DNA of 64,000 bases from Hexactinellida sp. DTS-2022 (lineage: Eukaryota; Porifera; Hexactinellida), in assembly GCA_028753945.1 (NCBI GenBank), contig JAPNXP010000014.1, forward strand, positions 3,410,001-3,474,000. The letters run 5' to 3'. Numbering within the stretch: position 1 is the stretch's first letter; each line of letters opens with the position of its first letter. This document shows, one piece after another, positions 1 to 64,000 of the stretch. The position numbers were made by a program, and so were the translations under genes. The notes beneath the pieces are model-generated. The model worked only from the letters and a program-made list of their open reading frames with translations. It was not told where the DNA came from and searched no databases.

Positions 1-812
1 AAGTAGCATTCATATTTATATTACCAATACATATACCCGTATTTCCTCACTTGTCAGCTCCCTATTTTTGCTCAATTAAACTTTTCAATCATCGAATACA
101 CTCTTCCCAGAGAAACCTTTAATATATTGCGTTTAGATTTTGTTAATTTGAGAAATTTATATTTGCGTACTTTGTAATAGCATATTAATATCCAAATAAT
201 AGTACACAATCAACTGGACAAGTTTCGACACCATATAACCCTCAATTTTTATTGCGTTTTAGACATGACTTTTTAGTAGGAACAAAACAGTATTATCACA
301 ATTCTCTAAAATAAAAATTTCAATTAGATATTCGTAGTTAATGTTAGCCTAATAGTGAATCCATACTAGTCAATATAAATTCTAGCTACTAGTTACTCTG
401 TTTGGCGCAAGTTCCCTAATAGTGCTAATTTAACTCTACACTATTAGTACAAGGGATTATGCCACACAGATTTATAATATTGATTTAATTCTTTTTTTCT
501 ATAGATTTTCAAATAATCACTCGATTTTAGCAGTATTTTGGCATTATATAATTATTAACTCTATAACTTTGTATTAAAGTTAAAAATCGACACGGCATAC
601 CTCCCCTACCAAAAGTATTCGTACTCCAAAATTTCCCATATAAATTAGCTATACGTATAGTGTGTGTAGAAATATGAATATCGCATTCGTATTTTATGGG
701 ATATTGCAATTTTGATGCAAGATTCTTATTGTACGCATTCGAAATATCCATTGCAGAAGCCTTCACCTATGTTTACAACTGATTAGTTTAAAATTGCCAT
801 CCATTGCTACTA
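1..812. other. AT-rich stretch without a supported gene
   Basis: No recognisable coding region or clear repeat is seen. The longest open frame (minus, 527-766) has no recognisable motif and is likely chance. Confidence 0.5.
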
Positions 813-979
813 CAGTCGACTCCGCTTAATAGAGCCACCTCGGGACCAGGTTCTTTTGACCCGATTAAGCGGAGAAACCGATTAACCGAAAATATTGTAA
901 GCCAAACTGTAATTCTGTCCTATAAATCCTGTGAATTTTGACCCGATTAACCGGTGGCTCTATTAAGCGGAGTTGACTG
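813..979. mobile_element. pogo/Tigger-type MITE
   Basis: The 167-bp element begins CAGTCGACTCCGCTTAATAG and ends with the near-perfect inverted copy, about 27 bp long with one mismatch. It follows a TA dinucleotide. The 3' flank reads CA, as expected of a TA duplication with one transition. The CAGT...ACTG ends and TA target are typical of pogo/Tc1-mariner elements. It is too short to code and must be mobilised in trans. Confidence 0.85.
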
Positions 980-3435
980 CATGTACCACTAGTCTTGTTC
1001 CCACATTTACCATGTTGGCAATTGGAAGAATGGTACATGGTGCCACCGGATGATAAAGCTCAAACTAATCAATATGTTATTGAGTTGAAAGCTTCTACAA
1101 AGGTTAATTCGGATGCGTTGAATTCGATTCTACAATCAAAATGATCACATCAGATATAATATGAATTCATTATCTCATAATATTAGACTTATATAGTACT
1201 ATTTCTGATGCGAATGTTTGACTGTACGAATACTATGGTAGGGGAGTGTACTTTGTAGCACAACTAATAAGGATCATTTTTGAGGGATAGTTTATTCTCT
1301 CAGACTTATACGTTTTGAGATATGCTAGCTTTGCAAAGTGCACTCAGGTAATTTTGCCGAAATTTTTTTTTGTACAAAATGACGGCAATTTAGACCTTTA
1401 GCGACGTCAAAGAGGTAAAAAAATTTCCGAACCAAATTTTCTTTCAAATTTGGAACCTATCAAGCTAAAGTATATTTGGAAATGTTATTTCTAGAAATAT
1501 AGTATTTTGTTATATAACCTCACCCTATCTCCTTAACAGTTTTGCTATATATTTAATGCATACAGCTAGAACGAAGAATTTTCACATTGGTACTTTCTAA
1601 AATTCTCACCCACTACAGTTTATTTTGTGCTACATATCTGACATTCTACATACTTTTTAATATTTGTATAATTTCACGTACACAAAGTATAGATCTTAAA
1701 TGCTGCTTTCCAAATTAATACTTCTAAAATCATAGAGTATAAACACGACAAGGCATTATTTGAGGTAGCCTGAATAATAATTGCTTTCGCACATTCGTGT
1801 CTAAATGGGATATACTATGTATACTATACTGTAGACTGCTTAACAGGGGCGCAAAAACTTGGGTGGAAAGGTGGCGTGGACCCACCATATAATTACCCAT
1901 GGTGGGTTTAACCTACCCTGCTAATGGTCAATATTTCAATCAATCTTTTTGTTCAATTAGACAAAATAGTTTCAATATCTTAAGATATAATTTATTTATA
2001 TTATTTACATTTAGTAACCATATTGTTTATTGCTTTCGCAGTTCCAGACAAGTAAGATACATTTAATGTTATATTATTATTAAATACGAGCACTTCGGAC
2101 TTGGTCGCTTTACGATGGATCATTCACCCCCTTAGCGTTCTCGATTGGATAATTTAAATAACTATTACATCAAATATTCATATTTGAAACTCTCAAATGC
2201 CAAATTCGTTTTCAGCCTACTTGTTCACCTATTAAACTTGTTGGAAGCTAGTCTCTATCTTTATTATTTGTGCAGTTTATATTCCCTTATCACTTTAATA
2301 TAATCCGGACAGCCACCGCTCACCCGCCCACAAAAATCTAGTTTTAATAAAAATTATATAAAGGCGTAGACACTAGGTGTATATTTGTAAACTTATATTA
2401 TATAATAAAATAATTCAGTTTATGTACGTATATTGAACGGCTATATACGTATATCCATCCTCATATAAATGAGTTTCGGCTCCACTGCTTCTTGATGAAA
2501 CCACCTGTTAATAGAGTTTCTGCCTAATTGGGCCAAAATTCATATTGCGGAATTTTAACTCGGTACGCTCGGGATCGACTGAATTATTTGATACTTTCGT
2601 ATCAATGTAATTAAATTAAAAGGATTCGACTGTATATCTACTTATCTTCAAATATCAACTTGAGTTTTTAATCATCGTATTTCTATATTTTGTATTTCAT
2701 AGGTCTGTAGTGAAGAATCGATAAAAGAAATTTGCAATCGATACCAAAGATTCAATAGACATGGGTTCAGCTACACTTGGAAATATAAAGGAAAACTTCT
2801 TGATATGAATAAGACGCTTGAAGAAAACTGCATAATAGACGAGTGCAATCATCATTATAGTTTGAGGTTGGATGAAGACCAATATTTACCACAAATTCAT
2901 TTATTCTATAACGATGATCTCACAAATATCTAAATTTAAATCTAAAACCATAATGGTGTTAATTCTAACAATTATCTTATAACTATATTTTAGACATTTA
3001 CATTACAGCCATTAATTATTACCAAATTGAATAATTATTTTATTCCACTATAGATGATCACAGGATGATGTGAAGGCTCAAATCTTCTTACTTTAATAAC
3101 TTTAGCCATTTTCTGTAAATCATTAATGTACATAAATATGGTTATTCGATTATAGAAGGATAATCCTAATGGAATGAAATAGTATATACTTGTATTATTA
3201 TTAATTATGCTATTCTTCACAGGGAATTTACTCAGAATTAATTGGGCATTTTTAATGGGAATCTCAATAACGTTTTATATTTGACATATCCGTAATTCAT
3301 ACATAGTTCGTTAAATGTATAATAATAAGTAGGATATTACTCCATCATTTACTCTGCCGACTATAGTGGCCCAGTATTTAAATTACTTCCCTGATTACTA
3401 TATACAATAGTATACACTAACTGGCCAAAAAACAA
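980..3435. other. long stretch without a supported gene
   Basis: AT-rich, with only short chance ORFs. A possible decayed pogo-like fragment lies around 2485-2635 (ACCTGTTAATAGAG near one side, GATTCGACTGTA at the other). A possible lone hAT-like end, CAGGGGCGCAAAAACTT, lies near 1845. Neither has a convincing partner. Confidence 0.4.
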
Positions 3436-3882
3436 TCATTTGTATTCATACATTTTAGCTTCTAAGCAGCATAATAGCATTTGTGATGCTTCAACATGGT
3501 TATTTTCATAAAATGATATTTTAAGTAAAATAAAGTAGTCATTCTTTATTCTAAACATTGTCCTTTTAGCAAGTGAGATATATTCATCCCCATCACTGTC
3601 ACCTTCTTCAAACGTCCGTTTGATTGAGCTGGATGGTTTTGATGTATTGCTGTCACCTATGAATCTGGTAGAACACCTACGATGAAACGTATAAGATAGC
3701 AATTTTAGACAGCATTCATGAGTGCATTCATCAGAAAAAATACACTCTTTACAACTATGCTTTGAAGAAGGACTTCTCAATTCCAAAATTTTTGAAAAAT
3801 GTTCCCCCCTTTGATCATTTAATCGACTTCTGTACCAATGTTGCAGAATTCCCAAATGTTCATTGAAATTTTGGTGTGCCAA
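3436..3882 (-). CDS. unassigned Cys-rich ORF, possibly transposon-linked
   Basis: This 148-residue open frame is not a family I recognise. It holds a cysteine cluster (CKECIFSDECTHECC, about residues 44-58), compatible with zinc binding, followed by an acidic patch (EEGDSDGDEY, about 91-100). It lies about 70 bp downstream of, and on the same strand as, the integrase-like pseudogene at 3.95-5.49 kb. It could therefore be a second ORF or exon of that element. A chance ORF cannot be excluded, although 148 codons is long for DNA this AT-rich. Confidence 0.35.
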   Translation of the reverse strand: MAHQNFNEHLGILQHWYRSRLNDQRGEHFSKILELRSPSSKHSCKECIFSDECTHECCLKLLSYTFHRRCSTRFIGDSNTSKPSSSIKRTFEEGDSDGDEYISLAKRTMFRIKNDYFILLKISFYENNHVEASQMLLCCLEAKMYEYK

Positions 3883-3951
3883 ATATTTCAGGGTGCAATT
3901 AACATCTCTTGTATCTTGATCGTATTGAATTGAAAAGAATTCTGCGCAAAA

Positions 3952-5490
3952 CTAGATAAAAAGAATGTCAAATATTTGCCAGAGCAATTCGCCAAAATAG
4001 GTCGCTTTACTACCACTAGAACGCGAAATATTTTCTTCATATCTACAATCTAGATTTATGAACTGATCTTTATCATCTCCGTTTACCTCCTTTAAGAGTT
4101 TCTGTCTCATTTTTCTGCTATTAGACCAAATCTCAGCTATATATTGCTCGAAATTTACCACCATTTTTTTGTATTCAGCAAGAGTTAACTTGTAATTAAC
4201 GACTTCTTCCATCTTTTCAAAATGTGATCCACCTTTTTCATAGGAAATATTCGTCATATTGAAGAGTTCGTTGTTGTTGACCCAACTATGTTTTAGTTTT
4301 CCTCCAGAATCCGTGTATTCAACTTGATATTGACAGGACGTATGATGTTTGCTCAAAATTCTAACCTTGACATTCATAGTTTCCAAAAAATTCTTCTTTT
4401 TCCTCGATTTTGAAACTAATGGGTTTCTCATAAGTGCAACTGATCCGACTTCAAAATCTTGATTGAGGTTTTTCTTCGAGAATTTTCTGTAGTTCTCTAC
4501 TTGTTCCTTTCTTGTCTGAGTTAGGGTTGTTATATTAATTCGTTCTCTAATATCATCATGGTGTTTAATTGATTCTTTTATATCAAAATGCGTAGAAAAA
4601 TAATTAAAAGTACCTAACTCAGGATTGGGGTACATGCAGCAAAGATTTATCTCTTCAGAGGTGATAGATTCTATATGTTGATTTGTTTTGAGAGGGTGTG
4701 GAGAAGTTCTATTTCTATATAACTCCCATGGAGTACGAGAAATGGATCTGTGTTTGTTGTGAATGTAGGAATCTACAACCCGAGGAATTAATTCGTTTGC
4801 CCAATTTTCGACGACTAGGAAATTACTTTTTGAAATTTCAATTTGAATTTCTTTTCGTAATTGCTGCTTAAGTGTCCTATTAAATCGTTCGATTTGACCT
4901 TGTGTTGTAGGAGTGTAAGGTGAGCCATTGATAAGTTTGATACCAAGTTTATGCATGAGGTTTCGAATTAGCTGAGAAACAAATTCCCCACCATTGTCAC
5001 TCTGTAATATCTTTGGAATGCCTTCATCAGAAAATAATTCAAAAAGTAATTGACAAATTCGTCAGTTTTCTTGGATTTAGTGGATAGGCCCAAACATATT
5101 TGCTGAAGCAATCAATAACAGTTAGAACAAATATATACCCTCTTCTGGAAAGAATTTCCTTATGATCACCGTATGCTACTTGCGTAAGATCAATTTGAAT
5201 CCTCTCAAAGATCTCCAACGATTTGATGTGGTTTGAATGTGTTCTTTGTGGGAGAAATATATTTGATGCACAAATATCACATTTTAATTCAGAGTAGAGG
5301 TCTTTTAGATTTGTTTGATCCAAACCCCATATAAAGTATTGAGACGCAATGCCTTAGTAAGAGTAGTCAATTTTGGATGGTTCAATTGTTCATGAAAATA
5401 CTCCACGACAATTCGTAGCATTCCTTCAGATAAAACAAACTTGTTCCCTTTCATGAGAAAGCATCCAACACTCGTTTCCTATTAAAATAG
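3952..5490 (-). pseudogene. integrase-like transposase, KRBA2/Ginger or Ty3-type, frameshifted
   Basis: The frames read 5' to 3' as an integrase. An H-x4-H pair (HEQLNH, ~5380) and a CDIC pair (~5278) form an HHCC zinc-binding module. The rve/DDE core follows: first Asp in QIDLTQV, then IDCFSKYVWAYPL, second Asp in LQSDNGGEF (~5000), and Glu in TTQGQIERFNRTL (~4880). The C-terminal part (VGSVALMRNPL, then VEYTDSGGKLKHSW) resembles the small C-terminal domain of Ty3-type and KRBA2/Ginger integrases. At least three frameshifts separate the pieces (near 5320, 5075 and 5040), so it is dead. No reverse transcriptase, protease or paired LTR is seen nearby, which favours a Ginger-type cut-and-paste transposon over an LTR retroelement. 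Confidence 0.75.
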
Positions 5491-6120
5491 GTGCATTTAA
5501 AATTCAATAAAATTATACAAGTTGGCTTACAGTTAATACAATTAAACCGTTTTTTCTTTGCATTTCTTTGCACGTAAAATAGTACGAATAAAACGCTGAA
5601 GTCAGAACGCATTTTTAAAATAACTACAAATATACTACTCAGAGTGTTTTTCCAAAAATTTCATTTATATCTAAGTTGTTTAATAATTTTATATCTAAAT
5701 GTATTAAATTCAAAGCTTCAATATATTTGCAAAAAAATTGTGTGAGTATTTCTATTTATTCTGCGAAAATAATTAATGCTAGACTATTTATCATATTTTG
5801 GTAAAAGATTACGGACTTTTGTGATTCACCCGATTATATTTAATTAGTACAGGCACCTAAGTTGACTAATTCATTAAAAAATGCCAATAAATATGATTTA
5901 TTCAAACACGAAATTTATTGATCACGAACAAGTCTGGTTCCAATTGTAACAAAACGAAAGGTACCAATATCCGAATAATATTTATGATTCACTAACGAAA
6001 AATTCATTTTTATAATTCAAGATTGTTTTGGAAAAAATTAGGATTAGAATAATTCATATCAGGCTAAATGAATTAATCAACTTACAAAGAACCAAAGTTG
6101 ATGTGCAGAAAAACGACGAG
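5491..6120. other. AT-rich stretch, nothing recognised
   Basis: Very AT-rich sequence with no coding or repeat structure that I can support. Confidence 0.4.
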
Positions 6121-6534
6121 TCAAAAAATTGGTGTGAGGAAAGCGGTCTCGGATAAACTTACCTTGAGTGAGAATTCTGTAAGCCTCTTTTGAACAAAAG
6201 ATCGCAAGAGCTTGCGATTTTGTTGAATTCTCGGTTTTAGTCTTTCAATTGATTTTTGAATATTTAGCGGTATAGCATCATTAAGTTTGCGAGTTTTTCT
6301 CCAAGTTAAGTACGCAGTGTGTAGTACATACATACGGTTATTAATGAGTTTATTTCCTTGATTTGATCCACTTCGCAAATCGGAAGGTGAGAACTCTTCA
6401 TTGGGGATTTCAGAAAGAGGTGCGAAAAGAGGAGCGAATTTTGAAAGGAGTCCATCAGCAGGAATTTCTTCTGAATAAATAATACTAGAAGGTTCGGAAT
6501 CATCACCGGAATCCACTTCGCCCATTGAGAACAA
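6121..6534 (-). CDS. unassigned acidic ORF near integrase remnants
   Basis: This 137-residue frame starts MFSMGEVDSGDDSEPSS and has an acidic, Ser/Pro-rich N-terminal third. A basic helical-looking stretch follows (about residues 75-120: AYLTWRKTRKLND...LKPRIQQNRKLLRSFVQKRL). I do not recognise the family. It lies on the same strand between two integrase pseudogenes, so it may be a non-catalytic part of such an element. It could also be chance. Confidence 0.3.
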   Translation of the reverse strand: MFSMGEVDSGDDSEPSSIIYSEEIPADGLLSKFAPLFAPLSEIPNEEFSPSDLRSGSNQGNKLINNRMYVLHTAYLTWRKTRKLNDAIPLNIQKSIERLKPRIQQNRKLLRSFVQKRLTEFSLKVSLSETAFLTPIF

Positions 6535-7041
6535 ATAAATATTACGTGATTGTGTTATTTGTATAGTTAATACAGTGCAAGTAAGTCAAGAAAGCAATTG
6601 AATGATCAGAATTACATGTTTAGTATACATGCTTATATATAAATGTACAGATGTCGATCAATTAATAGTCATGGGTGTGGTATCATACACTAACAATCAA
6701 AGTAACCTTCAGGTGCTGGGAAAATATTACCCTTCATGTGCAATTAAAAATTGACTGGAAAATAAAAGTTGGTTACTCAAATAGTAATGATTAATAGAAG
6801 TTTGGCAGCATATCTACATATATTGATGTTATTGATTTGGTACCTAATAAAATTTTGTATATTTACTAGTTAATGATGATTCAATTATATGCATACCAGG
6901 TCAACGTTCATTGACACTCCGAAATATTCTCGAAAATGTTTTTCCGTTTTGTTGAATTTAATGTGACTATTATACATAATATGTCATCATTTATATACGG
7001 ATACAGATCGAGATAGAATAATAAAGAATGGTGGCCCAAAA

Positions 7042-7196
7042 TTGTATAGACATATAATTCGATATCCTCTCCCCCCAAATTAAACATATGGAATTGGATA
7101 TTTGGGGGGTACCCCCCCAAATATAGGGGAGCCCCCCCAATCAATCTCAAGAATTTGCATATTTAGGGGGGCCCTCCCAAATGAACCCCTACAATA
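7042..7196. repeat. G/C-run palindromic repeat
   Basis: Runs of six to seven G and C are arranged as palindromes. The clearest, near 7099-7124, is TATTTGGGGGG meeting CCCCCCAAATA. A second, near 7129-7186, pairs GGGGAGCCCCCCC with GGGGGGCCCTCCC. Coding of the 7.2-7.4 kb integrase frame stops at this repeat, so it probably inserted there. I could not define ends or a duplication. Confidence 0.45.
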
Positions 7197-8652
7197 CCAT
7201 CTAAGGTAGAGTGATGATTGGCGTTTATAGAGTGCTGTACAATTGGTATGTAATTTACCCAACACGGATCCCTCTCATTTCTCAACAGAGAACCTAAGAC
7301 CTTTTGAATTTCTTGGTTTAGTCTTTCTACAGAACCTTGGGATTGAGGGTGTCGGGCCTTCCCATGTACAATCTTACAGCCTGGCCACAAAACTCTAATC
7401 ATATTCGCAAGATTTTCTTGAATTCTCGACAATTGTCTAGTGCTGCGAACTGAAACTGAATTAAAACTGTAACTGAATTACAACTGAAATAGTTTTAGCG
7501 ATTTTTCTAAACTGTAACTGTAACTGAAATGTACTCGGTTATAAAACTGTAACTGTAACTGTAACTGAAATGTATTTTTCTCCAACTGAAATTAAAACTG
7601 GAATTGAATTTCTTCAAATTCAATTCCGGTTTGCAGCACTAGTCAGGCGGCACAAAATGAAATTAGAAAAAATGAAACTAGATTATGTTGTCTGCAGACC
7701 TTGGAACCTAGATAAAGCGATTACGATTATTTATTGCATAGAGTATAATAAATATTAGTAATAATTAACTAAGGTTTAGTCGTAAAATAGGTGAAAGTTG
7801 TGAATACCTAACTAAGTACGAAATTGTACTTGACTGTGGTAAAAATTGTAACTGAAATGAAAACTGTAACTGATTAAAACTGTAACTGAAATGAAAACTG
7901 TAACTGTAACTGAATTAAAACTGTAACTGAAATGAAACTAAAACTGTAACTGTAACTGTAACTGTAACTGAATTGAATCAAATTTAATTCCAGTTCGCAG
8001 CACTACAATTGTCGCCCTGAAGTATATAATTGTATGGTCGATTTATCTCATCTGTACTTTGTAAATCAATTAAATCAACCTGTCCTCGAGATGCAAAGTC
8101 TGAACTTCTTATGGGTTTACTAACTGTGCTCTTCAGTGATTTTTTAGTTTTTTTCAGCTGACATTCCACACATGTGTTAACAAAAACTGCAATGAGTTTT
8201 CTAGAAAAGCCACAATAATGCTTCTTTAGCTCCAAATAGAGGCGATCCCTTCCCAGATGTTTGCCTCCTTCTATATGCAAGTTTTCAATTTTATCAAATA
8301 ATTCTTCTTTTGCAAGAAAACGAATTATTTTATTATCCTTCTCAATAGACCTGTATAATAATTTACACGATTGGGTTTGCTTTACTACATAGTTGGATCT
8401 AATTCGATAATATTTTTGTTTTTCTGCTCCTCGATGTGTCGGTTCAGGTCCAGTGTAATTGTTTATGATTTCTGTAAGCTGTTCAGAAAACAAAAAGTTT
8501 CCATTTAGGGAGGGATTCGTGTCAATTATAGCGTTAAATGTTTGTTTCTGTGCATTCATTCGAAATTGATATGATATTTCACTTAGTACGAAGGTATAGA
8601 TTATCTCGTGTATAAGGAGGTCCAAATTGTAATTGAATATTTCCCAATTCAA
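7163..8652 (-). pseudogene. KRBA2/Ginger2-like integrase transposase, deleted and MITE-split
   Basis: The 5' half (8652-8014) has an HHCC module (H126, H132, C161-x2-C164) followed by ASRGQVDLIDLQS with the first catalytic Asp. This wording is typical of KRBA2-like integrases. Coding then runs into a hAT MITE (7438-8005) and resumes with GCKIVHGKARHPQSQGSVERLNQ, the Glu-bearing end of the core. The text flanking the MITE (YNYILQGDNC, then REF) suggests the region between the first Asp and the SDNG motif was deleted before the MITE landed on the second-Asp motif. The frame also shifts after the junction. The 3' end is lost into the G/C-run repeat near 7190. The gene is non-functional. Confidence 0.8.
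7438..8005. mobile_element. hAT MITE with AACTGTAACTG subterminal repeats
   Basis: The 568-bp insertion is flanked by the exact 8-bp duplication CAATTGTC (7430-7437 and 8006-8013). Its inverted ends read TAGTGCTGCGAACTG. The interior consists largely of short iterations of AACTGTAACTGAAATG. An internal copy of the terminus (TTGCAGCACTA, ending 7641) suggests a composite of two related elements. It interrupts the integrase pseudogene. Confidence 0.9.
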
Positions 8653-9834
8653 AACTCAACATTTATTGTGTATTTATTGTAGCCATATAAAGATTGTTAT
8701 CATATGTATTAAGTAGACAAATGTTTCGTATTTAAGAGTTGGAAATATATATCTTGGGATATAGGAAATAAAAATTGCTTCATTGTTAACAGTGAGTGAT
8801 TAATAACGCATTTGGCGAAATTGCTTTGCGCCAAACGCGTTCGGCGTTGAAACGCATTTGGACTGCAACAGAATACACGTGTATATATAATCCTCCCGAT
8901 GCACATGGGGTAAAAGGTATAAATAGAAAATCCCATTTTCAATTTCAATTTGAATTGAAAGTGAATTAACTTCCGGTTTCATTTTTACATTCCTGGGCCT
9001 TGGAGGGTTTTAATTAATTAATTAATTTATAGTAGTAACACAAGTTACACAACTTCATTTAATCTTATGATTAACAAAACAAACAACTCTATACTGAGTA
9101 TAATATGCTCTTATTTATTGAATTTTATTAATCCTCCTTATCCTCTAATCGTATTATTATTATTTTAACTTGCCGATTTTTTCCTATTCTCTTCCATTAT
9201 AACCATTATAGCCGTAATTACTTTTGCATCTCTCATATGGTATTTATAGTTGTAAGTTGTAAATCATTGTAGCACAAACTGAGTCATATAACTTTGAAAA
9301 CGTGATTTGGTACAAGTGCATACTATTGAAGGTTATGAAACTTCCTAAGTAACACGATATCTAACTTATCTACCTAATAGTTTATTATCTTATTTGTCAG
9401 TCACCACTTTGTTTCGCTACATACATACATTATTACAGCCTGATTAATTTTTGTTGTTTATGAAAAATTTCCCTCTAAATAAACCAATTTAGTTTTTATT
9501 AAATATACTTTTATACACCCTCCCTGTTGTTAGGATTATCCACTAGATTATGCATTGATCTTTTATAATATAATTTAATGGGAAATATCAGAGTTACAGT
9601 TTTAGAAAGATGTGATCAATATACCACATAACTACGTATAAAGTATATAAAAACTGATGCATCAAAAATACACGAATACCGGACGGGACAGACTCGTTTT
9701 GGCTTGTACGATGTTCTGCTCGAATCTCCTCGCAGAGTAATTAGTTAAAATGTTTTGAAAACTGCCTGTTAGTAACCTGTATAAAAATATAATCAATTAT
9801 GCTGTGAAGTAGTGTTAATTAATTGATTAATTAA
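8653..9834. other. no supported gene
   Basis: AT-rich. It holds a short GC-richer patch near 8810-8875 with repeated GCGTT/AACGC words, but no coding sequence that I recognise. Confidence 0.4.
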
Positions 9835-10045
9835 CTATAGTAGGTTGGTCCCTCAGGGTTGCAGCTAGCTAGTAGTAGTTCGCTGTGAGTGCACTAAGGA
9901 CACACTGTGACTTCCCCAACCGCGAGCCTAACGGTTGAGGGATGTCAAGAGCTTACCTGAGATTATCCTAACTTATCTCTTGACACCATTAGCGGTATCT
10001 AGGCTCAGGACAGCCTACCCATTACACGAGACTGAGGGTTTATAT
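9835..10045. other. GC-richer island with predicted hairpins, unassigned
   Basis: This ~200-bp island stands out from its AT-rich surroundings. Two inverted repeats are visible: CAACCG and CGGTTG around a 9-nt loop (~9918-9938), and TGTCAAGAG with CTCTTGACA around a ~27-nt loop (~9942-9986). Neither strand gives a long ORF. It may be the end of a retroelement or SINE, or a structured RNA. I cannot assign it. Confidence 0.35.
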
Positions 10046-10761
10046 TAAACCGGTTTAATAAAAACTATGATAACACAACTAAAGTTTTAACTTAGCTAAC
10101 TGAAAGAAATGGAAATTTTGGCTAGTTATTATCTCATTATTCCACAACAACCACCAAATTATAGCCAGACATATGTACTGAAATTAGATACTCTTTTTTA
10201 TGGCATACGACAGCGCTATATAACAATTATCAATTAATGTAGTTTCTAGCTGCTGTACCTAGTGTAGTATTAGTAAATTAATTATTCTATTTCTTTCACT
10301 TAATAACCAGTTTGTTTGTAAAATTGTTCCAATTTCCTGTTATAATTTAATCCAGAGTTCGCTGTATGTATATGAAACTAGATAAACGGAAGAATTGACT
10401 TTTACATTTTTTGTTGATCTAGTTCCAGGGATTATGAAGCATGCTATGAATGCGAGGCCGTTTCCAATGTACCTAAACTTAATGAAAAATCGAAAACAAT
10501 ATCAACTTCAACTAAAAAAAGAAGTTTAAACTCACTAGATCCCATAGGTATATCACTTTCTTATTTGTTGTCATCAATTAATTACCTAGTAGATAACAGC
10601 TCGTCTCTCGCCAGTGCGGATGTTCCGTTGCAGGTCGCGATTATATTATCTGGGCTCACCATGATAGGGATTTCGTTGCCTGAATAACCTCTAGGAGAGG
10701 TCCCAGAAAGTTAGATGTACCTTGCCTTTGAGCGCTTTCGAAAGAGTGTTGTGAGTTGTTA
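10046..10761. other. no supported gene
   Basis: Mostly AT-rich, with a second GC-richer patch at about 10600-10740 of unknown nature. Confidence 0.4.
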
Positions 10762-10989
10762 TTACACTGTTAGGACTTCATCTGTAGTTCCATACGTCGG
10801 GATAGGAGATTTCAGCATTGATACAACAGGTTCATAATGTAGGACGAAATTTTTGATATAAAGATTGGAAGTTGGGTTGTTAGAAGGTATGAGCAAGCTC
10901 CATTGCACATTAAGAATTACAGACCCTAGCTTTCTATAATCGTTATTAGCAACGTATATATTGGCATTCAGAATAGCAGAAGCAGCCAT
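10762..10989 (-). CDS. unassigned short ORF
   Basis: This 75-residue frame starts MAASAILNANIYVANNDYRK. Its mixed composition looks more protein-like than most chance ORFs here. It lies 10 bp downstream of another minus-strand ORF in a different frame, so the two could be exons or a frameshifted pair. No motif is recognised. Confidence 0.25.
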   Translation of the reverse strand: MAASAILNANIYVANNDYRKLGSVILNVQWSLLIPSNNPTSNLYIKNFVLHYEPVVSMLKSPIPTYGTTDEVLTV

Positions 10990-10999
10990 AATTTAATCA

Positions 11000-11260
11000 T
11001 CACTTCCCCAAATGGACTCGCGATAGATAACGTTTTTGATTGTGGGGTAATTCTCCTTTGATATTTTCTGTCAGCTCTGGTTCGTATTTGCTCAGTAGCT
11101 GTCCAACTAGATCCGATGGTTGTTTGCTAACTGAATCAAATGTTATCCCCAAGAGAACACATTTACTACGCTGCCAATTCTCATCTATAACATTTATTTT
11201 TGGGTCATCCGGATAGCCATCTGTAATAACGATTTGATATTTTTCGTCGAACGTTTCCAT
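11000..11260 (-). CDS. unassigned short ORF
   Basis: This 86-residue frame starts METFDEKYQIVITDGYPDDP and is acidic with a balanced composition. It ends just before the ORF at 10762-10989. The two are on the same strand in different frames, which suggests one interrupted gene or two exons. I recognise no family. Confidence 0.25.
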   Translation of the reverse strand: METFDEKYQIVITDGYPDDPKINVIDENWQRSKCVLLGITFDSVSKQPSDLVGQLLSKYEPELTENIKGELPHNQKRYLSRVHLGK

Positions 11261-11985
11261 AGCATCGTATTGAGTATATTAGGAATCATTAACTATAATA
11301 AAATTACACAATTAATATTGTGTAGAATACCTACCACGAAATACAGTATTTTGTGTGTATGTCTAGCACGCTCATTATCTGTAAACTAGGATAGAAATCT
11401 GGTGTCCATTCCATTACTATCTCAATTATGTCTCTCTTCTACAAATATATATATAGATTCATTCGATACAAGTTGTGGTTTATAATTCTAAAATTTACTA
11501 CTTTATAATTGGGTATACTTACAATTTTATCTTCTTTGTGACCATTCAAAAACTGAAATAACAAGGTATTGGGATTTAAATATGTTGTTTGTTCAAGCTT
11601 TTGAACAATATCTCATGCAAAGGAGTCGCGAAGGTTGCTTGAAGTATATTGTTTTATAATTTCCTTGAAAATCAAAAAAAGGATTAAGTAAAGTAATGAC
11701 TGAATGTTAATGAGATAACTGAAATTGACATCAATTGGAGACGTAATTCTAACATAACAATGACTTCTCAACAACAATTTCAGGAAATGTAAAGAATGGA
11801 ATCCTTACTTTAAAAGTAGTTAGATGTGTAAATATAGATACTGGTGTAAATCCATATAAATTCAGGCAAGTCTAAAAGTAAATGTTTTTAATCACACAAT
11901 TGAAATTGACACTATGTGTAGATTTAATTAATCAAAGTACCTGTGATGTGTCAACACATATGCTAGAATCAAGGTTTACTTTCTT
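11261..11985. other. no supported gene
   Basis: AT-rich, with no coding sequence or repeat end that I can support. Confidence 0.4.
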
Positions 11986-12594
11986 CTAAGTGTTTCTTGC
12001 AAAATAAGGACGTGTGATATGGATTGGAATTTTCTTGTCATTTTTGGTTCCTAATTCTTTCTGAGAATTAGTAACATGACTATCTGTTACTTTCGACACC
12101 GTGTAAGGCCCCAAATATTTTGATTGCTTCTTCGTTTTGTGTATGTGTTTTAGCTTTGGTATGTTAGGGTAGATGATATTATCATCCATCTTCAGAGAAG
12201 CACTAACAGATCGATAATGATAATAAAATGTGATTAAGAAACATTGTTGAATGTTAAAGATCAGCTCACCATCCTTCGTTAGCCTTCTTATCATACTGCA
12301 TCTTCTGTTTGATTTGCTCAAAGTGATACTATCCATTGCTGATTGTTGTGTAGAAGTACGAGATTCATCAATATGAGTAACTTCTTCTTGAGGAATGTCA
12401 AGGGGTGGAGAAAAGATGTCTGATATTTCTTCGATATCATCTAGTGGAGGAATAACATCCTTCATAATTGCGTCCTCTATTACAAAATATTCTTCAATGT
12501 TTGCACTGCAGGTTGTTAATGACCGACAAAATATCATGATGCAGGAACTCTCTTCCCCACATATATACGATAAATAACAGCATTTACAATGCAT
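11986..12594 (-). pseudogene. integrase C-terminal fragment (Ginger/Ty3-like)
   Basis: The last third of this 202-residue frame reads KHIHKTKKQSKYLGPYTVSK, then KKIPIHITRPYF. That is the pattern of the C-terminal tail of KRBA2/Ginger and Ty3-type integrases: a basic run, a GPY motif, and a closing 'pIH...rPY'. The first two thirds are acidic and Ser/Thr-rich with no catalytic core. No rve domain is found directly upstream, so this is a separated 3' piece of an element related to those at 4-8.6 kb. It ends at a Helitron-like repeat that begins near 12600. Confidence 0.55.
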
Positions 12595-12599
12595 GATTT

Positions 12600-12990
12600 A
12601 GGATTTATCACCTCTTAACATTGATTATAAAGCGTAAATAGGCCTAAATAGTCAAATTTAACAATGTGAAATTTAGTGATTACGCAACGTGTCCACATCA
12701 TTAATGTACATGTTCTATTAAATTTTCAGATTTTTTACTCTTATAGGGCGCAAATTATGTGCGATTAAGTGAATTTTCAGGGTCTCGAAACGTGACAATG
12801 ACGTCATAAATTCTCGAGGTGTCAGAAATTTTGAGTGGAAACCTCAACTTGTTGGCGGGTGCCAAAGGTTACCCCTATATGCCAAATATCACATTTGGAA
12901 ACCTTCCACTTTCTTCAATCAACTCGTAACATACAAACAAATATATATATACACACACCCACCCAGGCTTGTGTTTTAATAGTATAGATA
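12600..12990 (-). mobile_element. non-autonomous Helitron-like repeat, copy 1 (truncated)
   Basis: It shares long blocks with 40100-40490, for example GAGTGGAAACCTCAACTT followed by GTGCCAAAGGTTAC. On the minus strand it starts TCTATACTATTAAAACAC directly after an A, like the 5'-TC start of Helitrons at A^T targets. The part equivalent to the other copy's 3' end is missing. It has no coding capacity. Confidence 0.55.
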
Positions 12991-14272
12991 TGCTGTCATT
13001 CAAACTCAAAAGATTAAATTTAAGTTATACATATTTTGACGATTAATTGAAAATCAATTAAATTAATATCTACATAAACATTACAGATTGATTTTAGTTT
13101 AAAATAAATCAAAGTATGAGGAGAGGGGATAATCTTCAGGAATAGAGAACATTTTGGTGCAGAATATAAAGATTACAAAATGAGTACAGGGGTGATCTAA
13201 TTGGCTATAATTTGTGAAGTAAACTATTTTTCCTATTTTAAATTTTTAATTAAGTAGATAACAGTTAACAATTAATAAACAATTTAGATAAAAAATACAT
13301 CAAATACCTATTACATGGGTAGGGTAATTTCGAAAAACAAACATTGAAATAGTAAAAATGAGGATATAGGTACATTGTTCCAATAAATATAATTATCAAA
13401 TTAGCTTACATAATCTCGAACGTAATTGAAGATGCCCAACCATGTATATATTTGCTGAACTGAATGAAGAGTGGCGTAAATCCCGGGATGACCAACTTGG
13501 TCATGGAAGCATCGATAAATTTCATCCAACTGAGACTCCAATGGAACTTCCAAATCTGTGTCAGTTTAACTCTTCCAAATCTGTGTCACTTTCAAATCTG
13601 TGTCAGTTTAACTCTCTAACGGTATTCACGCAAGTAATATTTACATTCCTATGGCTATCCTCTTTTGAGTATATATTTAGCACTCCTACTCCTGTGGTCT
13701 GGCATTGATATTAGAATTTAGAAATATTGTAATTTCATTGTGAAAGTAAATTCTTTGTGATTAGATTGATTATTTTAAAATAGAATTATTTCGTCGATCC
13801 TATATAACAGTGTTAAGAAAAAATTTCTAACTAGTTAAAACTTGTTCTAGAATGTTCTAATTCACTACAGTGCTTCTACTATATCTATTTTAAAAGTGTA
13901 ACGTCGCAGAATTGTGATATTTTGCTACTGAGTGCCAATTTATATTATTGAAGGGACCGGAGACCGAAAAGGTTTCCATTTTCCTCAATTTTCCACAATC
14001 TGAACACATTTGTCTCATTATCTCACAAAATAGAGCAGAATTAGGTTAAATGGTCTTACAAGTTTTAAAGTAAGTATCATTTATTGGGCATAAATTTTTT
14101 GAGTCCTAATCTCTTGTATTATTTAAAAAATCTTTGGGCCTAGACCCCGGCATCTGGTCAATCCAAAATTCCCAGAAAATGGGTACAGAGCGGTTGCAAT
14201 CATGTGGAAATTATTTTTATACCATATTAAACTTTACCTACTAACATGAAATGGAAAGTTGATATGTCTAGG
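12991..14272. other. no supported gene
   Basis: AT-rich. A plus-strand ORF at 13442-13708 contains a short direct repeat (NLCQFNS twice) and no recognised domain. I treat it as chance. Confidence 0.4.
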
Positions 14273-15744
14273 AAGTTAGAGCAAAGCAATCGCATATTTA
14301 TTAGTTTCAAGGTTTATGGTGACATCACTGAAATGACACCACCATATATGGGTATGTGAATTTATAGGATTGTAACCATTTGGATAATGGTCTCATTTGT
14401 TCTTCCAATGAGTTTGTAATGGTATTTTGATGTGATTAGATGGTTAGAGCTAAACTCTAGAGTCTATATAGTGGGAGAGAGGAAATTTGCTGCGTCATCA
14501 AAAATGGGCACATTACATGCCCATATATGGATCATTTTGAAAACTGTGCGTGTTAGGGTCACGAAATGTATTATTGACGGATAGGAAGTCGGCTATTGCG
14601 AGTATTTTGAGACGTCGGTTTTGTTTTTAGCACCTCGGGTGTCTGAGAAAAAAAATGGAGCAGAAAACGTACCCTCGAATGAGATAATAGGCCATAAAGG
14701 TTCAGATTTTCACTTTCTAATTTTTTTTTTTGATCAATTGTTAATTATTTTCGTCAGTTATTACTTGGATAGAGTAATGATACCACCAGTCATACCATTG
14801 TTGAGGTAAAGAGTGCTTAGAATCGATCTAAGGGGTAAAACCAGTGAACCGCTGTACAAAATTGATCATAACCATGAAAATACGCTTGTAAAAGACTCAA
14901 AACCATGTACAAACGTTAGATATGATCGTTTAGTCTTGCTTGGCACAAAAAAGAAAAATCGGGTTATGTTATGTTTTTAAGGTAATTTCTGATATATTTC
15001 CATGCGTGGACACCCTTAGCTAAGGAGAAAATTTACTAAAACTGTGAAATTAACTACAATAGAACCTGGTAAGTAATAATGACCAGGAAAGGACGCCAAA
15101 ATGACGTTATCTACAGGTAACCGCTATTCAGTGGCTGGATTATTTATTAGTAGAAAGGAGTCATTTTAGGGGTTTAAAGAATAAATCTCACCTTGAAAAG
15201 TGTGTCGAATTCTGCAATGAAATAGGAGGACAATTTTCTTACGTAATTCCATCTTGTTTGACGTGAGTTTTGTACTGTCTGAGGATATTTTTGGTAGCGA
15301 AGAAACTGAATAATTTCTTAATACTCTTCTGAATTCATTTGAAAATCAGGATAGAAATGATTAATTATTTTGTTTAGTTTGATTTGTTAGTTTGTTTGTT
15401 TGATTGTGTTGTAGACAAGGATTAATAAAAAAATTCCTTATATAGTTGCGCCTCAAATTATACAGTGTAATTTGTAATAGCACATCCAGTGTGTATAGAG
15501 TGTATCACATAGGCTTCTCAGAATTCTACAACGTCTCAAAATTCTAAACAACAGGTAACTAACTAATTCCAGATTTTATTTACTGTTTTATGGCTATTTT
15601 AGTGGGGCACCATAACAGCCATTTTGAAGTGAAATTTAAATTTTTTGATACAAGCATGAAAAAAGGGAGCCAAAAATGGGAGCCATTCATGATGGGAGCC
15701 AAAAATGGTCTATAGCCCGCTCTCGCGAATAATTGTTAAATTAC

Positions 15745-15865
15745 TTCGTAGAGTGTTTATATAAGCATAGTTATTCGCAAATGACTGTGCGGTGAAGAAA
15801 GAGGGGTCACTCGATAGGGTAGAAACTATATTTTAGAATGGAATGTGTCACATTCCTGCGTTGGC
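15745..15865. repeat. dispersed GTCACTCGAT repeat, copy
   Basis: It carries GAGGGGTCACTCGATAGGG and GAATGTGTCACATTC. Related sequence occurs at 21740-21850 and in both arms of the 30355-33210 inverted repeat. Confidence 0.5.
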
Positions 15866-15997
15866 AAAGAATGCCCTCCCTCCCAAACATTGTCATGTGA
15901 CCCCTATAATGACTGGAAATCTTATGCTGAACACGTTTAAATATTGATTAAATTCAATTGACAGAGTTAATTGCGTTTTGTAAACATATATGCACTA

Positions 15998-16644
15998 CAG
16001 TAGAACTCGGTTAGTACGTACCTGGGTTAATACTTACTTCGGCTTAGTAGGTACAAATTTTTTGAACCAAATTAGTAAATATATGTATCTCAATATAATG
16101 TAAAGTCAGCTAGTACTGTATAAATCAAAAAATCACTTTTCGTGTCTTCTCTTTCGTCTATTTTGCACTAGACTATTTGCACGTTCATGATGACAAATTG
16201 GTATCAACCGGGGTCATTCGAATTGAAGAAACTTTGAAGGGTCCAAAAATGTATTCATAGTAGCAGGAAATTTGCATTATCCGTGTTCGTACTAGTGAGG
16301 TTCTACTGCAGTGGTTTTCAACCTTTTTTGTACTACGGTACCCCTAAAATGTTTGTGGCAGCACGCGGAACCCTACACTTCTAATTCCTCTACGAATATG
16401 TCTATAACAAATTAAAAATTACATTTATTTATTAACTAGTATTGTCAGGTACACTTTCATGTGGATCTGTGATTGTTTACTTTGGCATATTTCTTTTATT
16501 CGTGGTCTGATAGTCAATAAGCTGCTAAAGATTGTATTTCCGATTGACTATTCTGAGTTTCTGATGTATTTACATCGATTTACCAATAATCCCGCGGAAC
16601 CCTTGGGTTCCGGGGAATCCCGGTTGAAAACCACTGTTCTACTG
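15998..16644. mobile_element. pogo-type MITE split by a hAT MITE
   Basis: It starts CAGTAGAACTCGGTTAGTAC after TA (15996-15997). The matching end, AGGTTCTACTG, reaches 16308, where a hAT MITE begins; the last 8 bp TTCTACTG recur at 16637-16644, followed by TA (16645-16646). Without the insertion it is a ~311-bp TA-flanked element with CAGT...ACTG ends and no coding capacity. Confidence 0.88.
16309..16636. mobile_element. hAT MITE nested in a pogo-type MITE
   Basis: The 328-bp element begins CAGTGGTTTTCAACC and ends with its exact complement, GGTTGAAAACCACTG. It is flanked by the perfect 8-bp duplication TTCTACTG (16301-16308 and 16637-16644). The CAGTGGTT-CAACC end resembles those of Charlie/MER5-type hAT elements. 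The plus-strand ORF at 16459-16722 overlaps the 3' terminus and is chance. Confidence 0.93.
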
Positions 16645-17400
16645 TATATTTTCAATTTTTTAATTAGTAATTATTTTAGTTTAACGGTTCCCCGAACGAA
16701 AATTAGTCGATTGATTAAGTAAAAAAATTATCTCGAATTTTTCTTTCTTTCACCAAACAGTAGAGACGGACAATATATAAAGTTTGCACACAGTTTTGAC
16801 TCTTTTCCATAGTTATTTACAGAGATATGACCTATTTGTTTAGCGATCGATTGGATTTCACCGTTTCCATCAATTGTCCGTTGTTTATTCTCCAATATTC
16901 GAACGACTGGAGTCAACATAACTTTTTCCATGTTTTGTCTGTCTAAATAATCAACAATTGATGAATAAGAATAGTTAAAAAGTGAACATTTGACACTTCA
17001 TGGCCTATAATCCCATTCGAGGGTAAGTTTTCTTGTCCATTCTTTTAATCAGACACCCGAGGTGCTAGAATATAAATTACGTCTAAAAATATTCGCAATA
17101 TCCGACTTCCTATCCGTCAATAATACATTTCGTGACCCTAACACGCACCGTTTGCATGTAATGTGCCCATTTTTGATGACGCAGCAAATTTCTTCTCTCC
17201 TAAAGTATACACTCTAGAGCTTAGCTCTAACCATCTAAATCACATCAATATTCCATTACAAACTCATTGGAAGAACAAATGAGACCATTATCCAAATGGC
17301 TACAATTCTATAAATTCAAATGCCCATATATGGTGGTGTCATTTCAGTGATGTGAACACAAGATTGAAATTAAATTGTAGCTAGAGCTTAGCTCTAACTT

Positions 17401-18055
17401 TCCAGTCATATTAATGATCCATTTTAACCAATACCCGAAAACTAATGGTGATAAAATCCCCAAAGTTTCGGAAATAATAATAATAATTAACTTTGCAAGC
17501 TTCTTTCTCAGAATAATAGTGTTGACCATAGTGACGTAGACGGGGGACATCACTGGGACCACAATAGAGTACTTAGAGTTCTGAAAATTATCGCACATAT
17601 TCTTATAGTGTTTTTGAACTGATCGGCCACTACGATCCTAAATTTCAAATTTACACCCGGCGGTGCTTGTTTAAAGTTGGATTATAGATTAAATCCATGG
17701 TATTTCAGACAAATTTGGTAAAATACAATAAAATCCCAGGCAGATATCTGAATTGATCAGTGTGCTATCTAACAAATTTCATTAGACTCAAACTAGTTGT
17801 ATAGGCATAACTGAAGTTAGTAAATTAATTGATTATTAATCCATGCTGATTGAAAGCTCTGCCTATGAAGCTCTAAAACATAATCCTTAAAATATCTCAA
17901 TACTTCAATTAAAACAAAGGCTTCAATCAATTTCATACTTCTAGTCGCTCAATTCTTCATATTTTTCATATTTGGGGATTAGTGAAAATTATGCCTAAGC
18001 TCTGGATTCTACCCATAGAAAAGGAATATTTCGTCCGGGGAATACCGTTAAAGAA
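17401..18055. other. no supported gene
   Basis: The sequence outside the inverted-repeat arm is AT-rich and nothing is recognised in it. Confidence 0.35.
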
Positions 18056-18430
18056 ATGCAAAGGAACGGTGTATTCACGCCATGGTATTATGCAAATGTG
18101 ATGGCTAAAACTGTTGCGACTTCAGTAACTAGTAAAGGGATAGAAATATCATCTGCTACTGATGAATCAGAATATTCAAAAAATGCTGATGAAAATTCGG
18201 GAAACACTTGTGCTATTTGCTTATTGCCCCGGACAACAACATGGATATTTATGACATGTAGACATGCCATACATTGCTCAACAAGCAAGAAAATGATCCA
18301 GGAGTTAAATCAACCAGTCCATTTGTCTGGGTCCAATTCTTACCAGATTTCAATTATTATTACTTGGTTTCTACTCTCATTTCACAGTAGGAAGTCACGG
18401 GAATTAGAGTCAATTTTTAAAGTAGTTTGA
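18056..18430 (+). pseudogene. RING-finger-like fragment, possibly from a MULE-RING transposase
   Basis: The 124-residue frame holds NTCAICLLPRTTTWIFMTCR followed by HAIHC (about residues 50-75). This fits the first half of a C3HC4 RING: C-x2-C, then C-x-H with a further Cys. The final CPxC pair is not visible in this frame. An acidic/Ser linker precedes it. The layout resembles the RING tails at 37.1 and 45.9 kb, but no MULE core is visible upstream. It may be a truncated relative or an unrelated RING exon. Confidence 0.4.
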
Positions 18431-19630
18431 ACCTATTGAATAATTCGTTCATCGTAACAAGCAAATTTCTAAATCCTAGAAAACTGAGCGATTGATGCTA
18501 ATATCGATTATTAGACACTTTGCTGAATTTTTATAGGTTGACGTAATATTGTTAAACTTTTAAATATTTGTGGTCAAATTCAACTCGTGATCTCTTATTT
18601 CCTATAACTTCTTCATCATAAGAGTTATTTTTCTAAGATTTCCAGGAATTGTATATAAGATGTTCTTCTTTTGGAACACATTTGAAATACAATTTATAAT
18701 GGTTAGCACCTTCAACTTATTGCTTAATACTAAATTCGGACAACCTAGTCACCCATTGTAAAGTGCAGAAAATCAAAGAGGCCAGTCGTGGTCAGATCTT
18801 TTTCAAGTTCCAATAGATACATGGGCCTATCAGCGTTTATATTAAATCAACTCCAGCGTTCCCTTCCCAAAAGTTTTTCATTACTTATAAGCTTGATAGA
18901 TCAAATTCTCCATATTCCTTGGGCATATAGTAATGCATGCATGTTTACTCTACATATTTTGTAGAATTTAAAAATAGACAACAAATAGTATATCATCTAT
19001 TGAATGCAAAACCATCAACAGACAACAGCCTATGAACTCAACCTGGCTCTCGAAGTACCAATAAGTGGATTTACATTCTTCGGGAGGATACTTAGTGAGC
19101 TAGCTATGATCCAAAATAGAGAAATATGTTATAAAAAACGATCTAAGTTTGCTACGAGTCTTATACTTGCGAGAATCTCACCCAGTCACGCCTACCCTGC
19201 TTAAATTCGTTGCAATATACAATTTATCTAGGGGTAAGACTAGGTTTAAATTTATTTTCCCCACATTAAAAATACTTAATCAATGATTAGGGTGAATAAT
19301 AATGTACTGTTAACCAACCAGACACATAATTCTTAATCATACAGATTTTTTTTAGGAGAGTAGATACAGCATTTTCACTGATGCTATTCAGTTCCTAGCT
19401 ATCAATATCCTATGTCAATAATACTTCATGATTGGATATCAGCTACTATAATGGCTATTTTCTTTAAATTGTCATTCTCGCCCACTGCATTTCTAATTAT
19501 ATTTCTACTCATTTGATCTTTTTTATTTCATTTACTTCAATTCTTCATCAATTATTCTCCTCTTATTTAATTATATTTGGAAACAAATATATTTAGTTAT
19601 ACTTCTACGGGCCTAAGGCTTCTTCCCTTC
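18431..19630. other. no supported gene
   Basis: AT-rich. A block at about 19376-19460 (CTATTCAGTTCCTAGCTA, then ATGTCAATAATACTTCA) recurs in diverged form at 59530-59620, so it is an old dispersed repeat. Confidence 0.45.
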
Positions 19631-20830
19631 TAGGGATCGATCGGAATTGTCCCGGTCAAATGCAACCTTTTTCTCCCGGTCCCGCTTTTTCCGGGATTGT
19701 CAACATTTACCGGGATTTTCCTGTTATTTTTACACACCCTTATTTAACATTATTTGTTCTTATTGATATGTTGTGTTAGTGTTGTTTTGCAGAAATACAA
19801 TATATGAATCCCATAGTTTCCATAACTATTATATATAAGAATAAGTGATGGCAACACTCAAGAGGAAACCAACCATCTGGTGTGTGGACCTATTTTCATG
19901 TAGATGAATCCGTTGATTAAATAGCAGTGTGTGATCTAGAGATTTGTTCTAGCAAATCCAGAAATGTCCGTTGTGCTCCTTTTGCTGCTGACAAGAAGGA
20001 CTACTCAACAAAGGGATTATGGAGTCACCTGAAATTACACCACTCTAATGAGTTCAAAGATGCAACTGAAGTGAAAAAGAAGGCTGAAGAATATGAGAAG
20101 CGGAATTTGGCTAAAGAAGAAGAGCATAAGGCGATATATGAATTGACAACAAACAGAAAATAAACATGTCAAAACAGTTAACTGTCCAGGAAACTTTCGA
20201 TCGGCTGAAGAAATGGCCACAAAATTATCCAGAACAACAATCACCACCTTTCGGCTAGGCGAGTGGATTTGCAATGCAGTACTGCCGTACACAGTGGTTG
20301 AGGATAATCGTTTCAAGCTGATGATCATTCAACTTAATCCAAAGTTTAACATTCCTATCGAGAAGCAGTTGCGTCAGAGTATTATTCCAGATATGTACAA
20401 AAGAGTTTATCAGCATGTGCAGGCTCTTCTAGTTGGCAGGTTCAAGTTCTGTCCCATAACTACTGAAATCTGGTCGTCTCAGAGTCTACACAGTTTCATT
20501 AGTCCATTTGATGAATCACATACTGCTCAGCATATAGATGTACTTGATGGCATACTAACAGAATGGAAACTGAAACAAAAGTTGCATTCAGTTATGCGTG
20601 ACAATGCACCAAACATGGTAAATGCGATGCAGCTGATAGGATGGAAAAGTGCAGGGTGTTTCCTACATACTCTCCAGTTAGTTGTAACTCATCCTATTAT
20701 TGAACAAAGCGGTGTTAAATCGATGATGACCCGTGCTGGCAAACTAGTATCATATTTCAAACATAGTCCAAAAGTAATGTCTATTCTGCATAAATATCAA
20801 CAGCTTTTGAATGTGAAGATGATGTGGTTG

Positions 20831-21077
20831 CATAGGTCCGAAAGTGGGGGGGTCAGGGAGGGTGTCACCCACCCTGGCCGAGGAGAAGTCAGGGAAGAAA
20901 AATGGAAAATTACTGATTCCATAATGAGTTTGTATAAATTTCAGTTGATGATGTAAATATCTATACAATTATCCCCATCCAACATTGATTTTATCCCCAT
21001 ACGCATTTTTTTTTTAACTTTGACATTTGAATATTATGTCACACACCCCCTAGCGTTTGAGAGTTTCGGCGCCCATG
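20831..21077. mobile_element. hAT MITE, CATAGG...CCGAAA family
   Basis: The 247-bp insertion in the hAT transposase coding region is flanked by the perfect 8-bp duplication TGTGGTTG (20823-20830, 21078-21085). The ends read CATAGGTCCGAAA and TTTCGGCGCCCATG. A second member with the same ends and inner words (GGTCAGGGAGGGTGTCACC) lies at 49779-49858. Confidence 0.92.
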
Positions 21078-21739
21078 TGTGGTTGTGCAACACAACAACT
21101 TGATCATGGGTGAGAAAACACGATGGAGCAGTTATTATCATATGCTTTTGAGGTTGGAACACAAAACCGCGCAATACGTAGATGCGAAGATGACCCAGAT
21201 ATAGTCCTTAATTCGGGTCAAATTGTTACATCATGTGATTGGGAGCTGATTTCAAAGGTAATAAGTCTATTGAAATCATTTGCAGAAATTACAAGCGATG
21301 GTGAACGGGAGCGTGCGTGAATCTCTGAAGTAATTCCTGCAGTAAAGAATATTTTTCTTGAAATAAATTCAGTCAACTTCAGTGGAATCGGAATAATGAG
21401 AGCGGAACTGCTATAGCAAATGCAGAAGTATTTTCAGGGTGGTGACAGTCGTGATAGTGCAGCGGCACAACCATATAATTGTTCATTTTTTTGATAAAAG
21501 CACCAAAATTTGTACACATGTACTTTGATGTAGTGCGAACATTTTTGGATATTGAGGCAATTGAAAGAGTGTCTATATCGGCCATGACAGCTCGCCAAAG
21601 TAACCACGTCCGATAGTGTTCGCCGGACGTGTTTCCCAAAAAAACTTGTTCAAATTAAGTTATATCGTCTTTTTATTGTTGAATTCTGTTTCGAAGTAAA
21701 ATTTCCGATAATTTGATATAGCACATGACCATATTTGGA

Positions 21740-21850
21740 AGAATTTTTTCCATAGCAACGCTGGAATGTATCAGGAATGTGTCAAAAATTCCTTTCTCAA
21801 ATTGTATCCTTACCCAATCGAGTGACCCCTCTTTCGACTCCACTCAACTA
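21740..21850. repeat. dispersed GTCACTCGAT repeat, copy
   Basis: CCATAGCAACGCTGGAATGT through CGAGTGACCCCTCTTTC matches the ends of the 30355-33210 inverted repeat. It lies inside the hAT pseudogene, so it arrived after the hAT. Confidence 0.5.
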
Positions 21851-21887
21851 CCTGAGTATACTTATGCACATACCGACCCTGTAAAAC

Positions 21888-22140
21888 GTGATTTGATAAA
21901 ATTATTCGATATTTACCGTGATTTACCATATACAGGTAAACCTCCCAAAGCGGCACCTCCGAGTAGCGGCAACCTCCGAGAAGCGGCACAAAATCATTCT
22001 CCCGATGGGTGCCGCTTTGGGAGTTTTACCTTACGATCAACCTCCCAAAGCGGCAACCTCCGAGAAGCGGCACAATATCATTCTCCCGATGGGTGCCGCT
22101 TTGGGAGGTTTACCTGTATATCGAATAATTTTATGAACAA
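21888..22140. mobile_element. palindromic MITE with duplicated core
   Basis: The outer inverted repeat pairs ATAAAATTATTCGATAT with its complement. Inside it, CAGGTAAACCTCCCAAAGCG pairs with its complement ending at 22116, flanked by TA on both sides. The core phrase CCTCCGAGAAGCGGCACAA (with CTCCCGATGGGTGCCGC) is present twice. It is inserted in the hAT pseudogene. Its family is uncertain (Tc1-like by TA, if the inner ends are the true ones). Confidence 0.65.
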
Positions 22141-23222
22141 TCTTGTGAAATTTAATGGCTATGACGCTGGACTATGAGCACTTTTGAAACATTGAAAAGA
22201 ACAGGTTGTTTGCTGTTGCAACACTTTTAGACCCTCGATATAAGTATCGTGGCTTTATTCAGCAAGAAAATGTGACTAATGCTAAAAGATTACTCATGAC
22301 CGAATTGAATACTATGAGTATGACTTCAACTCCCATCCACTTCTTTTTTTTTTCAAGTTCAAAAAGAAGTGGATGGGACTCAGTCCTAGATGGCTCTTCA
22401 GAAGATGAAGATGAAAACTCAATTGATGCTGATCTCGAAGTACAAGTGAGTGCTTACTTTACAGAAAAGCGTATTGGTAGATCTGATGATCCATTGGACT
22501 ATTGGAAGGCAAGGGTTTTACAATGGCCACAATTGACTCAACTGGCAAGTAAGTATTTATAAGCACCATTTGGATCTTGCGCTAGTGAGCGAGAGTTCAA
22601 AGTCGCAAAGAATGTTAGCAGCGATGAAAGAGTAAGGCTACTTCCAGAAATATAGAAAGACTACTTTTCTTAAATTTACTTGCGTGCTATTGGCTACAAA
22701 ACCGAGCAATTGACATAGGTGGATGAAATAGAGATAAGTGTTTAGAAATCATCGAATCATAAATTCAGAAAACAAATCGAGTTTTATGCCCATTTAGCAG
22801 TGTTGACACTATTCTAACTAGATAAAATGTATTCTAGGGAGTATCTTTCTACAGTAGTTTTCATTATTGAAAGTGAATTAGTTATTAAATTGTATACAAA
22901 CAAATTGATTTAGGGGGTTGCAATTGTTAATTCTCAAGGGAATTAAATCTCCAGGACTATATAGAATCCGGATAAAATCCCGGTCCCGTTCGTAAATAGT
23001 TGATCCCGGGAAGAATCCCGGTCCCGGATCCCTTGCCGACCTGCTCCATTGGTCATCTTGGATTCGAAATTTGCAAGAAAGTTACCTCTCTTTCAGGGTA
23101 TAAGCTTCAAGGCCTTTCGAATTCTACCGAATGGTCACATGGAAATGTTGCATATAATGGTCATGATAAAGATACATAACTCAGAGCATTGCGAAAGAAA
23201 CTTTGAAGCACAATAATTACAT

Positions 23223-23462
23223 TTGCAAATATTTCAGCTGCAGAAATACTTATTTAAAGCAGAATGCTCGACTATAGAAGACACTATTGCTAATTTATTA
23301 CAAATAGAAATAGACCTAACTATGAAAATACTATGGACTGCATATTATTATGTTAAGAATAACAAATCATATACGGAGCACCCGGACTTGATTGAACTTC
23401 ATTCTCAAATGGAAATAATCTTTGAATCGATCTTCGTTCTCAGTTTAGCGCTACAAACATGA
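23223..23462 (+). CDS. possible hAT-related protein fragment
   Basis: The 79-residue frame includes KILWTAYYYVKNNKSYTEHP followed by DLIELHSQM. This vaguely recalls the 'A.yw.Ake..pf...p.Li.L' segment of ZNF862/KIAA1586-like hAT-derived proteins. The resemblance is weak. It lies just outside the right end of the hAT element. Confidence 0.25.
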   Translation: MQIFQLQKYLFKAECSTIEDTIANLLQIEIDLTMKILWTAYYYVKNNKSYTEHPDLIELHSQMEIIFESIFVLSLALQT

Positions 23463-24074
23463 TAGCATGGCTCATGGCCTACTATAATTCGGCTTTACAT
23501 GTTGCCGAATCATAGTAGAAAATAAGAGTCCGTTTTTGTAATTTTATTATAAGGTAAACTATGCTTCCTATTGGCATAATTTGCATTGTGTATTGAGTAA
23601 TCAACCATTGTGAGTCCAATGGAACCACTTTGAGAATCTGAGATTTGTGGTTAAGTTGTTCAGGCGCCATTTAACGATCACATCACAAATATACAAATAT
23701 ACAATTCGAGTTTAAAGAACAGCGAGAAAATGAAGATAATTTTCTTATATACTTATGCAGCATAAAATAAATTACTTGTTTATCATCCATCTTCTTTGAG
23801 AAATTGGGACGGGAGGCGGCATTTTATTTTTATTTATTAAATATTGGCTAATATTAATATTAAATTGTTCATGAACTTACAAGAGGTGACGAGTTATTTC
23901 ACTGAACAGTATAGTATTAATGAGGCATGTCTTACACACATACTCAATGTTTACTGTCTTATAGAGAAAAACCTAAAGGGGAATAACAGATAATAATAAT
24001 GTACATGATAACCCCCATAAAATATTTGAGTATGTCATTAAATTAATAATTTATCAATATAATTATATAATTAA
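23463..24074. other. no supported gene
   Basis: AT-rich. A small inverted repeat around ~23480-23520 (CTACTATAATTCGGC, then GCCGAATCATAGTAG) could be a short MITE or hairpin. Confidence 0.4.
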
Positions 24075-25307
24075 TTAATTAGCAAAATAAATTATATAAA
24101 TATTTAACGTAAAGAATATAATTACCTGTTTGACGAAATCAGAGTTGGAAAGATTCGTTGAAACAAGTTTTGCTCTCTTAAGAATAACAACTGTTTTCCT
24201 GAAATGGAGACATCCACAACAAGAATTAACATACGTTGGACCTTGAGATATCTGGGAAAAATAACTTTGAATAACAGAGCTAAATTGCTCTCTATTAGTT
24301 CTATATTTTTCCAGAACATGTTTGTTGTGCTTTTCATGCACATCAGGATCCTTCAATCTCTCGGCCACAGCGTCACTATTCATTGCACGCTTCTCAGGAT
24401 CCTTCAATCTTTCTGCTACAGCGATATTATGCTCAGCACGCTTATCAGGATCCTTCAATCTTTCTGCTACAGCGATATTATGCTCAGCACGCTTATCAGG
24501 ATCTTTCAATCTCTCTGCTACAGCGATATTATGCACAGCACGCTTATTAGGATCTTTCAATCTCTCTGCTACAGCGATATTATGCACAGCACGCTTATTA
24601 GGATCTTTCAATCTCTCTGCTACAGCGATATTATGCACAGCACGCATATCAGGATCTTTGAGTCTCTCAGTCATAGATTCTAGCTGCTGTTTATTATGCT
24701 CAGCACGCTTCTCAGGATCCTTTAACCTCTTTGTAATGTCCCGTAATTGATTTTCTTTGTGCTGAGATAGAAAATCGGGATCCTCACAATCTTCATTGAA
24801 ACGCTCAAGACGAGCCTCATTCTCAGTTTGACAAAACTCTGAGTCATCAGTTCGTCTCTTCTTGATAGCAGCTCTATTTCTATCTTTTCTAGCCCGATAT
24901 CCTTTTCTCTTGCGAAACTTAGGGGCAGAGATACCCTTCTCAGGAGTCATAGGGACATCAGAACACTGGCTAGACAAATCCAGGTCGTTTAGAGGTACAA
25001 CTTGAGACGATATCGGAGTATGTTGTACCGTTTGAGAAGAGGGGAATATAAACACATCTGGTGGGGAACATTCCTCTATCTCCATAGAACAAATCTCTTC
25101 CTCTGTTGTTGATCCAGGTCCGGGATTTATTTCAATCCCACCGATCATCAATAAGGCGCTGATGGTGTTAGCCTGTAGGCGGGTAGACATGCGCAACAAT
25201 ATGTCGAAACATAGACAATACTTTTTGACTATACACTGGGATAGTGGGGAGCTAGCACGCCCACCCCAGCCACTTATTCTTGCTCTATAGAGCTCGATTG
25301 ATATCAT
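24075..25307 (-). CDS. N-terminal part of a Helitron-like protein with a 2A-like peptide and 17-aa repeats
   Basis: The better start is the Met at codon 40 (25188-25190), giving MSTRLQANTISALLMIGG and then IEINPGP. This hydrophobic leader ends in a 2A-like D/GxExNPGP motif (NPGP at 25116-25127), which in other systems skips a peptide bond during translation or acts as a signal. A Ser/Thr/Pro and acidic stretch and a basic patch (FRKRKGYRARKDRNRAAIKK, residues 131-150) follow. About eight 17-residue repeats of AERLKDPxKRAxHNIAV come next, then QISQGPTYVNSCCGCLHFRK, which resembles the 'GP.YvC.CC..l.fr' segment early in Helitron replication/helicase proteins. The frame ends soon after at 24075, so the Rep and helicase domains are absent here, truncated or beyond an intron. 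The Helitron assignment is tentative; the 2A motif and repeats are seen directly. Confidence 0.6.
   Translation of the reverse strand: MISIELYRARISGWGGRASSPLSQCIVKKYCLCFDILLRMSTRLQANTISALLMIGGIEINPGPGSTTEEEICSMEIEECSPPDVFIFPSSQTVQHTPISSQVVPLNDLDLSSQCSDVPMTPEKGISAPKFRKRKGYRARKDRNRAAIKKRRTDDSEFCQTENEARLERFNEDCEDPDFLSQHKENQLRDITKRLKDPEKRAEHNKQQLESMTERLKDPDMRAVHNIAVAERLKDPNKRAVHNIAVAERLKDPNKRAVHNIAVAERLKDPDKRAEHNIAVAERLKDPDKRAEHNIAVAERLKDPEKRAMNSDAVAERLKDPDVHEKHNKHVLEKYRTNREQFSSVIQSYFSQISQGPTYVNSCCGCLHFRKTVVILKRAKLVSTNLSNSDFVKQVIIFFTLNIYIIYFAN
24318..24737 (-). repeat. 51-bp coding minisatellite
   Basis: About eight tandem copies of a 51-bp unit encode the 17-residue AERLKDPxKRAxHNIAV repeat. 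Middle copies are nearly identical and outer ones diverge, consistent with recent expansion by unequal exchange. The plus-strand ORFs across it are shadows of the repeat. Confidence 0.9.
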
Positions 25308-25516
25308 AGCTATTAATAAGTAAAAAATAAAAAGCGAAATATAAAATACATTTAAAGTAAATACAGCAGTGAAAAAGAAAGTTTTACTATATTATCATAC
25401 TATTTAGTATTAATTAAAATAAATTTGATTTCGAAATTTCGGTAGTAATTAATTAAGGCTAATCAATCTCAGAAAATAAAGTCAGAAATTATCACTGATT
25501 TTACAGTTTATTGCTT
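25308..25516. other. upstream region of the 2A-bearing ORF
   Basis: AT-rich; no recognisable promoter element. Confidence 0.3.
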
Positions 25517-26135
25517 TAAACACTACTTCTATATATGTAGTATATAGATCGAGAAAAAAAAATTACTAAAATCGGTCTAGAACTAAAAAATTTGGTATTT
25601 TTGCTTTTTTTATTAATATTAACCCCTATTATGACGAAATTTTTCAAAAAACCACTAAAACGGACAAAGTGAGTTTGCGCCAACATTCGCCCAGAAGTTT
25701 ATATACCAGATATCATGTTAAATCCTCTTCTCTCGTATAGTTTATGAGTAGATCTGTGATTTGTCGGGTTGTATAAGCTTTTTGATGCATTCTTCACATT
25801 TTATGACCTAATCGTGACGAAATTTCATGAAAATCGGAGAAAAGAGGGCTTTTTTGACCGATTTTTTTTTTAAACATCAAAAAAAAAATACTTCTAACTT
25901 TGTTAGAGCTTATACAACCCGACAAATCACAGATCTATTCATGAACTATACGATAGAATAACATTCAACTTGATATCTTGTATTTACACTTCTGTGGGAA
26001 TGTTGGCGCAAACCCTCTAGGGTATAGGAATTTTACATTAGCGAAATCTAAAAAATTAAATATCTCAAAAAATATTTGTAAAATCGAAATTCACGAGACG
26101 ATGTTATCATCATGTATGTATAAGTGTTCTACAGT
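25517..26135 (+). mobile_element. palindromic element, copy A
   Basis: This 619-bp unit starts TAAACACTACTTCTATATA and ends GTTCTACAGT. It is internally palindromic: GTTTGCGCCAACATTC to GGGTTGTATAAGCT on the left pairs with AGCTTATACAACCCG to GAATGTTGGCGCAAAC on the right. An inverted second copy lies at 61445-62047. It has no ORF, and no target duplication was found. Confidence 0.8.
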
Positions 26136-26629
26136 GAAACAATGGATATGCTGAGACCATAATTTTTTGCTGCGGTTGATTAGCCTTAAACATAATTAAT
26201 AAAAATAAATTATAGCAGGAATAGTAAATATTGAATTAAAATTAAAATTGATTTCGAAATTCCGGTAGTAATTAATTAAAAACTTAATACACATAAATTA
26301 TAGCAGGAACAGTAAATATTGAGAACGAATAGTGAGAAAGAAAAAGAAAGTGTATTAATAAATAGAAAATAAAAAACATTACCTTCAAAAATAGAAGTTT
26401 ATCACAATGATTCAAAAGAATAAAAGTCAAAAAGAATAAGTCAAAATGTAAAATAATGAGATAGATAGAAATGATTTAATTTATACTTTTTGAAATTGAA
26501 AATCCATACAGGATATAGAATAGAAACCTGTAAGTATAGATGTTCAATAAATATAATTATCGCAAGTTGAAACAATAGATAAGATTTAACAAATCTAATC
26601 AATATAATTATTACAAGTTAAAACAATTA
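26136..26629. other. no gene; AT-rich repeats
   Basis: It contains GAAATTTCGGTAGTAATTAATTAA-like text seen near 25435 and again near 26255 in diverged form, and iterations of CAATATAATTAT(T/C)(A/G)CAAGTT. Confidence 0.4.
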
Positions 26630-27030
26630 AATAGAAGCCAGCTCGAATTCACAAGTAAATCAATATAATTATTACAAGTTGAAACAATAAAATAAGATTT
26701 AACACTTTTACAGAAATTGAAGTGTGAGTAAACAAAGAAATTTCAATCCCCATTTATGGCAGAAATTAAACCCATTATAAAATATTTTCATTTCCCATCA
26801 GACGCAGAATTTTATGATGAATCCAATTGTAAAATAAAAATTTGGGGTTTAATAAAACATTATTTGAGTTATGGACAAGACAAATTTAGAAAGGTGTAAA
26901 GATGTGTCCAAAATTTGTTAATCAAAAATCGTAACCCCAGGTGCAAATTAGACGGTAACATCGCACCTACATGGAAAGTTTCAGGGCATCAACTATGAAG
27001 CTCTGGCCAGGGCACCGTCTACGGAGAAAA
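26630..27030. repeat. direct duplication, unit 1
   Basis: It shares AAATAGAAGCCAGCT, AATCAATATAATTAT and AAATCGTAACCCCAGGTGC with 27915-28350, in the same order and orientation, about 1.3 kb apart. Confidence 0.7.
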
Positions 27031-27050
27031 AAAAATCCCAAATTGCAGTC

Positions 27051-27136
27051 TGTGCCGACGCATGTTCCTTTGGTGGCACTATATTTTGTTGGTGGTTTAT
27101 TGATAGTGCCTCCAAAGGAACATGCTGTCGGCGCAG
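27051..27136. repeat. palindrome
   Basis: TGTGCCGACGCATGTTCCTT pairs with AAGGAACATGCTGTCGGCGC around a ~35-nt AT-rich centre. It creates the minus ORF at 26967-27194, which I regard as non-coding. Confidence 0.75.
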
Positions 27137-27408
27137 GCTGAAATTTTGGATTTTTTTTCGCCAAGTCATCTACGCCCAAGGTGTGAAGAACCATTTGTTA
27201 AGTGGTCGGAGTCACAAGGAACGATTGTTGAATTTGAAGTTTGTTTCTATCATAAACCATCTAGAGTTTATTGCCATTCATTCATTTTGTATTGATAATA
27301 AAATATATTAGTAGTAATTTATTTTAGCAATGTTATTCACGGTTGGTTGAGTTGAGTCAACAAATTCCTTATATTATATAATTTAATTTAATCCATTGTA
27401 TAGTAATA

Positions 27409-27907
27409 CAGTGCAACCTCTATAAGTGGGGTCTCTATAAATGGGGAACCTCCATAAGTGGGGAATTTTTTTACCATATTCGTAATATCCATACAAATGA
27501 ACCTCTATAAGCGGGGAAGTGGGGAATGGGGGACCATAAATTTCAAGGAGTTTTTATCTCCATACAAAACAACCTCCATAAATGGGGGGAATGGACAAAT
27601 CCTAACATGATTCTTATAAAATATTACAATATTACCAATAAATCGACTCTAAAGTTCTACAGAAAAAATATTTTCGATTGATCTACTCTGATGTTTTTAG
27701 AAGAAATCACCTAGTGTAGATCAGCAGTTAACTAAATTGTCATAATATACAAATAATAACTAGAACGTGTATTAAGGTGTGTGTTATATGAATATTTTGT
27801 ATAATATAGCATATATAATGTTTTTCCAATTGAATTTTATAAACGGGGAATGGGGGGCAATTGAAATTTTCCCCGTCCCAGCTCCCCCACTTATAGAGGT
27901 TCCACTG
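27409..27907. mobile_element. pogo-type non-autonomous element
   Basis: Starts CAGTGCAACCTCTATAAGTG after TA (27407-27408) and ends ACTTATAGAGGTTCCACTG before TA (27908-27909). It is 499 bp, with repeated CTCTATAAGTGGGGA-like words next to both ends. No ORF is recognised. Confidence 0.88.
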
Positions 27908-27914
27908 TACTAGA

Positions 27915-28350
27915 ATTAAATAGAAGCCAGCTGGAATTTATAAGTTAAATCAATATAATTATCGCGAGTTGAATCAATAGAGTAAGATTTAACAAGTTAA
28001 ATCAATAAAATTATTACAAGTTGAAACAATAGAATTAGATTTAACAGTTTTACTGAATCTGAAGTGTGAGGAAACACAGGAGATTGGCACCCCAATTATG
28101 GCACAAACCTAGGCTAAGTTGAACATTTGCGAATTGCCAAAAGGTGTAGAATTTAATTCTCTATCCGTATATGTAAAATTTATCAAGCTAACTATTAATT
28201 ATTTAATGCAATGAGCCATTATTAGTTTAAATAGGTGTTAAAATTATTAGAACAAAAATCGTAACCCCAGGTGCAAATTAGACGGTCACTCCGCAACTAC
28301 ATGCCAAATTTCAGCCCTTAATGTATACAGATGTGGCCAGGGCACCTGCT
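27915..28350. repeat. direct duplication, unit 2
   Basis: Second copy of the 26630-27030 unit, ending in a CGTAACCCCAGGTGCAAATT block and CTACGGAGAAAAAA. Confidence 0.7.
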
Positions 28351-28373
28351 ACGGAGAAAAAATAAAAATAATA

Positions 28374-28505
28374 AAGGCAGTGATTTCAATAATGGGCCAC
28401 TATACTATAGTATAGTCGGCACAGTAAAAATAATAATAATAAAAATAAAGGCAGTAAGATTAGAACTGGGCCACTATACTATAGTATAGTCGGCACAGTA
28501 AAAAT
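28374..28505. repeat. tandem duplication with palindrome
   Basis: Two direct copies of GGGCCACTATACTATAGTAT followed by AGTCGGCACAGTAAAAA. Each centres on the palindrome ACTATACTATAGTATAGT. Confidence 0.75.
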
Positions 28506-29176
28506 TCGGACAAATGCCTACATACTGTGTCGGACAAATGCAGCGAACCTGTACTATTATGCATTAAAATCGTATAGACTCAAATCGACTTGATATCAAC
28601 CCATTTGATAGAAAATTATAAGATACAGTATCTAGATTTGTATTGATTTTTCATAGCAAGATTTTGGTTCCAGTTACACATACGTATAGAGATGAATAAG
28701 AAAACTATAGTAGTTAGAAACAATATTAGAGTTTCATATGATAGCTAATATAGTGAGTAGCATTAATAGATAAATAGAAATTCGTTGACCAGCGGTGCAT
28801 TCCAATTAAAGGGTCGTGAATACGTAAATCACCAGAATCTAAATAAATTACTTACCGGTATGCCTTGAATAATGCATCAAGCATTACCTTGGAAATAAAT
28901 CTGATCTAACGTGGATTTCATCCATGTTAACATGGATGAAAAACTGAACGTTCAGTACAACATGGCAGTATAATTGAATATTAATTCTCCCATCTATTAC
29001 AGGAGATAAAAGGCGAAGGGATCTCATTGTCTCGAGAATGACACTATCTAATGTTTGAAGAAATTTATAGCAGGCTGGCGAAATTAAGGATGCTACAGTT
29101 TACATTATAATGAATTCAGTGTTTTTCAAAAATATCGAGAGCTTATGCTATAGTATTATGTTGCAGTGCAAACGCG
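28506..29176. other. no gene; one perfect 26-bp palindrome
   Basis: Otherwise featureless. At 28916-28941 a perfect palindrome is centred on TTAA (half-site TTTCATCCATGTT). Confidence 0.5.
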
Positions 29177-29312
29177 AGACTGGTGTACACGCGTGTATAC
29201 TAGTGTACACGTGTTCACACCAACTTGCTGGTGTACACGAGTTCATACTGGTGTAAACGCGAGGTTTTAATAAGTTTAGTTAATCTCGCGTTTACACCAG
29301 TGCAAACGCGAG
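29177..29312. repeat. GTGTACACG/GTGTAAACGCGAG palindromic cluster
   Basis: Six or so copies of CTGGTGTACACG-like words lie in both orientations. A 16-bp stem CTGGTGTAAACGCGAG pairs with CTCGCGTTTACACCAG around a 21-nt AT-rich loop (29248-29300). Confidence 0.7.
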
Positions 29313-30354
29313 ATTGAGGATTTATTATACTTGAGGTTCATAAATATTAAATAACTAACGTGGTACGTATTTGTTGACATGCTAGGCAGGATTACTATGG
29401 GAATGGGAATCATTTTATTCCTTGTGGGAATCTACTATAAGTGTGTGTACTATTTATTATTACGTAGACCGAAGTGCACTATATACACAGCTCTCATTAT
29501 TGTCGGTATACCCTTTGAAATCTTGTGTAATTGAATGGGTCTGAAGTATTTTTCCCACAGTAACCCTAAGCATCAATTGATAAGAAATAGTATGTATTGC
29601 ATCTCGTTCTTGCCAACTGTTCCAGTAATTCTTTTAAACTGTCAACGTCAAGGAATATATTTACATACCAATTCGCTCATTAATTTCCTTATATTAATAT
29701 TTTCACTAAGTACTAATCAATAAATTGACATTCATCAATGAATAGAGATAATGAACATTTACATATTCTATTACAACCAGTGGTGTATGCTGTAATTTGT
29801 GTGAGAGGGAAAAGCACTAGCGTATTCTCTTTGTGGGTTTGCTTGTTGGCATAAAACCAAAGTACTTATAAACGTTAAAATCATCTTGGCATGTTCAACG
29901 TAGCCATCGCTAATCCGAACGGGAGATATGACAAATTTTTCGTTCTAAAATAAAAAGAGAAAATTTTTCAATCGGAATTGGAACTTTTTAATTATACGAG
30001 CAATAGTTTCGTTTGGAATAATGAGGTACGAATTAGCTAGGGTGTACTGTACCATAATAAAGGTATGTTATATACAACATATTATCTGGCAAATTTTTTG
30101 AGATATAAACCTCAGGACTATTTCCCAATATTAAATGAAAATGAACGATATGTTTTATTATTTATATTTTTCGCGAAGTAGCAAAACTTAGTATTTACTA
30201 CTTATAATAGGTAGCATACCAATACATCAAAGAAAATCAATCGATAAATTGCTTTTATTAGGAGAAATGATACACTTATCGGAAAAACTTCCAATTATTA
30301 GCAGTACGAAATCCTACTAATAGTCCAGCAATATGGTGCAGGAAATGGTCGAAT
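29313..30354. other. no supported gene
   Basis: AT-rich with no recognised coding or repeat end. Confidence 0.4.
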
Positions 30355-30746
30355 TGTAAGAATCTGATAACATTCCGATCTCCCAATTTGGAGTAACCAT
30401 ATCGAGTGACCCCTTGTTTTTCTCTGGGTATGCGTACTGAGTGCGAATATACTATTAGAAACACTCTAAATAATAATTGTCAAGCCAAAAGTATGCATTT
30501 TTCATATTCCAGGTCAAAGCCAAGATTTATCCAAAATCAAAAGTAGTAGTTGCTTGAAGGAGCACTTCTGTACTTTGATCACAGAAAAAGCCGCAAGAAC
30601 ATGTCTTTGTACTTGTACTACTTCTAGGCAGGCTTGGACCGGCCATAGTTCAATAGTGCAATGCACATGCTCCCCCATTTATTCGTCCTTGTGTCAGGCC
30701 AGTAGCTAGGGGGAGGCTCGCCGGCTAGGTTAACTTTAGTGATATA

Positions 30747-30940
30747 CAGTCAGGTCTGCTTATTATGAACAAGATTTCGTCCGCTTAATATGAAGATTTT
30801 ATATTATGAACAAATCCTACGGTCCCAATTTAACAACTTACATAGGGTTTGTATTAAGTGGCGTTCGCATATTATGAAGTCTCTCTAATATGAACACAAT
30901 TTTTGGTCCCTTGAATGTTCATAATAAAAGAACCTGACTG
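30747..30940. mobile_element. pogo-type MITE
   Basis: 194 bp, flanked by TA on both sides. It starts CAGTCAGGTCTGCTTATTAT and ends ATAATAAAAGAACCTGACTG. Confidence 0.88.
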
Positions 30941-31072
30941 TATCTGACATTTGGATTTGTTGTTGAATTGTAAATTATTGGAGTTTCAATTTCCTCATGC
31001 TCACATTTTGTATTAATACCTCGAATAATCTAGTTTCGCACTTGTACGTAGGTAATGAAATTTGGGTAAATA

Positions 31073-31458
31073 GTACTGTCACTGGAAAATTGGTCCCGAA
31101 AAAATTGGTCCGGGGGACCAAAATTCCATGGAAAACTGGTCATAGGACCATATTTCCATGGAATATTGGTCCCCGAACCAATTTTTTCGGGTAAAATGGG
31201 TCCCGTGGGACCAATATTCATGGTAATATGGTCCTAGCCTGAAATTTTTGTCTGGAAACAATTTCCGCAAAAATTGGTCCGGGGGACCAATTTTCCAGTG
31301 ACAGGCTTATTCATAAAAATGTTTGTCCCAATAAAACGAAAAAACGCCTAGGCTTCTATTCTAATAAATACGGCCACTAATAAACACAAACCTCAGAGGG
31401 ACCAATTTTCCACAAAAGGACCAATTTTCCAAGGGGACCAAAATTTCCGTGACAGTAC
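31073..31458. mobile_element. MITE with repeated GGTCC words
   Basis: 386 bp between TA dinucleotides. The inverted ends are GTACTGTCACTGGAAAATTG and its relative ending TTTCCGTGACAGTAC. The interior iterates AAATTGGTCC/GGACCAATTTTCC in both orientations. The family is uncertain (Tc1-like if TA is the target). Confidence 0.7.
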
Positions 31459-33052
31459 TACTATAGTAGCATTGTTTCTTGCTTCCAAGGGCTTCGCCCA
31501 GGACCCAACTGGGGAGCTAACTGCTCTCCCAGACCCCAAGCTGGCGATGCGATGTTTTAGAAACCATAACCCCCTTATAGCAAATCCTAAATGCACCCTA
31601 CCCCCCTACCCCCCTACCTAGGGTCTTCATATTAAATTATTATACTCAGCTCCCCTGCAATCCTCATAGCCTCACCCACTATTACTTTCTGGCTACAGGC
31701 CTGCATTGTGTAATAGTAATTTGTTAACCGCCTCCCCCCCCCCTAATCACTTAATGGCACCACCCCAAAGAGAGGCTATTCCGATCCTGCTTCTAGGTAA
31801 ATGATTAGCTCATTCAGTCCCAACCAACATTTTCATCACTATTTTCACTCATCTTAATCATCTTACTCACAATATCTCAAAATATATCTTTTGTTCTTGA
31901 ATCAAATGGACCTTTATGTATTTATTAAGTATCTATAAGGTATGAGACGCATTTAATCCAGTCCACACAATAATTCGAACTACATTGACCCATTTACACT
32001 AATTAGACAATAAAACTTGCATCAAAAAAGCGCACCCAAGGGGAGGCTAGCTAACCTTTCAGGGCTGTAGATGGGGCTAACACCGCATGCGGAGTGATAT
32101 AATTAATACGGGTATATAGTTTACATGTTGTTTATATAAAATCTGGGAGGACTTAAGACCCCTAGCTCCCCAGATCTACACCCTTGCCCCTTGAGATACT
32201 CTGGCCCTACCTCTGACCCAACTTGGCTTCCCTCCATTTAATTACTATTAAGCTAATGATGTCTAAGCATTTTATTAGTACAGTAGTGAAAATTCTTTTC
32301 ACAACTGTCATCATAAATTGAAGTGATAAAATTCGACCTTCTCTGGATTCAATTTTAGTTTTTATACAGAACTTCCTCCAATTCAAGCGACGGCCCTTTG
32401 TCTATGATCGCCCAAAGTCCGCAAGTCTCTCATCTCTCATAGTTCTTCTGAAGTTGGTTGTTCAGCTATGATTCAAAATGGAATTTGTAAATACGAAAAT
32501 CGGATTCAGTATACATGATTACTTCTTATAACATTGGAAGTGAGTCTCTATCTCAATAATAAATCCGTTCTATAACGACCTATCACTCTAGTATAATCGG
32601 GAAAAACAAACAAACAAAAGCACAACAATCGAATTTTAACAATATAAATTTATCGTCCCATGCAGCCAGAAAGAGCGAGATATCCCAATAAACATTTGTT
32701 TAATAAAAAGAGAGAAGCGGCTGCGAAGGTTTTAACACTAAAATCTGATGGCGTTACAACAACATAAAAACTAGTCATAATTGTGACTAATTATAACAGT
32801 CTAATAACTAAAATGGTAACTATTTAAAACCACATATAAATATTTGCAGGGTGACGCAAACCCCCATATGGAAGTAAGCTGGCAGATCCCTCCCTATAGC
32901 AGCTTATGGCCAGCTCACGAACAAAAAGGCCCTAAAACAGTGCCCTTGGCAGTCTCAGTCCGCCCTTGTTGCATAAATACAATAACTGAAATGGTTCACT
33001 TATTTTTGGACAAATATTTAGAGTCATAGGTGTTAAAATGGCGAATCAAAAT
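31459..33052. other. interior of the inverted-repeat element; GC-rich debris
   Basis: It holds C-run and GGGGAGGCTAGCTAACCTTT-like patches reminiscent of decayed hAT MITEs. No gene is recognised. Confidence 0.35.
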
Positions 33053-33210
33053 AGCAGGATATGAAAAATGCATACTTTTGGCTTGACAATTATTATTTAG
33101 AGTGTTTCTAATAGTATATTCGCACTCAGTACGCATACCCGAGAAAAACAAGGGGTCACTCGATATGGTTACTCCAAATTGGGAGATCGGAATGTTATCA
33201 CATTCTTACC

Positions 33211-36100
33211 GTTGCTATGGAAAACCCAAAAATATTATAACCAAATAAAGTCAATATACCTATCAAAATGCTGGAAATTAAGTGCTGAGCACGAATCTGA
33301 CAATATAAAGTTGCTGCGAAAGCATTTGAATGATCTATCCTGTATTTATACTGCCGGGGATTTCGATTGGCTCCAATTTTTATCCCCTGAAAATTTGTTC
33401 TTCCAAAAATTATGCTATGTGCCATAGCTGAAGTTGATCAGAATCTATAATACTACAATTGTGCAAATTTGGTACTTTTATCTCGAAAATGCACAATCTT
33501 GCACAATATTGCTGGACTATAAGGACTAGATGCCTCAACATGTTTGTTAAGACATACGTGTCCCCTGTGACACTTGGTATTGCAGCTTTATCTTTCTCAA
33601 CATCGTTCTGTAAATATTTTTCAGATACTTGGAGCAGATTTATAAGTTCCATCAGCTAAACATACTCTAGAGGTATTCATTGCTTCGACATTATTTTTGG
33701 TGCCAAATATTAATATCCGTGTGTTTGAGCAACTGAACCTGAATGGTGGATCAAGAAAGGTTCGCATTTATTCGTTTCTTTAAACTTCTGGAATTTCAAG
33801 GTCGTTCAGGTAGGTTCGGGTGGGACATTTGCAGCCCTTCTACGTGCTCTACATATAGTTTTCTTCAAACAATCCAATTTGGGTAGATCACAGCTGAAGC
33901 ATAAACAAATTAGTTAATTGGGAGGCAACGATTGAATGAGTAGATTCTTGTGTTTCCGATTCTCTTCGTTTAGTTCCTGCTTTTAATTCATTACAATGAA
34001 ATCTTTTTATAGTTAAGATTAATGTGTATGTTCATTCGTCCTTTTTGAATTACAGATCTAGTGTGTATCCTTGGTTTGCATGAATTTCTCACTACGCATT
34101 GCCATTGGGATACATCTCCAATACTTAAAAAGCGCTAATCGACATTACGACAACTTCGTATCTACATTTACGGATGATCTTAATTAAAAAAAGAATTTAC
34201 CAATCTCAATAATGACATATAGATTGCCTCAGTTTAGCGGGGATAATAGTATTTAATTAAACCACAGAAATAATAATAATATTAACTGTTGATCCATAAT
34301 AAATCTATACAAATACCAATACCCATATCTGTTGCTAGGATATAACACACCCTGACTGGGTCTTTGGCACCTGTGGGAACTGAGGGGCTATGTCAGGCTC
34401 TGCGAATGTGGTAATCTCCTCGGAGGGAGAAGCGTCTTTGGGGACAGGAACTGAGGGCATGGCTCCTATCTCTACAGTAATATGAGGTCAATAATATGTA
34501 CAATAGTGTTTCGTACAGTCAACTCTCGTTTACGAAGTCAGAGGACCCTTGCCTTGGTTTATTTCTATTTAAGCGGAAATATACTAAAGCAGACCTCGTT
34601 AATAGGACAGTCTAAATTTGTTCGAATTAACAGGAGTCACATGCATAGATTTGTATAAACTAGGTGAATTACACATTGTTCTCCTTAACAGTAATTCGTT
34701 ATATCCACGAGAATTTACTGACAGTAATTAATTAATTACTAAGTCCTTTTTATAAGAATTCTCAGTTAACTAGCATACTTACATTCGTAACTTCAGATTT
34801 GAAGTTCTTTAAGCTTGTGGTGTCAACAGCTCTGGGAGAGAAAACTCTTCCGGCTTAGCTATCAATAAATTGTTTAATTTCGAACATAAATAAGTGGTCT
34901 AGTAAAGCTGGCCATCCTGAAAGTGGTACGGCGCTCGGCGCATCAGGCGAGTCGGGTATGCTGCGCAGCCCCTGTTATTTTTTTACATTTCTCTTTAGGA
35001 TTTGAAGATCAATGTAGGCCTTTGAATGTATATGAAATATTTTTCGTCATTCTTCAGAGCTTAGTCCATCAATTTGGTTGGTGAATGGTAATCTCTGATA
35101 TAAAATACACATCTATTCGAAAACTCTTTGTCAATATTATTAAATCTCGATTGTTGTGTGTGTGTTTGTCCGGATGGTATTAAAGTGATGGGGGAATAGA
35201 AACCGCATAAATATTTGAGATAGAGACCATCTCAAAATGTTATAATAGGTAAACAAGTATGCTCTTTTCGAATTTCAATTTACAAATTTCTAAAATTAAT
35301 ATTTGTTGTTGTTGTTTGGTTGATACAAATAGGTAAACAAATTAATGAAAATTCAAAATCAACCTACAAGTTAGTTTTCAACGGTTTTATAATTAATAGA
35401 AAACTTGTTAAAATTATGGAAAATGGTAGAAAGGGTGAGAAGGCCGCATGGCGGACGTTAACTTGAGTTCAGTCGCAAAGCGATCGAGAAGAGAAGAGCT
35501 CATTTAGTATATACTACTACAAAAACCTCCAAATAAGTGATACACTAAGAGAATTTTTGCCAATTTGTATTGTGGCCGGCACAGCTGTGGGCTATAGAAA
35601 ATTGGACTCGAGATTCAAAAAGGTCGCGGAACACTGGTTTAGAGCTATTGTTCTGAATAAATTTCTAAAGTGGAAAGTATGAAGGATTCCAATTTTGTAA
35701 ATATATCGCTGTTGATCCAAAAAATTGTTTCATCCTGTACAATTGAGATAATAAAAATTTGCTAAATGAATTTCCGTCAAAATTCCTTTGCTGACTCTAA
35801 GAATAATAAGAGTTTCTTTATAGCCTGTAATATTCAGGCTAAAGGCATCAGTAATAGAGAGATTATTAGATAAATTATATTCTGAATTTTTCCGAAGAAT
35901 GAAGTAAATTTCCCAAATAATAGTCTTCTAGTCTTTTTCGGTTTGACAAGTGCTCGGCAATTGATTGCATCCATATTACATAACACTAATTTTTCTAATA
36001 ATTCTAAAATTATAATCTCACTCGTAAGATTTCCTATAGATATGTTGCTAGACACTTTGCAAAATGTGGTTTCGCAAATATATGCCAAGGAACATCCATG
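33211..36100. other. long stretch without a supported gene
   Basis: AT-rich. A possible decayed pogo-like end, CAGTCAACTCTCGTTTACG, lies at 34516, preceded by TA, without a convincing partner. A GC-richer patch lies near 34370-34475 and a TGTGTGTGTG tract near 35155. The short ORFs at 33179-33659 and 35834-36103 show no motif. Confidence 0.4.
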
Positions 36101-36408
36101 CATAAGCGCAAAGTTTTGGATTTTGGGGGGGGGGGGGGCCGGCCCCCCATATTGCTGATTGGGAGGATGGAGGTCACTGGGAGCGACCTCCCGGGACTTT
36201 CGGTGGATTTAATTTGAATATGAAAGTGGTTCTTTTGATCGACCAAGGTATGATAGGGGGTGAGAATCACGTTTGTATACTCAATATATCCAGATTTTAT
36301 TCTGAAGAAACTAATCTGGAAATATTCAGCAAACCTGCCAGTGGCCCGCAAAAACCCCCCAAGTGGCCCCCCATCTTTGATTATATTTTCCAAAACTTAA
36401 CGCCTATG
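36101..36408. mobile_element. hAT MITE with G/C runs
   Basis: 308 bp flanked by the perfect 8-bp duplication CATCCATG (36093-36100, 36409-36416). The ends read CATAAGCGCAAAGTTTTGG and CCAAAACTTAACGCCTATG. The interior has a 14-G run. Confidence 0.92.
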
Positions 36409-36449
36409 CATCCATGTAAAACATTTTTTAAGTTCTAATATTAGTAGTA

Positions 36450-36606
36450 CAGTGGATGCCGGTTATAAGCACATCGTCGGGAACTGCACTTATGGTGCTT
36501 ATAACCGACATAAATTATACACGGTAGATGGCAAACGTTTTCCAACATAGTGTGCTTATATCCGATATGTTCTTATAACCGGTGTGCTTATATCCGACAT
36601 CTACTG
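36450..36606. mobile_element. pogo-type MITE
   Basis: 157 bp between TA dinucleotides. Starts CAGTGGATGCCGGTTATAAG and ends CTTATATCCGACATCTACTG. The GGTTATAAGCAC/GTGCTTATA words recur inside. Confidence 0.88.
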
Positions 36607-37425
36607 TATATGATCAGATGGCAAAATGGTTGAATTAATATTAGGCAAGTGTAGTTGATCTCCTTCATTAGCATATACTTCAGGATGGGACAGCGGAATA
36701 CGATCAACTTTTAGATAGGAATATGACCAACTAGCGTGATGGTAGGAATTAGACCAAATCATTTTACACCAAAGCAGTGGTAGGAATTAGAACTTATTTG
36801 TAAAGAAAGGAATTACACCAACGCAGAGGTAGGAATTAGACCAACGCAGAGGTAGGAATTAGACCAACCATATTTTGGACTTGACTTTGCAATATAATAC
36901 TTCAATACTATTGAATAATTATGTAAGAAGATATATAATGTTAGCAAAGAGAGTTATAAATATAATTATGAAATGCGTATGCATGTTAATTAAATAATGA
37001 GTGATGAATAAATGAGTTCAACACTCATTGAAATATTTGAAACAAGTGGTTTATTCCTGTTCGACATATTGGACAGAGCATGTTCTCTTCAATAAAATGC
37101 CGGCCACAATCTCGAAATAGATTACCGTGACCACAAGGGATGAGAGCGTATGTTCCTTGATTTGGATGACAACAAATTATACAAGTATTGTGCAAAGTAT
37201 CATCACCATCATCACAGTTTGATTCATCTAAAATTTCTGTGTTAATATCTGCAAACTGTCCAAGAGCATGTTTTCCACAGCCACCAATTGCTGTGAGACA
37301 GCAGCGAGGTATTGAGTGATTGAATATGTTCCTCCTTATAATTTATCTTATATCTATTTCTAAGGGCAGCATTTTCCAATGTTTGTCTCTTTGGTTTTCT
37401 TGTTATCTCAAGGCCTTGTTCTAAT

Positions 37426-37830
37426 TAGGGCTGAAACGAATATTCGAAATGTAACGAACGAACCTTTTTCTAAACGAACGAATATTCGAATATTCGTTCG
37501 TTTGGATGACTAAGCATTAAATCAATTTCAAGAGACAAAATACATTGGAAAATAGGTTTTTGATAATGTTAGAATGGTATAATAATAGTCACAAAGTGTA
37601 TTATACACAAGTTGACTAATAATCAGCTAGTTTAAGTGGGAATATATATTTACAAAATTTCTCAGCTATACAAAAGTCTTGTTGTTGCCCAAAATTAGTT
37701 AACGAATATCCGTTTCAATCTAATATTCGTCCAAACGAATATTCGTTTCGTAACGAATATTCGTTTGCAAACGAACGAATATTCGTTCAATCATTTCGAA
37801 CGAATATTCGGTATATTCGTTTCAGCCCTA
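37426..37830. mobile_element. hAT MITE with GAATATTCGTT subterminal repeats
   Basis: 405 bp flanked by the exact 8-bp duplication GTTCTAAT (37418-37425, 37831-37838). Ends read TAGGGCTGAAACGAATATTC and its complement. Iterated AACGAATATTCGTT words lie within ~80 bp of each end. It is inserted between the MULE core and its RING tail. Confidence 0.93.
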
Positions 37831-37900
37831 GTTCTAATCCTTAGTTATCCAATCCAAAATCAAGTATGACCTTATTCAAATCAGAAAAAAACTTCCATAT

Positions 37901-38159
37901 ACCGTAAATACTCTAATAGTAGCCCCTATTCGAATAATCGCCTACCTACAATAATAGCCCCCCCAAATTAGTAAATAAACATTTACTACCGGTACCCTGA
38001 GTAAATTTATTATCTAATATTAGTCGCAATACGATTATCAACCGAATACACTAAATAAATTGTATCAATATGTGATATTCTCGAAAAGTAAAAAAATTAT
38101 TGGTCAGCAAATGGCCTAAAAACAATAATCGCCTAGGCTAATATTCGAATAAATACGGT
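37901..38159. mobile_element. MITE of the ACCGTA-TTATTCG family
   Basis: 259 bp. Starts ACCGTAAATACTCTAATAG and ends CGAATAAATACGGT, flanked by AT on both sides. Inner words CGAATAATCGCC and AATAATCGCCTAGG repeat. A relative with the same flanks lies at 53046-53308. It is inserted within the MULE pseudogene. Confidence 0.75.
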
Positions 38160-39464
38160 ATTTGGATTGTCAACTGTGATGACGGATTTCAAATTTTTAT
38201 GAAAGGCCTCTGCACCATTGTTTGTTGCATTCTCTGCAGAAGACACTGAAAGTTCCTTTTGTCCTATGATCCGTGTCTTTTTATAATATACCTTCAACTT
38301 TTTGACCAGCGGATCCTCTATTTTATTATGATAAAATATTTCCTAATCTAGTATGGAGAAGGCCCCTAAATCTCACTTTCAGGTAATGGTGGCAGGGCCA
38401 TTAGTTTCCTAAGCCAATTAGCGAATACTTGAATGGCTAGAATATAATGTCCGTCAAACGATATGAAGATTGTAAAGAGCTGATAATAAAATCGACGGTA
38501 CTGTGTATAAAGTTGCATCAGATTGGATTTGATCAGCAACTTTCAATTTGATCAACATAAAGTCCGAGGCAAATATTACTGCGTATGCTCCACCACTGTT
38601 AACGCTCCACTTGCATAATGAACAAATGACGAATTTGGTATAACTGACAAAAATCCCCAAGGTTCAGAGGGAGAGGTGTGAGTAATATTCAACTCCGTTT
38701 GCACATACTACTTCCATCTGTCTAAACTTTACTGAAATGTTAGCGGGAGCTTCACGACAGGTTTAATTGAACACCTGTCTTAGTCTCTCTGAAGAAGTTT
38801 CAGCAGCCCGTTTCAGTTTATTTTTTAATACGAATTCGTTTTGTCTATAAGCATTCTCATCATCATCATCATCATGAGTTAATAATAATGTATTAGATTC
38901 ATGGTCTATTTTAGCAAATACTTTGAACCCTGGGTTTTTATAAAGTGTACACCTCAAGTAAGTGAAATATTTGGAAGTTCTGACTTTTAGGTATAGATGA
39001 CCTCCTGATTGATAAAGGAGTTAAGCCTTTTTCCTTCAACTACTTGAAAGTTCATTATGAATCATGTAACATTTCTTTGGACTTTTATAGAATATATGAG
39101 TAAACATACAATCTAGTACAGCTAGTGATTTGTAAAAATAAGTGCTGTTGAAACAATAACAAACTAATTTGTCGAATTTGATGAGAAATAACAAATGTAT
39201 TCACCTTTGTTGACTACATTTAGTATGGTTGCACTGTTTCAATTCTAAATCTACGTATTGTATAATAATTTTTAAAATACTTTGGGTCTAATTCCTACCT
39301 CTGCGTTGATCTAATTCCTACCTGTGCGTTGGTTTAATTCGGAAGAATTAGTAATTCCTAAATTTAAAAATACGTTTGCCTAATTCCTACCACTGCGTTG
39401 GTGTAATTCCTTCCTCAAACATTGATAAAATTATCACCACGATGTTGGTCTAATTCCGGCGTCG

Positions 39465-40007
39465 CTGCTGGATACCGAAACTTTAGAATTGTTCCAGTTC
39501 GTCAACTCCAATTTTGAAGACACAATGGCAACACTTTGATACTATATTAATAAACAAATTAATATAAAACGATGTAACTTTCACACAATTTAATTTCTAT
39601 GCATTCATATTTGTATTTGTCACGAAAAGTGCTGTCACGAAATGTCAAGACACGAATTGTATGTATTCCATCAAATCCTAATTTGTGAACATGAAATTCG
39701 TAGTTTCCCATCAACCAGTGGAGGGCATAATATTATTACACAGGATGGCTTTTTATTGAATAATTCTTATATTCATTCAATTTATAGTTTATTTTAAAAC
39801 TATTGCCTTGGAAGCACTTTTAAGTCAGATCAAGGCTAAGCATTATTAAAGTATTTATGATGGGGAACTGTAAAAGAGTGCATTAGCTCTGTAGCGGACA
39901 TTTTGGTTCCTGATAAAAAAATAATTTCAACATCATTCTCTTGTTATACAGTGCATAGGTAGTGTATGCGAAATTGCTACAATAGAATTGATAATATTTA
40001 AACTAGC
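39465..40007. other. no supported gene
   Basis: AT-rich; nothing recognised. Confidence 0.4.
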
Positions 40008-40491
40008 GATTCGCGTGCTAGGTCGCTTCGCAGCAGAACACTACCACAGACCAACCGCTTCGCAGTTCGTAACTTCGTGTGTGGTTTAATTAATACCTCT
40101 AACGTTAATTATAGCTAAAAAAGCCTATATTAGTCATATTTAGCAATGTGAAATTATTAATGAATACGTCATGATGCGATGAGTAGACATATTGACAATC
40201 TGGTGTGACCAACTTGTCCGCATCATAATATGCATGTTCTATTAGATGTTAAGATTTTATTTCTCAGAGGGTGCGAATAGTGTGTAATTAAGTCACGTTT
40301 CAAGCTTTTCAATTTGGCAGGTGTGAAAAATTTCGAGTGGAAACCTCAACTTATTGTTGAGTGCCAAAGGTTACACCTATATGCCACAAAAAATATTTGG
40401 AAACCGTCCACCTTTTTCAATCAACTTGGAACATACAAATATAGAGGTTTGTGTTACACACATGCGTATATAGAGGTTTGTGTTTTAATAG
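40008..40491 (-). mobile_element. non-autonomous Helitron-like repeat, copy 2
   Basis: On the minus strand it runs from TCTATACTATTAAAACACAA (ending at 40491) to GCGAATCGCTAGT (40008). It thus has a 5'-TC start, a CTAGT end preceded by an AGCGA...TCGCT stem, and T as the next base. These are Helitron-style termini. It shares its body with 12600-12990. It has no coding capacity. Confidence 0.6.
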
Positions 40492-40994
40492 TATAGAATA
40501 AGTTTTAAGTAGTTTAGTGAATGAGGCTCGTGGGAAATTATATTACAAGTTGATTAACTTCAAAAAATTATAACTGAAAATAAACATAAACTAGAAATGG
40601 GACTAAGAAGTATATTTTGGGCGGGGTTGTTTAATTTAAATAATTGTTTTAAATTTGTTCACATAGATTTATAAACAACAAATATTAATATTCACAAACA
40701 TATAACAACCAAGTTAAAAGGGTTCGTAGTTATAATAACCGTTGTATTTTGCTACTGTACATGTACAGTCGTAACCGGTGTTTTTAAATATGTAATAGGT
40801 TTTTTTCTAACTATTTATTCTAAATGTGGAAGAAATTCTAATTTTGTTATATTTTCCATCGGAATATTTCAACAATAGGATACTTACATAGTTTCCATGC
40901 GAAAAGAAAAGGTTAGAAAAAACAGTTTCGATTGTACAGGGAAATGACTGAACTAAGTTTGGCAAGACGAGTGTGAAGTTAGCAAAATATTCGA
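40492..40994. other. no supported gene
   Basis: AT-rich sequence between the Helitron-like repeat and the direct repeats; nothing recognised. Confidence 0.4.
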
Positions 40995-41227
40995 ACGAGC
41001 ACATTTCAAACGCCAATTTGAACCACTTATACATACTCGATTGAATTGACCTTTGTTTTGCTTGAAAGAGGAGATAAAGTGTATCAGGAAAATCCCATAT
41101 TTCACACCAAAGGTGTGAAATTTAGATTTGAAAATTTTAGATAAAATCTCCAATTTTTTCTAAAAGATTGTCCTAACGAGCACATTTCAAACGCCAATTT
41201 GACCCACTATTACAAGCTCGATTGACG
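40995..41227. repeat. direct repeats, left of the RAG1-like element
   Basis: Units beginning ACGAGCACATTTCAAACGCC start at 40995 and 41176 (period 181 bp). The second unit is interrupted at 41227 by the RAG1-like element and continues at 44616. Confidence 0.8.
41223..41227. repeat. 5-bp target-site duplication TGACG (left)
   Basis: TGACG lies directly outside the CACAGTG terminus and is repeated exactly at 44611-44615. Confidence 0.9.
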
Positions 41228-41671
41228 CACAGTGGCTTAAAATCGCAGTTGGTAGGGAATAGATATATGTGTGCACTTTAGCATAATATAATGTATTATT
41301 TGCATATGGGTTATCGATGTTTAGAAACTGATTGATCATATCGAATTTTAGATACATCTCATACTTTGTCTGTTATGACGTCATGATGATTTCACAAATT
41401 TTTTAGAATTATCAAATCTGCTAATTCTTTGGAGTTAGCTTAATACTGTGTATTATTTACATATAGGTTTTCGGGTATTTATAAACTTTTGACACTTTCA
41501 AAATTTCGTATGGCTTCTAATTTGCCAGTTATGACGTCATCCTAAAATTTGTGTTATTTTATTATTTGCATAAACTTTTATTTTTTACAAAATCTTTAGC
41601 GTTATCACAATTACATATATGTAATCTATTTGGGCTATATGATACTAGAGAAATCTAAAGTAAATATCATC

Positions 41672-43670
41672 TTAGTTGTTATATATTAATGATTCAAACA
41701 AAGTTTCAAAATTTGAATTAGAGTCCTTTTGTGCTTTACAGCATTTTGCCCTTCTAGTATTCCCCTGTTCTCCGCAGAATTCACATTTCAGGCTCTTTCT
41801 GAACTTAATTAATACTGGATCGCTCTCAGATGCTAGGCGGACCAAAATATCAATTGTATTGGATTCAAAAGATGTTTTGCGCGCAAGTTGTTCTCGATAT
41901 CTCCTGACCAGCTTGTTGCATGCTTATGTTCCTTCCTCTGAAAAGTTTTTTAGTCCATGACCTGAATTGACATCTCTGACCAGCTCTTCAGAGTGCGCTA
42001 ATACCTTATGAAGTGTTGGAGATATGTTTGCCCATGGGAAGAAATCTAATATTAGAATATATGTATCCTTGCACAGCTCTCCAAGGATTTTAGTTTTGAT
42101 CTTTTTACTTGAATTATAAATACGAAGTATTACACCGAGCTGTGTATGGATTCGTGTAAGTACAGACCTGTGCTGACTTTCAACAACTGTCAGTATGCAA
42201 TCAATGAAACTAGCATCCTCTGAAAATGCGCGTCTTGCAAGATTACCAGTAGATGTCGTTCCACCTCTTGAATCAGGTTGATCAATTCTTAATCCGGTTT
42301 TTTCGTGGACTAATGTCCTAACAAATTCCATCGACTGTTTAATCGCCGGAATGTTGGCGCCCATTTAACTTTACCACACTGCAGGTGATAAACAAGTAGA
42401 TTGAACCATCTAAATTTGGAAAAAATTGTTAATGTTAATCATAATGTGAATTTGTTAATGGCTTACCTAAATATGCACGTATAAGAATGAAGTGGAGATG
42501 CGGAATTGATATCAATCGTTGTAATCGGTTCGTGGGTCAAATTAAAGCGATCATTTGAAGGGAGCGTGAAGAATTCTTGAACATTTTCCAATTCACTGAA
42601 AATTTCAATAGCATCAGTGATGTGTCTATTTATCGGGAATCCTTATAGGACTAGCTCACGGTCCTTAAGATCACTATGAGTTGCTGTGCACATCTGACAG
42701 CTTGCTCCCCCAGCACCAGATAGAATCGCCGACATTTTCCCATCAAACATGGATCGAATAATTTCAACATCTACTTTACCTTCCGGTAAAGTCAGGCCAT
42801 TTTCTTTCATTTCATCTGTATCAGGATTGATCAAACTTGACATTAGGCTCCGAATGTTCGCTTCACTTTCTTTCGCAGCACAGAGGAATATTGGCCTTTG
42901 ACTAAAGGGGGAATTTGGGATATCATTTTCCCAAAAGAGCTGACCAGACTTTGAACGAATTGAGATGGGTTTAAAGCAAAAGAGAATAAAAATTTTGGTA
43001 GCTGTATTGGTCTTCTCTTGATTATAGATAACATGACTACCGGAACCATCCAGTCCATCTGAAATCTGGAATACGAGTGGGAAATCATCAATTTGGCATT
43101 CAGATAAAGTACCTAAATACGTTCTAATGTGTGTTGTACAAAAACTCGATAAGGGTAGTAAACGCCTATAGGATTAGCAGGGTCAGGGTAGAACTGGATC
43201 GTAGACTTTAAGATCAATTCGCTTCTTAATTCCGCAACTTTATTATATGCGGGAAAATGCACAAAATCAGAGATGAGTAATTGTCTTAATCGTGTGTACA
43301 CGTACTTTCGTTTTCCTATTTCCAGGGCATCAAGGAGAAACAAAGACTTTTCAAGTGAGATTTGACTGTGTACTAGTTTCCCAAATTCTCCATCATAAGC
43401 TATTTTCTTAGCTACATTGGCTACTTTTCGGTCATCCACCTCGTTGGATAATAGCTGCAAGGCAATAGCAGCTATAGTAGATGGCGGTGTATTTTCAGCT
43501 TCAGCAGACGCTCTAATACATGATAATACTGCTGCTAATCGAGTGCGTTGCTGCTTGTAAGTTAGAGATTCAAGAGACTTACGTCTAGATAACGTAACTG
43601 AACCATCTTCTTGACTTACTGATGCTAATGGTTTGAGGGATGTTAGGCAGAGCTTTTTTGAGATTGGCAT
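41672..43670 (-). pseudogene. RAG1-core-like (Transib superfamily) transposase, broken
   Basis: Aligned by eye to the RAG1 core as I know it. The first catalytic Asp (RAG1 D600) falls in QISDGLDGSGSHVIYNQ (codon 43057-43059). The second (D708) falls in RSMFDGKMSAILSG (42742-42744). The zinc Cys pair follows as ASCQMCTA. GGTTSTGNLARRAF matches the 'GNFARK' segment. SPTLHKVLAHSEELV carries both zinc His residues. FSEEG gives the third acidic residue (E962; 41936-41938), followed by ACNKLVRRYREQLARKTS. A Cys-rich tail (CEFCGEQGN...AKCC) ends at the stop 41672-41674. The N-terminal third (from 43670, MPISKKLC) reads as protein but is unassigned. Lesions are a frameshift near 43115, an in-frame stop at 42643-42645, a frameshift near 42355 and an in-frame stop at 41924-41926. 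A GT-AG intron lies at 42410-42466. Confidence 0.9.
42410..42466 (-). other. 57-bp spliceosomal intron in the transposase
   Basis: On the minus strand it starts GTAAGCC and ends TTTTTCCAAATTTAG. Joining the flanks gives CIF-RWFNLLVYHLQCGK in one frame, and the intron itself contains stops. Its small size hints at the host's minimum intron length. Confidence 0.75.
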
Positions 43671-43769
43671 TTGCCAAGGGATTTCACAATTCTACCACTC
43701 CCCGCTAAGGTTTTCGACCGACTTCTTTGATGATTGAATATTTCTATGGATCTTTGAAATTAACGAGAA

Positions 43770-43973
43770 TTACGAATCCATCTTATCATCGTGTATATCA
43801 ATAATTTTTGTTACTTCCGCAATTGTTTTGCGAACATCAAAGCCATTTCTCTGTAAGATAACAGCCAGATCAAGTCTTGTTTTTGGAATAATAGTACTAG
43901 CTGCCATACTGTAATTGACCTTTATGTATAATATTTTTGCAAAAGCTAAAACGCTAATTGTTTCTTTTATCAA
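43770..43973 (-). CDS. short ORF at the 5' side of the RAG1-like gene
   Basis: This 67-residue frame contains MAASTIIPKTRLDLAVILQR and KTIAEVTKIIDIHDDKMDS. It lies about 100 bp upstream of the main transposase frame, inside the same element. It may be a first exon, but no splice pair was confirmed. It could also be chance. Confidence 0.35.
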   Translation of the reverse strand: MIKETISVLAFAKILYIKVNYSMAASTIIPKTRLDLAVILQRNGFDVRKTIAEVTKIIDIHDDKMDS

Positions 43974-44610
43974 TGAGTAGCAATATGCAATATATAGTAT
44001 TGCACATGTTATATTTGAGAATTTAATTAATTAAAAATACCCAATAGTAAATGTAATTGCCTAGTTACATGAAGCTCGGCATGGAATGTGAACTGAAAAA
44101 CCATGTTGCGCAATGAAGCGGGGGCTATGATTTTGATATTTCATCAATGGTAAATACAAAGTCATGTAGAAGAATTTCTAGCCTGGTATGAGCTGGTATA
44201 AAAATTTCCGGCTTTCACACATCTTACCTTGTCGTTTTTCAGTTCAAATGAAATTTATCAAAATTTAAACTGTCCAAGTCCAGAAAATTCTATGAATTGA
44301 GTAAGATAATTGGTAAATTTGAACTCAGCATGCATTAATTATATAAGTTAAGGAAATTAGAAGAACTATCTCGGTGGATATTGAAAGAAATAAAACTCAA
44401 AGTCACGCTGATTCATAATATAATATTTCACTTTTTTGATTGCATCATATCCGCAGTCTTACTTTCTCCATTTCATCCATTTATATGCATTAGATTCAAT
44501 TGAAATTTCTAATATAATGCAATAAGACTATATAGTTGCTTTCTAAATAATAAATACTAATATATATGACTATGAAAATAATTCCTATTCCCTGCTACGA
44601 AGCCACTGTG

Positions 44611-44820
44611 TGACGCAACCTTTGTTTTGCTCAAAGAGGGGAAAAAGGGGAATAGGAATATCCGATATTTCATAAAAAAGGTGTTAAATTTGGAATCTTT
44701 TCAAAAAGTTTGTTCCAACGAGCACACTTCAAACGCCAATTTGACCCATTATTACATGATTATTGACTATATTTTTGTTTTGCTTGAAAAACGGGATAAA
44801 ATGGATTAGGAATTGAGCCT
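44611..44820. repeat. 5-bp duplication and continuing direct repeats, right side
   Basis: TGACG (44611-44615) is followed by the rest of the unit interrupted at 41227 (CAACCTTTGTTTTGCTCAAA). A further unit starts with ACGAGCACACTTCAAACGCC at 44718. Confidence 0.85.
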
Positions 44821-44879
44821 GCAAATTTATATAATAGTGAATTATAGATCTCAAAATGTCATGAATATATGGGAAACTG

Positions 44880-44960
44880 TAATAGGTCCGAATGGATTAA
44901 GTCCGACTGGAATAAGTCCGACCAAATTCCATAGTTGGGTTAAGTCCGACTATTTCCATA
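44880..44960. repeat. AAGTCCGACTGGAAT repeat
   Basis: Three to four copies of TTAAGTCCGACT/ATAAGTCCGAC. Related text occurs at 48235-48300. Confidence 0.6.
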
Positions 44961-45169
44961 TCTGAAATGTGTAGATATAGCCTATACTCGGTACAATTAA
45001 ATTCAATCAAATATAATGCTTTATTTAGTTAATCAATCTCTATACTCTTAGTTAGAAGAATATTATTGACGAAATGTAATGTGCCTAGAAATTTATTATT
45101 TTATATTGTTCTATGAAAGAGGGGAAAAGGACCCCCTAAACAGACAAGACAACTTTTCTATAGCATACT

Positions 45170-45763
45170 GTTTTGACAAAAAGTGTCCGGCTACAAAAAC
45201 TGTCCGGCCGGACAGTTTTTGTCAAATTTAGCAAAAAACGTTGTTTTGACAAAAACTGTCCGCCGGACACTTTTTGTCAAACACTAAATACAATCCTGAA
45301 TATCCGGATTTTTCGATTATCCGGGAACCCTTGGTTAATTTAATACAATGTGTTTATCCTAATTATCCCAACTTGTTTTGAGTAATCCCAAAGAGTGCGG
45401 ATGATCAAGGTTATACTGTATTAGATTATTAGAGGAGTTAGAACAAAGTTAGATTCTCACTTGTCATTTTCTAGTACTATACGTATTTACTGTATTATCA
45501 CAGATTCTCTTTCTTGCGTAATATGCTGAAAAATATAAGAAAAATATTAAGTTTTTGTAGGCAATTTTTTTTGCTAAATGTGACAAAAACTGTCTGGCCG
45601 GACAGTTTTTGTAGCCGGACAGTTTTTGTCAAAACAACATTTTTTGCTAAATTTGACAAAAACTGTCCGGCCGGACACTTCTTGTCACAACAACATTTTT
45701 GCTAAATTTGACAAAAACTGTCCGGCCGGACAGTTTTTGTAGCCGGACACTTTTTGTCAAAAC
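45170..45763. mobile_element. GTCCGG palindromic element
   Basis: The ends read GTTTTGACAAAAAGTGTCCGG and its inverse. Between them, many copies of ACAAAAACTGTCCGGCCGGACAG-type palindromes alternate with TTTGCTAAATTTGAC spacers. No ORF is recognised; the plus ORF at 45514-45705 is a shadow of the repeats. A pogo-type MITE is nested at 45291-45418. Confidence 0.7.
45291..45418. mobile_element. pogo-type MITE
   Basis: 128 bp between TA dinucleotides (45289-45290, 45419-45420). Starts CAATCCTGAATATCCGGAT and ends GATGATCAAGGTTATACTG. The ends are CAAT/ACTG, and the match is diverged. Confidence 0.65.
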
Positions 45764-45857
45764 AATACAAAGTAAAATAAATAAAATAACTATAGGAAAG
45801 CTAATGGAAAACAAGTGATTATCATACTACTTAACTTGAATTGTTGATTCTCAAACC

Positions 45858-46450
45858 TCAAAGAAAAACTTTGAAATATTGTTCAACGACGCCTCGGCAA
45901 ATTGGACAATGTTTCTGGTCATCTTGTGTAATTATTTTATCTGTGCAGGAGTAGCATGTCTGAGTGTGACGACAAGGTAGAATAATAGTGTCTGCGCACA
46001 CACCCAGATATATTTTACATACTCTATGGTTCGAAATATTGATATCTTCATTTGTAATATTTGTAGATTCATCATCAGTCTTTCTAGCAACTTCTATTTC
46101 ATTAGCCTCAACTTCAACATTAGAATATTCCAGCGTTTGAAAATTAAGACCAACCCTCCTAAAAAATCTAGACATGTTATTTTTCCATTCAACAATATTC
46201 TTTGGAACACTTGTATGATTTGATTTCTTTGGATTGTTTTCGTTCTTGTGCAATTTCTTCGAATTGATAAACCACGATTGATCCTTTCCATATCTTTTGC
46301 AGTAGATACTATCACAGCATTTAATTTTCGGATAAATTCCCAGAAATTTGGGCTATGGGACTTTAATTTGCGTTTCAAATTCGCATGAAAACTTTCTAAA
46401 TCATTGGTTGTTCGCTTTTCTTTGTGGAAAACAGGTAGTCGGGATGAACT
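45858..46450 (-). pseudogene. MULE transposase C-terminal part with RING finger
   Basis: The 5' frame reads LPVFHKEKRTTNDLESFHANL and then KLKSHSPNFWEFIRKLN, the conserved RTNN-ES-H block of MULE transposases including the catalytic Glu. After a frameshift near 46250 a second frame carries an acidic linker, then VCKIYLGVCADTIILPCR, HTQTCYSC and HCPICRG, a C3HC4 RING close to the stop at 45858. One ligand position is Tyr (CKIY). The first two catalytic Asp regions are not present upstream, where GC-rich debris (CAAGGCCGGGACGCC, GCAGGACCGGCC) replaces them. It has the same domain order as the element at 37-39 kb. Confidence 0.72.
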
Positions 46451-46513
46451 AAACAGACGCAAGGCCGGGACGCCAATTTGGCTAAGACCGGCCCTGCTTG
46501 CAGGACCGGCCAC

Positions 46514-46839
46514 AATTGCTGAAGATGGGAATTGTCTCTTTTCATAATTATGTTATTGGATAATTGGTAGTGTTGATGACCAAACAACAGTAAGCAATAT
46601 AATAGTCAATAATATGCTAAGGAAGTATAGGGATGTCAGCTATAATTATATTTTAAAAAAGTATCCAGTCACAGTCAGTGGTTTCAGAAGTACGGTAGAT
46701 TACGTAAATATAATCAGAATGAGAGGAGACAAAATATGGGGAACTGATACTGAATTTTTTTCCGTGGCCTTAATTTTCCAAAAAATTGATGCCGCGGAAA
46801 AATGGTTCTATTAGGTTGGAAAAAGATGGGAAATATTTC
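46514..46839. other. no supported gene
   Basis: Nothing recognised beyond an unassigned 66-residue plus ORF at 46614-46814. Confidence 0.35.
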
Positions 46840-47680
46840 AGGGTCTGAAAGTTAGAACAAAGCTCTAGCTCACTTTTGAATTTTGATTTTCTTTATTTTG
46901 ATGGTCACATGACACCTCCATTAGCTCCATATATGGCCATTCGAGTTTATAGCATGGTAACCATTTGGTTTTGAGTGATATTTGACTTTGCAATGATTTA
47001 GAGATGATATATCAATGTCAGGGTTTTATACAGGATTTTTCTTCAGGGAGGGGGAAAGTCTGCTAGTACCAGGATCCACTAATAATTGCTTCGCCAGCTG
47101 GAGGTCAGACGGGCGTTGATATCCCCCCAGTAGGGTCCAGGGGCGAAGCCCCTGGAAGCTAGATACAATTTATAGTGCAAAGTATTATTGCTAACAATGG
47201 AGAGCTTTGCTGTAAAATAATCACATAGTATTTGAAGCTGTGGTAACTAATGGAAGATAATTATAGCTTCTGGCACAATTTAATTAATGATTATCACTAG
47301 TAATGTTTGAATGGTATGTGTGGGGAAGATGCAGAACTTTTAACATAAAATATTCTAGCCTAGAGAAGAATACGTCGATTTGTCTCTCTATAAAAGGCTA
47401 AAAACACCTAATTTTAACTGAAAATAAGAACTTAGCAGCATATTTCCAGGGGGGGGACCTCAAGCTAGGGGGGGGATCCCGGGGCGCCCCCCACCTCTGT
47501 ATAATACCCTGAATGTGATTAGACATTTAGAGCTAAGCTCTAGAGTCTCCCGTATAGGAGATACAAATTTGCATGTGTCATCAAAATTGGTCACATTTTC
47601 ATGCCCATATAGGTCATTTCGAAAATGGTGCGTCCTAGGCCTATAAAATGTATTATTTAAATATGGAGAACCATGTGTGC
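46840..47680. repeat. diverged copy of the 14-17 kb arm repeat
   Basis: GAAAGTTAGAACAAAGCTCT, CATATATGGCCATTCGAG and GAGCTAAGCTCTAGAGTCT match the arms at 14273-14770 and 16935-17400. It is split by an insertion at 47019-47511. Confidence 0.6.
47019..47511. mobile_element. TIR element with a 5-bp duplication
   Basis: 493 bp, ends CAGGGTTTTATACAG and CTGTATAATACCCTG. It is flanked by AATGT (47014-47018, 47512-47516). The uninterrupted host repeat elsewhere (TTGATGTGATTAG-type) supports a single AATGT originally. CAGGG ends with a short duplication suggest a hAT subgroup using fewer than 8 bp, but this is uncertain. Confidence 0.7.
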
Positions 47681-48380
47681 TGATCATTTTTAACTAGTCC
47701 TTCTTGAAATTATCTCTTTCCTCTCTGAGTAACAAATTAGTTATGAATTTGTATCCTAAAGATCGCCGTAACCTTTGCAATATCCACTTACTAAAAAAAA
47801 ATTGATGAGTTTTTTAGAAATTTCTTGAATATCAATGTCTGAGTATTGGAACAATGTAATCACAATAACTAGTTAGTTTACCGTGTTCTTTGGTGTTAAA
47901 ACCGAGTTTTTAAATAAAAGTCCGCTCCATTTAAACGTTCCTAAATTTGGAAATATTCGTCGAATCGATGAATACCAAAGTCCCATCGATAGATAACATC
48001 CTTGCGCGGTGTCTGTAAAATATAGTAAAGATTGAATATAGCAAATTTCGGGCGGAAACATCGTTAAATGTTGTCTAATATGTATTAACTTACTATTTCA
48101 AATTATATCGAATGGCATCAATAGATTCTGAAGGTCCTTGATCTACAATTGTTAGTTAATAAGTAGAAAAAACTAAATTAAACTTTAAATTATCCTAAGT
48201 AGTGGGAAATACTGATATATTCGAGTTGAATGAATTGGTCCGAGTGGAATAAGTCCGAACATTGTTTTTCCCTTACAGGATAAGTCCGACTGGAATAAGA
48301 TTTGAAGCCTGAATTGTTCCCATCCGATATAGAAAATGTAGAGAATTTCTTAAGATACTACGAAATATACTGGTTGCGTT
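47681..48380. other. no supported gene
   Basis: AT-rich. A patch of ATAAGTCCGA repeats at 48235-48300 resembles that at 44880-44960. Confidence 0.4.
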
Positions 48381-48549
48381 CATGGGCGTAGGGAGGGGGG
48401 GTAAGGGGGGGCAGTTGCCCCCCCCTAGCTCAGTCATTTTCTGGGGGTTTCACCGCCAGGACCCATTTAAGTCGCTCGCTACTCTCGCTGGTTGTACATT
48501 TGCCCCCCCCCCCCCCCCCCCCCTAGATTTTGGCCTGGCTACGCCCTTG
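48381..48549. mobile_element. hAT-like MITE, CATGGGCGTAG family
   Basis: Starts CATGGGCGTAGGGAGGGGGG and ends GCCTGGCTACGCCCTTG. The left ends match the 62683-63277 element. Long G and C runs (21 C near 48502) lie inside. No 8-bp duplication is visible, so one end may be decayed. Confidence 0.6.
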
Positions 48550-48782
48550 GCCCCGGGCGAGGACAACCTTCCGCGCCCCCCTACGAAGGGAATTTGAATC
48601 TTCCCAAGTTCAAATTCTATCACACTTATTCCTCGCTTATTTGCTCTTAGAACCTAGTAATTAGCTGTTAACAGCTGATTTTGCTAAAAGCTGCTTAGCA
48701 CTTAATTCTTTATATGCTAATACTCATTATCTCAAATATTATTGAAGTTAGGCCTAGAAAATGTATTATCAATGAATTGAAG

Positions 48783-50929
48783 CATGAACTACTATAGATA
48801 AGGACTGGAAACGACAATAAAAGATGGACCATGGATGAACTAGAAGTGCATTGGATATGTTTGCTTATTACAATTGGTTATGAACTTTACACATGAATTA
48901 TGTTGTTTTTACCTGGATTTGACTCTGTAAACTAAGTATGTAATATTGTCATATATTTGACATCCATTCATTGTAGAAATTAGTTATCCATTAACATACA
49001 AGCAATATTGTAAGTACTCAAATAACAAAATGTGAAATGAAAACAGAATTACTATGAACAGTATTTGTTATTAAATAATTCATTTCAATTTTCTTCCGAA
49101 TATCTTTAGGTAATGTGCATTTAGTGGATATAAGTACTAAATATCCTCCGAACTCTACAACTATGAGAGATATTCCTCTAAGCAAGATTTATCAACGAAT
49201 ACGTTTTGAGCTAGTCGAATTCACACTTTTCTAGAACGCGGGGGATATTATTGTTTTTTAAAGCTTGATTTTAATCAAACTTGATTGATATCTCCCACAA
49301 TATCACAATTGATTCAGTTTCAATATCTGAAGGCCATTTAATAGAACCACGATCAATATATACATATCTTAGAAGGTCTTATTTCGTAGCCTCTGTAATC
49401 TCAATATCCTTGTTTCAGTAAGTACTAAGTAGTTGATCGTTGAATACAATGATGGCAGTTAGTGGTTTCAAGATAATAAGAGCAATCACAACAGATTGGA
49501 GAACATGAATGTTAAGGTCGATCTAGCTTAGATCATGAATAACTTCAATATCCTGGTCACAAGAAAATGAATTATTTCCATCTGTTGTTGAAAAAAAGTG
49601 TGGATAAATTGATTAAGAAAAATTATAGGTTTAAGCAGAACTGTGGAGTAGATGGATTTGTCAAATCCATAACTGGGTTTAGGCCAAGTTGACTCTTTAA
49701 TACTATAGATTAGGTCATGTGATATTAAGCATCGCTCATCATTCAATATAAATCCCAAATAGGCGCTCTATTGGGTATCATAGGAGCCGAAAGGGGGGGG
49801 GGGGGGGTCAGGGAGGGTGTCACCCCCCCCCTAGCGTTGGAGAGTTTCGGCGCCCATGTTGGGTATTCTGGAGTTATAGTTAAGAACATTCTCATAACCA
49901 CAATTAGAGTGAGCTGTGAATTGGTTAATGGCAGAGCAATACAAGATTGGGAAAAACAAGAAACATATGAAATTTTGTGAGCTAAGTTTATCATCCTTTC
50001 CAATTGTTGAACTCCATCCCTCAAGCAATTTACAAACTAATTCAAGAAACCCAAACGCTATGATGTATATAATACTCTTCATTCAATCGCACATGTTTAA
50101 GAGGGGTATTTATCGTTGAATACGCCAAGTGCTAGATAAATTTCATAACTAAACTTGTGGACCACATATTACTGAGGTAGTGAGCTTACTTTATAGTAGA
50201 AAGTCGTTCTTCTTTGTACAATAATCGAATATCATTAAACTTAGCTTCATTCAGTTTAGTAGTCAAATGAGTGAAGGATAGAGTAACGTAACACCAATGA
50301 TTCAATGTCCAAGTTTAGCCAATTGTTTCTTATCAACTTAATTGTGTCCAATGAAACAATATATAGAGCTCTCTCTGGACAAGTTGGGTGTGGAACTTGA
50401 GGAAGTAATGTATTCTTCCGCTCTAAGGTTGTGGATACAAATAATATCTTGTATTCTTGGAGATATCAGTCCATGGAGAGCTCTACTCCATTTGGCTTTG
50501 ATATCACGTGAAACTTAGGCAATCTGAAAACAGTGGTACTAAGGTAACCTCTGTAATTTGTCTTCCAAATACAGAACGTGTGCTAAGCACAACAACGCGT
50601 TTGACTCATATAAACTAGTTAATATAGAAAAAGTAAAGAAATAAGGAGTAAATGCATAAAAGAATTGGGTAACAATTATCGCTTACAAAATCCCGTACAA
50701 AATTTACATTCATACACATAAATGTTTATGGGTCATTAATAATACATTAAATCTAGACACTTAAAATGCATTTCCAGTCCATTTTAGTGTCGAATCCAGG
50801 TAAAACAACATAATTCATGTGTAAAGTTCATAACCTATTGTAATAGGCAAAAATATCGAATGCACTTCTAGTTCGTCCATGGTCCAATTTTTTATTGTCG
50901 TTTCCAGTCCTTATCTATAGTAGTTCATG
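48783..50929. mobile_element. 2.15-kb inverted-repeat element
   Basis: Terminal arms of ~150 bp are inverted copies: left 48783-48931 (CATGAACTACTATAGATAAG, GACTGGAAACGACAATAAA, ATGAATTATGTTGTTTT) and right ~50790-50929. The interior shows no recognisable transposase. The 80-bp hAT MITE at 49779-49858 is nested inside. No target duplication defined. Confidence 0.7.
49779..49858. mobile_element. 80-bp hAT MITE
   Basis: Ends CATAGGAGCCGAAA and TTTCGGCGCCCATG, with the perfect 8-bp duplication TTGGGTAT (49771-49778, 49859-49866). It is a short sibling of the 20831-21077 element. Confidence 0.92.
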
Positions 50930-51307
50930 ATTGAAGTTATCAATTGCTGATAGATCAATACTAGCATAGTTTTTATAAAATAGATAGTTATTGAGCTATG
51001 GCTAATTTTAAGAAATATGCACTAATCTGTTCTTCTGTATGCATATGTATTACCAGGGAGGCAGGGACTTCTTTAATATAGGGACTGTAAAGTTCATTTT
51101 ACGGTAAATTAGCGTAGGCCTAAAACAGTATTGTTACTTATTGATATCCCGTAATCCGCTAATGCTAGACACAGGAAATGTATCATTGTCGTTTTATTGG
51201 AAATCATATTTGGGAGTCCAACGGTCACATTGGTTTCTCTAAAATATTTGTGGATTGTAAGTTTTGCGATATTCACACCTTTCCAAATATGGTAATATTG
51301 TTAAAAT

Positions 51308-52118
51308 TAGAGCTGTTCTCTACTCCGGCCGGATCCGGATATCAGATGCTCAATTATCCGGTTATCCGGATAAATATGTATTTGACAAATGAAACCAAAA
51401 TATGACATCAAGAACAAGTTCTGTTTATTCATAATTAATTTGTACATATACTAAGCTTGTGTTTTTTTAGGGAGGCTTCTAAAATAATTTATGTAATTCC
51501 ACAATCGATACAGTATATGAATATACTTTCAATCGCATTCACCTTTGGTAAATAAGATCTCTTCAGTAACATATTTATTTTCGATTCCTATATATCATAG
51601 CATGAAAGGTTGCATTTTTTATCAATCCCAGCATGAGTGAAATTTGGCATTTTTCTCACTATCTAAGAACAATTATTTCAGAGCACTCTGTAATGAATGT
51701 GATGCCAATACATATATCACGTGGTAAAATCCCAAAATATATAGCACGTCACCACTGTGGAACCACATAAAACATTCACATCCAGAAATCCACACAAAAA
51801 ACAATAAATGAAAATCCTCTTGTAGAAATTGACAACAAGGTGATCATAGTATTTTTCAATCAACTAGTTCTGCTATTACACATTATCTAATTTCTACTCT
51901 AAAAATATCTATACAAGAAAACCTGTACCAGGCATTAGAACGACAAGAAATGGACAGTTAATGACCCTAGAACTATGGAATTCACTTTATATTCGGAGAG
52001 ATAGTTATTCTTTAATTCATATACAAATACAATTGGGACCGTTATCCGGCCGGATAGTTGTTCATATCCGGTAACTGGCCGGATACCGGATTAGAACCGG
52101 ATATCCGGTACAGCCCTA
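51308..52118. mobile_element. hAT MITE with GGATATCCGG subterminal words
   Basis: 811 bp with exact 8-bp duplication GTTAAAAT (51300-51307, 52119-52126). Ends TAGAGCTGTTCTC and CCGGTACAGCCCTA. CCGGATATCCGG-type words cluster near both ends. It is inserted in the left arm of the palindromic element. Confidence 0.9.
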
Positions 52119-52210
52119 GTTAAAATCTCGAGATTAGTTAACTTTATCCATATGAAATTTATAATTGGCGAATGGGAAATGGGAATTCATAATTAGGGAC
52201 TCAGTAGATC

Positions 52211-52841
52211 CAGTAATGTGCTCCGTTACTAAATCTTCCGTTACTCCGTTACCGTTACTTTTTTTACCACCCGTTACTTTTACTCCATTACCATTACTTT
52301 ATTTCTTCCGTTACCGTTACTCCGTTACTTTTGTTTTCCTATATTCAGTAGTTTACCTTAATGTAACGGTAGCTGATTTAAAATAACGTCGTAATCATGG
52401 GCGGCGCGGCCGCAACCCGCACGGGTGATTCGCCCGCGGGCCCCTCAACCGATTACAAAGAATTTAGGTAGGGGTCCGGGGGCTTCCAAAAATGGTGGGC
52501 CCCTAAAAGGTTGATCACCCGGGGCCCCCAAAACCGCCACTGGTCGTAATGGCAAAGGAATAAGTTTAACGTAGTAACTGTTACTGTGTTACGGTAATTA
52601 TTGGTAAGAGTAACTGATTAAAGATAACGGTAACTAGTCAAAAGTAACGAATGTCTGTTACCGTTACTTTTTTCCGTTACCGTTACTCCGCGATGCCAGT
52701 TACCTTTTTCCGTTACCGTTACTCCGCGATGCCCGTTACCGTTACTTTTTTCCGTTACCGTTACTTGTCGACACCCGTTACCGTTACCGTTACCCGTTAC
52801 CGTTACCGTTACTCCGTAACTAGTAACGGAGCACATCACTG
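52211..52841. mobile_element. hAT MITE with CCGTTACCGTTACT repeats
   Basis: 631 bp with exact 8-bp duplication AGTAGATC (52203-52210, 52842-52849). Ends CAGTAATGTGCTCCGTTAC and GTAACGGAGCACATCACTG. The arms consist of iterated CCGTTACCGTTACTTTTT. A smaller hAT MITE is nested at 52396-52542. ORFs on both strands here are repeat shadows. Confidence 0.93.
52396..52542. mobile_element. hAT MITE nested in a hAT MITE
   Basis: 147 bp, GC-rich, with exact 8-bp duplication GTCGTAAT (52388-52395, 52543-52550). Ends CATGGGCGGCGCGG and AAAACCGCCACTG. It is the third level of a nest. Confidence 0.9.
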
Positions 52842-53045
52842 AGTAGATCAAATTGATTTACATAAGGCATTACCCTTAGCCTATATTATTATTTTAGCAC
52901 TCTCCACAGGAGGATTGTCCCGACCCTGTTTGGTCGTTTAGCTAATTCTTACCTATCAGATATCTGTAATTATGTTTTGTAGTAAAAATCTAGATAAGTT
53001 TCTTTCAAACCTATTCCTTTTTATTCTGACAAGGCTGGACTACAT

Positions 53046-53308
53046 ACCGTATTTCCCCGAATAAGCACCCCGGCGCTTATTGTTTTAGTGGGACAAATTT
53101 ATCTTGAATTTTTTGTGAAAAATCCAGAATATAATATTTAGGTCGGTTCTAATGGTTTCCACCAAAATTTATACCTACCAAAGTTGCCAAAATCAATGGA
53201 ATTATATTACAGTGATCAATTAATGTGTATAAATACTATCATACCAATGTCATTTTTATTGACCCGGCGCGTATTCAAGCCCCCGGCGCTTATTCGGGGA
53301 AATAAGGT
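53046..53308. mobile_element. MITE of the ACCGTATTT family
   Basis: 263 bp, ends ACCGTATTTCCCCGAATAAG and CTTATTCGGGGAAATAAGGT, flanked by AT. CCGGCGCTTATT words lie near both ends. It is in the loop of the 51046-53963 palindrome. Confidence 0.8.
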
Positions 53309-54060
53309 ATTCTGATAAAATTAAAAAAAATGTAATAGTTTATACATTAATTTCCCAGTAACTCTGCGGTTATTTAACAGACCGGCTAACTGGTTAATAA
53401 AATCTCTAACCGTTACCTGACGTCAGCAACGGTTACCGAATCCAGCCTTGTCAGAATAAAAAGGAATAGATTTGAAAGAAACTTATTAAGATTTTTTAAT
53501 AAACAACATAATTACAGATATTTGATAGGTAAGAATTAGCTAAACTACAAAACAGGGTCGGGGCAATCTTCCTGTGTAGTGCCAAAATAATAATATAGGC
53601 TAAGGGGAACGCCTTTAGCAAATCAATGTGATCTACTGAGTCCCTAATATGAATTCCATTTCCCATTTGCCAATAATAAATTTCATATGCATAAAGTTAA
53701 CCAATATCGAGATTTCAACAATATTACCATATATGGAAAGGTGTGAACATCGCATAACTTAAATTCCACAAATGTTTTCGATAAACAAATATGACCATTG
53801 GACTCCCAAAATATGACTTCCTATACGACAATAATACATTTCCTGTGTCTAGCATTAGCGAATTACGGGAAATCAATAAGTAACAGTACTGTTTTATGCC
53901 TACGCTAATTTACCGTAAAACGAAGTTAACAGTCCCAATATTAAAGAAGTCCCTGGTATTACAAAAGGATGTTGTGCAAAGTATTGTATATATCCGGACA
54001 TTAAACTACGTAACAGGTAATAATTGACAAAAATATTACCGTGTTTCTGAATATCAACTA

Positions 54061-54256
54061 TAGTCGAAATGGGATTATTTTGTCCAATTCTTTTCATGGA
54101 TAATTCGACAAAATAATCCGATAAGGCAAATAAACCCGGTGGGATATCCATGCAAAATGGTATATATATATATATATTAATTTTCCTCGATTATTAGGAC
54201 AAAATAGCTTGATAAAACAAAATAATCCCGATGACAAATTAATCCGATTTCGACTG
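54061..54256. mobile_element. pogo-type MITE
   Basis: 196 bp between TA dinucleotides. Ends TAGTCGAAATGGGATTATTT and AATTAATCCGATTTCGACTG. An (AT)n tract lies inside. Confidence 0.8.
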
Positions 54257-55888
54257 TAACTGATCGGTAGAAAATTGTGCTGCAAATGTGGTTTCCGATT
54301 TAACTTTCCTTAAACTTGTTTGTGATTTTAGAGTTAAATTACCGTATTTATACTGAGAAAGTTCAAATGGATCGCCAATTTGGGAATAGTAATACTTACT
54401 GGTAGAAAATTATACAATTTTTGAGCGGCCTGACAGCTTAAATTTCCTGATAGATGTCTCAAATAAGCCGTCTTTATTCAAAATGCTGAGAAAATATCAC
54501 CCCTCGGATCGAATAGATAACCTTAATCGAAGTATTTAAAGGATCTGGTCTATCTTGAATACAAAAATTAAATGAAAGGCAGTTATCAAATTTATAATAA
54601 GCACGAGCCTGAAAATAAGTACAGTTATGTTTACGACTATTCAATTTGCTAAACCAGTGGATCTTAAATACTAACACACAGTACGGGACACTTTAAAATA
54701 ATTTTCTTCAAAAATATTGGTCCAGTTTTGATAACATCTAGTATTACCTTCAGAATCCGTTTAAGTAATATTTTCCCATTCTTCAAAAGTTAAATTGAAT
54801 TCGCCATTTTCATTGATCTCCAATTTATCTGATGACACTCACAAATTTGCAGAGTTTGAAGAAATGTCAAAGTCAGGAGTACTACATAAAGAGGAATGAT
54901 CATCTTGGTTAGAGATTTCTACGCATTAATCATTACTTAATGATTTTATAAATCTAAAGCATTTTGATTCGGAAGAATCAAGAGAAAACCAGAGTTATTA
55001 CTGATGTTAGTTCAGTATACATGGTTCTTAATCTTTCTCTATGGAAAATAAAGTTAGCAATTTCAGATTGAGTGATCCAGATATAATTACCCCATAAATA
55101 AAAAGATAATGAGGATTATCTATGTTATTGTGCACTAGCCATAATGACATTATTTTAAATTAGAAATAACGGTAGTAGTATATTTAATAACCTTTAATAT
55201 CCTTTAATATACGTTTAGAAAATAGAGTTCTAAATTGTACTTTTAATCGTTCGAGTTTCTGGACGATTTATATTATTCGCTGGAACAGATACATGTAGTT
55301 TAGGGTGAATTGTATAAGCCTCAAAATGCTTGTTTACACAATCCTGAATTTTAGAAACATTCTTCAAACACTTGAGATAAATCTACTTCCCCAACAATGG
55401 GCGATTTCGGCCATTAACAGCATTACTAATTTTTCCCCAATAGAGTTAGGATGCGTTTGAAAAGAAGTTCCATGGCACTTGAGAGAAAATGTATTTTCAA
55501 TGATAAATTGAAGTAACCATTGTAGATCGAGTGGTAAATCTAAAGCGTGTAAGCAGTAAATATAACTTCATTATAAATAAAGATTTGAACACAAAAATCA
55601 ATCGTCCCAGTAGATTATACGAAATACACATGGTTTTACGAATAATCTTATATACTAATCTCGATGGGTTTTTATTAAAAAATCGAAAAAAACGTGTCGT
55701 AGGGCGGGGGATGCATAATTTTTACAAAATTTTCGTTACATATCACAATATTTAATCATAACGGGCATAGTATGTGAAAAGGTGTTTGCTTTTGAATACA
55801 GGCGAGGGCCGCAGGCCCGAGTGTAAGTTTGTCAGAACGCGCGTAGCGCAGAGGAGTAGCTTGTCATTATGAACTGCAAACGTAATTA
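54257..55888. other. no supported gene
   Basis: AT-rich. A short GC-richer patch near 55800-55855 (GGCGAGGGCCGCAGGCCCGA) is of unknown origin. Confidence 0.4.
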
Positions 55889-56060
55889 CAGTTGAAACCG
55901 GATATTTTTAACACATTCTTTAGGCCCATCTTTACACGAAAATTTGTTAAAAAAATCCGATTGTTAAAAATACCCGATTTTATAACAACAACAATAATTA
56001 ATTATTTACAAGAAAATGTGTTAAAAATATCCGATTGTTAAAAATATCCGGTTTCAACTG
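55889..56060. mobile_element. pogo-type MITE
   Basis: 172 bp between TA dinucleotides. The ends CAGTTGAAACCGGATATTTT and AAAATATCCGGTTTCAACTG are perfectly inverted. GTTAAAAATATCCGATT words repeat inside. Confidence 0.92.
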
Positions 56061-56159
56061 TATTCCGAATGTTATGGATTGGTTGCTAAGTTAATATTCG
56101 CTTTGAATATGAAGATTTGAATATTAACAAAAAGCTATCTTATATGTAGAACTTCTAGA

Positions 56160-56385
56160 TCTAGACGGTCTACAAAAATTATAGACGGTCTACAAAATCT
56201 GTAGACCAGCTTCAGAAATTGTATCAAACCTTGACTAAGAGCGTGTATATTAATACGGTCTAAAAAATTATAGACGGCCTACAAAATCTTTAGACCACCT
56301 TGAGAAATTGTATCAAAACTTGACTAAGAGCGTGTATATTAAGACGGTCTACATAATCTGTAGACCACATTCAGAAATTATTTGA
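56160..56385. repeat. tandem repeat, ~90-bp unit
   Basis: About two and a half copies of AGACGGTCTACAAAATCTGT, GACCAGCTTCAGAAATTGTA, ACTAAGAGCGTGTATATTAA. Each holds the small inverted pair GGTCTAC/GTAGACC. Confidence 0.8.
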
Positions 56386-57369
56386 ACTTTATTTAAACTA
56401 CTAAGTGTTCAAAAATATATTGCAAAAAATATGGTATGTCGAATATGCATAAAGGAATGTTGTTATAAACAAATCTATAATCTAAAATGTTTCTAATTGA
56501 TAATTTGACAATATTTCAAACATAATTCACTATCTACAAAATGGACTACGTTGATGCTTATCTGAACGACATATCACAGTGGGAATTTAGGTGGAATAGG
56601 ATAAAAATATCATTCTCTTGAAACTTGAATTCGTGGTTACCACGGAATTCAAAATATCAAATAACCTAGTAATGCATAATTTCATTCTGATCTAAGAAAT
56701 ATTTTGGTTGTTATGACAATTCAAAGTATTGGATTTTTGACAATTGGAATTTCTATTTTGCGGTTAAAGAAAGTTACTAATGCTTCATTGCAGATTTTGA
56801 GAACACTGTTCTTGAGAATGACTTCTCTTTTGAATATTCTGATATACATGGTTTAATTATATATATTAGAAATCATGATAACATCTCAGTATAAATTGAT
56901 TAAGGGATGTGGCTAACGGAAAATATACGATTCGGACAATAAATTCTTGCTTAGACCCCTCCTTCAGGTGATGGGAAATATCGTGTCATGGCTCATGCGG
57001 GTTTTATAGTGTTTTAATATAAAGTAGACATATTTAACTTCAATATAAACCAAATTCCAGATGCGCAAAAATTTGCACACAGATATTTTCTTTTAATATT
57101 AATTAATTTATTAAGATAAGTGATTCAATTACAAACTATACTCTTTCAATTAAAATTATTTTCTATGCGTTACAGGGAAGCTTTGGAATTTCTTGACTCG
57201 AATCCAGTGAGTTATGGATTACGATTAATTAGATTCTGACTAATATCAAACAATTCGATGTCAATTTGATGAATTAAAGTTTAGCAGGGAGCTGAACTGT
57301 CGGCAAATTAGTGGAAACATACTTTTTACATACTGAGATCTCAACAATATTGTCAAAACTGGGTTCTAG
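56386..57369. other. no supported gene
   Basis: AT-rich; nothing recognised. Confidence 0.4.
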
Positions 57370-57375
57370 ACACTG

Positions 57376-58380
57376 TTGCAGGGTGAAATCAAATCATTTT
57401 GATCTGAAAAATCAATCAATTTATGAACTGATTTGATCGAGTTATTCAATAGAAATGATTGAACTGATTGAACTGCCTACAATTTGAAATGATCTGAAAC
57501 TGATCTGAAAATGAGTTTTTGATCTGAAAATGAGTTTTTTATCTTGGGAACTGAATATTATCATTTATTTGATGTTACACGTATAACATTCAAATGCAAT
57601 TCTTTTCTTTTATTTAATCTAAGATTCCATGTAGTATATCTTTTAGTGTAATTAATATGGATTTAGTAGAATACAAGATAAATTAATTTTGATCTAAAAA
57701 TGAGTTTTTGATCTGAAAATGAACTTTTGATCTGAAAATGAAGTTTAAGTATATACAATGGAACCCCGCGTATCGGGGCACCTCCGTCCAAGCGCTCAGC
57801 GCCCCGATACGAGGGAGTGCCCCGATACGCGGGGTTCTAAGAAAACTCCAATATGTTTGGTTAAAACAATTAAGTTAGCACCTACACAACAAATCATACA
57901 CATATAGTCAAAACCTAGAGTTAAGGCTGATATTTAAGCAGTACTACACATTACAATTTCACATTATACTTTACCTACACTAGGAGTCACAAATCTATGA
58001 TATTAACGGAATTTCTTTTTGAAAAACTCCCCCGATTACCTCAGCACGAGTCTCTAGCGTGAGTGGGTGACGCTTAGCGGCCATTACAAAGAATACTAAG
58101 CTGCTCAAAAGTAAAAAGCATGTTACTCAAGAGAAATAATCTTCGGTGGAGTGCCCCGATAAGTGAATGGCGCCCCGATACGCGGGGTTATTTTTAATGG
58201 GAAAAAACCAAATTCCCAACCAACTGCCCCGATACGCGAGTGCCCCGATACGCGGGGTTCCACTGTATTGATTTGAGTTGATCGATTTAGAAAAGTTAAA
58301 TAATTGAACTGATTGAACTTCCCTTGCAATATATGATTAATCTGAAAATATAATGAACTAAATATACTCATTAAATGATC
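57376..58380. repeat. GATCTGAAAATGAG low-complexity element split by a pogo-type element
   Basis: It starts CAGGGTGAAATCAAATCATT and continues with iterated GATCTGAAAATGAGTTTTT and ATTGAACTGATTGAACTG. The same text resumes after 58265. It resembles the word-repeat hAT MITEs at 7.4 and 52.2 kb, but a right terminus and duplication were not found. Confidence 0.5.
57756..58265. mobile_element. pogo-type element, ~0.5 kb
   Basis: Flanked by TA on both sides. Ends CAATGGAACCCCGCGTATCG and CGATACGCGGGGTTCCACTG. GCCCCGATACGCGGGG words are iterated near both ends. The minus ORF at 58123-58371 is a shadow. Confidence 0.88.
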
Positions 58381-59676
58381 TGTGACCGTTCACTGGTTCT
58401 AGTAGCTCTAAAACCTAGGTGATGTAATATTCTTATAAAAAGTTTCTAAATGCGCGAAAAGGCGAGACGTGGGTCACTTAATAACTTTGAACTATATATA
58501 TTAGGATTTTTGAAAAAAATACACCTTGATCAAGAAATATAATCAATAATCATGGGTGAACAATAAAAAAATTGTTAACAAACCTAAAGTATGGCTCGAC
58601 TCACACCTTCACTAATAACGTCCCCTTCAAATCCATACATATATCAGTTTTAGCCCCATCTATAATGATGATAAATCCGCAATCAACTTGAATTCGAATA
58701 ATATTCGCTCGAGTGATTGATTTTAGTTCCATAATGCGTAGTATTAAATTCCTATACCTGACTAAAATTAAGAAAATAGTTACTACAAAAAAATGATAGA
58801 ATTTTAAGAGTTGTTTCAGGATTAGATATCATCTAGGTATAGTAACGCTATTATGAGTACTATTTTTGAATTGAATCATAAGCATAATATTGTATAATCA
58901 CGCTTCAAAGTGAAATTAGTAAATTTCCAATGATTATTTTGCATTTTTCGGATTCAACACTTACTACAAGTAATTGAATGCCTTAAGAATAACTTAAATA
59001 GGACTCATTGGAACTTCTCTATATACTCGATAATCCTGAACTGTAAAATCATCATTTACTTGAAAGCAACTTATTATTTAGGCGAAGGATTGGTTTTGAT
59101 TGAAAATTATCAGTGTATTTATATTGTAATACAGTTTTCCTATATATATATACACTTTATTCAGTATTAATCGAATATTGTGGTTATATAATATTGTTAA
59201 ATTAGTATTATGCAATTGTTTACTCTTAAGTTATGAAGTATTAAGCAATAAAAATTAGATAATTTAGCTATAAATTGTGACGAAATCTCCACCAAATTTT
59301 GTATTACGTCAGTGGCGCAAAGTGGCGCAAGGTGGTATATTTCCTAAAGTATTTGGAATTTCTGGATGAAAATTTCTGTGAATATACCCCATCTATAGAG
59401 CATGCGGAATATGCAATAATATGCATTTAATCATTGCCCTGGGCCTCCGTCCTGAAGGTGTGGGTCGAGCCTTATGACAGAATTAACATGAATTGTCTAG
59501 AACTACGTTTAGGAGACTACGTACATCATTTTTGATAATGCCATTCAGTTTGTAGCTACCGATAACCTATATGTCAATAATACTTCAATAGAGTCTATAT
59601 AGCATAGTTTTTCCTATTTCCACTTACACCCCTGAAATTCCCACTGTGCATATCACACCAATTCTTCAACAACAAT
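58381..59676. other. no supported gene
   Basis: AT-rich. An old dispersed repeat shared with 19376-19460 lies at 59530-59620. Confidence 0.4.
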
Positions 59677-62284
59677 TTGCGAAATTGCATTATTGGTCCA
59701 TTAAATAACGTTGTGAGTGAAGATATCAGGTATGGTGATCGTGATCCTCCTTTTTATCCATATGCTTCGAAATTTCCTCCCATTCCTGAAGACTACTATG
59801 ATATTTCTCAAAATTCAAGCGATCAATCTCTTGACGCAGATCCAAGTATCTACTCTCCAGTTGATATTAATCTAAACACTGATAACCAGGTCCAACCTGG
59901 TATGGATAATCAGTGTACTCTTGAAACAGAAATCGATCACTCACAGCAGCATATGTTTAGTAATGAAATGAATAGAAAATGCACAAAACGGACCGGGACG
60001 AAAATTTTGATAAAAAAGAGATTCAGATACCCGATGGATTTCACTCTGGACCCTGGATTAGCTTTGATGAAGCGAAAAATGTAAAACAAAAGTGGGCATT
60101 TAATTTTAGTTTGGGTGGAGGAAGGTTTGAGATGATTCTTGGATCCTTTAAGAAGGCTAATTCGGCGAGAGGGGATCAAAGAAGACTAATATGTTCACGT
60201 TCAAAGCAAAACAAAGCTAAAGCTGACCTTCGCAGAACTTCTTCTGATAAGTGTAATTGCCCATATTATATAGTAATTGAAGAATGCATTGAAGGTTGGA
60301 TAATCTTCAGTGGTCATTTCTTTGAATGAATGAATGAATTCTAACCACAGGATCTAGCCTTTCACAGAGTTGATTGCGTTTCATTCCTGACCAGCTAATC
60401 GAAATTGGAGAAATTTGTAAAAGAGCAGGATATTCTCCAGCACTTAACAACCGTGTGCTACAAAGTGAATCATTTCACCTAAATATTGAAATTTCTTGGA
60501 ATTATAATGATATCTATAACTATTTCAAGCCTTCTTCGAAAGAAAAAGGGTTTGACGCTACCAACTTTGTTGAATGTTTGCACAAACGTAATTTGAGTAA
60601 GAATCTGTTCTGTGCTACAGTTACAGATATAGACGGGTGCTTAATTAGGGCATTTTGGATTTTCAAGAATAGACTCAAACATGGGCACAAGGTGGTGATC
60701 AAAATCATCTTTTATTTGATACGAGCCATGCTACAAACAGGTATTGACTGAGATTCGCAGATATGGACACCATAGACAAGCATGGAAGGACTATAATTTT
60801 AGCATGTGCGTTGATATTTGACGATACTGAATAATCATTTATTTGGATTTTCGAACAATTTTTGAGAGGATTTCACATGGCACCAAGTGCGATAGTTACC
60901 GATGGTGACCCGGCAATTGCATTAGCTATAACGAAGATTCTTCCATCTACTAACCACTCTTTGTGTACTTGGCATATCTCACAAAATATTTGCTCTCATA
61001 TGAGGCCTCTGTTGGGTTCTAATTTTAAGGATTTTATTAAGAAATGGTGGATCATATGCAAACGTCAAGACTATAATTCAATTGACTCCTTTGACCAAGA
61101 GTGGAATGAATTATTGAAAATAGTTTACAACTCGAATAAAAATGATGAACCAATTCCACGGTTACAATCACTTTACGAAAAACGATATAAATGGGCTGTG
61201 AGGTGGACGTGGCAATTTCAGACACGTGGAATAATTTCAACGCAGAGAAGCGAATCAGTTCACTTTGCAATCAAGGGTTTTTTGACAGCACACACTCTCT
61301 TAACTGAACTTGTTGCAAAGCTTGATCAGTATCAAGTAATATTTCTGAAAAAGGTGAAGGGAATGCAACCAGACTTGCACTTAAACAGGCTTCAGGCTAA
61401 TTAATATCAGCAAAAAAATATTGTTTGTAGATATCAATCTTTTTACTGTAGAACACTTATACATATAGAATGATAACACCGTCTCTTAAATTTCGATTTA
61501 CCGATATTTTTTTGATTTTTGATTATTTAAAATTTTCTAATGTTAAATTCCTATACCCTAGAAACCAAAAGTGGGTTTGGGCCAACATTCCCCCAGAATG
61601 TAACTTACCATATATCAAGTTGAATCATTTTCTATTGTATAGTTCATGAATAGATCTGTGATTTGTCGGGTTGTATAAGCTTTATCAAATTTAGAAGTAT
61701 TTTTTTTTAATGTTAAAAATCTTTTCGGACAGAAACTCCCACTTTTCTTAGATTTTCCCGGAATTTCGTCACGATTAGGTCGAAAAGCTTATACAACCCG
61801 ACAAATCACAGATCTGCTCATAAACTATGCGAGAGAAAAGGATTTAACATGATATCTGGTATATAAACTTCTGGGGGAATGTTGGCGCAAACTCTAATTT
61901 GTCGGTTTCATAGATTTTTAGAAAAAATTCATCATACTAAGGAGTTAATAATAATAAAAAATGCAAAAATACCAAAAAAAATTGTTCTAGACCGATTTTC
62001 GAAAATATTTTTGGATCTATATACTACATATATAGAAGTAGTGTTTAATGTGTTCTGAATTTAGAAGCATTGCCGAAAAGGCAAAGTACAATGAAGAAAA
62101 TTTCAAACTAGTCCGGGATACTATTCAAAAGTTAGCTGACAATTTTCAATTTATGAACTTAGACGAACAAAACTCAGCTATAGAAATTCAAGATCTTTCC
62201 AGTATTGTTGAGCAAACTGATAACGAAGCTTCACGAAGAATGATTCTAAATCCGAAAACTGCAAAAAAAAGTTGGGAGACCTAA
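59677..62284 (+). pseudogene. MULE transposase with FAR1-type DNA-binding domain, disrupted
   Basis: An N-terminal acidic leader (59677-60084) shifts frame near 60000-60080 into a FAR1/WRKY-GCM1-like zinc domain: ISFDEAKNVKQKWAFNFSLG, RRLICSRSK, KCNCPYYIVIEECIEGW (to 60329). The next frame holds FIPDQLIEIG and LNIEISWNYNDIYNYFKP (60374-60530). The catalytic part follows: PSAIVTDGDPAIALAI with the second Asp (~60900), HSLCTWHISQN with the C-x2-H pair, and STQRSESVHFAIKGF with the Glu (~61240). A palindromic element (61445-62047) then interrupts, and coding resumes with CSEFRSIAEKAKYNEENFKL (62048-62284), like the helical C-terminus of FAR1-type MULEs. Stops lie at 60330, 60752 and 61405. The zinc-SWIM segment is not visible. 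Confidence 0.85.
61445..62047 (-). mobile_element. palindromic element, copy B
   Basis: 603 bp, the inverted counterpart of copy A (25517-26135), with matching ends ACTGTAGAACACTTATACAT and AGAAGTAGTGTTTA. It contains the same internal palindrome around CGGGTTGTATAAGCTT and lies within the FAR1-type MULE pseudogene. Confidence 0.82.
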
Positions 62285-62682
62285 AGGCAAAAGAATACTT
62301 AACCCAGTGTTGTCCAAGAAAAGGAATAACCGGATGCGGAAAAAGAGTAAAACAATGATTAACCAAGCCATGCTAACCGGTTATCTATTTTTTCTTCTAT
62401 CATTAATATTGTCTATTTTTTCTGTTCGTACGGATCCAAATATACACTGATCATGTGCGTCTATCTAACTCAATTAAACAAAGATATTCGACATTCTCAA
62501 TTTATACAATCGCCACCTGATTTTAAGGGATTTAATATTTAACAAACTCGCTTCGATTGCTTGTGCTGCGCACCTGCGGGCACTTCGACACCTCATCTAC
62601 TCCAATCAACAAATAATGTTTGTTTATTTTAAATATCTTACATAACCGTGAAAGCAAGCCGTTACTTAAAATTACTTGCTAT
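62285..62682. other. 3' flank of the MULE pseudogene
   Basis: No terminal inverted repeat is recognised. A GC-richer patch near 62548-62590 (CTCGCTTCGATTGCTTGTGC) is unexplained. Confidence 0.35.
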
Positions 62683-63277
62683 CATAGACGTAGGGAGGGG
62701 GGTCTAGGAGGGGCAAGTGCCCCCCCTGGCTCAGCCATTAGCATTTATGGCAGTTAATTATTGGTATTATTCACCACGGCAATACCTCAATTTCACTAAT
62801 GTTACTACAATTTATTTTCTAAATTAATTCTATTTTGTTTTAGTTGGTAAATATGTTTACTGCATGAAAATTAGTAGTTAACATTCACATATATAATCAT
62901 GCCCTGAGTGCTAGAGTGTGATCAATTGAAGTTCAAAGAGCATGGACACATTTCAATACCACTACATTTGAATTTTGTTATATGATCCACAAGTGCGTTT
63001 TGAAGACGATATATCACCCTAAGACATGTCCTATGCGCTAGGTTTTGTGTTCTCGATCAAAATTCGAATGCATTATTGTGAATCCCCTATACAATGACAA
63101 ATAATTGGTCAACAATTGAAGAGGACATAACTCGGAGGCCGTCATAGCTATTAACATAAATTCTGTGAATTTTTTTCCCTGGGGGTTAGACCCCCAGGCC
63201 AGACCACCTTTGGGTCACTCGCTAAGCTCGCGACTAGTGCCTCTGACCCCCTAGACATTGTGCTGGCTACTTTCTTG
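62683..63277. mobile_element. hAT MITE, CATAGACGTAGG
   Basis: 595 bp with exact 8-bp duplication CTTGCTAT (62675-62682, 63278-63285). Ends CATAGACGTAGGGAGGGGGG and GCTGGCTACTTTCTTG. Inner GC-rich words (GGGGCAAGTGCCCCCCCTGG, CTGGGGGTTAGACCCCCAG) resemble the 48381-48549 element. Confidence 0.9.
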
Positions 63278-63719
63278 CTTGCTATTGTTACCTCAGATTA
63301 TTATCAGTGTCTCTAATTCTAAGTGTTAAATGGAAACATATCTAGAATATAATATGTGAAATTCGAAGTAACGCTTCCAGGGGCGATTGGCTAGTGGTCA
63401 AATCGGGCGAAGGCGAAGTCCGGATTTTCTGTCATTATGGGCGCAAATAAAATTTACATAAATAACGGCCTTTTTGAATAAGATATTATCACACCATAAA
63501 AATATTGGTTGTAATAAGTAAACAAAACAAAAATTGTCATTGCTGCTTGCTTCCAATGTCTAATGAAGAAGGCTGATTCCGAATTTGCATTGCCAACAAC
63601 ACCAGATCTAAATAAATTTCAAATATAGCATAGGGTCGTGGTCTTTTGACAAAGTTCTACTACATGTGAATAACTCAAAGATCAATTCAACAGCTGTGCA
63701 ATAGCTATATACTATATGA
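63278..63719. other. no supported gene
   Basis: AT-rich; a short patch near 63378-63425 (CCAGGGGCGATTGGCTAGTG) is of unclear origin. Confidence 0.35.
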
Positions 63720-63729
63720 CAGGATTGTC

Positions 63730-64000
63730 AAAAGTTCAGGTCTGAATTGAAGTGAACCGAGTTTTGAGTGACCTGAGACGATTTTGTTAATTACCTGAAC
63801 ACACTTGAATTTACCTGAAATTATTTTTGAATGACCTGTATGATCTGAATGATCAGAAATGACCTGAAAAGGCCCTGAAAGGTACCTGAAAAAGACTTGA
63901 AGGAAGTTAATGAATTGTACTGAGCTGACCTGACCTTACCGGATCAAATTTTTAAAGACCTGACCTGACCTGAGTTAAAAACAGGAGCTAGATGGGAATA
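63730..64000. repeat. GACCTGA/TTACCTGAA low-complexity element, cut by window edge
   Basis: Iterations of GACCTGA, ATGACCTGAAAAG and TTACCTGAA look like another word-repeat hAT-type MITE. The ends are not seen. Confidence 0.5.

Follow-up and report, generated by a model that had tools for sequence, protein, structure and literature searches.

On its minus strand the window (the whole stretch of 64,000 nucleotides analyzed here, from a glass sponge) carries what is very probably, on the strength of sequence comparisons, a degenerate copy of a RAG1/Transib-superfamily transposon, of the cut-and-paste kind and with a single gene, which fits the Subgroup I Transibs of Tao et al. 2022 (PMC9435367). 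A combined scan for terminal inverted repeats (TIRs) and target site duplications (TSDs) delimits a full-length element of 3383 bp at 41228-44610 (minus strand), with the heptamer CACAGTG at each terminus and a perfect 5-bp duplication, CGTCA, immediately outside (left copy at 44611-44615, right copy at 41223-41227). The first-pass annotation of this DNA had restricted the feature to 41672-43670, which is too short, the start codon lying at 43907 and the whole element extending further on both sides. All the motifs that it had named in RAG1 order on the minus strand are present in that interval and in that order. The transposase begins with an N-terminal part at 43116-43907, which includes the start codon and, at approximately 43380-43583, a region that a family profile run against PDB identifies as a RAG1-type nonamer-binding domain (NBD). 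The remainder comprises an RNase H part at 42643-43173 with SDGLDGSG, MFDGKM and the zinc pair CQMC; a zinc-domain insert region at 42463-42642, which by length and alignment appears to be the counterpart of the alpha11-alpha12 stretch of RAG1; a C-terminal catalytic part at 41924-42364 with GNLARR, the zinc pair LHKVLAH and FSEEG; and a C-terminal zinc knuckle (CTT1 or CCGHC) at 41741-41785, all on the minus strand.

The same annotation had taken the feature for a dead copy with two in-frame stops and two frameshifts. The copy is indeed dead and the frameshift count stands (one frame change between about 43173 and 43113, the other near 42340), but there are four in-frame stops, at 43770 and 43692 in the N-terminal part and at 42643 and 41924; nor does the description extend to the family, of which intact copies exist elsewhere in the genome. 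The C-terminal CCHC knuckle has lost its histidine to asparagine (CEFCGEQGN). A 57-bp GT..AG insert at 42410-42466 (minus strand) splits CIFR from WFN exactly, at a point where other copies are uninterrupted. It is flanked on both sides by TTTAG, as if it had been gained with a short duplication, and looks like a recent intron gain within the transposase gene. A close sister copy on contig C14 has a 45-bp version of it, and the opening 24 bases of the insert, used as a query, recovered the window copy, the C14 sister and one further site with two mismatches. A second element of the family lies at 56575-59648 (plus strand); it is without transposase similarity and has a short-type left end (20 bp), a long-type right end (30 bp) and the TSD CATAT. 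Elsewhere the window has tandem repeats around GCCGGACAGTTTTTGT, in units of 17 and 55 bp (45597-45757 and 45176-45208); upstream of them lies an inverted array. Neither Rfam, searched with the window, nor NCBIfam gave a match.

The identification as a RAG1-core-like transposase, already made in the first-pass annotation, is borne out by profile, Pfam and PDB matches and by the 5-bp TSDs with CACAGTG ends. The profile search proposed there as a check leads to HzTransib, RAG1L and RAG1: a profile of 19 sponge-type proteins run against PDB recovered HzTransib (E = 4.2e-45), the amphioxus RAG1L (BbRAG1L, 1.3e-19) and RAG1 (1.9e-17). The window RNase H piece alone also has HzTransib as its best PDB match (E = 0.001), followed by amphioxus RAG1L (0.11) and RAG1 (at least 0.7), and the C-terminal piece alone again finds HzTransib best (0.0036), the next matches being unrelated ribosomal proteins (0.03). 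Six single window pieces scanned against Pfam gave no RAG1 match. An intact sister protein, P0001 (723 aa), matches Pfam RAG1 at 1.7e-9, over the curated cut-off; among the 12 proteins scanned (ten sponge-type, two HzTransib-like) ten match this family at E <= 0.0023, five at or above the cut-off and five below it, and two sponge-type proteins, P0026 and P0040, gave no Pfam RAG1 match at E <= 0.1. Many of the hits carry PF26100 as a precomputed Pfam label. Because the window pieces, the intact sister and the family profile all match, the resemblance of the window copy to HzTransib and RAG1 is not due to chance, and its membership of the RAG1/Transib superfamily is supported. The profile alignments superimpose on RAG1 positions the aspartates of LDG and FDGKM, the CxxC and HxxxxH pairs and the second E of SEE, the three acidic residues being those which we take to be D600, D708 and E962. 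The D600 position is thus recognizable, as had been claimed, but the precise residue has to be corrected to the second D of SDGLDGSG according to these alignments. Both aspartates and the CxxC pair are invariant in the 19 aligned rows, and the H..H pair and the glutamate are conserved in at least 90% of them (P0059 stops short of these positions).

The earlier suggestion of a distinct branch is likewise supported. An unrooted 53-row tree places all 31 sponge-type proteins on their own side of a well supported branch (99/97) and also groups 20 HzTransib-like proteins (100/100), this label denoting the set obtained in a search with a HzTransib fragment, most hits of which are without an organism name; two RAG fragments form long branches apart from the sponge-type group. 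Since the tree comprises no Subgroup I reference sequences, affiliation with the Subgroup I Transibs is argued here from features. Run against PDB, a profile confined to the NBD region (14 of 19 sponge-type rows, 87 positions) matched 16 sequences at E <= 10; every one is a RAG1, the best being 3gna (2.7e-5, profile positions 7-60), a nonamer-binding domain bound to DNA. The corresponding profile of HzTransib-like proteins (13 of 15 rows) gave two PDB matches, neither of which is RAG1. The likeness to the RAG1 NBD suffices for a direct match with sponge-type proteins but not with HzTransib-like ones. An NBD equivalent with a few conserved positions is described for both Transib subgroups (PMC9435367). 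The zinc region, taken from CxxC to SPLH, spans 61-64 aa in sponge-type proteins (63 of 111, measurable by motif) as against 27-28 aa in HzTransib-like proteins (83 of the 120 listed), and aligns with BbRAG1L throughout, as judged from length and alignment. The alpha11-alpha12 stretch is lost in Subgroup II (PMC9435367), and the long region of the sponge-type proteins is as would be expected from this stretch. The knuckle, counted with the relaxed pattern CX2CX3GHX3-6C (the CTT1 of Subgroup I is CX2CX3GHX4C), occurs in 21 of the 41 tails of sponge-type proteins and in none of the 106 HzTransib-like tails; the 20 sponge-type tails without it include some with a near form and some sub-branches with none, and also P0040, whose tail was drawn from the wrong place and scored as lacking it. 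Asymmetric ends, by which Subgroup I is likewise recognized, are present in the sponge family, and all Subgroup I Transibs have asymmetric TIRs (PMC9435367).

Taken by these features, the sponge-type family probably fits the Subgroup I Transibs of PMC9435367, so that the branch itself would not be new. The two are alike in their single transposase gene, asymmetric TIRs, long zinc region, CTT1, NBD equivalent and want of a RAG2L. They differ in that several sponge sub-branches are without the CTT1 knuckle, the copy number in the sponge is high, and the extended right end of the sponge family is absent from the main text of PMC9435367. No sponge figures among the main-text hosts of that study; for other metazoans it speaks of Transibs by the hundred, detailed in its supplement. 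There was no paper on sponge Transibs by title among the literature matches listed, and the hundreds of metazoan Transibs of PMC9435367 may include them.

The genome assembly (112.4 Mb, 18 contigs) was searched with the window RNase H piece, a first look giving 452 candidates; there are at least 150 transposase matches, and 13 of the 150 listed lie in an open frame of at least 700 aa with no stop within the match. Three copies (L022, L023 and L026) are more than 99.2% identical over 3.66 kb in three places, two of them with perfect, differing TSDs. The family has been active recently, because near-identical copies occupy different sites and open frames persist. Element limits were obtained by comparing near-identical triplets and pairs, followed by the TIR and TSD scan; a BLAST inverted-repeat search missed the short ends. 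Of 21 regions, 13 (the window copy included) have paired TIRs flanked by a perfect 5-bp TSD, in L030 four of five TSD positions agree, and seven gave no such pair. Among 14 further elements, 11 have a perfect 5-bp TSD and one each agrees at 4, 3 and 0 of 5 positions; two of these, of about 4.2 kb, surround transposase matches, and twelve, of 1.0-1.3 kb, are too short for the gene and are likely to be deletion derivatives. The G+C content of 14 perfect TSDs is mildly enriched (43% vs about 34% in the window).

Besides the transposase, no ORF above 110 aa is common to more than two of the 21 regions, and this shared-ORF comparison found no RAG2-like gene within the elements. Several copies are followed by ORFs of 200-260 aa, which were considered as a partner gene and rejected, as on clustering none was common to more than two regions. 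The genome, searched for the RAG2 family, yielded no match, the positive control likewise being without a match anywhere. Related ORFs of about 150-200 aa lie beside RAG-like copies, outside the element, in L022 (reverse complement, 1360-1965 and 7573-8178) and L017; they probably belong to another transposable element. The sponge-type proteins P0001 and P0007 (712 aa) have about 100 aa N-terminal to the NBD region, and Pfam detected no RING domain in sponge-type proteins. Protein searches with two sponge-type queries gave 59 and 103 hits, most of them without an organism name and the named ones all from Oopsacas minuta, a glass sponge, and that with the HzTransib fragment gave 1362 hits, the named ones among the 120 listed being insects; each search scored 8000 candidates, and the host range of the sponge-type proteins may extend to other animals. 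A scan of prokaryote genomes recovered a single locus, a fragment (L031:1-99) with 79% identity to the sponge-type transposase, at the edge of a contig in a Candidatus Paceibacter MAG, which is probably sponge DNA in a bacterial bin.

Both termini of the family elements are CACAGTG, the consensus heptamer of the recombination signal sequences (RSSs) of antibody genes. The window element has a left (5') end at 44576-44610, in which the box AATAGG starts 21 bp in (short type), and a right (3') end at 41228-41272, in which AATAG starts 30 bp in (long type), both on the minus strand. The fetched loci and the window together hold 60 occurrences of the heptamer (24 records, with L001-L007, which are nested in others, left out and near-identical copies counted singly). 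In 34 of these it is followed by AATAG preceded by A, C or G, and the first such box starts at 20 bp (3 cases), 21 bp (10), 30 bp (14), 31 bp (6) or 12 bp (1) and at no other position. Genome-wide, CACAGTGG followed by AATAGG across a gap of 5-35 nucleotides occurs at 586 sites, as against 28 for the reversed control. The short class (N12-13) accounts for 193 sites (control 11) and the long class (N22-23) for 341 (control 0); 33 sites have an in-between spacing (N14-21; control 9), and by subtraction the remaining 19 fall elsewhere. L027 is an exception with its boxes at 17 and 31 bp, and in L012, L025, L028 and L030 the box has to be read, by eye, as a variant. In an RSS the nonamer begins at an offset of 19 or 30 bp (7+12 and 7+23); the long class of the family agrees with the second value, and the short class exceeds the first by 1-2 bp. 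The start of the box depends on how the box is drawn, but the offset of about 9-11 bp between short and long ends does not.

The two kinds of end are distributed in a regular manner. Where the elements of the TIR and TSD scan have an exact box at each terminus, it is the short end that lies on the 5' side of the gene. When the sites listed for C1-C4 and the beginning of C5 (62 short, 100 long) were paired, all 34 adjacent convergent pairs within 5 kb proved to combine a short with a long end, as against a mean of 16.1 and a maximum of 26 in 10,000 label shuffles; adjacent pairs in other orientations numbered six. Common descent from one ancestor may explain this uniform pairing.

The right end is more extended than the left. 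In a gapless comparison of ten copies of different subfamilies, laid from each terminus, conservation reaches about 35-60 bp on the left and about 160 bp on the right, where a third box occupies about 62-91 bp, a fourth about 98-108 bp and TGACGTCA lies 154-156 bp from the terminus. In the window copy the third box, ATRTATTATTNNNNTATRGGTTATCG, is at 41291-41316 (minus strand), 63 bp from the heptamer, and the palindrome TGACGTCA at 41376-41383 (minus strand), 155 bp from the right terminus. Both are doubled in the window, the third box at 41278-41316 and 41435-41473 (spacing 157 bp) and TGACGTCA at 41376-41383 and 41532-41539 (spacing 156 bp). With at most one mismatch the third box occurs at 273 sites genome-wide and at none in the control; on C1-C3, 35 of its 58 sites are without an exact long-type end alongside. 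The main text of PMC9435367 makes no mention of such additional right-end boxes, nor do the accessible portions of PMC7204232, PMC8289069, PMC8355894, PMC4411706 and PMC11844651; among the matches listed in a literature search on Transib subterminal sequences none was about Transib by title.

These features suggest how the element may have worked. A transposase dimer would cut at the heptamers by way of a nick and a hairpin and insert with a 5-bp stagger; the heptamer would be read by the RNase H core and the second box by the NBD. The difference in spacing of about one helical turn (20-21 vs 30-31 bp) would then cause one short end to be paired with one long end, as under the 12/23 rule of RAG1, and the extended right end would offer extra sites for the transposase or a host protein. 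Tentatively, we propose that a sponge transposon may apply a RAG2-free rule of the 12/23 type through a RAG1-type NBD, a rule which would be older than RAG2 and the bilaterians, and that its long-type end may be a 160-bp multi-site end, possibly bound at TGACGTCA by a host bZIP protein.

Other readings have to be weighed against this picture. The family might descend from a RAGL element (RAG1L with RAG2L) that lost its RAG2L and so belong to the RAG clan rather than to Transib. The RAG1L-like zinc region, the CCGHC tail and the RAG1-type NBD would agree with such a loss; yet the proteins score nearer to HzTransib than to RAG1L or RAG1, their length of about 710-757 aa, their start some 100 aa ahead of the NBD and the absence of a RING domain in Pfam imply that there is no RAG1 non-core N-terminus, and the lack of any second shared ORF above 110 aa in more than two of the 21 regions tells in the same direction, so that we regard this origin as quite improbable. 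A subtler objection bears on the ends: the short/long asymmetry could be a frozen accident inherited from one ancestral element, with the spacing devoid of function. All copies are related, and the one-kb ones are likely deletion derivatives, as such an account would have it. However, the spacing has stayed constant while the box and the sequence between the boxes shift in parallel at both ends from subfamily to subfamily, this constancy spans transposases of the same genome that are only 38-60% identical to P0001, and the left end is little conserved beyond about 60 bp; we accordingly think it unlikely that the spacing is a mere relic.

With regard to the right-end boxes (62-157 bp), there is some chance that they belong to the 3' UTR of the transposase gene or act as an expression signal instead of as transposition sites. 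The boxes follow the stop codon, and the TGACGTCA palindrome 154-156 bp from the terminus is present in 13 of 16 elements with a transposase (eight exact, five with one mismatch; L039, with a TSD of 3 of 5, is not counted) and absent from L018, L019 and L021, from all 11 one-kb copies and from the element at 56575. Likewise, only 22 of the 71 listed long-type ends on C1-C3 have the third box at 62-64 bp, the other 49 being without it at one mismatch. Against this, the third box accompanies long-type ends only, none of the 49 listed short-type ends on C1-C3 having it within 400 bp, and gene-less copies retain it or a near form at about the same position. Because of this retention we infer that the third box is a putative transposition site; TGACGTCA is possibly a host-factor or expression site.

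Comparison with known systems places the transposon, in our preferred reading a Subgroup I-type Transib, among several partial likenesses. The AanRAGL element of Aureococcus has two conserved elements per end with spacers of 4 and 13 bp, i.e. a 9-bp offset close to that of the sponge, and differs in having a RAG2L and in the sequences of its first (CACACCCAAACCT) and second (CCTCAAYAYG) elements (PMC9435367). HzTransib and similar elements of the Subgroup II type share the catalytic core, the 5-bp TSD and the single gene; unlike the sponge family they have a short zinc region, no CCGHC tail and an N-terminus without detectable RAG1 NBD likeness, and the TIRs of HzTransib are symmetric according to the accessible part of PMC8289069. 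With ProtoRAG/RAGL and with vertebrate RAG1 and its 12/23 RSSs the family shares the CACAGTG heptamer, bipartite asymmetric signals, the NBD and the long zinc region, whereas its elements contain no RAG2 and its proteins no non-core N-terminus; its second box is AATAGG as opposed to the A-rich nonamer of the RSS, with start offsets of 20-21/30-31 as opposed to 19/30. In ProtoRAG the spacing is 27/31 and both ends are needed (PMC8289069, in the portion available), and spacing of the 12/23 type is known in a few Transibs and not in RAGL elements, as stated in the accessible portion of PMC8355894.

Asymmetric ends as such are already known. The sponge family contributes a very large natural sample from an early-branching animal, which combines the exact RSS heptamer with a recognizable RAG1-type NBD, elements free of RAG2, recent activity and an extended right end. 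The origin of signal asymmetry in V(D)J recombination remains a matter of debate, and the sponge family provides a natural test bed for it: with hundreds of natural short and long ends and with intact, recently moved copies, it becomes testable whether spacer asymmetry can be read by a RAG1-type protein alone.
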